DNA from: a virus
Reading direction: 5' to 3' (one strand)
Virus record (IMG/VR): IMGVR_UViG_3300030329_002907
Coordinates: 1-35,766 of that record
Length of the DNA: 35,766 bases
The notes beneath the pieces were generated by a model that was given only the letters and a program-made list of their open reading frames with translations, was not told the DNA's origin and ran no database searches. Within the stretch, counting starts at the first letter, position 1; each line of letters begins with the position of its first letter. Positions 1 to 35,766 of this stretch are shown in pieces. The position numbers were made by a program, and so were the translations under genes.

Positions 1-116
1 AAATATATTTTGTAATATATTTTTTTTATTGAATAGATTAAAATATTTTCATTATCTATTAATAAATTATTTTTATCTGTTGCAATAAAATATTTAATAT
101 TTAAATGTTTGTTCAT
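1..116 (-). CDS. small protein, 5' part (continues across the genome junction)
   Basis: ATG at 116-114 follows a good ribosome site (AAGGGATAAAC). The frame stays open for 38 codons to the left edge of the window, so it is cut here. Joining the left edge to the right edge continues the same frame for 15 more residues to a TAA at 35723-35721, giving a 53-residue protein rich in Ile, Lys, Asn and Tyr. I do not recognise the product. The leader matches those of the neighbouring leftward genes, which supports a real gene and a circular or permuted map. Confidence 0.6.
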   Translation of the reverse strand, partial: MNKHLNIKYFIATDKNNLLIDNENILIYSIKKIYYKIY

Positions 117-150
117 GTTTATCCCTTTGTTTTATCTTTATTTATCCCAA

Positions 151-170
151 ATTTAGCCATATTTAGCCAA
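151..170. promoter_or_regulatory. 10-bp tandem repeat upstream of the junction-spanning gene
   Basis: Two 10-mers in tandem, ATTTAGCCAT and ATTTAGCCAA, one helical turn apart, lie 35 bp upstream of the ATG at 116. The same layout with another 4-base core (GACT in place of AGCC) occurs at 33261-33280 upstream of the HTH regulator gene. An operator or activator site is inferred, not shown. Confidence 0.4.
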
Positions 171-219
171 ATCATTTATTTATTGATACAATACACTATA
201 AAAAATAAAACCGCTCTAT

Positions 220-828
220 TTAATGATATATTAAACCTACTTTTTTATTTGTTGTAATAGCTAATAAATCATTATTTGACGCATTAACATATCCACTTTT
301 TAATAGTTCTTTTTCATTATTAAAAATTTTTGCGTGGCGGTCTGTTTTAGTATTAATTAAAAAATCAACCTTTGAACCCGTAGAAAAAATTATTTTAAAA
401 TTATTAGGTAAATTAATATTTTTAATTAGTGGAATGCTCTTTGTGTATGCGTATAAAATTATAGTTGGGTTATTTTTAGCAATTTGTACCCATTTATTTA
501 AATATTTAGGGCTATAAAAATCTCCGCTTGAATGTATTCTAATATGCGTAATTTTGCGTTTTCTGTTAATTTCATCTTGTATTAAATTGATAAAATTATC
601 TTTTTTTGTTGCTAAATAATTATTATTATACTTGTTTTTTGTCGGAGTCCATAAATAAGAACCTTTATTAGCATAACAAAACTTTACGCATTCTTTAGCA
701 AACGGGCAAACAATTTTACCTGTTGCGGTCTTATATGCGGGTAAATTAAATTCATATATATTTGTATTATTTATTTTATTTGTTTTTTTAATTTTGCTGT
801 TACTATTTGTTAAAAATTTAGTTTTCAT
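220..828 (-). CDS. Gp88-like phage protein
   Basis: A 202-residue protein. Residues 28-56 carry the signature NLPAYKT, then CPFAKECVKFCYANKG, that marks the Gp88 family first named from mycobacteriophage L5. Its function is unknown. The three closely spaced cysteines (CX4CX3C) could bind a metal or Fe-S cluster, but that is inference. The N-terminus is Lys/Asn-rich. Start ATG at 828 with AAGGAA seven bases upstream. The gene is in the leftward early cluster, 10 bases from the next gene, so it is likely expressed early with the small takeover-type genes. Family assignment is fairly sure; role is not. Confidence 0.65.
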   Translation of the reverse strand: MKTKFLTNSNSKIKKTNKINNTNIYEFNLPAYKTATGKIVCPFAKECVKFCYANKGSYLWTPTKNKYNNNYLATKKDNFINLIQDEINRKRKITHIRIHSSGDFYSPKYLNKWVQIAKNNPTIILYAYTKSIPLIKNINLPNNFKIIFSTGSKVDFLINTKTDRHAKIFNNEKELLKSGYVNASNNDLLAITTNKKVGLIYH

Positions 829-838
829 TATTTGTTCC

Positions 839-1129
839 TTATTTATTTAGTTCTTTTTTAGTGTTGACTTGTATAACTTCAAAATGAATAGTATCTAAAA
901 ATAATTTTTTAGACGCATATTTAAACGGGTTTTTATTCCAGCTTTCAACCATATTATATTTATTATATATGCTTTGTTCGTACTGGTTTCCGTAGCCATA
1001 TGTTAAACCCGTTTCAATTATGTTATTATTTATAAATAGTTTAGCGTTGTGGTATGTATTGCCGTTTATTTTATCTAGCCATACTTTAACAATACATATA
1101 AATTTTTTATTATTTGTTTTAGTTTTCAT
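839..1129 (-). CDS. conserved-looking small early protein
   Basis: A 96-residue soluble protein of unknown function. It has a mixed beta pattern (VKVWLDKINGNTYHNAKLFI) followed by a Tyr/Gly-rich turn, TYGYGNQYEQ, which looks conserved. Start ATG at 1129 with AAGGATAAAT upstream, the leader type common in this cluster. It lies between the Gp88-like gene and two tiny membrane-protein genes on the same strand. Confidence 0.55.
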   Translation of the reverse strand: MKTKTNNKKFICIVKVWLDKINGNTYHNAKLFINNNIIETGLTYGYGNQYEQSIYNKYNMVESWNKNPFKYASKKLFLDTIHFEVIQVNTKKELNK

Positions 1130-1144
1130 TGCTTTATTTATCCT

Positions 1145-1339
1145 TTATTTTGTTAAATGTTGTATTATGTTGCAATCTATAATTAAAAATAAAAATAGAT
1201 TGATTAAAAATATTGTTGCATTAATTAAAAATATTGTTGCTATTGTTTTATATTTAAATAATTTAAATATTGTATTAATAGCCATTACAATAATTGTAAT
1301 TAATATTAAATAAGTTGTATTAATTAGTAAATATTCCAT
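1145..1339 (-). CDS. small membrane protein (64 aa)
   Basis: Almost wholly hydrophobic (Ile, Leu, Phe, Thr), with two likely membrane helices at about residues 4-27 and 33-53 and a short Cys/His-containing tail. Its ATG overlaps the stop of the upstream 35-residue gene as TAATG, so the two are probably translationally coupled. An opposite-strand frame of similar size exists here, but it has no leader and runs against its neighbours. Function unknown; early phage membrane proteins often act on the host envelope or on superinfection, which is only a suggestion here. Confidence 0.5.
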   Translation of the reverse strand: MEYLLINTTYLILITIIVMAINTIFKLFKYKTIATIFLINATIFLINLFLFLIIDCNIIQHLTK

Positions 1340-1446
1340 TAGATAAGTCTTGTTAATTGTGCTAATACAAATAAAATAGATACCCAGTTTAGCGGGCTAT
1401 TTAATATTGTTTTTAATGTTTTAATTATGTTGTTTCTTGTTTTCAT
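1339..1446 (-). CDS. tiny membrane-type protein (35 aa)
   Basis: A short frame with ATG at 1446 preceded by AAGGATAAAC. The basic N-terminus MKTRNNIIKTLKTI leads into a hydrophobic stretch, WVSILFVLAQL, that could sit in or on the membrane. It ends in TAATG, sharing bases with the start of the 64-residue membrane protein. It is the first gene of the leftward cluster after the control region. Confidence 0.5.
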   Translation of the reverse strand: MKTRNNIIKTLKTILNSPLNWVSILFVLAQLTRLI

Positions 1447-1568
1447 GTTGTTTATCCTTGTTTTAATGTTAATTAAATTTACCACTTAACATATATATGA
1501 TACAAGTTTTATTTAAAATAAATTAAAATAAATTTAATTTGTCCTCGAGAAGTAACCGTTAATTATAT

Positions 1569-1597
1569 TTGACAAGAGGCAAAACAAACAGTATTAA
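1569..1597 (+). promoter_or_regulatory. sigma70-type promoter candidate, rightward
   Basis: TTGACA (1569-1574), 17-bp spacer, TATTAA (1592-1597). It would give a long leader of about 320 bases before the terminase small subunit start. Confidence 0.35.
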
Positions 1598-1680
1598 CAA
1601 ACATATATAGGTAATACAAAGTATATATATAAGCTATTAAACAAAGATTAAACAAACATTAAAAGAATTATTCAAAGCAA

Positions 1681-1704
1681 GTTTAAAAGTATGTTTAAAA
1701 GTAT
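1681..1704. repeat. two tandem 12-bp repeats
   Basis: GTTTAAAAGTAT occurs twice head to tail (1681-1692, 1693-1704), then degenerates to GTTAAAATTAAT. Just upstream, ATTAAACAAAG is followed directly by ATTAAACAAAC (about 1636-1657). The clustering suggests iterons or protein sites. Confidence 0.5.
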
Positions 1705-1760
1705 GTTAAAATTAATGATTTAAGCGTATCAACGCACCGCTTTCAAAGTTTAAAAAGTAC

Positions 1761-1829
1761 GGGTACAGGGTACAGAACCAGATTTAATAGGGGGTAGGGT
1801 GGATAGTTTTTTTATGATGGTGGGGTACA
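1761..1829. repeat. GGGTACA repeats (packaging-site candidate)
   Basis: GGGTACA at 1761-1767, 1768-1774 and 1823-1829, plus a looser AGTACA at 1857-1862, in the most G-rich part of the control region and next to the small terminase gene. pac and cos sites often lie in or beside that gene; assignment is by position only. Confidence 0.3.
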
Positions 1830-1922
1830 ACACTCCTCGTAAAAAGTAGATACTAAGTACAGGAATTGCTAAAATTTAAAATATTTGCAAAGAAGTGTCA
1901 TGAATTTTTATATTTAAGTGTC

Positions 1923-2657
1923 ATGAGTAGAAAGAATCAAAGAACAATGCAGTTATTACCAGTTAGAGAGAAGGCTGTTGAATTGTATGCTACTAATTCA
2001 GAGATTAGGCATGAAGATGCTGCTAAGATGTTAGGTGTTCATGTTAATACGCTATACAGGATGCGTAAAGACCCTGATTTCTGGCAAGCCGTGTATGATC
2101 ATTATATGGTTGAGTTTGATGGTATTACTGTTGAAGTGTTAAAGGCTATGGCTCGTGAAGCAAAGGCAGGTAATGTTCAGGCGGGTAGATTAATACTTGA
2201 ACATAGTGGTAGATTACAAAAGAACATTAATATTACGGTTACTTCGCCTTATGAGAAGTGGTTACAGATTAATAAGAACGCAAAAGAAGCTGAAGTAGTA
2301 ATGGATGAGTTATCTGAAGAACTTACGGATGATTTTATGGATTTGCCGCCGAGAAAAGTGGAAAGTGCTTCGCAGAGAGCTAAAAATGAAATAAATAAAG
2401 TACGCAAGGTAAAGAAAAAAGCAGAAAGTCGCAGTAAACGCAACAAGGATCGCAAAGTATGGCGTAAGTGGCAAAAAAGGGCTGATATGGCTGGAATTGA
2501 CAGGTTGCCTGCTAGAAGACCTACGCCAGGGCAAAGGGAAGCGTGGGAACAAAAGATTATAGCCGCAGAGAATCAGGCATCGAAACTTCCTCAGGAACAA
2601 GCTGACAGTAACAAAATTCCTTACAAACCGAAAAACCCGAAGCAGGAAGACCAATAG
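1923..2657 (+). CDS. terminase small subunit candidate
   Basis: A 244-residue protein from ATG 1923. The frame is open from TTG 1866, but those extra 19 residues look unrelated and AGGA lies too close to that TTG; ATG 1947 is a further alternative. Residues about 15-50 form a helix-turn-helix (HEDAAKMLGVHVNTLYRMRK) of the kind found in phBC6A51-type small terminases. An acidic stretch follows at about 125-140. Residues 150-200 are very basic, then comes a Pro/Gln-rich tail. This subunit would bind the packaging site and recruit the ATPase. Oddly, it lies alone on the plus strand, away from and opposed to the large subunit, and its last 101 bases overlap the MuF-like gene tail to tail. Confidence 0.55.
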   Translation: MSRKNQRTMQLLPVREKAVELYATNSEIRHEDAAKMLGVHVNTLYRMRKDPDFWQAVYDHYMVEFDGITVEVLKAMAREAKAGNVQAGRLILEHSGRLQKNINITVTSPYEKWLQINKNAKEAEVVMDELSEELTDDFMDLPPRKVESASQRAKNEINKVRKVKKKAESRSKRNKDRKVWRKWQKRADMAGIDRLPARRPTPGQREAWEQKIIAAENQASKLPQEQADSNKIPYKPKNPKQEDQ

Positions 2658-3048
2658 CCTCCCATTCCTCCCAACTTCTAATTTCACCTATACGGCTTTC
2701 ACAATCAGGACATATTTTAGGAGTACCAACACTTACCCACCGCATTTTTACGCTATCCCCATAAATTCTATCCTGCCCGATCCTAGATGCTTGCATAATT
2801 CCTGATACAACTCCTCGCTTAATGGTATTTCGTAATTCTCCAAATATTCTTCCATTATTGGCGAGATCATTTCCCAGTACAGTTCTAATTGCTGATTCGG
2901 ATAATCCTGCATTTCGTAATATTGCAATTTCTCTTTCAATTCTCGTAACAAAAACATCAATTCCATAACCAACTCCAAGTGTTGCCCACAACAGGATATT
3001 TTCATCATCTTCTCCCAGTTCTTGTGTTATTTGTTCTTCTTCTGCCAT
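2557..3048 (-). CDS. MuF-like minor head protein (C-terminal domain)
   Basis: 163 residues. The C-terminal half carries the Mu gpF-type pattern: W104, CPDC (C113, C116), a Gly and WEEW, GLPASGFS, then CKEFCYC (C142, C146, C148). The cysteines probably bind a metal. MuF-like proteins sit inside the head near the portal and help morphogenesis or are ejected with DNA. This copy is short and lacks the long N-terminal part of many relatives. It is the last gene of the leftward late operon; its start abuts the gpG-like gene's stop, and its 3' end overlaps the small terminase gene in antisense. Confidence 0.75.
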   Translation of the reverse strand: MAEEEQITQELGEDDENILLWATLGVGYGIDVFVTRIEREIAILRNAGLSESAIRTVLGNDLANNGRIFGELRNTIKRGVVSGIMQASRIGQDRIYGDSVKMRWVSVGTPKICPDCESRIGEIRSWEEWEAIGLPASGFSVCKEFCYCQLVPEEVSMPDSLRL

Positions 3049-3518
3049 TATTTCTTTAATGCTTTTCTTAAATCTTTTCTAAATGCGTCAAATGATTTCA
3101 GAATAGTCTTTTTTGACGGGAATATAAAAGGTCTAGCAGGAACTTTCTTCTTTGGTATCATTGAAGCAGCAGAAGTTTCATATTCTTCTCCCTGAAATTC
3201 CATTAATGTTAATTCTCCAGTTTTAAAACCTCTATGATGGTAGATGCCGTACTTATTCATTTGTAATCCTTCAGAAGTGCCTTTTATACTTCTATATAGC
3301 GATCCTGTTTCATATAAAGGCTTTGATCCACCTGTTCCACGCTTTTTTCTTATCTCTAAAGTAGATTTTTTTAACGGAGGTGCAAGCCCCTTGTCTATCG
3401 CTTCCCTCGCACCAGTAGCAGAGCTTCGTGCAGTTCTTTGCGTATGCTTTTCAATAATTTTAGGCATTTGGCTAGCTAGCTTACCAAAATCAAAGGTTGT
3501 TTTAATCTGTAATTTCAC
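3048..3518 (-). CDS. virion morphogenesis / tail completion protein (Mu gpG-like)
   Basis: 156 residues from GTG 3518, chosen because GGAGAGGAG lies at ideal distance; a longer frame to 3572 has no ribosome site and would overlap the upstream gene more. The family signs are LKKSTLEIRKKRG, then PLYETGSLYRSI (loss-of-bind 'L.dTG.L..SI' box), HHRGF and the closing PARPFIFPS. In relatives this protein sits at the head-tail interface and helps finish or join heads and tails. It lies in the terminase-portal operon, overlapping the upstream 77-residue gene by 17 bases. Confidence 0.7.
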   Translation of the reverse strand: MKLQIKTTFDFGKLASQMPKIIEKHTQRTARSSATGAREAIDKGLAPPLKKSTLEIRKKRGTGGSKPLYETGSLYRSIKGTSEGLQMNKYGIYHHRGFKTGELTLMEFQGEEYETSAASMIPKKKVPARPFIFPSKKTILKSFDAFRKDLRKALKK

Positions 3519-3735
3519 GGGCGAACTCCTCTCCAAGTTTCTTAGCTTCATTATAGCGTGAAAGCTGTTCAACTATTTCGTTTTCAGCAAAACCTAAAGC
3601 CCACTCTCGTGGATTTTCAAGTATTGTAGCAATATCCCCTGTTACAGCTATATCAAACTTCTGTAGTTCTTTGAGCCGCTTGACGAGCTTTTTCAAAGAG
3701 AGAGAGTTTTTCGTTTCTTTGTTTGTTTGAGGCAA
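3502..3735 (-). CDS. small head-operon protein (77 aa)
   Basis: Starts at TTG 3735 with GGAG seven bases upstream, inside the 3' end of the portal gene (83-base overlap in another frame). Basic and helical at first (LKKLVKRLKELQKFD), acidic later. No family recognised. Its place between portal and the gpG-like gene suggests a head-assembly or connector accessory role. The next gene's ribosome site lies within its last codons, so the two are likely coupled. Confidence 0.5.
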   Translation of the reverse strand: MPQTNKETKNSLSLKKLVKRLKELQKFDIAVTGDIATILENPREWALGFAENEIVEQLSRYNEAKKLGEEFAREITD

Positions 3736-4951
3736 TGATTAACTCCGCTTGTTCATTGGTTAAATCGTTATTGTATTCTTTTAAAAGATTAACTTCATCT
3801 ATTAAATTTAATTCCAATCGGTGTTTATCCCAAAGTATTTGGTCTTGTACCGTTTTTGGATATTCAGGTTCTTTAAAGTCTAGCCCAAGTTCAGCAGGCA
3901 ATGAAGTACCAAAGCTGGAAGCTATTTGTCGTTCCACCCTATAGAAATCTTCTTCGTACATCCGCCATAATGCAATATCATCTTGATAGTCTTCTGTGCG
4001 TTCCAAGTCCTTTATCATCATAGAAATACCAGATGGTACTTCTCCGCCTTGTTCTGACCATTGTATCCATAAGTGATTATTCTGTGCTACTAATTCCACT
4101 AAAAACTTAATATTTTCTATTACACCTTCTACATTACCCTTTGGAGATACAATATCATAAGAAGAACCTTCAGGAAGTTCCAATGTAACATCAGAACCCG
4201 TTCTTTGCTTGTTACCCATTTCTGCACCTACCATAACAGGCTGTCCGAACATTTGAAAACGAAGCCCTAACTGCATTTCAGTCATAGCAATATTAATATG
4301 TTCATTCGCATTAATAATATCATTCGCACCTTCAACATAAAAACTATCAGTCTGGTTTTCACGATGCGTAAATACAAAAGGTAGTACGCCGTAAGTGTGT
4401 GGTATTTCATTTATAACATTACCATCTTCATCCATGTGTACATATTTTTCGGCATCCCAGTACGCATATTCCATTTTCCCTGCTCTGGAAGAATCTTCTA
4501 CAGGCTGAAGCATTGGATATGTAATTGCATTAGGAATAAATGGGTCATCACCAAAAAAAGTATGAAAGAAGTATATAGGTCTATAGTCAAAGTGTGGCTC
4601 ATCTCCGTCTACCCATAAAACACGGGTGGCAATCGTACCACAAAGGCGTGTCATGCGTTCTATGTGCTTCATGCGTGCATCCTTCATTACAGTTAGTGCC
4701 GTATATTGGTCATTAACATTACGATTTGCACCAATCGTATAAATTCGGCTCATCTTATTAATGAATCTTCTAGTAATATTAACCTCTACAGGAGGTATCT
4801 CGCTAAATGCCGCAGCAGAAAACATTCTGGATATGTAGTTGGCTGTGTCATTGCCATTGTAGTAATCAAGAATTTTTTCTATATGATCCTCACGCTTCTT
4901 GGCGTTATGTAACTTAAGCTGTTTTATGGATTCTTGTATTAAGTCTATCAT
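3653..4951 (-). CDS. portal protein
   Basis: 432 residues, within the usual portal range. Identified by position directly after the large terminase (ATGA overlap at 4951-4948), by size, and by the alpha/beta pattern: an N-terminal YYNGND-type segment, the NITRRFINKMSRIY wing region, a central acidic beta domain (PYxxYFFHTFFGDDPF-like) and a long helical C-terminus ending in basic residues. Portals form a 12-subunit ring at one head vertex through which DNA is packaged and ejected. No single diagnostic motif is visible, so the call depends on context. The 3' end encodes the start of the next small gene in a second frame. Confidence 0.8.
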   Translation of the reverse strand: MIDLIQESIKQLKLHNAKKREDHIEKILDYYNGNDTANYISRMFSAAAFSEIPPVEVNITRRFINKMSRIYTIGANRNVNDQYTALTVMKDARMKHIERMTRLCGTIATRVLWVDGDEPHFDYRPIYFFHTFFGDDPFIPNAITYPMLQPVEDSSRAGKMEYAYWDAEKYVHMDEDGNVINEIPHTYGVLPFVFTHRENQTDSFYVEGANDIINANEHINIAMTEMQLGLRFQMFGQPVMVGAEMGNKQRTGSDVTLELPEGSSYDIVSPKGNVEGVIENIKFLVELVAQNNHLWIQWSEQGGEVPSGISMMIKDLERTEDYQDDIALWRMYEEDFYRVERQIASSFGTSLPAELGLDFKEPEYPKTVQDQILWDKHRLELNLIDEVNLLKEYNNDLTNEQAELIIASNKQRNEKLSLFEKARQAAQRTTEV

Positions 4952-6255
4952 CTTCTTTTTAGTTTCACCTCCCTATCCTTTATTGGAAATTTGTTTACAA
5001 AAAAATATCTAACCATATCGCCACCGTGATCATGGTAGCCATCTTTCAGGCTTTCAGGCTTTAAATCACCTGAGCTTTCTGGATACCGAAGGCTTTCTAA
5101 ATCTTCAGCTATCCCATTACAATTTTCATCTACATGAAATCTTCTAGTGCCATCAGCACTTTCTATAAAAGAACGAACATGACTTTCGCCCGATGCCCGA
5201 TTCCTTGATGTTTTATCCCTTACAGATTTTACTAAAATCCCATTGCGTCTAAATATTTCTATATCGCCAAGCCCAGACTGCCCTTGTGCCTGCATACCCG
5301 CAGGATCACCAAAGTATTCACTAACATGGTACTTCTTGGCTTTAATCAATTCGATAAGTACATCAGTTTTAATGTTTTCTTCGTGAATAATTTCATCAAT
5401 CATATTGATATGCTCTATTCCGCCTACCGAATAGACTTGAAACCATCCTACAGCAGGCATACGAAAGCCAAAATCAATAGAACAATAGGTGGGAAAATTA
5501 GGACTATATGGGTACTTTCCAACATCTAAATTTCTATCAAATGGGTAAACCCTACCTGCGAATGAAGTAAATTTCGCACCATACTCCTGGTCAAATACTT
5601 CTTTACTCATATTTCTTTTTCTTTCAATAATAACAGGGTTGTTTAGTCCACCAGGATAAGAATGGTGATTTTCCCAAGCAGGTGCAGTATGCGATTCCCA
5701 AGTATTATCTGATTTACCTAAAAGGTACTTATCGTATATCCAATTAAAGCCTTGCGGCGTTGTTATAAATATGGCTTTCCCATTCCTTCTACCAACGGCA
5801 GGCGATATATACATATCCCAAATATCTTGCTTCATTTTCGCAGCTTCATCAAGTACCACCAAATCATATTCATCACCAACTAAAGAATCTGGATTATCCG
5901 CCGACAAACCTTCTATGGAACTTCCCCATTTAAACCTTACATACTGATCTTTTTCTGACGACTTAACTACATCATTTTTATTAGGAATAACCATAGTACG
6001 CCATATTTCATCAAACAATAACTTGGACTTCTTGTACGATAAACCAACAAGTGCCACTTTTTTATTAGGCATAGATGCAATAAACGATGCTTCCTTCGCA
6101 GATGCGTATGTTTTTCCATAACCACGACCACATACGATAACAAAAAAGCGTGATGTTTTCTTTTTTGGGAAATGAAGCATAGATTGCCCTTTATGAGGCT
6201 GGTACTTCATAAACTTAAACCACTCTTGTTTATATGTCGTGAGATTCGTGTTCAA
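4948..6255 (-). CDS. terL: terminase large subunit
   Basis: 435 residues from TTG 6255; ATG 6210 is the alternative, and neither has a clear ribosome site. N-terminal ATPase: Walker A GRGYGKT (43-49), Walker B LVVLDEA (132-138), coupling motif ITTPQG (164-169). C-terminal RNase H-like nuclease: D261 in SIDFGF, D317 in YFGDPAG and D413 in HDHGGDMVRYFF are the likely metal ligands. The enzyme translocates DNA into the prohead through the portal and cuts the concatemer. First gene of the leftward late operon, reading from the divergent promoter region 6256-6398. Confidence 0.95.
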   Translation of the reverse strand: MNTNLTTYKQEWFKFMKYQPHKGQSMLHFPKKKTSRFFVIVCGRGYGKTYASAKEASFIASMPNKKVALVGLSYKKSKLLFDEIWRTMVIPNKNDVVKSSEKDQYVRFKWGSSIEGLSADNPDSLVGDEYDLVVLDEAAKMKQDIWDMYISPAVGRRNGKAIFITTPQGFNWIYDKYLLGKSDNTWESHTAPAWENHHSYPGGLNNPVIIERKRNMSKEVFDQEYGAKFTSFAGRVYPFDRNLDVGKYPYSPNFPTYCSIDFGFRMPAVGWFQVYSVGGIEHINMIDEIIHEENIKTDVLIELIKAKKYHVSEYFGDPAGMQAQGQSGLGDIEIFRRNGILVKSVRDKTSRNRASGESHVRSFIESADGTRRFHVDENCNGIAEDLESLRYPESSGDLKPESLKDGYHDHGGDMVRYFFVNKFPIKDREVKLKRR

Positions 6256-6398
6256 ATTATTAACTATAATTAAAGAAAATGTTTAAAATTTTAATAAAAC
6301 TATTGTAAATAGTTGCATTATTAAACTTGGTTAATTTAAGTTTAGTTATTCGAAATGTGCAACAATTTGCATAATATATCAAAAAAATAGGAGAGATT
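6256..6398. promoter_or_regulatory. divergent late promoter region with two palindromes
   Basis: 143 bases between two operons that both encode head genes but run apart. It holds a tight inverted repeat AACTATT-gta-AATAGTT (6298-6314) and a second, TAAACTT with AAGTTTA (6322-6328, 6338-6344), centred about 27 bp apart. The right end has a strong ribosome site (TAGGAGAG) for the scaffold gene. These are good candidate binding sites for one regulator acting on both late operons. Core promoter boxes are not clear in the AT-rich sequence. Confidence 0.5.
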
Positions 6399-6929
6399 AT
6401 GTCCGAAGAACAAGTACAAGGTAATGTACAAGAAAGCCTAGATATTAAGGCAGAGAGTAAACCTGAAGAAAAAGCCGATCAAGGTTTATTGCAGGAAGTA
6501 ATGGCTAAAAAAGCTACAATTAAAGAATTGCAAGCAAAATTAAGTGAATACGAAACTGCACAAGAAAAAACAAGGCAAAAACAATTAGCAGAAGATGGCA
6601 AAAAAGATGAGCTTATTGCTGAACTTAATAGCAAGGTTGATCATTTGACAGGTGAATATACTCGCCTTTCTAAGTACGAAGAACAAGAAAAATCTAATCT
6701 TGTTGCAGAAATTGCTGCTAATGAAGAAGAAGCGGGTCAGCTTTCGGGTGAAAGTTTATCAACGCTTCGTTTATTAAAAAATAAGATCGCTGCAAAAACC
6801 CCTGAAGCTCCAACGGCTCGTGGATCAATTGGCAAACAGCCACTACCACAAGATTGGACAACGCTTGACCCAAAAGAGGCAAAGTCTAGGTGGAGTGATA
6901 TACTTTTAGCAGCACAAAGAAAAAAATAA
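6399..6929 (+). CDS. head scaffolding-like protein
   Basis: 176 residues, highly charged and helical, with a coiled coil at about residues 30-100 (LQEVMAKKATIKELQAKL and onward), an acidic N-terminus and a basic C-terminus ending QRKK. It lies immediately before the capsid gene. Size, coiled coil, position and basic tail fit an internal scaffold that guides capsid assembly and is then lost. Start ATG 6399 follows TAGGAGAG. First gene of the rightward late operon. Confidence 0.7.
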   Translation: MSEEQVQGNVQESLDIKAESKPEEKADQGLLQEVMAKKATIKELQAKLSEYETAQEKTRQKQLAEDGKKDELIAELNSKVDHLTGEYTRLSKYEEQEKSNLVAEIAANEEEAGQLSGESLSTLRLLKNKIAAKTPEAPTARGSIGKQPLPQDWTTLDPKEAKSRWSDILLAAQRKK

Positions 6930-6947
6930 AAATTAGGAGAAATTAAA

Positions 6948-7925
6948 ATGGAATTTACTATTCTAACTATGGAAATGCAGGGAGTGCTCGAGATTATTTC
7001 TTTAGTATTTGCTGCTGGTGCAGTTGGTGATTTAATGGATAAAACATCTGGTGATGGTTTCGTGCCAGAGGTTTGGTCAGATGCAATATATAGCTTCTTT
7101 TTTAGGGCTAATAAATTAAGAAATTCAGTAGATGATTATTCTGCACTTGTAAAAGGAAAAGGTGATAAAATTAATATCCCTGCAATCTTGATGCAAACTG
7201 CACAAACCAAAACTCAATCAACTGCTGTAGTGTGGGATACCAACAAAGGAAGCACACCGCAGCCTCACGATGTAACTGCTGTTCAACTTGATATTAATAC
7301 ACAAATTTATCAGGCTGAAATATTTGAAGATATATTAACAATACAGGCTCAATATGAACTTATTAGTAAGTATGCTCGCCAATTCGGTGAATCATTAGCA
7401 AGAAAAGTTGAAACTGATTTATGGGCAGAGCTTGATGGCTTTCAAACTACAGTTACATTAACTGCTGATGATGCTATTGCAACTGCTGATCTCGAATCAA
7501 TACTTGCAAATCTTTATGATTTAGATATTGATCCAAATCGTTGCTCTATGGCTGTAAATCACTTAATACTTGCTGATCTTCTAAATCCAACAGCAGGTAT
7601 TGGTTCTTACTTTGTTAGGCAGGATGCAATCCCTTCAGGTACAAATGCTGCCGCAGGTAGTCATGTTACTACTGGTGCTGTTGGCTTGATTTATGGAATG
7701 GATGTATTCTTTTCACAGGCTATTAGTACAGGTGGAACTGTAAGAAGTGGTGCAGTTTATGTGCCAGAATCTTGTGCTTTTGCAGCTTCTCAAGATGTGA
7801 GATTGCAATCTCAATATGATGTTGATTATCTTGGTACAAAGGTAATCGCTGACATGATATATGGTGCGAAATTGCTTGATTCCGCAACTAATAAAATGGG
7901 ATTAAACTTTGTAAATGCTTCATAA
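6948..7925 (+). CDS. major capsid protein
   Basis: 325 residues, start ATG 6948 after TAGGAGAAA. The alternation of helices and strands, with VPEVWSDAIYSFFFRANKL near the N-terminus, a GDKINIP strand, an N-arm/E-loop-like region, FGESLARKVETDLWAELDG (spine-helix-like) and a C-terminal beta domain ending in IYGAKLLDS, fits HK97-fold coat proteins of P22/podo-like and marine types. It follows the scaffold and precedes a strong hairpin. Seven such subunits per asymmetric unit would build a T=7 shell, as is common for 35-kb phages. Confidence 0.8.
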   Translation: MEFTILTMEMQGVLEIISLVFAAGAVGDLMDKTSGDGFVPEVWSDAIYSFFFRANKLRNSVDDYSALVKGKGDKINIPAILMQTAQTKTQSTAVVWDTNKGSTPQPHDVTAVQLDINTQIYQAEIFEDILTIQAQYELISKYARQFGESLARKVETDLWAELDGFQTTVTLTADDAIATADLESILANLYDLDIDPNRCSMAVNHLILADLLNPTAGIGSYFVRQDAIPSGTNAAAGSHVTTGAVGLIYGMDVFFSQAISTGGTVRSGAVYVPESCAFAASQDVRLQSQYDVDYLGTKVIADMIYGAKLLDSATNKMGLNFVNAS

Positions 7926-7936
7926 TAGATAACATC

Positions 7937-7962
7937 GAAGGGGGCGGGTAACTGCCCCCTTC
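7937..7962 (+). terminator. G/C-rich hairpin after the capsid gene (weak terminator or mRNA stabiliser)
   Basis: A perfect 9-bp stem, GAAGGGGGC with GCCCCCTTC, around an 8-base loop, stands out in AT-rich DNA. It is followed by CAAATAAGG rather than a T run, then at once by an AAGGAGG ribosome site. It may partly terminate transcription or protect the capsid mRNA 3' end so that capsid outweighs downstream products. Confidence 0.6.
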
Positions 7963-7977
7963 AAATAAGGAGGTCAT

Positions 7978-8154
7978 ATGGGTGTATATTTAAAAAATGT
8001 TAGTGGTGAAGTAAGGGATTTTAAAAACATTGATGAGAAATCTTTGAGAAATTTGCTTGATTCAAGTGAATGGACAAGAATAAAAGGGCTAAAGGATATG
8101 ACACCTTATACTGCCCCTAAAAAGAAAGCCAAAAAGAAGGCTAAAAAGAAATGA
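7978..8154 (+). CDS. small lysine-tailed protein (58 aa)
   Basis: ATG 7978 has the strongest ribosome site in the late operon (AAGGAGG). Residues 1-44 look like a small folded domain (MGVYLKNVSGEVRDF..LRNLLDSSEW); the end is APKKKAKKKAKKK, a histone-tail-like polybasic stretch. It might contact DNA in the head or be a small head accessory protein; position after the capsid gene is the only support. It ends in ATGA, overlapping the next gene. Confidence 0.6.
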   Translation: MGVYLKNVSGEVRDFKNIDEKSLRNLLDSSEWTRIKGLKDMTPYTAPKKKAKKKAKKK

Positions 8155-8303
8155 GAGCATCATACGAAAATACCAAAACAGGTCAAAACAGAGTTGTGCG
8201 AAAAAAAGGTGATTTAAATGGTGCAGGTAAAGGTGATTGGCTTCGCATAAATTTGGCTGATGAGCAGTACAAAAAGAATTACGATAAAATATTTAAGAAA
8301 TGA
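8151..8303 (+). CDS. short phage protein with GKGD...NYD signature (50 aa)
   Basis: Starts at ATG 8151 by an ATGA overlap and ends by ATGA overlap with the lysozyme. It contains GAGKGDWLRI and YKKNYDKIF, a pattern I associate with a widespread short phage protein (GKGD.PR ... NYD.I) of unknown role. Basic, no membrane segment. Confidence 0.55.
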   Translation: MRASYENTKTGQNRVVRKKGDLNGAGKGDWLRINLADEQYKKNYDKIFKK

Positions 8304-8707
8304 TGCCTGACTTCAAAGCACTCATAGAAAGAATTGGTGTTAATGAGGGCTTCCGAAGTAAACCATATCAATGTAGTGAAGGTGTCTGGACTATCGGACA
8401 TGGCTTAACTTGGCTTACTGAAGAAGAATCGTTACACATATTAACAGGTCGTATTTCGCAGCTACATTTAAAGTTGTCAGAAAAATTAGATTGGTATGAT
8501 GATTTACCGCCAGAAATTCAAGGTGTTGTGATAGAAATGTGCTATCAAATGGGATTTTCTGGTTTCTTAAAATTTAAAAAAGCAATAGCACACATGAAAA
8601 GCAAAGAATGGCAGTTAGCATCAAAAGAAATGCTAGACAGCTTATGGGCAAGGCAGACATCTAATAGGGCAAATCAACTAGCCCAGATAGTGGCTGAACA
8701 TGGATGA
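8300..8707 (+). CDS. GH24 phage lysozyme (endolysin) with Cys at the Asp position
   Basis: 135 residues of the T4/P22 lysozyme type, which cleaves the MurNAc-GlcNAc bond of peptidoglycan. The active-site segment reads NEGFRSKPYQCSEGVWTIGHG: E16 is the catalytic acid, T31 matches T4 Thr26, and C25 stands where T4 has Asp20. From memory, a D20C change in T4 lysozyme keeps considerable activity, so the enzyme may well work. It is shorter than T4 lysozyme (164) and has no signal peptide, so a holin is needed for export; three membrane-protein genes follow directly. ATG 8300 and 8303 are both possible starts. Confidence 0.85.
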   Translation: MMPDFKALIERIGVNEGFRSKPYQCSEGVWTIGHGLTWLTEEESLHILTGRISQLHLKLSEKLDWYDDLPPEIQGVVIEMCYQMGFSGFLKFKKAIAHMKSKEWQLASKEMLDSLWARQTSNRANQLAQIVAEHG

Positions 8708-8981
8708 ATGGGTAGTATTATTAGAAAGGTTTGGATTGCCTGTTGTAATGCTTGGAGGAATGTCTTGGGGATTGATACATCTATTCAAATGGATGGCAAA
8801 CGATCTGATGCGACAACTACAAAGTAATGCTGAACGCATTGAAGGTATTGTTGTTACGCTTATTGATAATAGTAAAAAAGAGCGTGAGCAGAATCGTGAA
8901 CATTTTAATTCGATCTTCCAGAGAATGGATGCCTTAGTAGATTTATTAGTTAAGTTATCAGGAAATGGATTGAAAAAATGA
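8700..8981 (+). CDS. holin-like membrane protein with coiled coil (I)
   Basis: 93 residues: short acidic start, one hydrophobic segment at about residues 10-32 (FGLPVVMLGGMSWGLIHLFKW), then a charged helical tail (AERIEGIVVTLIDNSKKERE). This is the XhlA/BhlA-like arrangement found beside endolysins. It overlaps the lysozyme end by 8 bases. It resembles the protein at 9421-9720 in layout (ERFGLPVV versus KELGFPIA), so the two may be diverged copies. Probably part of the lysis machinery. Confidence 0.6.
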   Translation: MDEWVVLLERFGLPVVMLGGMSWGLIHLFKWMANDLMRQLQSNAERIEGIVVTLIDNSKKEREQNREHFNSIFQRMDALVDLLVKLSGNGLKK

Positions 8982-9424
8982 AAGCAAATATAGATGTAGA
9001 TCAAATAAAGCAAAAGCGTGCTACCGAAATTCGCATTATGCGTGATAAAGCCGCTGTAGGTATAGCTAAATGGTCTTTACCTACTATTATTTTGTTATTT
9101 AGTGGTTTAGTTGGTTCTATTATATATATTGAAGATGCAGCGATGATCGCAATTATCGCATCGGCTACCAGTTCAACATCTATGGCTTTAATCGCTATTT
9201 TAAATTCTATGACAGGTACGAAAGATAAAGATGATCCAATAACATCAATTATTAAGATGCAGTCTGAAATTACACATTCCTTAATAGAGCATTTAAAATC
9301 AGATAAAGCTAAATCTACAGAATTAGTATTAGATGATAAAGCAATAAAAGTGGTAGATGGAAATATTAAGGCAGCCGTATCAAGTGATATATTGTATGGA
9401 TCAGGAGAAAAGCCTAAGAAATGA
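8978..9424 (+). CDS. two-segment membrane protein, holin candidate
   Basis: 148 residues with a charged N-terminus (IKQKRATEIRIMRDK), two hydrophobic segments at about 28-52 and 56-77 joined by a tight acidic turn (YIEDA), then a soluble C-terminus. The hairpin topology fits a class II-type holin or pinholin. ATGA overlap on both sides (8978-8981, 9421-9424) places it in a coupled lysis cassette between two coiled-coil membrane proteins. Family not recognised. Confidence 0.5.
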   Translation: MKANIDVDQIKQKRATEIRIMRDKAAVGIAKWSLPTIILLFSGLVGSIIYIEDAAMIAIIASATSSTSMALIAILNSMTGTKDKDDPITSIIKMQSEITHSLIEHLKSDKAKSTELVLDDKAIKVVDGNIKAAVSSDILYGSGEKPKK

Positions 9425-9720
9425 CACAAGACTTAGTTGTATTAATTAAAGAATTAGGATTTCCAATAGCAATCGCAGTATCTGCTTTAGGAATGTTGGC
9501 TTGGGTTATGAGATACATATTGCGAGATAAAGTGGAAGGAACATTAACTCGCTTTGATAATAGACACGATCATCTGCTAAAAGAATTAGATGAAATTAAA
9601 AAAGAAATGCACCTCAGATTTGACCAAGAAAGAGATGATACAGAGAAGATAAAGAAGTGGTGTAGTGAAATTAAATCAGACTTAAAGGTATATATAGATT
9701 TAACAATGAAAGGTAAATAA
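9421..9720 (+). CDS. holin-like membrane protein with coiled coil (II)
   Basis: 99 residues: one hydrophobic segment at about 13-34 (LGFPIAIAVSALGMLAWVM) and a long charged coiled coil (LLKELDEIKKEMHLRFDQE). Same layout as the protein at 8700-8981. Ends in TAATG with the next gene. Could be a holin, antiholin or spanin-like partner; the sequence alone does not decide. Confidence 0.5.
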   Translation: MTQDLVVLIKELGFPIAIAVSALGMLAWVMRYILRDKVEGTLTRFDNRHDHLLKELDEIKKEMHLRFDQERDDTEKIKKWCSEIKSDLKVYIDLTMKGK

Positions 9721-9905
9721 TGAACAAATTATTAAATGTAATTAAGGGTTTAGCTGTTAAAATGGTTTTAGGTCAAAAAGAAACTATTATTGCTAATCTA
9801 AATAAAAAGATTGATGTTCCATTTATGAATGAAAAAGATGAAAAAGAACTACTTGAAGGTATTTGGGAAGTAGTAGAAGAAGCTGTAAAAGAATCGGCAA
9901 AATGA
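9720..9905 (+). CDS. small helical protein of the lysis/virion segment (61 aa)
   Basis: Begins by TAATG overlap and ends by ATGA overlap. Residues 1-17 are amphipathic (MNKLLNVIKGLAVKMVLG), then come an acidic helix and a KESAK end. No recognised family. Not clearly membrane-spanning. Gene packing is the main support. Confidence 0.5.
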   Translation: MNKLLNVIKGLAVKMVLGQKETIIANLNKKIDVPFMNEKDEKELLEGIWEVVEEAVKESAK

Positions 9906-10093
9906 TTACCCAATTCATGCCATTAATAATAAAGGCGGTGTTACCCAAGGCAGCAGATCATATTGCAAAGGTATTTAAACTTAAAGAATTAAGGCAAGAG
10001 GTAAAAGATTTAAAAAAAGCTAAGATGGAGCAATCATTACAAATAGATGCCATAAAAACATTTTTAAAAGATATGCAAGATGAACGAAGTTAA
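9902..10093 (+). CDS. small coiled-coil protein (63 aa)
   Basis: ATG 9902 chosen because of the ATGA overlap; a TTG 39 bases earlier would lie inside the previous gene without a ribosome site. The short hydrophobic start (QFMPLIIKAVLPKA) leads to a lysine-rich coiled coil (LKELRQEVKDLKKAKMEQ). No recognised family. Overlaps the next gene by 14 bases. Confidence 0.5.
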   Translation: MITQFMPLIIKAVLPKAADHIAKVFKLKELRQEVKDLKKAKMEQSLQIDAIKTFLKDMQDERS

Positions 10094-10577
10094 ATTACAA
10101 GAAAACCACCCAATAGACGATGTATTGCGACCTTTAAAGGTGGCAGGAACAACATCTTCCTTAGAAATAGCAACAAAAGATAACGGTGCTAAAGTAACAG
10201 GGGATTTTGATTGTCAAGGTGATATTGCTACAAATAATATTATAGCTACTAATACTATTGTTTTTGGGTCAGAACACGCTAATACAGTTACAACAGGATT
10301 GATAACAATAGATTGGAATGTAAGCCAAAAACAAAGTTTAACCATTACAGGAACAGGATGTACAATTACATTTACTGCTCCACCAGGAGCTTGTAATTTA
10401 ATATTAAAAGTGGTTCAAGGTGATGGGTCAGATACTGTGGGTCATTGGTCGCCAGAGGTGAAATGGGCTGGAGGTTCAGCCCCTACTCTTTCTTCGGGTT
10501 CAGCGGATATAGATGTTATTTCATTTTATTATGATGGTACAAATTATTATGGTGTCGCTAGTTTGGATTTTGGATAA
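10080..10577 (+). CDS. beta-rich virion protein (fibre/decoration type)
   Basis: 165 residues. After a short linker the protein is low in Lys and rich in Thr, Gly and Asn with alternating strands. The C-terminal 80 residues (TITGTGCTITFTAP, then VKWAGGSAPTLSSG, then DVISFYYDGTNYYGV) match a beta domain that recurs in tail-fibre and appendage proteins of marine phages. It probably forms part of a surface fibre or capsid decoration. TAATG overlap to the next gene. Position between lysis and connector genes is unusual for a tail fibre. Confidence 0.55.
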   Translation: MNEVKLQENHPIDDVLRPLKVAGTTSSLEIATKDNGAKVTGDFDCQGDIATNNIIATNTIVFGSEHANTVTTGLITIDWNVSQKQSLTITGTGCTITFTAPPGACNLILKVVQGDGSDTVGHWSPEVKWAGGSAPTLSSGSADIDVISFYYDGTNYYGVASLDFG

Positions 10578-11209
10578 TGCCAGATTCTACAATATATAGC
10601 ACAACATCAGATGGAGTAATTAATTATCAACATTCAATAGTGGGTAATGCAAGATTAAATGCAACAGGAACAGTATCAGATAGTGATACAACAGCTTTAG
10701 TTGGAATAGATAGAATCCCAGCTGGTCGTGGTGCTTTTTACAATTATATAAGAGCATTTTTCTTTTTTGATTTAAGCGGTGAATCAGGAACAGTAGATTC
10801 AGCAGATTTAAAATTATATCAAAACACAACACGAGATCAATGGTTTAAAGCAGTAGAATGGAGCAGTTCATCTACATCATTATCATCAGGGGATTATGAT
10901 TCAGTAATGGTTAGTTTGGGAACAATGAATCCATATAGCACAAAAATTCAAGCAACATCTGCTGGAAGTGGCTATTTAACATTTCCAATGAATAGTGATG
11001 GAACAACAGATATTCAAAGTGCAGTAGGTAGTGGATTATTCAGGGTGGCTGTTGTAGCAGATTTAGATGCTGATGGTTCATTGAGCATATCATCAGATCA
11101 TTTAGAAACATTCACTTTTTCTAATAGTGGTATAAATAAGCCAAAATTAGAAATAACATATACAGCAGGTGTAACATATAATGCACCATTTTTAGGAGCT
11201 AATTTTTAA
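10577..11209 (+). CDS. virion surface protein with CBM96/DNRLRE-like jelly roll
   Basis: 210 residues. The run FFFFDLS, SADLKLYQ, WSSSSTSLSSGDYDS and the ending KPKLEITYT match the DNRLRE/CBM96-type beta-sandwich found in secreted carbohydrate-binding proteins. Such a module on a virion could hold on to surface polysaccharide. TAATG overlaps on both sides. Fibre versus capsid decoration cannot be told from sequence. Confidence 0.55.
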   Translation: MPDSTIYSTTSDGVINYQHSIVGNARLNATGTVSDSDTTALVGIDRIPAGRGAFYNYIRAFFFFDLSGESGTVDSADLKLYQNTTRDQWFKAVEWSSSSTSLSSGDYDSVMVSLGTMNPYSTKIQATSAGSGYLTFPMNSDGTTDIQSAVGSGLFRVAVVADLDADGSLSISSDHLETFTFSNSGINKPKLEITYTAGVTYNAPFLGANF

Positions 11210-11994
11210 TGCCTTCATTTTCAAATACAGCATTTGCGAATTTCTTTAAAAGAATAATACAGATTAATCAGTCTTCTAACACAGGAATTGATGGAACAGT
11301 TAGAAATATTCAAACAGGTGATGGAGCTGCGACTTCTATGTGGTCTTCGGATGATAAGTTTCATGTTAGACCTGATGATACAGATACTACCCAAGCATTT
11401 ATGGTGGCTAACGAATCTGGAAGTCAAATATTAGCTGTAGATACAACAAATAGCAAGGTTCTACTAGGAACAAGCCCTATTAATCAACAAACTAAAGAAT
11501 TTGGTATATATGATTTAAGCCCTACAGCAGGTTATCATTATCCATTGGTGGCTCACCAGATGTTTATTCCTGCAAGTGCAACTGCATTTGCTGGTGATAA
11601 TGATTGGGGTAATGCAACTGATCCTGCAACATCATTAGATGTAAGTGGACTAACCCAGCAAGAAAATGTAATAGCAGTATATTGGGAAGTTCCAGCAGCA
11701 ATAACATTATTATCTGTAAAAGCCCTAGTCGCTTGTGATGATAGTGATGCAGCAACTATAAATGTTCATTTGTTTTCTTATGATAGGGCTAGTACAACTG
11801 GAGATTTATCAAATGGTGTGGTACAGGCATCAGGAACAGCAACTTGTACTAATGCACAAATAAAAGAGATTACTTGCACATTAGATTCAGCAACGATAGC
11901 TTCAGGTAAAACAGTAGTAGCTTTTGTAGAAAATGCTACAGATACAGATGATGTGTCGGTTCAGATGAATGTACAATACTTTATTAATATTTAG
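11209..11994 (+). CDS. beta-rich virion surface protein
   Basis: 261 residues, acidic, Thr/Ser/Ala-rich. An N-terminal part (about 1-90) has a fibre-like FHVRPDDTDTTQAFMV and ILAVDTTNSKVLLG pattern, typical of chaperone-less tail-fibre stalk segments. A C-terminal domain (about 125-261) has alternating strands (VIAVYWEVPAAITLLSVKAL). Likely a structural appendage made with its two upstream neighbours. Function inferred from composition and context only. Confidence 0.5.
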   Translation: MPSFSNTAFANFFKRIIQINQSSNTGIDGTVRNIQTGDGAATSMWSSDDKFHVRPDDTDTTQAFMVANESGSQILAVDTTNSKVLLGTSPINQQTKEFGIYDLSPTAGYHYPLVAHQMFIPASATAFAGDNDWGNATDPATSLDVSGLTQQENVIAVYWEVPAAITLLSVKALVACDDSDAATINVHLFSYDRASTTGDLSNGVVQASGTATCTNAQIKEITCTLDSATIASGKTVVAFVENATDTDDVSVQMNVQYFINI

Positions 11995-12009
11995 AAAGGA
12001 GAAATAATT

Positions 12010-13539
12010 ATGCCTTATCCAGCAGGAGGTGGTGGTGGTGGTTTTGGAACAGCAGGTGGCGGTATAACCGCAGTTAAAAGTGGTGGAAATAGTGGAGGAT
12101 CAAGTTTTTCAAGAACAGTTCCACTTACCAAAGGTGTGTCTAATATGATATACAGTTTATCCTCTACGGTAGCAGATGATGCAATGTCTTCCAAGATACC
12201 TAAGTCAATTATAGTAAGTAATCCTGGCAATATAGCTACGACTATTATAGCTGAGTATGAATCTTATAGTGATGAAACGACTGCGGGTAATGCGGCTTAT
12301 CTTCATGTCAAGTTAAAACCAGGCGGTTCGTGGGATATTCCTATAAATGCTGTTGTATCTACAGAATCTGCAACAACTATGTTTGATGGAACAGCAGTCG
12401 ATAATGACGCACCCAATTCCAATGAATATGTAGCTGTTAGTGCTTATATAGATGGTGCAGGATTAGCTAGTGGAACTACGGCAACGACTTTTGATGTAGA
12501 TAATAATGGTAGTCCATCAGCAGCAGCAGCAGTTGGATTTTTCCATATTGGAGATAGATTAAGAATAGAAAATGAAGTATTAGAAATCACAGCTATTGCA
12601 GCAAATACAGGAACTGAGGCACAATTAACTGTAATAAGAGGTGTTGATGGTTCAACAGCAGCAACACACGCAGATAACACTCAGCTAAGGTTACCATTCT
12701 ATAATGCTTATCACGATTATGATAAATTCTCTGTAGCACAAACAGACAATGATGGAAGGTTTAAATGTTTTAATTTCTTTGGTGTCGGTAGGGCGAATTC
12801 AGGCGTACAAGGTATTGTTCCAGGTAGTGTTTCTATAAAATTCTACAATGCAGGTTATCAAGAGTGGGGTATGTCAGGGGTAACATCAGCTACACACTCT
12901 GGACTGGCTGCTTCTACGGAATATAAGTTTAATATAACGGTGGATGGTGGCTCTACCTTTTCGAATTTAACTTTTACTACAGATTCTTCTAATTTGAATT
13001 TTGGTGGTACAAATGGTGTTATATCAAAGATACAAGATGCTTTGGATACGCAATATTACACATCAGGGAACTTATTTGAAAAGAAGGTTCATGTTGCTAT
13101 AGTTGGTGGTGATGTACGCTTTACATCTGGAACACATCTTTCTACATCAGCAATATTGATGGCAGCACCAACCTCTGGAACAACCCCTTTTGGAGTGGGA
13201 AGAATACCTGCTATAGGTAATATAGATGCGGCAGTTGCGGCAAGACTACCTGATGATGTTACTTATGATAAAGTTACATATGAAGCCAATCCAGCACCAG
13301 TATTTTGCCACGATGATGGACATGGGAATTTACATGGTATGGCTACAGGAACAATTAATTATGAAACTGGGGCTATAGATTTCACAAATGCACCACCTAA
13401 CGCAGAATTTGTTTATAGTGTGGCACATACATCTGCATTTTCAGGCAAAGTTGAATCTGGAACAAGTGCTTTAGTAAAGGTTATGGCAACAACTGTATCA
13501 GCAAAAGCAAACGGAACAGTAAGTATAACGGTAAAATAA
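12010..13539 (+). CDS. large beta-rich structural protein with Gly-rich N-terminus
   Basis: 509 residues; start ATG 12010 after AAAGGAGAAA. The N-terminus is a flexible glycine tract (residues 5-31). Residues 40-150 form a strand-rich domain. Residues 159-228 (GDRLRIENEVLEITAI, LTVIRGVDGSTAATH) repeat a domain also present in the connector protein at 13595. The rest is Ala/Thr/Gly-rich beta sequence ending VSITVK. Probably an abundant virion protein such as decoration or head fibre. It ends TAATG into the basic microprotein. Confidence 0.55.
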   Translation: MPYPAGGGGGGFGTAGGGITAVKSGGNSGGSSFSRTVPLTKGVSNMIYSLSSTVADDAMSSKIPKSIIVSNPGNIATTIIAEYESYSDETTAGNAAYLHVKLKPGGSWDIPINAVVSTESATTMFDGTAVDNDAPNSNEYVAVSAYIDGAGLASGTTATTFDVDNNGSPSAAAAVGFFHIGDRLRIENEVLEITAIAANTGTEAQLTVIRGVDGSTAATHADNTQLRLPFYNAYHDYDKFSVAQTDNDGRFKCFNFFGVGRANSGVQGIVPGSVSIKFYNAGYQEWGMSGVTSATHSGLAASTEYKFNITVDGGSTFSNLTFTTDSSNLNFGGTNGVISKIQDALDTQYYTSGNLFEKKVHVAIVGGDVRFTSGTHLSTSAILMAAPTSGTTPFGVGRIPAIGNIDAAVAARLPDDVTYDKVTYEANPAPVFCHDDGHGNLHGMATGTINYETGAIDFTNAPPNAEFVYSVAHTSAFSGKVESGTSALVKVMATTVSAKANGTVSITVK

Positions 13540-13595
13540 TGCCTAAGTCCAAGTATAAAAAGAAAAGTAAAAAACCTAAACGCAGGAGGTATTAA
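13539..13595 (+). CDS. 18-residue basic microprotein
   Basis: The frame MPKSKYKKKSKKPKRRRY has 11 Lys/Arg in 18 residues. It fills exactly the space between two structural genes: its ATG shares bases with the upstream stop (TAATG) and its stop shares bases with the downstream ATG (TAATG). Its CGC-AGG-AGG codons double as the ribosome site for the next gene. It could bind DNA or neutralise the packaged genome, or it may be only a translational coupler. Too short for homology-based proof. Confidence 0.45.
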   Translation: MPKSKYKKKSKKPKRRRY

Positions 13596-14848
13596 TGGCT
13601 ACAGCACCTATATATTGCACACATAAAGAATTAAAGCGTGTCTATCCACAGATAGATGCTTTTGATACTAAAACGCCTGTTTATGGATGGGTATCTGGAT
13701 TAACTGATTTTTATGATAGCAGCTTAGATATATTTTATTCTGTAAATACAGGTCTTATTACAGATTTGTTTTTAGATGGAGCTAAAATAGATAAAATAGC
13801 TTACAATACAACAGAAACAACGCAAGTTAAAACAGCAATTACCCCAGACTTAGCAGCAATAGATGTTGATAGCACATCTTCTTTCGGTGCAAATGATATA
13901 ATTAAGATAGGTGGCGAATATATGCGTGTTACGGCTGTAACAGATGGCGACACTTTAGCAATAGCTACTCCAGGTACAAACAGAGGTTTATTTGGAACTT
14001 CAGCACAACATCACGCCGTTGATACAAGTGTTTACAAGATTATAGACGCTAGTGCAGATATTGCAGATGCTACTTCTGCTGGAAACTCATTAAGTTTTAT
14101 GTATGATACAGGGCTTGATTTATGCTTACTTATAGGTGATGATTTAACTACCAATGATCCAAATGATAACTTAATAGAAGCAGGCGAAGAATTTACTACT
14201 ATGATTACACAGTTTCGCACCGATGCAAGTAGATATTTAGATAGCAAATTAGATCCAAATTTACCCCGTGAACAATTAAAGGATAAGAGTGGTAACTTTG
14301 ATTATATGATAATTCGCAGCTCAGCGTTGATTGCTGCCGCTTTTTTGATTAGATCAAGCGATCCTACCAATGAAGTAGCAAACGCCCTTATGGAAGAAGC
14401 TCAGGGCAATATAGACGCATTAAATGATGGTAAGGCGGCATTATCTTGGCAAACAACTCGTGATGCGTCAAGGGGGATTATTAGGGATGTATCTTATACA
14501 GATGGTAGTGTTCGCCCCGTAGATACAAGGGGAACTTGGAATGGTACATTTGATTTAATACGGGTATTGATTGTAGCTGGCGGTGCATTGGATGGAACAG
14601 CTACATATTCAGTATGGGTTAAAAATTCTGATAAGCTGGGAAATCAACAAGGCAATCAAGTTGTTACTGCCGAAAAAATTAATGGTGATTATCAAGACCT
14701 TGCAGGGGGTTTACAAATAAGATTTGCAGGTGAAGATAAAACTTCAGTTGCTACAGCCACGAATGAATGGGAAATTGAAGTTATGGGTGCATCAGAACAT
14801 ATTGATGCTTCTGGTGTAAAAAGTGTGCATAATTCAAGATGGCTATAA
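13595..14848 (+). CDS. head-tail connector (DUF1320/gp36-like) with extra domains
   Basis: 417 residues. A core at about residues 1-30 and 195-285 (YCTHKELKRVYPQI; FRTDASRYLDSKL, then IRSSALIAAAFLIRSS) fits the helical Mu gp36/DUF1320 connector family, usually about 150 residues. Residues 88-148 are an inserted beta domain (DIIKIGGEYMRVTAV, NRGLFGTSAQHHA) shared with the preceding 509-residue protein. A third, C-terminal beta domain covers about 320-417. It probably bridges portal and tail and carries exposed beta domains. It overlaps the next gene by 10 bases. Confidence 0.55.
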   Translation: MATAPIYCTHKELKRVYPQIDAFDTKTPVYGWVSGLTDFYDSSLDIFYSVNTGLITDLFLDGAKIDKIAYNTTETTQVKTAITPDLAAIDVDSTSSFGANDIIKIGGEYMRVTAVTDGDTLAIATPGTNRGLFGTSAQHHAVDTSVYKIIDASADIADATSAGNSLSFMYDTGLDLCLLIGDDLTTNDPNDNLIEAGEEFTTMITQFRTDASRYLDSKLDPNLPREQLKDKSGNFDYMIIRSSALIAAAFLIRSSDPTNEVANALMEEAQGNIDALNDGKAALSWQTTRDASRGIIRDVSYTDGSVRPVDTRGTWNGTFDLIRVLIVAGGALDGTATYSVWVKNSDKLGNQQGNQVVTAEKINGDYQDLAGGLQIRFAGEDKTSVATATNEWEIEVMGASEHIDASGVKSVHNSRWL

Positions 14849-15270
14849 GTTTTACTAACAACTGGAAGAATATTCTTGATAAATTAGAGAACACGATTCG
14901 TACAGAATTTAAGGGTGCTTTGCCCGTTTATAGGGGTGATAAAGCTCCCGCAGGTTCTACATATTTACAGTTAAATCCTGTTGGTTCGGAATTATTGGAA
15001 TACAATGTTACATCTGAAACAAGAGAATTTACCATACAAATTATGTATTACTTTTTAGAGGCTAATGTGAAAGAAACGGCATTGGATCATATCCTTCGCA
15101 CGGTTTCCAGAATAGAGGCTTTAATACATGATAATATGTCTATGACATTATCGGATAGTTCGCAGGCAATTAATTGTCGGATGCAATCTACAGAACTAAA
15201 TGCAGGTGATGAAGATATGTATGTCGTAGAATGGGAATATAAATGTATGCACTTAGGAAACACAGGTTAA
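14839..15270 (+). CDS. tail terminator / completion-like protein
   Basis: 143 residues. Order (connector, this gene, tail tube), size and pattern fit a tail terminator: an N-terminal helix LDKLENTIRTEF, the strand YLQLNPVGSELLEYN, REFTIQIMYYF, then a helix and EDMYVVEWEYKC. These cap the tail tube and join it to the head. Family by analogy, not by a diagnostic motif. Confidence 0.6.
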   Translation: MAISFTNNWKNILDKLENTIRTEFKGALPVYRGDKAPAGSTYLQLNPVGSELLEYNVTSETREFTIQIMYYFLEANVKETALDHILRTVSRIEALIHDNMSMTLSDSSQAINCRMQSTELNAGDEDMYVVEWEYKCMHLGNTG

Positions 15271-15280
15271 GGAGATAATT

Positions 15281-15448
15281 ATGAAAGTAAAGTTAAAAGA
15301 TAAAAAACTAGATAAAAATTATGGTTTATTTCGCCCTCAAATGAAAGCATTGAATAGAGGGGAAACCATAGAAATTAAAGAAATGCCAACCGAGGCAAAA
15401 ACTTTTTTAGTGAATGTTGGCGAATCAAAAAAGAAAGGAGATAAGTAA
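15281..15448 (+). CDS. small basic protein before the tail tube (55 aa)
   Basis: ATG 15281 follows AAGGAGATAATT. Basic at both ends (MKVKLKDKKLDKNYG; ESKKKGDK), with a short acidic strand in the middle (ETIEIKEMPTEAKTF). Ends TAATG with the tail-tube gene; the AAAGGAG for that gene lies inside its last codons. Unknown role; possible assembly helper. Confidence 0.6.
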   Translation: MKVKLKDKKLDKNYGLFRPQMKALNRGETIEIKEMPTEAKTFLVNVGESKKKGDK

Positions 15449-16497
15449 TGGCAATTAGTTCGGCTGCTTTAAGCCCAAAAGATTTTAGGGTTGCAATACA
15501 ACCACAAACTGCATTAGGAACAGCATTGACAAATGGTATGCTGGAACTTAATGTGGATTCTATTTCACATGGAACTTTAGGTGGAGTAAATAATTACGAT
15601 GTAAAGTCAGGTGGCGGAAGAATCCTGCAAGATGAACATTATTTTCATCAAAATTCAGATTTTGTTTCTGAGATAACGCTTTCAGGAATATATACTGTAG
15701 ATACTTGTTTCCCAATGCTTGAAAACATAACAGGCGATACAAGTGAGCCGTTTACTATTGCATCAAATTATAGCCCTACCACTAATATTAAAACAGGGGC
15801 AACTTTGACGGCAGGCAATAGCGAGCTGCTAACTTTAGCTATTATGCCTCCTGATATACCTACTGATACTGCACCAAGTGATTCTGATGTAATTCTTTAT
15901 AAAGATTGTGTAGTAACTGCATTTTCTTGGAATGGTGATATGGGAACTGATGGTGGTTTAGTTAAATATTCCGTTACATTTAAAACTTATAGCCCTGTGG
16001 GATTAGAAGTAGATGGAAGTGGATATACTATAACGCCTTATACATTAGTTGCTGCACAAACACTTACTATGGGTGATTGGCAAACGCCAGCAAATAGAGC
16101 AATAGGCGGTCAGGCAGATGTAATGGTTAATTCATTTACAATGAATCTTGAAAATGATGCAGTATTTATGGGTAGAGGAGCAAGCGGTGTTCCAGAGGCT
16201 ATTGGAAGGGGTTCAGAATTTTCAGCAACAGCAGATATAAATGTTAAGTATGATGATGAAAGTGCTGATATGCTTAATATGTTTCAAGCTGCGACTTCAG
16301 GTGCTACTACTGGAAATACTATTATGTCTAATGCTTCAACACCTGCTACAGGTGCAAGTTGGGGTTTTCAGTTTCCACAATCTGTATTTACAAGTGTAGC
16401 CTTATCTGAGGGTGATGTTATGGCTATAGATGCTTCTGTAAAAATGGTGGGCTATGGCAATGGAACAAATACAACCTGTGCAACAATAGCGGATTAA
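15448..16497 (+). CDS. major tail tube protein
   Basis: 349 residues, low in Lys, beta-rich, with N-terminal AISSAALSPKDFRVAIQPQT, a middle FSWNGDMGTDGGLVKYSVTFKT strand set and repeats of SFTMNLENDA / ADINVKYDDE type. Position just before the tail chaperone and tape measure is diagnostic of the tube protein of siphoviruses. Hexamer rings would stack along the tape measure. Larger than lambda gpV, so it probably carries an extra surface domain. Confidence 0.75.
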   Translation: MAISSAALSPKDFRVAIQPQTALGTALTNGMLELNVDSISHGTLGGVNNYDVKSGGGRILQDEHYFHQNSDFVSEITLSGIYTVDTCFPMLENITGDTSEPFTIASNYSPTTNIKTGATLTAGNSELLTLAIMPPDIPTDTAPSDSDVILYKDCVVTAFSWNGDMGTDGGLVKYSVTFKTYSPVGLEVDGSGYTITPYTLVAAQTLTMGDWQTPANRAIGGQADVMVNSFTMNLENDAVFMGRGASGVPEAIGRGSEFSATADINVKYDDESADMLNMFQAATSGATTGNTIMSNASTPATGASWGFQFPQSVFTSVALSEGDVMAIDASVKMVGYGNGTNTTCATIAD

Positions 16498-16499
16498 TT

Positions 16500-16790
16500 A
16501 TGAAGAAACTTAAACTAAAAACAGGGCGTGAGATCGGTATTAAAGATATTGGGCTTGACGAGAGAGATGAAATGCTTGATAGCGTTGAATATGTGTATGA
16601 TGAAAAGGGTGCTATTAATGGTGTAAAGATGATGCACTCCACGATAACCAAATGGTTAAGATTGGGTTTGAATGGTCAGGCTACCGATGAGTTTATTCTT
16701 GGCTTGGATTTTGAAGAAAGAACTGAAATCTTCCTCAAGATGCAAGAAATGCTGCTAACGGGGGAAGGGAACGCCTCCAAGTCGAAATAA
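16500..16790 (+). CDS. tail assembly chaperone, short form (gpG-like)
   Basis: 96 residues: N-terminal KLKTGREIGIKDIGLDERDE, then helices (LRLGLNGQATDEF, ERTEIFLKMQEMLLTG) and a short Gly/Ser/Lys end. It lies between tail tube and tape measure, where siphoviruses encode gpG and the frameshifted gpG-T that hold the tape measure before tube assembly. A -1 frame opens at 16727 and runs past the stop to 17215, as expected for that pair. Confidence 0.8.
   Translation: MKKLKLKTGREIGIKDIGLDERDEMLDSVEYVYDEKGAINGVKMMHSTITKWLRLGLNGQATDEFILGLDFEERTEIFLKMQEMLLTGEGNASKSK
16758..16772 (+). other. probable -1 frameshift site
   Basis: In the gpG-like frame the codons are ACG GGG GAA GGG AAC. The G run lets tRNA-Gly on GGG (16761-16763) re-pair perfectly one base back. 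The -1 frame is open only from 16727 and the zero frame stops at 16788, so the shift must fall in this 64-base gap. The heptamer is not the lambda GGGAAAG. A small CCAT/ATGG hairpin follows at about 16795-16807. Confidence 0.55.
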
Positions 16791-17215
16791 ACATCCATGC
16801 GGAATGGTGTGGGGGCTGTAAATATCATACATTTCCGTATGAAGCACAACTGCCTATTAAAATAGACGGTATTTATGAAGTACGCAATTTTACTTGTAAA
16901 GAAGATGTATGGGAAATAATTGATTTATTAATTAGAGAGGCTAATGAATACAATGAACAGGGTAAAGAGTTTGATATTGCAAAATCCGTCAATGCTCAAT
17001 TACCCTTTTTTTGTTGTAAAAATATAGTGCATGATAGAGAAATACAAAAAGATATTGAACGATATGTATATTGTGAGCAGTTTGGAATTTCACCGTATCC
17101 TGGTAGTTACGGGGAACAACCTGCGAAATGGGTGGATAGGGCGTTTATTATTAAAAATACCCTTGCTAAAAAACAAAAGGATCAAATAGATGGCACAAGA
17201 AAAAATAACAATTAA
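16763..17215 (+). CDS. tail chaperone frameshift extension (gpT-like)
   Basis: Open in the -1 frame from 16727 to a stop at 17215, with no ATG, GTG or TTG before the GTG at 17027, so it is best read as the extension made by -1 shifting. From 16763 it adds 150 residues to gpG residues 1-88, giving about 238. It carries EWCGGCKYH, FTC, FFCCKN and YVYCEQFG: at least six cysteines, unlike lambda gpT, suggesting a metal site. The C-terminus is basic (LAKKQKDQIDGTRKN) and overlaps the tape-measure start by 26 bases, as in other phages. Confidence 0.7.
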   Translation, partial: GRERLQVEINIHAEWCGGCKYHTFPYEAQLPIKIDGIYEVRNFTCKEDVWEIIDLLIREANEYNEQGKEFDIAKSVNAQLPFFCCKNIVHDREIQKDIERYVYCEQFGISPYPGSYGEQPAKWVDRAFIIKNTLAKKQKDQIDGTRKNNN

Positions 17216-19241
17216 ATTTGAGCCACAGGGGCATACAAAGTTAATACAAGCATTAAACAATCTTCATAAAGCACAGAAGGGTGTAACAGTAGGTGCGAAT
17301 GGAACAACAAATGCAGTTAAAAAGTTTAGTGGTGTTGCCGCAGGGCTTACCGCAAAATTAAAATTACAAAATATAACTTGGAAGCAGCTTGGGGTTTCAA
17401 GCGATATTCTTAAAAAAGCATATCAAGGTAATAGGCTTGCTTTAGAAAAATTAAAATTAGCAATGCAGGATACAACAAAAGCAGGTTTATTCCAAACAAA
17501 TTCAAACAGGCTGCTTTCTAATTCATTTGCTACACTTCGATCCCAACTATTGCTTGTTGCTTTTGCATCAACATTGTTTGCACAAACCCTAGGTAGGTTA
17601 ATGAAGGCTGCTGTAGATCAGCAAGATGCAGAGCTAAAACTAGCTGCATCATTAGGCAGAACATCCAAAGAATTGTTAAATCATGCATCAGCTATGCAGC
17701 AAGTTACAAAATTTGGAGATGAAACAGTAATATCGGCTCAATCTATGATTGCAGCATTTATTAAGGATGAGGAATCTGTAAAGGCTTTAACTGAGGCAAC
17801 CATAGATTTGGCGGCAGCAAAAGGAATGGATTTGACGGCAGCAGCAGATTTGGTCGCTAAAAGCGTAGGTTCTTCTACAAATGCATTATCTAGGTATGGA
17901 ATTGCTGCAACTGGAGCTGCAAAATCAACAGAAAGAGCTGAAAGCATAGTTAAGAATATAAGCGTTTTATATGGAGGTCAAGCTAAAGCTCAAGCAGAAG
18001 GCTATGCAGGAACTATAGAAGGAATGAAAAATGCGATAGGTGATGCTGCTGAATCAATAGGAGAGTTGATAGCTCCAGCCATAATAACATTTTCTACATT
18101 GCTTAAAAATTTATCCAATATGATAGAACTTGCAACAGATGGTTTACATACTATTGCTGTTGCTACAGATAATTTCTTTTTTGGTCTTACATCTATAAAA
18201 AAGGCTACTGTTGATTATTCTAGCGATCTTGCAGTTTTTCAGGAAGGTTTATCCGATTTAAGTTTTGGTGAGATTACAGATGAGCTAGAACAAATGGAGA
18301 ATATGTTTAAAAAAAATAATAAAACTTCTAATGAGGGGAGCGTCTTTTTAAATAAGAACAGGAAAGATATTAATGCTCTAATAGCACCTGTTCAGGCTTT
18401 AGCAGCAAGCACAGGTCAATTAAATAATGGAAATAGTGAAATGGTTGCTACATCAGAAGCATTAGCAAATGCAATGGCACATGAATTAGATATAGCAGAT
18501 AGGTTAAAAATAATTGAAGGCGAAAGAATAAAGCGTCAAGCGACTGCACAAGAGCTATATTCGAAGACAGGAGAAGCACAAGCATCTAATACAAGAGCTA
18601 TGATAGAATGGGTTAAGCAAAATGAAAATGCATTTGAATCTACATCTGCATATCTTTCTGTATTAAAAATGCTAGAAAATCAATTAAATAAAACAGGCGA
18701 AGGATGGACTGCTCAGGCTAGCATTGCTGGTTCTTCTATGGGAAAAATATCTAAATCGTTAGTAACTATGTCTAAAGATAATTTCAATCAAACTCAAATG
18801 GCTTTACAGTTAGGTAAAGCAGAGGGAATTGCTAATATAGTAGTAGGTGCATCAACAGCTATAAAGGCAAAAGGATTGCTTGGGGTTTTAGAGGGCGTTG
18901 CTATTATGTCATCAGGAATGGCATTGATAGCAAATATAGATCGACAGATAGCTGCTGCTAAATCGGCTGGAAAGTTTGAACAGGGTGGTTTAATAGGTGG
19001 TAGAAGACATTCGCAGGGTGGTACTATGATTGAAGCGGAACAGGGTGAATTTGTTATAAATCGAAATGCGGTTGAATCTATTGGATTAGAAAATTTAAAC
19101 AGGATGAATCAAACAGGGGGTGGTGGTGCGATTAATGTTTCTATTTCTGGTAATGTTATGTCGCAGGACTTTGTTGAAGGCGAATTAGCAGAACAAATTA
19201 AAGAAGCAGTTCGCAGAGGAACTGATTTTGGTGTTGGATAA
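17190..19241 (+). CDS. tail tape measure protein
   Basis: 683 residues, alpha-helical, Ala/Gln/Lys-rich. Hydrophobic stretches at about 118-133, 292-307 and 555-590 may insert in the host membrane during ejection. The C-terminus has the common tape-measure ending: FEQGGLIGGRRHSQGG, then EAEQGEFVINRNAVESIG. By the usual 0.15 nm per residue, the tail would be near 100 nm. It follows the chaperone pair and precedes the large tail-tip gene (TAATG). No lysozyme or peptidase motif seen. Confidence 0.85.
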   Translation: MAQEKITIKFEPQGHTKLIQALNNLHKAQKGVTVGANGTTNAVKKFSGVAAGLTAKLKLQNITWKQLGVSSDILKKAYQGNRLALEKLKLAMQDTTKAGLFQTNSNRLLSNSFATLRSQLLLVAFASTLFAQTLGRLMKAAVDQQDAELKLAASLGRTSKELLNHASAMQQVTKFGDETVISAQSMIAAFIKDEESVKALTEATIDLAAAKGMDLTAAADLVAKSVGSSTNALSRYGIAATGAAKSTERAESIVKNISVLYGGQAKAQAEGYAGTIEGMKNAIGDAAESIGELIAPAIITFSTLLKNLSNMIELATDGLHTIAVATDNFFFGLTSIKKATVDYSSDLAVFQEGLSDLSFGEITDELEQMENMFKKNNKTSNEGSVFLNKNRKDINALIAPVQALAASTGQLNNGNSEMVATSEALANAMAHELDIADRLKIIEGERIKRQATAQELYSKTGEAQASNTRAMIEWVKQNENAFESTSAYLSVLKMLENQLNKTGEGWTAQASIAGSSMGKISKSLVTMSKDNFNQTQMALQLGKAEGIANIVVGASTAIKAKGLLGVLEGVAIMSSGMALIANIDRQIAAAKSAGKFEQGGLIGGRRHSQGGTMIEAEQGEFVINRNAVESIGLENLNRMNQTGGGGAINVSISGNVMSQDFVEGELAEQIKEAVRRGTDFGVG

Positions 19242-22200
19242 TGGCAGTACCTAATAATTTTTATAGAGATATTCAGGGCAAAAATATACAAATATTTCCT
19301 GTTGTTCGCATTAGTAATGCAACGGGTGTCGATATAAGACTTAGCACTAACTCTGTTTCTTACCCTATTGGTTCTCCAGATAGCCCAAGCGTGCATTGGA
19401 TGCCTACTTTAGTTAGCCTTCCTGCTATTAGGGAATCAGTAGATTTAGAAAATAGAAACTATAGAATATCTAATTTAACATTAAATATTTCAAATGTGCC
19501 ATATGATGGTAAAAGATTTACTGAGTTATTTAATAATTCTCTAACAAATGCAGAGGTTCGCATATGGTGGATTAGCCCAAGCGTTACCCATGTTCTTGCA
19601 TACGATCAAGGTGGGGAATACTTTGATGATTCTGCAATGCAGGTGTTTTATGGTAAGGTTCGCAGATATACTCACGATGACGAGAAAGTTCAAGTTATTG
19701 TTGAAGATCAAAGCCAATCTATTTTTGATAAACAAGTTCCAAATAAATCTACAGGTGGTGAGGTTAATGTGCCTGAAAAATTTAGAAATAAGCCACTACC
19801 TATTGTGTATGGAGTTGTTGATAAAAGCCCTGTTATGCCCTATTTTCAGGAAGTGGAAGGTGATACCTTAAAATACAAACTATTAGCATCATATCCAGCA
19901 ACAGATGATAATATAACTATTGATGGAATTAAGCAATTTAGAACAAACGATTTAGATCAATTAGGTGTTACAGTAAGGCAATCTACACTATACTTTTACG
20001 ATAATAATACTTATTTCAATGTATCGCAAACATTTGAAAATATAGATGATGGTGCTGAAAACTTTACGCCTAAAGCAGCCGATGGGGTTATTGAATTAGA
20101 AGGCGACATATTGGAAGAAGGCGATGATTCTAATAGTGTTGGAAATGATACTACAGCAGGTAGGTTAAGGGTCGTTCAAATAAGGGATTATGAGAAAGCT
20201 ACAGCAATACCTTGGCAAGATGGAGTTGGAGATAATTATATAGAGTTTGAAAGTGCAGATGGTGCTATAGGTAGAATAGATGGAATGATTCATGTTAAAG
20301 AAGCTGGTGAATATACGAGCTATGGTACATTTGGTTTCTTTAAATTAAAATTACAGGATATGGAATTGCCTAATAATATATCCGAAGGTGAAGAACCAAC
20401 TACAAAGGTTTATATTCGTGGAAACAATTTTAGCTATAGTAGTGCTGGGAATAGCCCCGACGATGAAAATGTAAATCCACCTTGGAGTAGTGGAACTGAT
20501 GAAAATTTTAGAACAAATTGGGGTGTATCTGTAAACACTTCTTTATCTGTTAATCATGTAAATAATCAGGATGTAAATACAACAAGGCAATCTTTTGGAT
20601 TTTATCAAACCAAATACATAACTTCCACAGGATTAACAGAATTTGATTTTATTGATGACAATGAAAATGAAATCTTTAAAACCTTGCAACAGTACACCCA
20701 TATTAATGTTGGTATTCCGCTACATTATAACAGCACTAATGAAGATGCTTATTCTGGCGAAACAGATTTGTTTGTGCATTTCACCTTATATGACTTTAAG
20801 ATGAAACATTCGTTTCTAGTAGATGGAATCAATGATAAGGAATTTTATGCTAATGTTTTTGGAAGGAGTATAAATGCTTCTGATAAAAGATGTAGATGGG
20901 CATATTATATTATAAGTGATTTGCTAAAAAGTGAATTAGGTTATGAAAAATCTATACCATATATTGCAACAGATAACGAAACACTTTACCCTATAGATAG
21001 TGATCCAGGCACAGATCATTTAGATTTTACTTTAGATAAAAAAATAAGCTCAAAAAAACTTATAGAAGATATATCATCTGTTAGTTCGCTAATACCACAT
21101 TTTGATAATATGGGTAACTTTAAACTAGACTATATAAAGCCTGTTTACACTTTAGACGATGGGCTGATAGTTCAAGCATCGGATGTAATTAGCCATAGTT
21201 ATTCACGAACAAAAATAGAAGATGTTTATACAAAGGTAATTGTAAAGTATAAATATGACTATGCTAGGGATAACTTAATGTTAGAATCTAAGCATACAGC
21301 TATTAGAAAGTGGGATGCGGATAACGAACTAAATGTAGGTGGTTTTCACAATTTTGAACTATATGGTGGCTCAGGTTCTATTTTGCAGGATTATGTATAT
21401 GACTATTATAGTTTTCCAAATACAAGTAATGCCGATTCTACGCTAGTTATTGAAGATGATAGAAGTAAGTATATACGGGATACTAATACAGCCAATAATT
21501 ACGCAAAATGGCTCTTATTTTGGCATTGTAATCAACACTTGATAATGAAGATAAGATTACCCCTTAAATACTTGTATTTAGAAGTAGGAAACATTATTGG
21601 TTTTGATAAACAAATAGGTGATGTTAAGCCTTATGGAATAAAGTATGATAGGAATATAGATTATCAGGATACTACGGTAATTGGGCATATGATAAATGGG
21701 CAACAAGCATTTCCGCATTTTATGGTTACAAGCCTTTCAAAAACCCTAAAATATGTAGAAGTAGAAGTAATACAGATGCACAATTTATCAAATAATATTA
21801 TTACAGCAGGTGCGATAGGCGGTGCAGTAAACTTAGATGCTTATGGGCGTGAACCTATTAATATTAATTCTGAGGCAACATATTCTGATGGTAGTGAGAT
21901 TTATGCAACTCCAACTGGGGATGAAGGTATATGCGGTATCTTAGACACAGAAGAATATGTATATAATAATGATAATTATGATCCGCTAGCCGATCCAAAT
22001 ACAGCTATAACCAATGATGGTTTATATGATGAAACTCTATGGAATCAGTTAGGCATAGTTGGGGGTAAGACAACCCCGCAAGCATACGAAGGCAGTATGA
22101 CACATTTCGCATTTGATACATTATCTTCAGCACAAACATATTATAATAATTTTCATGAACAGCTAGAAGAGCAACAGGGCTTTCCTACAAATACAGTATG

Positions 22201-23986
22201 GTATATTATGCCCGCACAGGGATGCGAATTATCAGGTTATGAACCACCGCCACCCGAGATCACTACAGGTCATGTTAAAATGCACCCTACACCACAAGAC
22301 ACACCATTGGATGAAACATGGATTACTATGGATATAGATGATATATGGCAGTATTTTGATAGTATAACTTCAGAGCTTTATAGTATACAAAATTTCTTTT
22401 TGCATACGAAAATAGAATATATAGAAGACCCTATGTTGCCACTAACCGAAATGCAAATCAAAGTAGAATTTTCAATAGATGGACAAATTTATAGCGAAGT
22501 AATTATAACTGAAGTTGCAAGTATAGATAACTTAATTGGAACAGCAATATTTGATTTGGGTGCTGTACTTACACTTGCTTGGTTTTTGCAAGATCATCTT
22601 GCTAGTCCTGTTCCTTATGTCGAAGTCTTTGCGAAGCCTGTCTATAATTCATCTAGGGATACAGATGAAGGCACAGAAGCAGGTTGGGTGCAATTAGGAA
22701 AAGTTCTTATTCCATATGATTGGGTTGATCCGTGGGCAGAATATGAATCTTTAGACCCACCAAATGGCTATTATAGACTAGCTGAAGACTTTGATGGTTA
22801 TAATGTAGGTATTACGGCTTATAAAATTTATTTCTCACAAAGCAATTTAGATCATCATTCAAGATCAAGTTATTTAACCAATGATGAATTTAATGATTTT
22901 ACTACTGGGAACAATAATCCATTTGTAAAATTTGAGCATTATGGTGATGATGAAGAATATGATCGTGTTGAATTGGCAAATAAAATATCTGCGATAGAAT
23001 CACTACCTGTTTTGCCCGATGATTATTTTGGAGCAAGAACATCGTTTATTGAACTACTTGATGATAATGGTGATATGGATTTTTTTATTCCAGATGCAGA
23101 TGGGATTTATTTTAAACAAAATGTTCATACCATTTTATACTTTCCTGCTGGATTGCGTTTAGTAGCTTTCCATAGCTTGGGCAAGATGGACGAAGTTTCC
23201 ATTGGATATACATATTCAAACAATGTAGGAAAATATATTTTAACATTCAATATAAAGGATGTTATAGAAAGTTATACAACTTCATCTGGGGAAACTAAAT
23301 CTGGTTCTTATCATTCAGAAATTTTAAGGCAATTTAATCATGTTTGCGAATATAATATACCTGTTTCGTTATATATAAATATGGAAATGTTGGCATTAGA
23401 TATAGCAGCTAAGCCAGACGGTGCAAAATTTACAAATGCGGCAGGTTTTTCAAGAGAATATTCTCAAGCATATTATTTTTTAAATAATGTTGTTCAATAT
23501 TGGGAGGGTAATACAAGTAAACCTAGAACGCATGGTCTAGCTTACTCTATAGGTGAGAATAAGGTAACTACTTCTGTGGAAAAAATGCAGATAACTTTTG
23601 GAATAGAAATAGTCGAAGATACACAAATACTAGGTGGCAGCATCCTAAATATGTTTAGATATTTATTTGGTGATCCCGCAGAAGGTCAAGAATTTAGTTT
23701 TAATGTGATGGATGAAGATACGGGTCAGGAAACTGATATTTTTAGCAAGTATATTGATATTATTGCCCAAGAAATAGCTGGAGAAGACCCTACTACGGGC
23801 GAAGAAAGTACATTAATTAGGTATGATGTAAATCAAGATGGTGCAGTAAATATTTATGATGTTGTTACGCTTACTAACCATATATTTTCAAATGATCCCT
23901 ATAATGTTAATTATGATCTTAATAATGATGGCGTTGTGGATGTGTTAGATGCAATACTTGTTATTAACCTTATTTTGGAGGAATAG
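19241..23986 (+). CDS. large tail-tip/hub protein with C-terminal dockerin
   Basis: 1581 residues, the largest gene. The N-terminal 200 residues include VFYGKVRRYTHDDEKVQVIV and an RNKPLPIVYGVVDKSP box typical of tail-hub proteins of marine siphoviruses; a long strand-rich middle may bear fibre domains. Residues 1528-1581 are a dockerin-like pair of calcium loops: YDVNQDGAVNIYD (D1529, N1531, D1533, D1540) and YDLNNDGVVDVLD (D1559, N1561, D1563, D1570), each followed by a hydrophobic helix. The dockerin could bind a cohesin-like partner or act as a Ca-stabilised cap. It is overall acidic. Likely host-recognition or baseplate role. Confidence 0.75.
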   Translation: MAVPNNFYRDIQGKNIQIFPVVRISNATGVDIRLSTNSVSYPIGSPDSPSVHWMPTLVSLPAIRESVDLENRNYRISNLTLNISNVPYDGKRFTELFNNSLTNAEVRIWWISPSVTHVLAYDQGGEYFDDSAMQVFYGKVRRYTHDDEKVQVIVEDQSQSIFDKQVPNKSTGGEVNVPEKFRNKPLPIVYGVVDKSPVMPYFQEVEGDTLKYKLLASYPATDDNITIDGIKQFRTNDLDQLGVTVRQSTLYFYDNNTYFNVSQTFENIDDGAENFTPKAADGVIELEGDILEEGDDSNSVGNDTTAGRLRVVQIRDYEKATAIPWQDGVGDNYIEFESADGAIGRIDGMIHVKEAGEYTSYGTFGFFKLKLQDMELPNNISEGEEPTTKVYIRGNNFSYSSAGNSPDDENVNPPWSSGTDENFRTNWGVSVNTSLSVNHVNNQDVNTTRQSFGFYQTKYITSTGLTEFDFIDDNENEIFKTLQQYTHINVGIPLHYNSTNEDAYSGETDLFVHFTLYDFKMKHSFLVDGINDKEFYANVFGRSINASDKRCRWAYYIISDLLKSELGYEKSIPYIATDNETLYPIDSDPGTDHLDFTLDKKISSKKLIEDISSVSSLIPHFDNMGNFKLDYIKPVYTLDDGLIVQASDVISHSYSRTKIEDVYTKVIVKYKYDYARDNLMLESKHTAIRKWDADNELNVGGFHNFELYGGSGSILQDYVYDYYSFPNTSNADSTLVIEDDRSKYIRDTNTANNYAKWLLFWHCNQHLIMKIRLPLKYLYLEVGNIIGFDKQIGDVKPYGIKYDRNIDYQDTTVIGHMINGQQAFPHFMVTSLSKTLKYVEVEVIQMHNLSNNIITAGAIGGAVNLDAYGREPININSEATYSDGSEIYATPTGDEGICGILDTEEYVYNNDNYDPLADPNTAITNDGLYDETLWNQLGIVGGKTTPQAYEGSMTHFAFDTLSSAQTYYNNFHEQLEEQQGFPTNTVWYIMPAQGCELSGYEPPPPEITTGHVKMHPTPQDTPLDETWITMDIDDIWQYFDSITSELYSIQNFFLHTKIEYIEDPMLPLTEMQIKVEFSIDGQIYSEVIITEVASIDNLIGTAIFDLGAVLTLAWFLQDHLASPVPYVEVFAKPVYNSSRDTDEGTEAGWVQLGKVLIPYDWVDPWAEYESLDPPNGYYRLAEDFDGYNVGITAYKIYFSQSNLDHHSRSSYLTNDEFNDFTTGNNNPFVKFEHYGDDEEYDRVELANKISAIESLPVLPDDYFGARTSFIELLDDNGDMDFFIPDADGIYFKQNVHTILYFPAGLRLVAFHSLGKMDEVSIGYTYSNNVGKYILTFNIKDVIESYTTSSGETKSGSYHSEILRQFNHVCEYNIPVSLYINMEMLALDIAAKPDGAKFTNAAGFSREYSQAYYFLNNVVQYWEGNTSKPRTHGLAYSIGENKVTTSVEKMQITFGIEIVEDTQILGGSILNMFRYLFGDPAEGQEFSFNVMDEDTGQETDIFSKYIDIIAQEIAGEDPTTGEESTLIRYDVNQDGAVNIYDVVTLTNHIFSNDPYNVNYDLNNDGVVDVLDAILVINLILEE

Positions 23987-24412
23987 ATGAAGGCAAAGCT
24001 ATCTTATGGTGGGGGAGTATTATCAGTATCTGGAAGTGGCATTGCGGGCGTAGAAATAAATTATTCAGGTGCTTTTGAATATTCTATAGTTGCCTCTGTT
24101 ATGTTAAATGTTCGCATATCAAGTAATAAAATATTGATATTATCGCAATACAGAAAAATGGACATTGAAGGGGATATATTTACATACAGGGGTGAATTGT
24201 CGGTTAAAAAGGTTGTTTTTGGCGATTGGCAGGCAAATAAAATACCACATACTATATCAGAGATTGGGTCTTCTACAGCAAATAAATTATTATCTACCCC
24301 AGAAACAATGACTATTAATGTTGAAAAAATGAAATCGGGTAATATTGTAGGGCGAAGGGTAAAGAAAACAAAAATAGCATTAAATAAAATTATAAAACCA
24401 GAGGCGATTTAA
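23987..24412 (+). CDS. small tail protein after the hub
   Basis: 141 residues, beta-rich then basic. It starts with KLSYGGGVLSVSGSGIAGVEI; the last third is Lys-rich (VGRRVKKTKIALNKI). Placed directly after the hub gene and before two paralogous tail proteins, with TAATG to the next gene. Ribosome site GGAGG lies in the hub's last codons. Probably a distal tail component; no family recognised. Confidence 0.55.
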   Translation: MKAKLSYGGGVLSVSGSGIAGVEINYSGAFEYSIVASVMLNVRISSNKILILSQYRKMDIEGDIFTYRGELSVKKVVFGDWQANKIPHTISEIGSSTANKLLSTPETMTINVEKMKSGNIVGRRVKKTKIALNKIIKPEAI

Positions 24413-25500
24413 TGGCTTATCAGAATGTATCCACGCCCAGATTTTATGTTTCTATCTTGCAATACCTAAAGCATTTTGGGTTACTAACGATGACATCTGA
24501 AGACACGGTTCAATATATTTCTAATAAAGAACCATTGAGTTTGGTTGATGTAAACCCATCTTCCCAAGCCATAATAAATGTTGGTGGTGATGGTAGCCAA
24601 GGTGGTGATTTGCCGATTGTTTACAGGTTAAATGACGGGCTTAGTTTCCAAAATATTATGCCTAGTGATCAAAACTTTTTTATGACATTGGGGCATAAAT
24701 TCGCTGAAGGTGTTTCAGATGGTCATGTAAAATGCTATGGTAGAACTGGATCGTATGGTACAATAAATGTTGCTACAACAGGTGTTATTAATTTTAATGA
24801 TGCTAAGGAAGCAGATTATAATGGTTTTAGCATTTCCAAGGGTAATGATGCTCAATATTTAGACGAACAAATACAAATTTTTATATCACAGTATAAAACA
24901 GGTTTTGACTATCCAATAGGATGTTTTTTATATGGAACATATTATGATATGACTTCAAGTCCTAATTTGTCCTTAAAGATGTCAAGGGAATACGGCAATA
25001 CAGATGAACAGGTAACGCATAACGGTTCTTCCTTTATAAACCAGGCTTGGCTAAAGCCACCGAATTGGGGTGAAGCAGGAGCTTGGGAAATATATAACAA
25101 TACTGCAACAGGGAATAGTGCTTGGATAAACACCGACAAAGATTTATCTAGGAGTGGCAGGAAGTCTTGGGATTTAAAGTTTTCATACATAGATGATAGT
25201 GATATATTTGGTTCTAATCAATCTATATCTAATTTAAATATAGTTGATACCAATTATGATAGTGGCGATATTACCAATGCAGGCGACTTTGAATTTAATT
25301 TACTAACTGATAATAGTTTTTTTTCGCAGGTATGGAATAAGACATTAGGGGGTACATTACCCTTTGTATTTCAGCCTGATAATTCCAATAACAACCCTGA
25401 TCAATTCGCAGTATGTCGTTTTGTAGGGGATTCGCTAAAAGTAAATCAAACAGCATTTAATGTTTATGATATTTCCTTAAAAATTGAGGAGGTCTGGTAA
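24412..25500 (+). CDS. tail protein, tandem paralogue 1
   Basis: 362 residues. It shares the start MAYQNV.TPRF, a middle SR.GR..WDL.F.Y box and the last 60 residues (SQVW.KT.GG.LPF.FQPDN, NPDQFA.CR) with the next gene. Strand-rich and acidic. Probably a receptor-binding or side fibre protein at the tail end. TAATG joins at both ends. Family known to me only as a recurrent marine-phage tail protein. Confidence 0.6.
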   Translation: MAYQNVSTPRFYVSILQYLKHFGLLTMTSEDTVQYISNKEPLSLVDVNPSSQAIINVGGDGSQGGDLPIVYRLNDGLSFQNIMPSDQNFFMTLGHKFAEGVSDGHVKCYGRTGSYGTINVATTGVINFNDAKEADYNGFSISKGNDAQYLDEQIQIFISQYKTGFDYPIGCFLYGTYYDMTSSPNLSLKMSREYGNTDEQVTHNGSSFINQAWLKPPNWGEAGAWEIYNNTATGNSAWINTDKDLSRSGRKSWDLKFSYIDDSDIFGSNQSISNLNIVDTNYDSGDITNAGDFEFNLLTDNSFFSQVWNKTLGGTLPFVFQPDNSNNNPDQFAVCRFVGDSLKVNQTAFNVYDISLKIEEVW

Positions 25501-26624
25501 TGGCTTATCAAAATGTAGGAACTCCGAGATTTATAATAGATTGGATACAATGGTGGAGATCGTTAGGACTTGCATATGGATCAAGTGTATGGAATGCGTC
25601 AGCACCATTCGAAGAAAACGAACAAAGAGCAATAGATAAGTTGATTAGCTTAGACCCGACAACACAGACGATAGTAACAAATGTGGGAGATCATGTTGGA
25701 GGTGATTATTTTAATTATTTAATCGGAACTACTAAACCTTTTCCTGTAGACTTGATTAATATCGTCGGAATATTAGGGCATAATTTCGCAAACATACCTG
25801 GAAGTAGATTTTCTTATTCATTTCATAACGGAACTGGTTACCCGTATATCAAATTGACTGAAGATATTGTTATAAACGATGCTCTAGGCACACAGAAGCA
25901 AAATTCTATGTATCCAATACAGAATGGATTCACGCTAAGATCATCAAGTGGATCGACAGATGGAACTCCAGTTACTGGCGGTGGCGGCTTACAACCGAAT
26001 TTATATGATATTGGAGAATATGTTAATTCTGAAATAAAACTTGGTTCGTTTTTAGCAGGAAGATATTATGACCTTCCACATAGCCCAGAATTAAATCTAA
26101 CTATGACCAATGAAATGGATGGTGTAAAGCGATCCCGAACAAAAGCTGGGGCAGATATAGTAAATTATAGATATACAAAAAGCCCTATGTGGGGTGATCT
26201 ATCACCGTGGGAATTACATGATCCCACAAACCCAACTGCCTTAGATTATCAAAAGATGTCAAGAGTAGGTAGGCGTGTATGGGATTTAAGTTTTAATTAT
26301 TTATCAGCTAGTGATTTAAATCCTGTAACTGAAGGCGTTTCTAAAAAAATAACTGATCCAGATGCCTTTGACAATGAAGCAGGAAACCCTATTTGGAGTA
26401 CTGGAGCTGGAACACATCACAATATAATGGAATCTGATGATTTCTATTCACAGGTTATACACAAAACTAATGGTGGGGCATTACCTTTTATATTCCAACC
26501 AGACAACAATAACAATAATCCTGATCAGTTCGCAATTTGCCGACTAGATATGAAAAGTTTTGTTTTCGATCAGGTAGCCAATGGTGTTTATAATGTTAAA
26601 TTAAAGATTAGGGAAGTTTGGTAG
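25500..26624 (+). CDS. tail protein, tandem paralogue 2
   Basis: 374 residues, a diverged copy of the preceding gene: same start, same WDL.F.Y box and same C-terminal LPFIFQPDNNNNNPDQFA-type block ending LKIREVW. The middle part (about 40-230) is much more divergent, as expected if it meets the receptor. Last gene of the rightward late operon; its 3' end overlaps the leftward NinB-like gene by 17 bases. Confidence 0.6.
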   Translation: MAYQNVGTPRFIIDWIQWWRSLGLAYGSSVWNASAPFEENEQRAIDKLISLDPTTQTIVTNVGDHVGGDYFNYLIGTTKPFPVDLINIVGILGHNFANIPGSRFSYSFHNGTGYPYIKLTEDIVINDALGTQKQNSMYPIQNGFTLRSSSGSTDGTPVTGGGGLQPNLYDIGEYVNSEIKLGSFLAGRYYDLPHSPELNLTMTNEMDGVKRSRTKAGADIVNYRYTKSPMWGDLSPWELHDPTNPTALDYQKMSRVGRRVWDLSFNYLSASDLNPVTEGVSKKITDPDAFDNEAGNPIWSTGAGTHHNIMESDDFYSQVIHKTNGGALPFIFQPDNNNNNPDQFAICRLDMKSFVFDQVANGVYNVKLKIREVW

Positions 26625-26958
26625 CCCTAGGGTCTTTAATAGGAAATCCCAATTCCGCCGCCCAATAGATAACACGATCTATATATTCGCTAAATTCATC
26701 TACATTAAATTCTTTAGTAGTTTTAATCTTAAAGTGTGATTTACATACATCGTGCATTTCTTCTGGATGGTATCCGCATTGGTTTCCGAACTCACGAATA
26801 ACCGCCCAATAATAATTATTCTGGGCAGTATTTCGCAACTTTGATGGCTTGATGTCAATATAACATTCAACATCATTTATAATATCTAGGTGTTCAGCTA
26901 GTGCTTTTTCATCGTGCCACTTTATAACGCCGTTTATGATTTTAGCCGTGAATCTCAT
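26608..26958 (-). CDS. NinB-like recombination protein candidate
   Basis: 116 residues. KLRNTAQNNYYWAVIREFG and CGYHPEEMHDVCKSHF, followed by FNVDEFSEYIDRV..AAELGFPI, match a common phage family with the QN.YYW signature, often grouped with NinB/Orf recombination mediators. Last gene of the leftward early operon, overlapping the PD-(D/E)XK nuclease gene by 17 bases and the convergent tail gene by 17. A role in recombination fits the neighbours; family call moderate. Confidence 0.5.
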   Translation of the reverse strand: MRFTAKIINGVIKWHDEKALAEHLDIINDVECYIDIKPSKLRNTAQNNYYWAVIREFGNQCGYHPEEMHDVCKSHFKIKTTKEFNVDEFSEYIDRVIYWAAELGFPIKDPRATKLP

Positions 26959-27397
26959 ATATCACATATTCAGCAGAATTTTTTATTCTACCTGTTGGGC
27001 ATAAGTATGCCTTTTTAAATTTATCATCGCCTCTAGCCTTAAATTCTCTCAATGGAAGTCCTTTTACAGATTCTTTAATTCTCCACGGAGTAGTCCAGAT
27101 ATAACATTCGCCATCCCAAAACACCCAATAATCTGCCTTTGTTGTAGTTAGTGCTGATTCATTACCGCCATACTCTACTTCTATTACATAGTTTCCTGTA
27201 TGCTTAGACTTCTTATCTTGTTTAACTTCTATGCGAACATTTATTTCTGGTATAAACAAATCATAATCTTTAAAATATCCATCAATTTTATAAGCATTAG
27301 GATAAGGCTCTCCGAATAGAGGGTTGTCGCCTGTTTTAATTAAATCTAAAACCTTGTTCTCTGTTTTCTCGCCTTCGATTAAATCATTTTGAAACAA
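26942..27397 (-). CDS. PD-(D/E)XK nuclease
   Basis: 151 residues from TTG 27397 with AGGAG close upstream. The restriction-type core is visible: E13 in a first helix, D46 (YDLFIPE), E57-x-K59 (IEVKQD), then ALTTTKADYWVFW. Such phage enzymes act as Holliday-junction resolvases, recombination exonucleases or restriction-type nucleases. It lies in a run of nuclease and recombination genes, so a DNA-processing role in replication or recombination is likely. Confidence 0.7.
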   Translation of the reverse strand: MFQNDLIEGEKTENKVLDLIKTGDNPLFGEPYPNAYKIDGYFKDYDLFIPEINVRIEVKQDKKSKHTGNYVIEVEYGGNESALTTTKADYWVFWDGECYIWTTPWRIKESVKGLPLREFKARGDDKFKKAYLCPTGRIKNSAEYVIYEIHG

Positions 27398-27638
27398 AAT
27401 ATCTCCTAATCAAATTAAACGCATCTTTCCATAAATCTACCCTGTAGGTGTCATACATCGCCCTGATGCCTTTGGCGTGTCTTTCAGTATGGTGAACCCT
27501 GCATAGCGGTACACAGGAATAATCCTTCATTATTGTGTTCGCACCGCCCATACCCCGTGCCTCCAAGTGATCTGGATCACATGGTTGTATCCCGCACACA
27601 CTACAAGGTTGCTCTCTAATATAATCAATATATTTCAT
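27384..27638 (-). CDS. small HNH-type zinc nuclease
   Basis: 84 residues: CSVCGIQPCDPDHLEARGMGG, then VPLCRVHHTERHAKG. The CX2C, the D-x-D-H and the C-R-x-H-H-x-x-x-H fit a compact HNH/Ref-like endonuclease fold. Start ATG 27638 is coupled to the upstream stop (ATGA). Common in phage ninR-like recombination regions; target unknown. Confidence 0.65.
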   Translation of the reverse strand: MKYIDYIREQPCSVCGIQPCDPDHLEARGMGGANTIMKDYSCVPLCRVHHTERHAKGIRAMYDTYRVDLWKDAFNLIRRYFVSK

Positions 27639-28207
27639 TGATGACTTAAAATCGCTTTCATTATTTCTGAATTATATGCAGTTGTGTATTTATCAATATA
27701 TTGTATGTGTGGCTCTGCTAAATAATCATTAAAACGAGTTGAATCTTTTAGATATTCATCTACACTTTTAATTTCATTTAACCGATAACTTATTCTATTT
27801 TTTTCAGACCTAAACATACCTTTAAAGTATTCACGATTTTTATAATATTCAGGTTGTTTATTTTCGTGTTTATAATATATACTCTCCCATAGCAATTTAT
27901 CCTTCTCGCTAGAAATATAAGGAGTTTTCTTTAAAGATTTTTTAAAAGAGGACAAATTAAGACAAAAGGGATTAAACTTTTTTGATTTGCTCAATTCAAG
28001 ATCAACCTTTTCCACTATAGAAAGATATGTTTTAAAAGCATTTGTTATTGTGTAAATAACATTATTACACATATTAATTTGTAAATGTGGCACTCCGTTT
28101 GCAGAATACCAAGTTACATATCCATTTTCTTCCTCTACTTTGCGAAAATTATTTAAAGCCCTTTCTAACGACTTTTCATTATTTGTTAATTCGTTTAATC
28201 TCATCAT
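27635..28207 (-). CDS. unknown early protein (190 aa)
   Basis: Helical, Lys/Asn/Tyr-rich. No recognised motif; a WYSANGVPHLQINMCNN strand segment near residues 33-50 is its most distinctive part. Start ATG 28207 (a second ATG follows at 28204). Four bases from the rusA gene and overlapping the HNH gene by ATGA. Context suggests DNA metabolism. Confidence 0.55.
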   Translation of the reverse strand: MMRLNELTNNEKSLERALNNFRKVEEENGYVTWYSANGVPHLQINMCNNVIYTITNAFKTYLSIVEKVDLELSKSKKFNPFCLNLSSFKKSLKKTPYISSEKDKLLWESIYYKHENKQPEYYKNREYFKGMFRSEKNRISYRLNEIKSVDEYLKDSTRFNDYLAEPHIQYIDKYTTAYNSEIMKAILSHQ

Positions 28208-28211
28208 ACTC

Positions 28212-28625
28212 TCAATATATTTCCTCTATATAAACTTCCGTTCTTGGTTCTTCATCATATAGTTTTTCTGCCTGTATTCTGCATATCTGCGAATCATCTA
28301 ATATCATTTTATCTTTTCCTTGGATTGTATCGCAAACCATCTTGACTAAATTATCTAAATCTGGTGTGGACTTATGATATTCGGGAACATTATCTTTTAA
28401 TAAGTGTTTAAACTTGCCCGTTCTATAATGACTTTTAGGTCTGGGCATATAAAATGTTATGAAGATCATAATATTGCCAATAAGGGGTGTTTTTGGGCGA
28501 AATTTAGCTATTTGAAGCCACATATATTTCTTATCTTTCGCAGATGGATCATACATTCTTCCTGTCCTAGTGCTACGATGTCGCTTTAATGCTTTAGGTT
28601 TGGAATGAATAGTAAATTCAATCAT
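28212..28625 (-). CDS. rusA: RusA-like Holliday junction resolvase
   Basis: 137 residues. The RusA core is clear: TPDLDNLVKMVCDTIQGKD with D89, D91 and D99, then ILDDSQI (D110, D111), and an N-terminal KALKRHRSTRTG basic strand. It resolves four-way DNA junctions left by recombination, which suits a phage without its own polymerase. It overlaps the PAPS-reductase-like gene by 8 bases. Confidence 0.9.
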   Translation of the reverse strand: MIEFTIHSKPKALKRHRSTRTGRMYDPSAKDKKYMWLQIAKFRPKTPLIGNIMIFITFYMPRPKSHYRTGKFKHLLKDNVPEYHKSTPDLDNLVKMVCDTIQGKDKMILDDSQICRIQAEKLYDEEPRTEVYIEEIY

Positions 28626-29379
28626 TGAGTTCGTTTACAACAAGCCCGCAGCTTAAATCGCAGCTAATTGCTGGTTCTGTTTTATAATTCCCAGCATCAT
28701 CGGGCAATTCATCAAGCCAAATTCTTTCATTTGTTTCCATATCTCTAAACCTAGAATGTCCTATTTCTCTCTCTATTTTAGCCATTTTGTCAAAATGTTC
28801 AGGAAAATCGTTTCTAATCTTGTTCCAATATCCCATACCACCCTTGACACATCCTATGCAATTATTATGATTATATCCTAAATCGTACATTTTGGGCAAC
28901 TTTATCCCAGATTGCCAAAGTATTCCCAAGCAATTCTCCTTTGAAACATCTTTTTCTATTAATATCCAATCTACTCGCAATTCTGGGTTGTGTGTTTCAA
29001 ATTTGTTCGCCCTATTTTTTTCGTCTGATGTATACCCAAATATGTGTATATCGTTGGGTCTTTGATAATCCAATCTCAGTTTTTTCTTCAGCTCAACGGT
29101 GCATCTTGATCCTAGATGTCCATATAAATATCTTTCTTTTTTAAATACATCAAAGTGATCTTCATACTTATCGTTTTTCAATATAGTTATTGTTTTCCCT
29201 AACCACTTTTCGCAATCCTTTAAAAACTGCTTATTAGATTCGTGTTCGCCGCCGGTATCACAATAGACTATTTCGCAGTTTTGGTGTTTTTTTAATGCGA
29301 ACTTGGCTGCAACAGCAGAGGCTGCACCGCAGCTAAACCATACAACCGCCCTTTGTATGTTGTTATTAATAATTGTCAT
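28618..29379 (-). CDS. PAPS reductase-like PP-loop protein
   Basis: 253 residues from ATG 29379; TTG 29391 is possible, and both lie inside the upstream gene. It has a PP-loop-like WFSCGAASAVAAK (S16-S21, where SGGxDS is usual), YCDTGGEHESN, GSRCT (C93), CIGC (C174, C177) and a terminal CDLSC (C240, C244). This is the phage branch of the phosphoadenosine phosphosulfate reductase / ATP-pyrophosphatase family. Real substrates in phages are unknown; tRNA or DNA thiolation, or sulfate use, are possibilities. The cysteines may hold a Fe-S cluster. Confidence 0.75.
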   Translation of the reverse strand: MTIINNNIQRAVVWFSCGAASAVAAKFALKKHQNCEIVYCDTGGEHESNKQFLKDCEKWLGKTITILKNDKYEDHFDVFKKERYLYGHLGSRCTVELKKKLRLDYQRPNDIHIFGYTSDEKNRANKFETHNPELRVDWILIEKDVSKENCLGILWQSGIKLPKMYDLGYNHNNCIGCVKGGMGYWNKIRNDFPEHFDKMAKIEREIGHSRFRDMETNERIWLDELPDDAGNYKTEPAISCDLSCGLVVNELND

Positions 29380-29476
29380 CGTCTGTATCAAACTTAGATA
29401 GGTTTAAAACAAGTAGTAGCAGTAACCCAAGTATGCAACCTACCCACATACCAATTAAAAACCCTACCCAGAACAT
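29366..29476 (-). CDS. single-span membrane miniprotein (36 aa)
   Basis: ATG 29476. The helix FWVGFLIGMWVGCILGLLLLLVL spans residues 2-24 in groups (FWVGFLIGMWVG, CILGLLLLLVL) with a G-x-x-x-G packing pattern, followed by an acidic tail (KFDTDDDNY). Layout like the DUF3789 type of phage miniproteins. It overlaps the start of the PAPS-reductase-like gene by 14 bases. Confidence 0.5.
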   Translation of the reverse strand: MFWVGFLIGMWVGCILGLLLLLVLNLSKFDTDDDNY

Positions 29477-29484
29477 CTTATGCT

Positions 29485-29643
29485 TTACCCACTTATAAAG
29501 CCAGAGCCTCTACCACACTCTGAACAATATCCTATATCGTCATCTAATTCGCCCGATGGCTTAGCCTCGCAACATATACTAATTGGCTCACAATCATCAT
29601 ATTCTTCTATCTGTCTTTTATAAAATTCATATACTTTACTCAT
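29485..29643 (-). CDS. zinc-ribbon miniprotein (52 aa)
   Basis: ATG 29643 with AAGGATAATAA upstream. ICCEAKPSGELDDDIGYCSECGRG: a CC and a CSEC pair spaced like a zinc ribbon. Acidic. Overlaps the upstream zinc-ribbon gene by 8 bases. Function unknown; small zinc ribbons of phages often bind RNA polymerase or nucleic acid. Confidence 0.55.
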   Translation of the reverse strand: MSKVYEFYKRQIEEYDDCEPISICCEAKPSGELDDDIGYCSECGRGSGFISG

Positions 29644-29800
29644 TTTTATTATCCTTTATATCGTGATATACTTCTACAAATGTTGGACACTTAGGGCAAG
29701 ATAGGTTACTTACTATACCCTGTTTATCCTCTATGCCAAAATCTTCATAATCGTGATCCCCGCCCCATATTAATTCTGTATTACAATGCCAACAATTCAT
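29636..29800 (-). CDS. zinc-ribbon miniprotein (54 aa)
   Basis: ATG 29800 chosen because AGGAG lies seven bases upstream; the longer frame to 29866 runs through a hairpin and has no ribosome site. It begins MNCWHCNTELIWGG and has LSCPKCPTFVEV, a CX2C...CX2C zinc ribbon with an acidic middle. First of the two zinc-ribbon genes after the structured leader at 29801-30021. Confidence 0.65.
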   Translation of the reverse strand: MNCWHCNTELIWGGDHDYEDFGIEDKQGIVSNLSCPKCPTFVEVYHDIKDNKNE

Positions 29801-29815
29801 TTTATCTCCTATTAT

Positions 29816-29867
29816 CTTGGGGGATGTAGTTATGACTTCTACTGAAAGGAATACAACACCCCCCAAG
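29816..29867 (-). promoter_or_regulatory. leader hairpin before the zinc-ribbon gene
   Basis: On the minus strand CTTGGGGG (29867-29860) pairs with CCCCCAAG (29823-29816) around a 36-base loop, ending 6 bases before the AGGAG of the next gene. It could mask or expose that ribosome site or mark a processing point. Confidence 0.45.
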
Positions 29868-30021
29868 TTTTAGGAAGCCAACCTCGACAATTAACTTCCC
29901 CTGTTCTCTATTTGCCGAATTTTTAAAGAGCAACCTCGGAAACCTCTATTAAGTTGATTGCTATGAGGTTAGTGCGGAAACACTATGCTCTACCAATCAA
30001 GGAAGAAGCGAATCAACTTAA
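29868..30021 (-). ncRNA. structured RNA candidate, possibly pseudoknotted
   Basis: A perfect 11-bp stem (TTAAGTTGATT, 30021-30011, with AATCAACTTAA, 29959-29949, on the minus strand) encloses 51 bases with a TAGTG/CACTA hairpin (29985-29970). AACCTC inside the loop (29970-29965) can pair with GAGGTT outside (29946-29941), which would make a pseudoknot, although its last base competes with the inner hairpin. GAGGTT recurs at 29937-29932 and 29885-29880. No coding frame spans 29868-30012. A riboswitch, leader or small RNA is possible; no known class recognised. Confidence 0.4.
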
Positions 30022-30261
30022 TTCTTTTAACCACCTTTGAAAATGTTTGCTAGATTTATAATTATAACCCCATGTTTCCCGTAATGCACACTTTCTACAC
30101 ATTCTTTTTATAAACTCATTATCTAAAAATGAATACCAATCATAGAACTTCATCTTTTTTGCCTCGTTTTTACAATAATGATTACATCTAGCCTCAATCT
30201 TACCAACCAATTTCATTCTTGATGAAATATCTTTATTCGGGAATATCGTTTTTATACTCAT
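30013..30261 (-). CDS. small Cys-rich basic protein (82 aa)
   Basis: Basic protein with CNHYCKNEAKK and MCRKCALRE, a likely CX3C...CX2C metal site, and aromatic segments (FYDWYSFLDNEF; WGYNYKSSKHFQRWL). Possibly a nucleic-acid-binding protein. It starts inside the upstream zinc-site gene (29-base overlap), and its stop lies in the 11-bp stem of the structured RNA. Confidence 0.55.
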   Translation of the reverse strand: MSIKTIFPNKDISSRMKLVGKIEARCNHYCKNEAKKMKFYDWYSFLDNEFIKRMCRKCALRETWGYNYKSSKHFQRWLKELS

Positions 30262-30391
30262 CGGTATCCCTACAATTTATAAACATACAAGGTCTACAAA
30301 AAATAAATTCTTTTCTTTCTATGTGTGCGGTGTGCATAACTTCCTTTAAATATACATTCCCACAATCACCATCGCATAATGCGGTTTTCAT
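30233..30391 (-). CDS. zinc-site miniprotein (52 aa)
   Basis: ATG 30391 with AGGAG upstream. MKTALCDGDCGNVYL and IFCRPCMFINC form CX3C...CX2C, a zinc-finger-like layout with an acidic end. Overlaps the next gene by 29 bases. It belongs to the run of Cys-pair miniproteins at 29485-30391. Confidence 0.6.
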   Translation of the reverse strand: MKTALCDGDCGNVYLKEVMHTAHIERKEFIFCRPCMFINCRDTDEYKNDIPE

Positions 30392-30403
30392 TTATACTCC
30401 TTT

Positions 30404-30664
30404 TTAATTATATTCGACTACTTTTTCTTCGTGATGCTCTAAATGATGAATAACCTGTAAAACAAAACCAATTAACCCTATTATAGTGCTATCGAAATTT
30501 TTAAGATTACCATCTGACCCATCTAGTTCAAAGGATACTTTTTTTTTAAGATTAGGATAAAGTTCGGGATTAAGATACCATACTATTTTTAATGCTTCTT
30601 CAAGAAATATAATATCACCATTTTCATCATAACGAGCATATTTTATATATTTATTCTTTTTCAT
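30404..30664 (-). CDS. unknown early protein (86 aa)
   Basis: Mixed alpha/beta, basic start (MKKNKYIKYARYDENGDII) then acidic; ends HHLEHHEEKVVEYN, a His/Glu-rich helix. The start at 30664 directly abuts the stop of the HNH gene. No family recognised. Confidence 0.55.
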   Translation of the reverse strand: MKKNKYIKYARYDENGDIIFLEEALKIVWYLNPELYPNLKKKVSFELDGSDGNLKNFDSTIIGLIGFVLQVIHHLEHHEEKVVEYN

Positions 30665-31603
30665 TTAATTCCTAACATTTTTTTCTCCCTGTGTTATTAA
30701 ATCAATACCCCGAAAAAGAAATCTTGGATATTCTTCTGTATTATCTTCTTTCAAATCTTTTACAAACTTAGAAACAGATTTTAAAAACAGATCATTCTTC
30801 TCTCTGGTTAGATCGCCTAATTCCTCATCAAGGCAATGGATATTAAAATTGCTATTTATTATATCTGTAGCATCGCCATAAAAAAATTCACATATTCTTG
30901 GAATATCATCAAATTTATAATATTTATTCATTTCACATAAAAGTTTTTTCAACCTTGCCTTTTTCCAGTAGACCATACTGTATTCAGTTCGTATATAACT
31001 GTCAATTTCTCTAAATTCTCCCCTTATATCATATTTCTTATTGTAACATATACCGCCAATCTTATTAAAAGCGTTCTCCACCTCCCCTTTGTCAAACAAG
31101 CCATCCCTAATTGATACATAATGATTAAAAGCTGTATCCATTGCGTCATAAATCAATAAAGCATCAAATTGCTTTATAACGCCTGATAATTGCTTTTTAC
31201 CCGCCTCAGATAAATAGAATTGACATAAATCGGTATTAAGTTTATCCTCCCAATACTTAGCCAACTTATTAACTTGAAGGTCGTTCACAGAAGTTAAAGA
31301 ATCTCTCCACTCTGACATCATCTCAATTTGTTGCCTTCTTTCTGCAATATCATCAATCTGTTTTCTCTGTTTTTTTAAAACTCCATCGTCTTTCAGCTTT
31401 CTTGCAGACTTTCCTATATTACAACCCTTACAGGAAGTAATTAGGTTCATAATAATATTATTTCCACCATGTTTCACAGGATTAATATGATCAACCTCTA
31501 ATAAAACATCTGGAGCTTTACTTCCACAATACTGACAGGTAAAAGAATCTCTTTTAAGAACCTCGAATCTTATTTTTTTAGATAAAGTCTTTCTTTTTCC
31601 CAT
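30665..31603 (-). CDS. HNH endonuclease-domain protein with long C-terminal region
   Basis: 312 residues. The N-terminal HNH domain is complete: VLKRDSFTCQYCG (C23, C26), VDHINPVKHGG (D38, H39), N53, and SCKGCNIGKS (C58, C61). Residues about 75-312 are helical with no known motif and contain an acidic end. Because it sits between a replication-type gene and small early genes, it may process DNA during replication rather than be a free-standing homing nuclease, but homing is not excluded. Confidence 0.75.
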   Translation of the reverse strand: MGKRKTLSKKIRFEVLKRDSFTCQYCGSKAPDVLLEVDHINPVKHGGNNIIMNLITSCKGCNIGKSARKLKDDGVLKKQRKQIDDIAERRQQIEMMSEWRDSLTSVNDLQVNKLAKYWEDKLNTDLCQFYLSEAGKKQLSGVIKQFDALLIYDAMDTAFNHYVSIRDGLFDKGEVENAFNKIGGICYNKKYDIRGEFREIDSYIRTEYSMVYWKKARLKKLLCEMNKYYKFDDIPRICEFFYGDATDIINSNFNIHCLDEELGDLTREKNDLFLKSVSKFVKDLKEDNTEEYPRFLFRGIDLITQGEKNVRN

Positions 31604-32047
31604 TTATTTTATTCCTAACATTTTCTTAATTTCTTCTGGCGATGCTAAATCTTCTTCAGGTGTTGCTTTAGCTATATGCCTTTTATGTTCTGCACGACCA
31701 TCAACCGCTTCAATCTTCCCGCCATTTCGCATAGCTTTCGCCAACCAATTATTTACAAATTTCTTAAAGTCTGATTTTGCATTTTTAGTATTAGATAATA
31801 ACCAAGCCTTTGCAAATCCTAATTCCTGTTGAACATCTACATTAGGATATGATTCGCATAGTGCTTCAACCCAATCCTCATTAATATCCCTAAAAAAGCT
31901 ATCAACCTTGTTTTTATATGGAAGCGGTTTAGAGCCTGTTAGTTCGCTTTTCATATAATTTTTGATTAGGTGGGCGAACACCAATTTCGAGTCCGCCCAT
32001 CTTTCACCTTTTGCATCCTTAATCCTAATTTTAAAACGGGAGATCAT
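31604..32047 (-). CDS. replication-associated protein candidate (147 aa)
   Basis: ATG 32047 chosen; the longer frame to 32134 lies in the next gene without a ribosome site. It has KGERWADSKLVFAHLIKNYM, then LGFAKAWLLSNTKNAKSDFK and FVNNWLAKAMRNGG, a helical pattern seen in phage proteins beside replication genes (the helicase-loader or O-like C-terminal type). It follows the SSB-like and annealing-like genes. Function inferred from context. Confidence 0.5.
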   Translation of the reverse strand: MISRFKIRIKDAKGERWADSKLVFAHLIKNYMKSELTGSKPLPYKNKVDSFFRDINEDWVEALCESYPNVDVQQELGFAKAWLLSNTKNAKSDFKKFVNNWLAKAMRNGGKIEAVDGRAEHKRHIAKATPEEDLASPEEIKKMLGIK

Positions 32048-32288
32048 TATCTTTCTTTTCAAATTTAGGAACAGGGGTTGAATCTGTTGTTTCTTTTTTG
32101 TATTTCGCAGTTTCTTCTGGAGGTGTAAATGCAAGGCTCATATATGTTTTGCCTTGTTCTGTTGTATTAATCCACGATGCAATGCGAAATTCTACACCAT
32201 TTATAACTGATACACCCGTATAGTCGGGATGCTTGTCTGACTTTTTGTGTTCATTTTTAAATAATGCACCACTATTATCTTTATTCAT
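32031..32288 (-). CDS. DUF736/SSB-like protein
   Basis: 85 residues. NKDNSGALFKNEHKKSDKHP, SVINGVEFRIASWINTT and KTYMSLAFTP fit a DUF736-type OB-like small protein. The last residues, KKDNDLPF, copy the acidic tip with terminal Phe that SSB proteins use to recruit partners. Likely single-stranded DNA binding during recombination-driven replication. It lies 2 bases downstream of the annealing-like gene. Confidence 0.6.
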   Translation of the reverse strand: MNKDNSGALFKNEHKKSDKHPDYTGVSVINGVEFRIASWINTTEQGKTYMSLAFTPPEETAKYKKETTDSTPVPKFEKKDNDLPF

Positions 32289-32290
32289 TT

Positions 32291-32773
32291 TTATTCTTCC
32301 TTATCTTTTTTCTTGAAATCATCTGCCTCTACATCTGAATATATACCATATTCATAGGCATTGATTAGTTTTAGTACAACACGATCTTTTGCTCTTTTTT
32401 CCGCCATAGCCAAATAGTATTCATTGGTGCAGTTTAGAGCATTAGCCTCGCCCGTAGATTCTACTTTATAATCGGGGTTCTCTGCTTTATAACCCACAAC
32501 ACTTAAAGCTACATCGCCAGTTCTTTTTTGACAATCGCCACTCCAAGCGAATTTATAAACCTCTCTACCCCACTTTATAACTCTCTTTTTTGAACCATTT
32601 TCAGTTATGCCTGTTGGAACATAATTTATAATAGTAATCGGTTCAAAGATGATGTTTTCCATATTAGCAATCTTCTCACAGGCATCGTGGGTAATAATCC
32701 AAGTGCCTTGTCGAAGTTTCCAAAAATCATCTTTTCCTAACTTGTATCTTTCCTGTAGTTGTTCAATGTTCAT
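32291..32773 (-). CDS. single-strand annealing-like protein candidate
   Basis: 160 residues. VALSVVGYKAE, GEANALNCTNEYYLAMAEKRAKDRVVLKL and the acidic end YSDVEADD form a pattern common in phage recombination loci next to ssDNA-binding proteins. It may belong to the wide Rad52/Erf-like annealing group, but I cannot prove this by eye. ATG 32773 overlaps the upstream stop (ATGA) and has GAGGATAAGC upstream. Confidence 0.45.
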   Translation of the reverse strand: MNIEQLQERYKLGKDDFWKLRQGTWIITHDACEKIANMENIIFEPITIINYVPTGITENGSKKRVIKWGREVYKFAWSGDCQKRTGDVALSVVGYKAENPDYKVESTGEANALNCTNEYYLAMAEKRAKDRVVLKLINAYEYGIYSDVEADDFKKKDKEE

Positions 32774-32928
32774 TGCTTATCCTCTTTTGTTTTTGTGTAT
32801 TTTACGATATTGGGGATATGAATACATCCAAATAACCCCTTTACCATTTCTTCTCCTAAATTTATAAGTTTACCACACTCACATTTTGGCGGGTTCTTTT
32901 TTCTTTCTAAATATTCTTGGTAGTCCAC
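32770..32928 (-). CDS. Cys-containing miniprotein (52 aa)
   Basis: Starts at GTG 32928 with an excellent AAGGAGG eight bases upstream, and overlaps the regulator's TAG as TAGTG. PPKCECGKLINLG and LFGCIHI give a CXC...C set, perhaps a small metal site. The ends are basic (YTKTKEDKQ). It links the regulator gene to the recombination genes. Confidence 0.6.
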   Translation of the reverse strand: MDYQEYLERKKNPPKCECGKLINLGEEMVKGLFGCIHIPNIVKYTKTKEDKQ

Positions 32929-33140
32929 TATAACTGCCTCCTTCCGTATTTTATGCCTTCGGGATATAAATCCTTAATCTTACAATTTAAGAATTTAGCC
33001 AATTTCCGCAGATTAGGTTTAGAGGGAAGGCGATTCTCTGCAATCCACATACTAATATGCGATGGATGAACACCTATCTGCTCTGCAATATAATTTTTTC
33101 TGTATCCAGATTCCCAGATAATCTCTTTTATCTTATTCAT
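32928..33140 (-). CDS. XRE/Cro-type DNA-binding regulator
   Basis: 70 residues. Helix-turn-helix at about residues 14-40: RKNYIAEQIGVHPSHISMWIAENR, with the second helix IAEQIGV and recognition helix HISMWIA, then a fourth helix LRKLAKFLNCKI. The size fits a Cro-like repressor with no protease or oligomer domain. Upstream lie paired direct repeats at 33164-33195 and 33261-33280, both good targets for self-regulation. No integrase is present, so it may time early genes rather than lysogeny. Confidence 0.8.
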   Translation of the reverse strand: MNKIKEIIWESGYRKNYIAEQIGVHPSHISMWIAENRLPSKPNLRKLAKFLNCKIKDLYPEGIKYGRRQL

Positions 33141-33163
33141 TTCTCTCCTTTTGGAATTTCGTC

Positions 33164-33195
33164 TATCCTGTTAAAATTCTGTTTATCCTGTTAAA
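33164..33195. repeat. 12-bp direct repeats, 20 bp apart
   Basis: TATCCTGTTAAA at 33164-33175 and 33184-33195, two helical turns apart, 24-55 bp upstream of the HTH gene start. Layout suits a dimer-binding operator. The words also resemble the AACAGGATAA ribosome leaders used elsewhere, so chance is not excluded. Confidence 0.45.
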
Positions 33196-33260
33196 GAAAG
33201 TTTACAACACTTTTATAATTAAATGCAAATTATAATTTTCACCTATTTATAAAAGAAAAC

Positions 33261-33280
33261 ATTTGACTATATTTGACTAA
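33261..33280. promoter_or_regulatory. 10-bp tandem repeat, operator or -35 region
   Basis: ATTTGACTAT and ATTTGACTAA in tandem. Each contains TTGACT, close to a -35 box on the plus strand; TATAAG at 33293-33298 could be a -10, but spacing is not ideal. Same design as 151-170. Confidence 0.45.
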
Positions 33281-33329
33281 CCATCATAACTTTATAAGTT
33301 CGAACATCTTTGTTTATCCTTGCCCTTGT

Positions 33330-33375
33330 GATGCCCTGTCTTAACCAAACACATTACAGGGGCATCCTTTTTTTT
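33330..33375 (+). terminator. rho-independent terminator, plus strand
   Basis: GATGCCCTGT (33330-33339) pairs with ACAGGGGCATC (33356-33366) with one bulged G, a 16-base loop, then C and eight Ts (33368-33375). This is a textbook terminator reading rightward, though every nearby gene is on the minus strand; the reverse orientation has no T run. It implies a short plus-strand transcript starting at about 33260-33310. Confidence 0.75.
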
Positions 33376-33482
33376 ACTTGCAAAATATAATTCCTTATTT
33401 ATAACTTTTATATGCTTGTAATCGTTTGGTTTGATACTTTTAGGGTTACAGGTTTCAATAAGAAATTACTAAAAGGGGTTTT

Positions 33483-33525
33483 CACGAAAATTTCAAGGTC
33501 AGGCGAAAGTAGTACGACCTCGTGA
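33483..33525. repeat. interrupted inverted repeat
   Basis: CACGA...AGGTC (33483-33487, 33496-33500) faces GACCTCGTG (33516-33524), giving two stacked stems with an 8-base one-sided bulge and a 15-base loop. Probable RNA or DNA hairpin. Confidence 0.4.
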
Positions 33526-33556
33526 TAAAACAATTAGGTTTGAAAATAACTACTCG

Positions 33557-33582
33557 AAATTATAAGCTAATTATTATAATTT
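33557..33582. repeat. AT-rich 9-bp inverted repeat
   Basis: AAATTATAA (33557-33565) and TTATAATTT (33574-33582) around an 8-base spacer. It could be a DNA-unwinding element or protein site; low complexity weakens the case. Confidence 0.35.
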
Positions 33583-33608
33583 TAACCAATGAAAGCGAAA
33601 CCACTACG

Positions 33609-33699
33609 AAGGTAACATTGGGTTAGAGCTAGCCTGTGTTTTATAACACGGGGTTAGCGAAGCTCTAACCACTTCAACAAAACATACAAAGGTAACATT
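33609..33699. repeat. strong hairpin flanked by 11-bp direct repeats
   Basis: GGTTAGAGCT (33621-33630) and AGCTCTAACC (33661-33670) form a perfect 10-bp stem. Inside, CCTGTGTT-TTAT-AACACGGG (33633-33652) makes a second hairpin. AAGGTAACATT flanks the whole as direct repeats at 33609-33619 and 33689-33699. It may be an origin, a recombination site or a structured RNA; the direct repeats also recall insertion of a small mobile hairpin. Confidence 0.55.
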
Positions 33700-33874
33700 A
33701 TTTAAATATAATATTAGATTTATAATCTTTAGGTAAGTACATCTTCTTTTTAAAACCACAAAATATAAAAAAACAAAATTCATTGAAACTGGTTTTATAA
33801 TCTTCCCGCCAAACCTTTCTATATTTAGTATTCAGTTCAAGATAATTTCTTTCTACAAATTGATTAAAATTCAT
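33698..33874 (-). CDS. small early protein (58 aa)
   Basis: ATG 33874 with AAGGAG at ideal distance. Basic and aromatic: NFNQFVERNYLELNTKYRKV, then FCFFIFCGFKKKMYLP, which has a hydrophobic Cys-containing core that might touch the membrane. No family recognised. Its stop abuts the direct repeat of the hairpin element. Confidence 0.6.
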   Translation of the reverse strand: MNFNQFVERNYLELNTKYRKVWREDYKTSFNEFCFFIFCGFKKKMYLPKDYKSNIIFK

Positions 33875-33883
33875 TTATTCTCC

Positions 33884-34165
33884 TTATAGTTTAAGTTCAA
33901 AAACATCTATTTCATTACTTGTGTCTATGTGTAGCAACTCATCGTCATCATATTTAACAAGTCCATAAACATTGATTACCCATCTTGAGCCATATTTAAA
34001 TTCTTCAGCATCGTGTTCTGTGAATATATTTAAATCCCAAGTTTTATTGCCGTTCCACCAATCTTCATCTTTGCTCCACTCATCAAACCATCTTTCCAGT
34101 AAACTGATAGCATCGTCTTCGTGATAGTTAGGTTTTATAGGCTCTATTTTTTTAGGATATTTCAT
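33884..34165 (-). CDS. acidic early protein (93 aa)
   Basis: Strongly acidic and Trp-rich (LLERWFDEWSKDEDWWNGN), ending with a strand pattern (WVINVYGLVKYDDDELLHI). The acidic surface could mimic DNA, as in some antirestriction proteins, but this is only a suggestion. The start overlaps the upstream stop (ATGA) and the ribosome site AAGGAG lies in the upstream gene's last codons. Confidence 0.55.
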   Translation of the reverse strand: MKYPKKIEPIKPNYHEDDAISLLERWFDEWSKDEDWWNGNKTWDLNIFTEHDAEEFKYGSRWVINVYGLVKYDDDELLHIDTSNEIDVFELKL

Positions 34166-34365
34166 TTATTCTCCTTAATTGTTTCTATATATTTATTTTG
34201 CAATTCTTGAGGCAATTCAGTCATAGGCACAATTTCCTCACCATCTTTTAAGCTAAAACCATCATTAAATAACTCTATAATACTTTTATAATGATAAACC
34301 ACATCAAATGGACTGATAGGTTCACCATCTTTAATAATTACATAATCAGTTTCGTATAATTCCAT
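34162..34365 (-). CDS. acidic early protein (67 aa)
   Basis: Starts by TAATG overlap. ETDYVIIKDGEPISPFDVV, then LFNDGFSLKDGEEIVPM, then a helical end. Acidic; no family recognised. Its last codons (IKENK) encode the AAGGAGAATAA leader of the next gene. Confidence 0.6.
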   Translation of the reverse strand: MELYETDYVIIKDGEPISPFDVVYHYKSIIELFNDGFSLKDGEEIVPMTELPQELQNKYIETIKENK

Positions 34366-34574
34366 TATTTATTCTCCTCTAAATAAGTGGTTTCTGTTGA
34401 TTTAATAGGTTTGCATAATGTTGCAGAGTAAAGATTGTCCTGTCTAAATAATCTATCATAGGTAGTTTGAGCCTCCTCAATAGATTCAAAAGCAATATAA
34501 TCAGAACGAAATTCATACTCCTGCGGTAATACATTAGATTTTTTTAATCTTAAGGTATAGCACACTATATACAT
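34365..34574 (-). CDS. small early protein (69 aa)
   Basis: MYIVCYTLRLKKSN.., a strand, then FESIEEAQTTYDRLFRQD, and a strand: a ferredoxin-like beta-alpha-beta pattern. Starts 10 bases inside the upstream gene. The last residues, EENK, again double as the next ribosome site. No family recognised. Confidence 0.6.
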   Translation of the reverse strand: MYIVCYTLRLKKSNVLPQEYEFRSDYIAFESIEEAQTTYDRLFRQDNLYSATLCKPIKSTETTYLEENK

Positions 34575-34762
34575 TTATTTTCCCTTATAGTTAGCTCTCT
34601 TATAATTTCTGCATAATCAGAGAGTGAAAATGAATAGTTATTATTATAATATTCATCACTCATTTTTTGTTCAATTTTTAACAATTCATCGGTACTCATT
34701 TCACTATAATCATCATATTCTTCTGTTACTTTTGCATTGTTTAATCTATTTAAATCACTCAT
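34565..34762 (-). CDS. acidic helical early protein (65 aa)
   Basis: Acidic, Tyr/Asn-rich (KVTEEYDDYSEMSTDELLKI), with a helical second half (DYAEIIRELTIRENK). Start by TAATG overlap with the 49-residue gene and a GAGGAGG ribosome site. No family recognised. Confidence 0.55.
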   Translation of the reverse strand: MSDLNRLNNAKVTEEYDDYSEMSTDELLKIEQKMSDEYYNNNYSFSLSDYAEIIRELTIRENKCI

Positions 34763-34911
34763 TATCTATCCTCCTCATTATCTTTTATAAATTCAACATC
34801 TATTTCATCAAATGTCCAAGTAAATGGTATACCATCGTTTATAAGTTCTTGAAACATTCGTATATCTTCATCACCTATTGGTACTTGTATTTTTTTATAT
34901 GATTCTTTCAT
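34762..34911 (-). CDS. small acidic early protein (49 aa)
   Basis: ATG 34911 overlaps the upstream stop (TAATG). KIQVPIGDEDIRMFQELIND, then FTWTFDEIDVEF: beta-alpha-beta with acidic end (KDNEEDR) that encodes the next ribosome site. No family recognised. Confidence 0.55.
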   Translation of the reverse strand: MKESYKKIQVPIGDEDIRMFQELINDGIPFTWTFDEIDVEFIKDNEEDR

Positions 34912-35006
34912 TATTTATTCTCCTTTATAATTTTAGCTATTATAATTAAGGTGATCATCCATAGAATATTCACCAAAAAATATGGGTTTATAATATAATC
35001 TATCAT
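34911..35006 (-). CDS. single-span membrane miniprotein (31 aa)
   Basis: ATG 35006 with GGAGG eight bases upstream. Residues 9-27 (YFLVNILWMITLIIIAKII) form one membrane helix between an acidic start (MIDY) and a charged end (KENK). Tight coupling on both sides supports it. Function unknown. Confidence 0.5.
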   Translation of the reverse strand: MIDYIINPYFLVNILWMITLIIIAKIIKENK

Positions 35007-35180
35007 TTATAACGCCTCCACTTTAACAATATCACCATTTTTCATTTTATAAGATCCATCATAATTTGTTTTTTCTACATCTTTTTTAAGTTTATTTAGT
35101 TCAGATTGAGTAAAGGTGAAGTGTAATTTTTCATTACCTTTATTTTTACCAGTCCATACAATTATGTTATATTTATTCAT
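35007..35180 (-). CDS. small early protein (57 aa)
   Basis: ATG 35180 with AAGGAGG upstream in the previous gene's last codons. NKYNIIVWTGKNKGNEKLHF, a strand pair, then a helix (SELNKLKKDVEKTN) and GSYKMKNGDIVKVEAL, ending as an SH3-like strand. No family recognised. Confidence 0.6.
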   Translation of the reverse strand: MNKYNIIVWTGKNKGNEKLHFTFTQSELNKLKKDVEKTNYDGSYKMKNGDIVKVEAL

Positions 35181-35360
35181 TTATAATACCTCCTTTATTT
35201 CACAATTATAAAGATTTGATGTGTTTTTAGCCACTTTTTTTGCTTTATGGTATGATTTACCGAAATATCGACCAAATGCCGTTCCATAGCCATTTTTTTC
35301 CCATAAAATCAAATCTACTAAATAGTTACTACCCTGTTTTTTTATTTCAACTTGATACAT
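35181..35360 (-). CDS. small basic early protein (59 aa)
   Basis: ATG 35360 with AAAGGGATAAGC upstream. MYQVEIKKQGSNYLVDLILW, then GTAFGRYFGKSYHKAKKVAK: a three-strand then helix pattern that resembles a small nucleic-acid-binding fold. Its stop directly abuts the next ATG (TAAATG). Confidence 0.6.
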   Translation of the reverse strand: MYQVEIKKQGSNYLVDLILWEKNGYGTAFGRYFGKSYHKAKKVAKNTSNLYNCEIKEVL

Positions 35361-35363
35361 TGC

Positions 35364-35456
35364 TTATCCCTTTCTTTTTTTATTAGTTACTTTTTTTACA
35401 GGCATATATAATTTCTTTTTTCCGTTAATTCTGGTTATAATTAAAGCTATTTTCAT
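35364..35456 (-). CDS. basic miniprotein (30 aa)
   Basis: ATG 35456 with AGGAG upstream. MKIALIITRINGKKKLYMPV then KKVTNKKRKG: one strand hairpin and a basic tail. Kept because of its ribosome site and tight spacing (3 and 10 bases) to neighbours. Confidence 0.45.
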   Translation of the reverse strand: MKIALIITRINGKKKLYMPVKKVTNKKRKG

Positions 35457-35466
35457 ATTTATACTC

Positions 35467-35643
35467 CTATTTATAATTTATAATTTTGTTTAAATGGTCA
35501 TTTATAGCTTGTTTTATAGCATTATTTTTATTCATATCTGTATAAAAATAATTTTTCATAACTGGATATTTTTTATTATTTATATAAATTTTATATCCCT
35601 GTTTATAACCATAATATTCTATTTTTTCTGTTTTTATTTTCAT
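35467..35643 (-). CDS. small basic early protein (58 aa)
   Basis: ATG 35643 with ACAGGATAAAC upstream. Tyr/Lys/Asn-rich: EYYGYKQGYKIYINNKKYPV is a beta hairpin, then a helix (NNAIKQAINDHLNKI). No family recognised. The 77 bases upstream hold only TTTATAAT-type words before the junction-spanning gene. Confidence 0.55.
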   Translation of the reverse strand: MKIKTEKIEYYGYKQGYKIYINNKKYPVMKNYFYTDMNKNNAIKQAINDHLNKIINYK

Positions 35644-35720
35644 TTTGTTTATCCTGTTTTATAATTTTAAATGTAATTAGCTATTTATAATTCAAAATAT
35701 AACTATATATTTATAATAGT

Positions 35721-35766
35721 TTATTTTATAATTATAGGTTCAAATTGATCAGTAAATTTTAAATAT
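35721..35766 (-). CDS. small protein, 3' part (continuation of the gene at 1-116)
   Basis: Reading from the left-edge gene through the joined ends gives LYLKFTDQFEPIIIK and a TAA at 35723-35721. The phase is kept exactly, so these 46 bases are probably the end of the gene that starts at 116. Confidence 0.5.
   Translation of the reverse strand, partial: YLKFTDQFEPIIIK

Follow-up and report, generated by a model that had tools for sequence, protein, structure and literature searches.

Dockerins are the plugs with which some bacteria attach enzymes to scaffolds, and cohesins are the matching sockets. A phage tail-hub protein carries a type I dockerin at its C-terminus, and the gene immediately after it codes for a small protein with a predicted cohesin fold. 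We consider it probable that the two products form a phage-encoded, Ca-dependent cohesin–dockerin joint in the tail tip. The DNA analyzed here, referred to as the window, is a viral stretch of 35,766 nucleotides (IMG/VR record IMGVR_UViG_3300030329_002907). Across the window and its relatives both parts are present and conserved, both folds were recovered in models, and the two genes are adjacent almost without exception. In the proposed joint, the C-terminal dockerin of the hub would be one half. It would bind the cohesin-fold protein in the Ca-dependent manner of cohesin–dockerin pairs, and the resulting complex, presumably at the tail tip of the virion, would hold that protein, together with a C-terminal extension that is often long and flexible, at the far end of the tail.

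The hub protein and its C-terminal dockerin

The relevant genes lie in a row on the plus strand. The tail tape measure gene (17190–19241; 683 aa; phrog_27166, E 1.5e-8) served as the anchor for finding relatives. It is followed by the gene for the 1581-aa hub or tail-tip protein with the C-terminal dockerin (19241–23986), by the 141-aa cohesin-fold gene (23987–24412), by a 362-aa tail-tip family protein that always comes after the cohesin-fold gene and whose family occurs in 64 contigs including the window (24412–25500), and by a 374-aa paralogue with 33% identity to the 362-aa protein (25500–26624). An adhesin or fibre role for the 362-aa protein would be a guess. Such tandem paralogous tail proteins (24412–26624 in the window) are present in two or three copies in L049, L081 and L089. 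Elsewhere in the window, the minus strand encodes a GP88 family protein (220–828), a RusA resolvase (28212–28625), an HNH endonuclease (30665–31603) and a PAPS reductase domain protein (28618–29391; PF01507, E 9e-7) that is possibly an auxiliary or DNA-modification gene.

The relatives, given L-numbers as related viral contigs or loci, are uncultured phages; 48 contigs were reached through the tape measure and 80 loci through hub alignment. No isolated relatives of the hub, the dockerin or the 362-aa protein were present among 50,697 phage records. Of the 49 loci collected first, 34 have a hub homologue, with the N-terminal ~200 aa conserved. The name "tail hub", given in the initial annotation, is fair in that the gene follows the tape measure gene and has homologues in the same place. 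Its profile support is weak: one of 25 hub members (L017) has an N-terminal match to the baseplate-hub profile PF09931, below the cut-off (E 0.0058), and the window hub protein has no significant match to it.

The hub ORF closes with the stretch YDVNQDGAVNIYDVVTLTNHIFSNDPYNVNYDLNNDGVVDVLDAILVINLILEE. Residues 1528–1579 (23822–23977, plus strand) match PF00404, Dockerin_1, with E 2.2e-7 and 31.4 bits when the whole 1581-aa protein is searched, and with E 7.2e-10 and 39.4 bits when only the C-terminal 128 aa are used; the curated cut-off is 22.9 bits. In a six-frame search of the window the dockerin scores 37 bits. Both Ca loops, DVNQDGAVNIYD (23825–23860) and DLNNDGVVDVLD (23915–23950), carry the complete D-x-N-x-D-G-x6-D pattern. 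Solved dockerins were matched at the sequence level (2y3n_B, E 1.3e-4; 1daq; 2mte). The fold itself was recovered in the model of a relative, L121, which superposes on 8x39_A with Z 10.2 (2.2 Å over 63 residues) and on 6kgc_B at 1.4 Å over 58 residues. The segment is a genuine type I dockerin with both Ca loops intact. The initial annotation had read it in this way from the paired loops and had named a profile search and structure prediction as checks; both agree with it, the first in the window and the second in L121. A chance Ca-loop motif is ruled out by the profile score and by conservation across 62 contigs.

Those 62 contigs yielded 64 distinct phage dockerins. Their Ca-ligand columns are 84–98% conserved in loop 1 (D96 N84 D90 D98) and 87–98% conserved in loop 2 (D98 N87 D93 D98), and conservation extends beyond the ligands to a surface motif, N60/D34 V/I L60 D98 I/V V87. 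PF00404 was matched above its cut-off in 24 of the 48 first records and in 25 of 46 further records, and many of the records lacking it are contigs that end before the 3' end of the hub gene. Among hub proteins complete at that end, 23 of 25 match PF00404 at E <= 1. The dockerin usually makes up the final 60 residues of the hub. Some phages have it 200–400 residues before the end instead, or in a separate ORF of 186–225 aa between the hub and the next gene (L012, L086, L088, L089, L092, L100, L151, L155). A second dockerin sits mid-protein in tail proteins of the 362-aa family in L081 (9221–11032) and L082 (4311–5627); the inserted L082 dockerin adjoins a GCTDPLATNYN...DDGSC repeat. Tandem or extra loops were seen in L010, L121 and L136.

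Pairwise dN/dS between close relatives is mostly 0.10–0.25, with a maximum of 0.39, in both the dockerin and the cohesin-fold part. The phage dockerin is thus widespread and under purifying selection. A recent one-off capture is ruled out, since most relatives have a dockerin.

The neighboring gene and its predicted fold

A small gene between the hub and the 362-aa family is present in nearly every relative. A search for a phage-encoded classical cohesin came up empty: PF00963 had no match in any of 49 records, nor in any of the 48 members of the small-gene family even at E 10. A cellulosome scaffoldin with cohesins was likewise not encountered, as neither the window nor its relatives contain PF00963 and the proteins tested are phage-type. 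Because no classical cohesin was found, the neighbor was folded. A cohesin-like sandwich had been proposed from length, spacing and sequences before the 141-aa protein was modeled.

AlphaFold2, given an alignment of 48 relatives, predicted nine strands with a pLDDT of about 88–97 over residues 1–90. When this model was compared with the PDB by Foldseek, ranks 1–9 were all cohesins (E 5.6e-4 to 9e-3), followed by the family of cellulose-binding domains at E 0.034. VIA-align gave an equally uniform list, with cohesins making up 30 of the 31 chains at Z 8.0 or more (range 10.1–8.0) and a chitin-binding domain, at Z 8.0, as the first family of another kind. Superpositions on cohesins included one with Z 10.1 (3.9 Å over 100 residues) and one with Z 8.6 (2.4 Å over 91 residues). 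The L121 protein is only 21% identical to that of the window, and its model also matches cohesin (Z 9.1). Two independent models therefore agree in giving the 141-aa neighbor a cohesin fold, a nine-strand jelly-roll sandwich; lacking a PF00963 match, the protein is filed here as "cohesin fold" and not as a member of that family. The closest viral models are unnamed proteins of 140–268 aa, together with one of 1389 aa.

The C-terminal tails of many cohesin-fold proteins share HIH...MTGxxH and often end in GGGGY (L015, L016, L024, L049, L078, L081, L089, L118, L128, L158 and others). In L035 (15324–16892) the cohesin-fold domain continues into a long fused extension, which by eye looks like a LamG-type lectin domain; the whole protein has 523 aa.

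In the window the TAG stop of the hub directly abuts the ATG of the cohesin-fold gene in the same frame (23984–23989), so read-through of the stop would yield a hub–dockerin–cohesin fusion. The same-frame junction, TAG ATG or TAA ATG, also occurs in L010, L049, L120, L121 and L124. In L121, where the neighbor follows the hub stop in frame and its N-terminal 25 residues form a linker, the stop was read as a residue (table 6), which gave AlphaFold2 a natural single chain. Both domains folded in this model and matched dockerins and cohesins, respectively, and both halves of the 6kgc–6kgf complexes were among the best matches; the pTM was 0.55, with no confident mutual placement of the domains.

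These models bear on the possibility that the dockerin is merely a Ca-stabilised end cap or spacer with no partner, and that its neighbor resembles cohesins through a common fold only. The cohesin similarity is indeed at the level of fold only, a Z of 8.0 is also attained by sandwiches of other kinds, chitin-binding domains for example, and the read-through model has the pTM just given. Nonetheless, an end cap does not fit the conserved surface beyond the Ca ligands, the purifying selection, the uniform list of cohesin matches or the adjacency of the genes, and we consider this explanation very improbable.

Co-occurrence of the two parts

A dockerin was found in the same tail-tip cluster in 77 of the 86 contigs that hold the cohesin-fold gene; one further contig has a fusion and eight have no detectable dockerin. 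The contigs are related to each other, so these counts are not independent events. The dockerin is at the hub C-terminus in 57 of the 86, inside the hub in 4 and in a small ORF between the hub and the cohesin-fold gene in 8, and a further 8 were recognized by Pfam matches, two of them below the cut-off, or, in the case of L113, because its hub resembles one of these. Of all 77 calls, 71 rest on a dedicated phage dockerin profile or on an above-cut-off Pfam match and 2 on sub-threshold Pfam scores (L004, L094), the rest being weaker internal dockerins with a Pfam match or with a resemblance to those that have one. Both parts are absent from L003 and from 14 outgroup contigs that are related via the tape measure only.

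The eight contigs with no dockerin detected beside the cohesin-fold gene (L079, L090, L139, L140, L141, L143, L145, L186) retain that gene, so the cohesin-fold protein can serve some purpose without a dockerin. Five of them, L139, L140, L141, L143 and L145, form a sub-group. A loose observation is in keeping with the docking model. In one group of dockerin-bearing phages the cohesin-fold protein ends in a Gly/Ser-rich ...GGGGY tail; in L140, L141 and L143 it is the hub itself that ends in GGGGY or GGSGY, and the cohesin-fold protein has no tail.

The fused contig is L169. Its hub (1616 aa) passes without a break into the cohesin-fold domain (E 2e-33), and of its dockerin a single loop is left, AGDVDNNGAIDIDDF, with no PF00404 match. 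Such decay would follow naturally if the job of the dockerin is to hold the cohesin-fold domain, although it is a single case. No further fusion was found in viral_contigs; BFVD A0A516LNX3 (1389 aa; match over 96 columns, 2.2 Å) may be another.

Among 31 de-duplicated phages, dockerin distances followed neither those of the hub N-terminus (rho 0.01) nor those of the 362-aa protein (0.10). Their correlation with cohesin-fold protein distances was weak (0.16; partial 0.215; permutation p 0.008) and is supportive only, because permuting labels takes no account of relatedness and the two coding stretches lie side by side, so that joint transfer could produce the same signal.

These patterns must also be read against a rather unlikely alternative, in which the dockerin points away from the virion and its target is a host cohesin, either on the cell surface or within a surface complex. 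It would then be a module for receptor binding acquired by copying host secreted proteins, and the neighbor would be unrelated to it. The dockerin does move about freely, occurring at the end of the hub, in its interior, in an ORF of its own and, in L081 and L082, within the 362-aa family. Its divergence is not coupled to that of the phage backbone, as in host-range modules, and 18 relatives carry other secreted-protein-like repeats, GCTDPxAxNYN and DECGVCNG, in the same region. However, binding to a host cohesin does not predict the cohesin fold of the next gene and gives no account of why the dockerin has decayed in the sole hub fused to a cohesin-fold domain. One would also expect phages to lose a receptor-binding domain, or to exchange it for others, more often than retention in 77 of 86 contigs indicates.

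The two functions might be combined, with the virion exchanging with host cohesin–dockerin complexes and the phage cohesin-fold protein also capturing host dockerin proteins. The extra dockerins that L081 and L082 carry on the 362-aa family beside the hub dockerin would suit this, as would the tandem or extra loops of L010, L121 and L136. The scans of GTDB genomes described below gave no host, however, and thus no host cohesins or dockerins for comparison, and we regard a combined function as quite improbable.

We therefore favor the self-encoded joint. The initial annotation had listed recruitment of a partner, next to binding of a cohesin-bearing host surface protein, among several roles for the dockerin, and the cohesin fold of the adjacent phage gene makes that partner specific, the binding itself being what we infer. 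An extension that we think unlikely is that Ca gates this tail-tip joint, which would stay open in the cytoplasm, where Ca is low, and close after release into Ca-rich water. Were this true, addition of the last piece of the tail tip would take place outside the cell, or the release of that piece would be a Ca-sensing step of infection.

Host, literature and known systems

Repeats of the GCTDPxAxNYN / DECGVCNG type are common in secreted proteins of Bacteroidota and Marinimicrobia. Cys-rich repeats of this kind lie beside or before the dockerin in hub C-terminal regions of L004, L016, L019, L049, L081, L084, L096, L111, L134, L149, L152, L153, L156, L158, L160 and L169, and on a tail protein in L082. 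They are a possible host lead. They also make it plausible that the dockerin is a module taken from the host, as the initial annotation suggested, although no donor was identified. The same annotation had expected the dockerin to lead to the host's identity. That expectation was not borne out, as neither the tape measure nor the 362-aa tail protein had a relative in two scans of GTDB genomes. Terminase homology did not name a host, its matches being at about 30% identity and in a wide range of hosts, and GP88 matches were likewise scattered over many hosts.

Few known protein joints are as strong as cohesin–dockerin pairs, which are also a workhorse of protein engineering. In the literature that we found they belong to bacteria and archaea, not to virions. 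A search for phage dockerins returned two passing remarks only, one on VvAW1 gene 40 (PMC3558961) and one on HSE2 Gp02, with a dockerin carbohydrate-binding-module model (PMC5967307). No description of a virion cohesin–dockerin pair was found in the literature searched, the coverage of which is incomplete.

The dockerin alone is a known domain in a new setting; should the two proteins bind, a known joint would have a new use. A viral pair present in a whole clade, with both halves neighbors in one operon, would be a new building principle for phage tails. It would also supply about 60 natural pairs for testing specificity and a means of controlling tail-tip assembly through Ca. A dockerin that gripped host cohesins instead would represent a new receptor strategy and a pointer to the host.

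The phage dockerin resembles the type I dockerins (PF00404) of cellulosomal and non-cellulosomal bacterial enzymes in having two repeats of Ca loop plus helix, internal two-fold symmetry and a length of about 57 aa. Like them, it belongs to a large protein, secreted or structural, and is located close to its end, and the fold match, in the L121 model, is 1.4–2.2 Å. It differs in its carrier, which is a tail protein encoded beside the tape measure gene, whereas theirs are hydrolases. The cohesin-fold protein shares the nine-strand sandwich of cohesins (PF00963), with its best matches among the non-cellulosomal ones of Archaeoglobus (2xdh) and Clostridium perfringens (2vo8/2jh2). In contrast to those, it spans about 95 residues rather than about 140, has no sequence-profile match, and is a single-domain protein in a phage tail operon. 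The complexes 6kgc–6kgf of C. acetobutylicum and 2vn5/2vn6 contain the same pair of folds, whereas the phage complex is a proposed one. With phiJL001 Gp84-like baseplate hub proteins (PF09931), the hub shares the place after the tape measure and, in L017, the weak N-terminal match noted above; the window hub has no significant match and its C-terminal part differs. Accessory surface domains of the BACON or Ig-like type occur on phage tail proteins. Unlike these, the phage dockerin would be half of a plug-and-socket pair whose other half is encoded next door.
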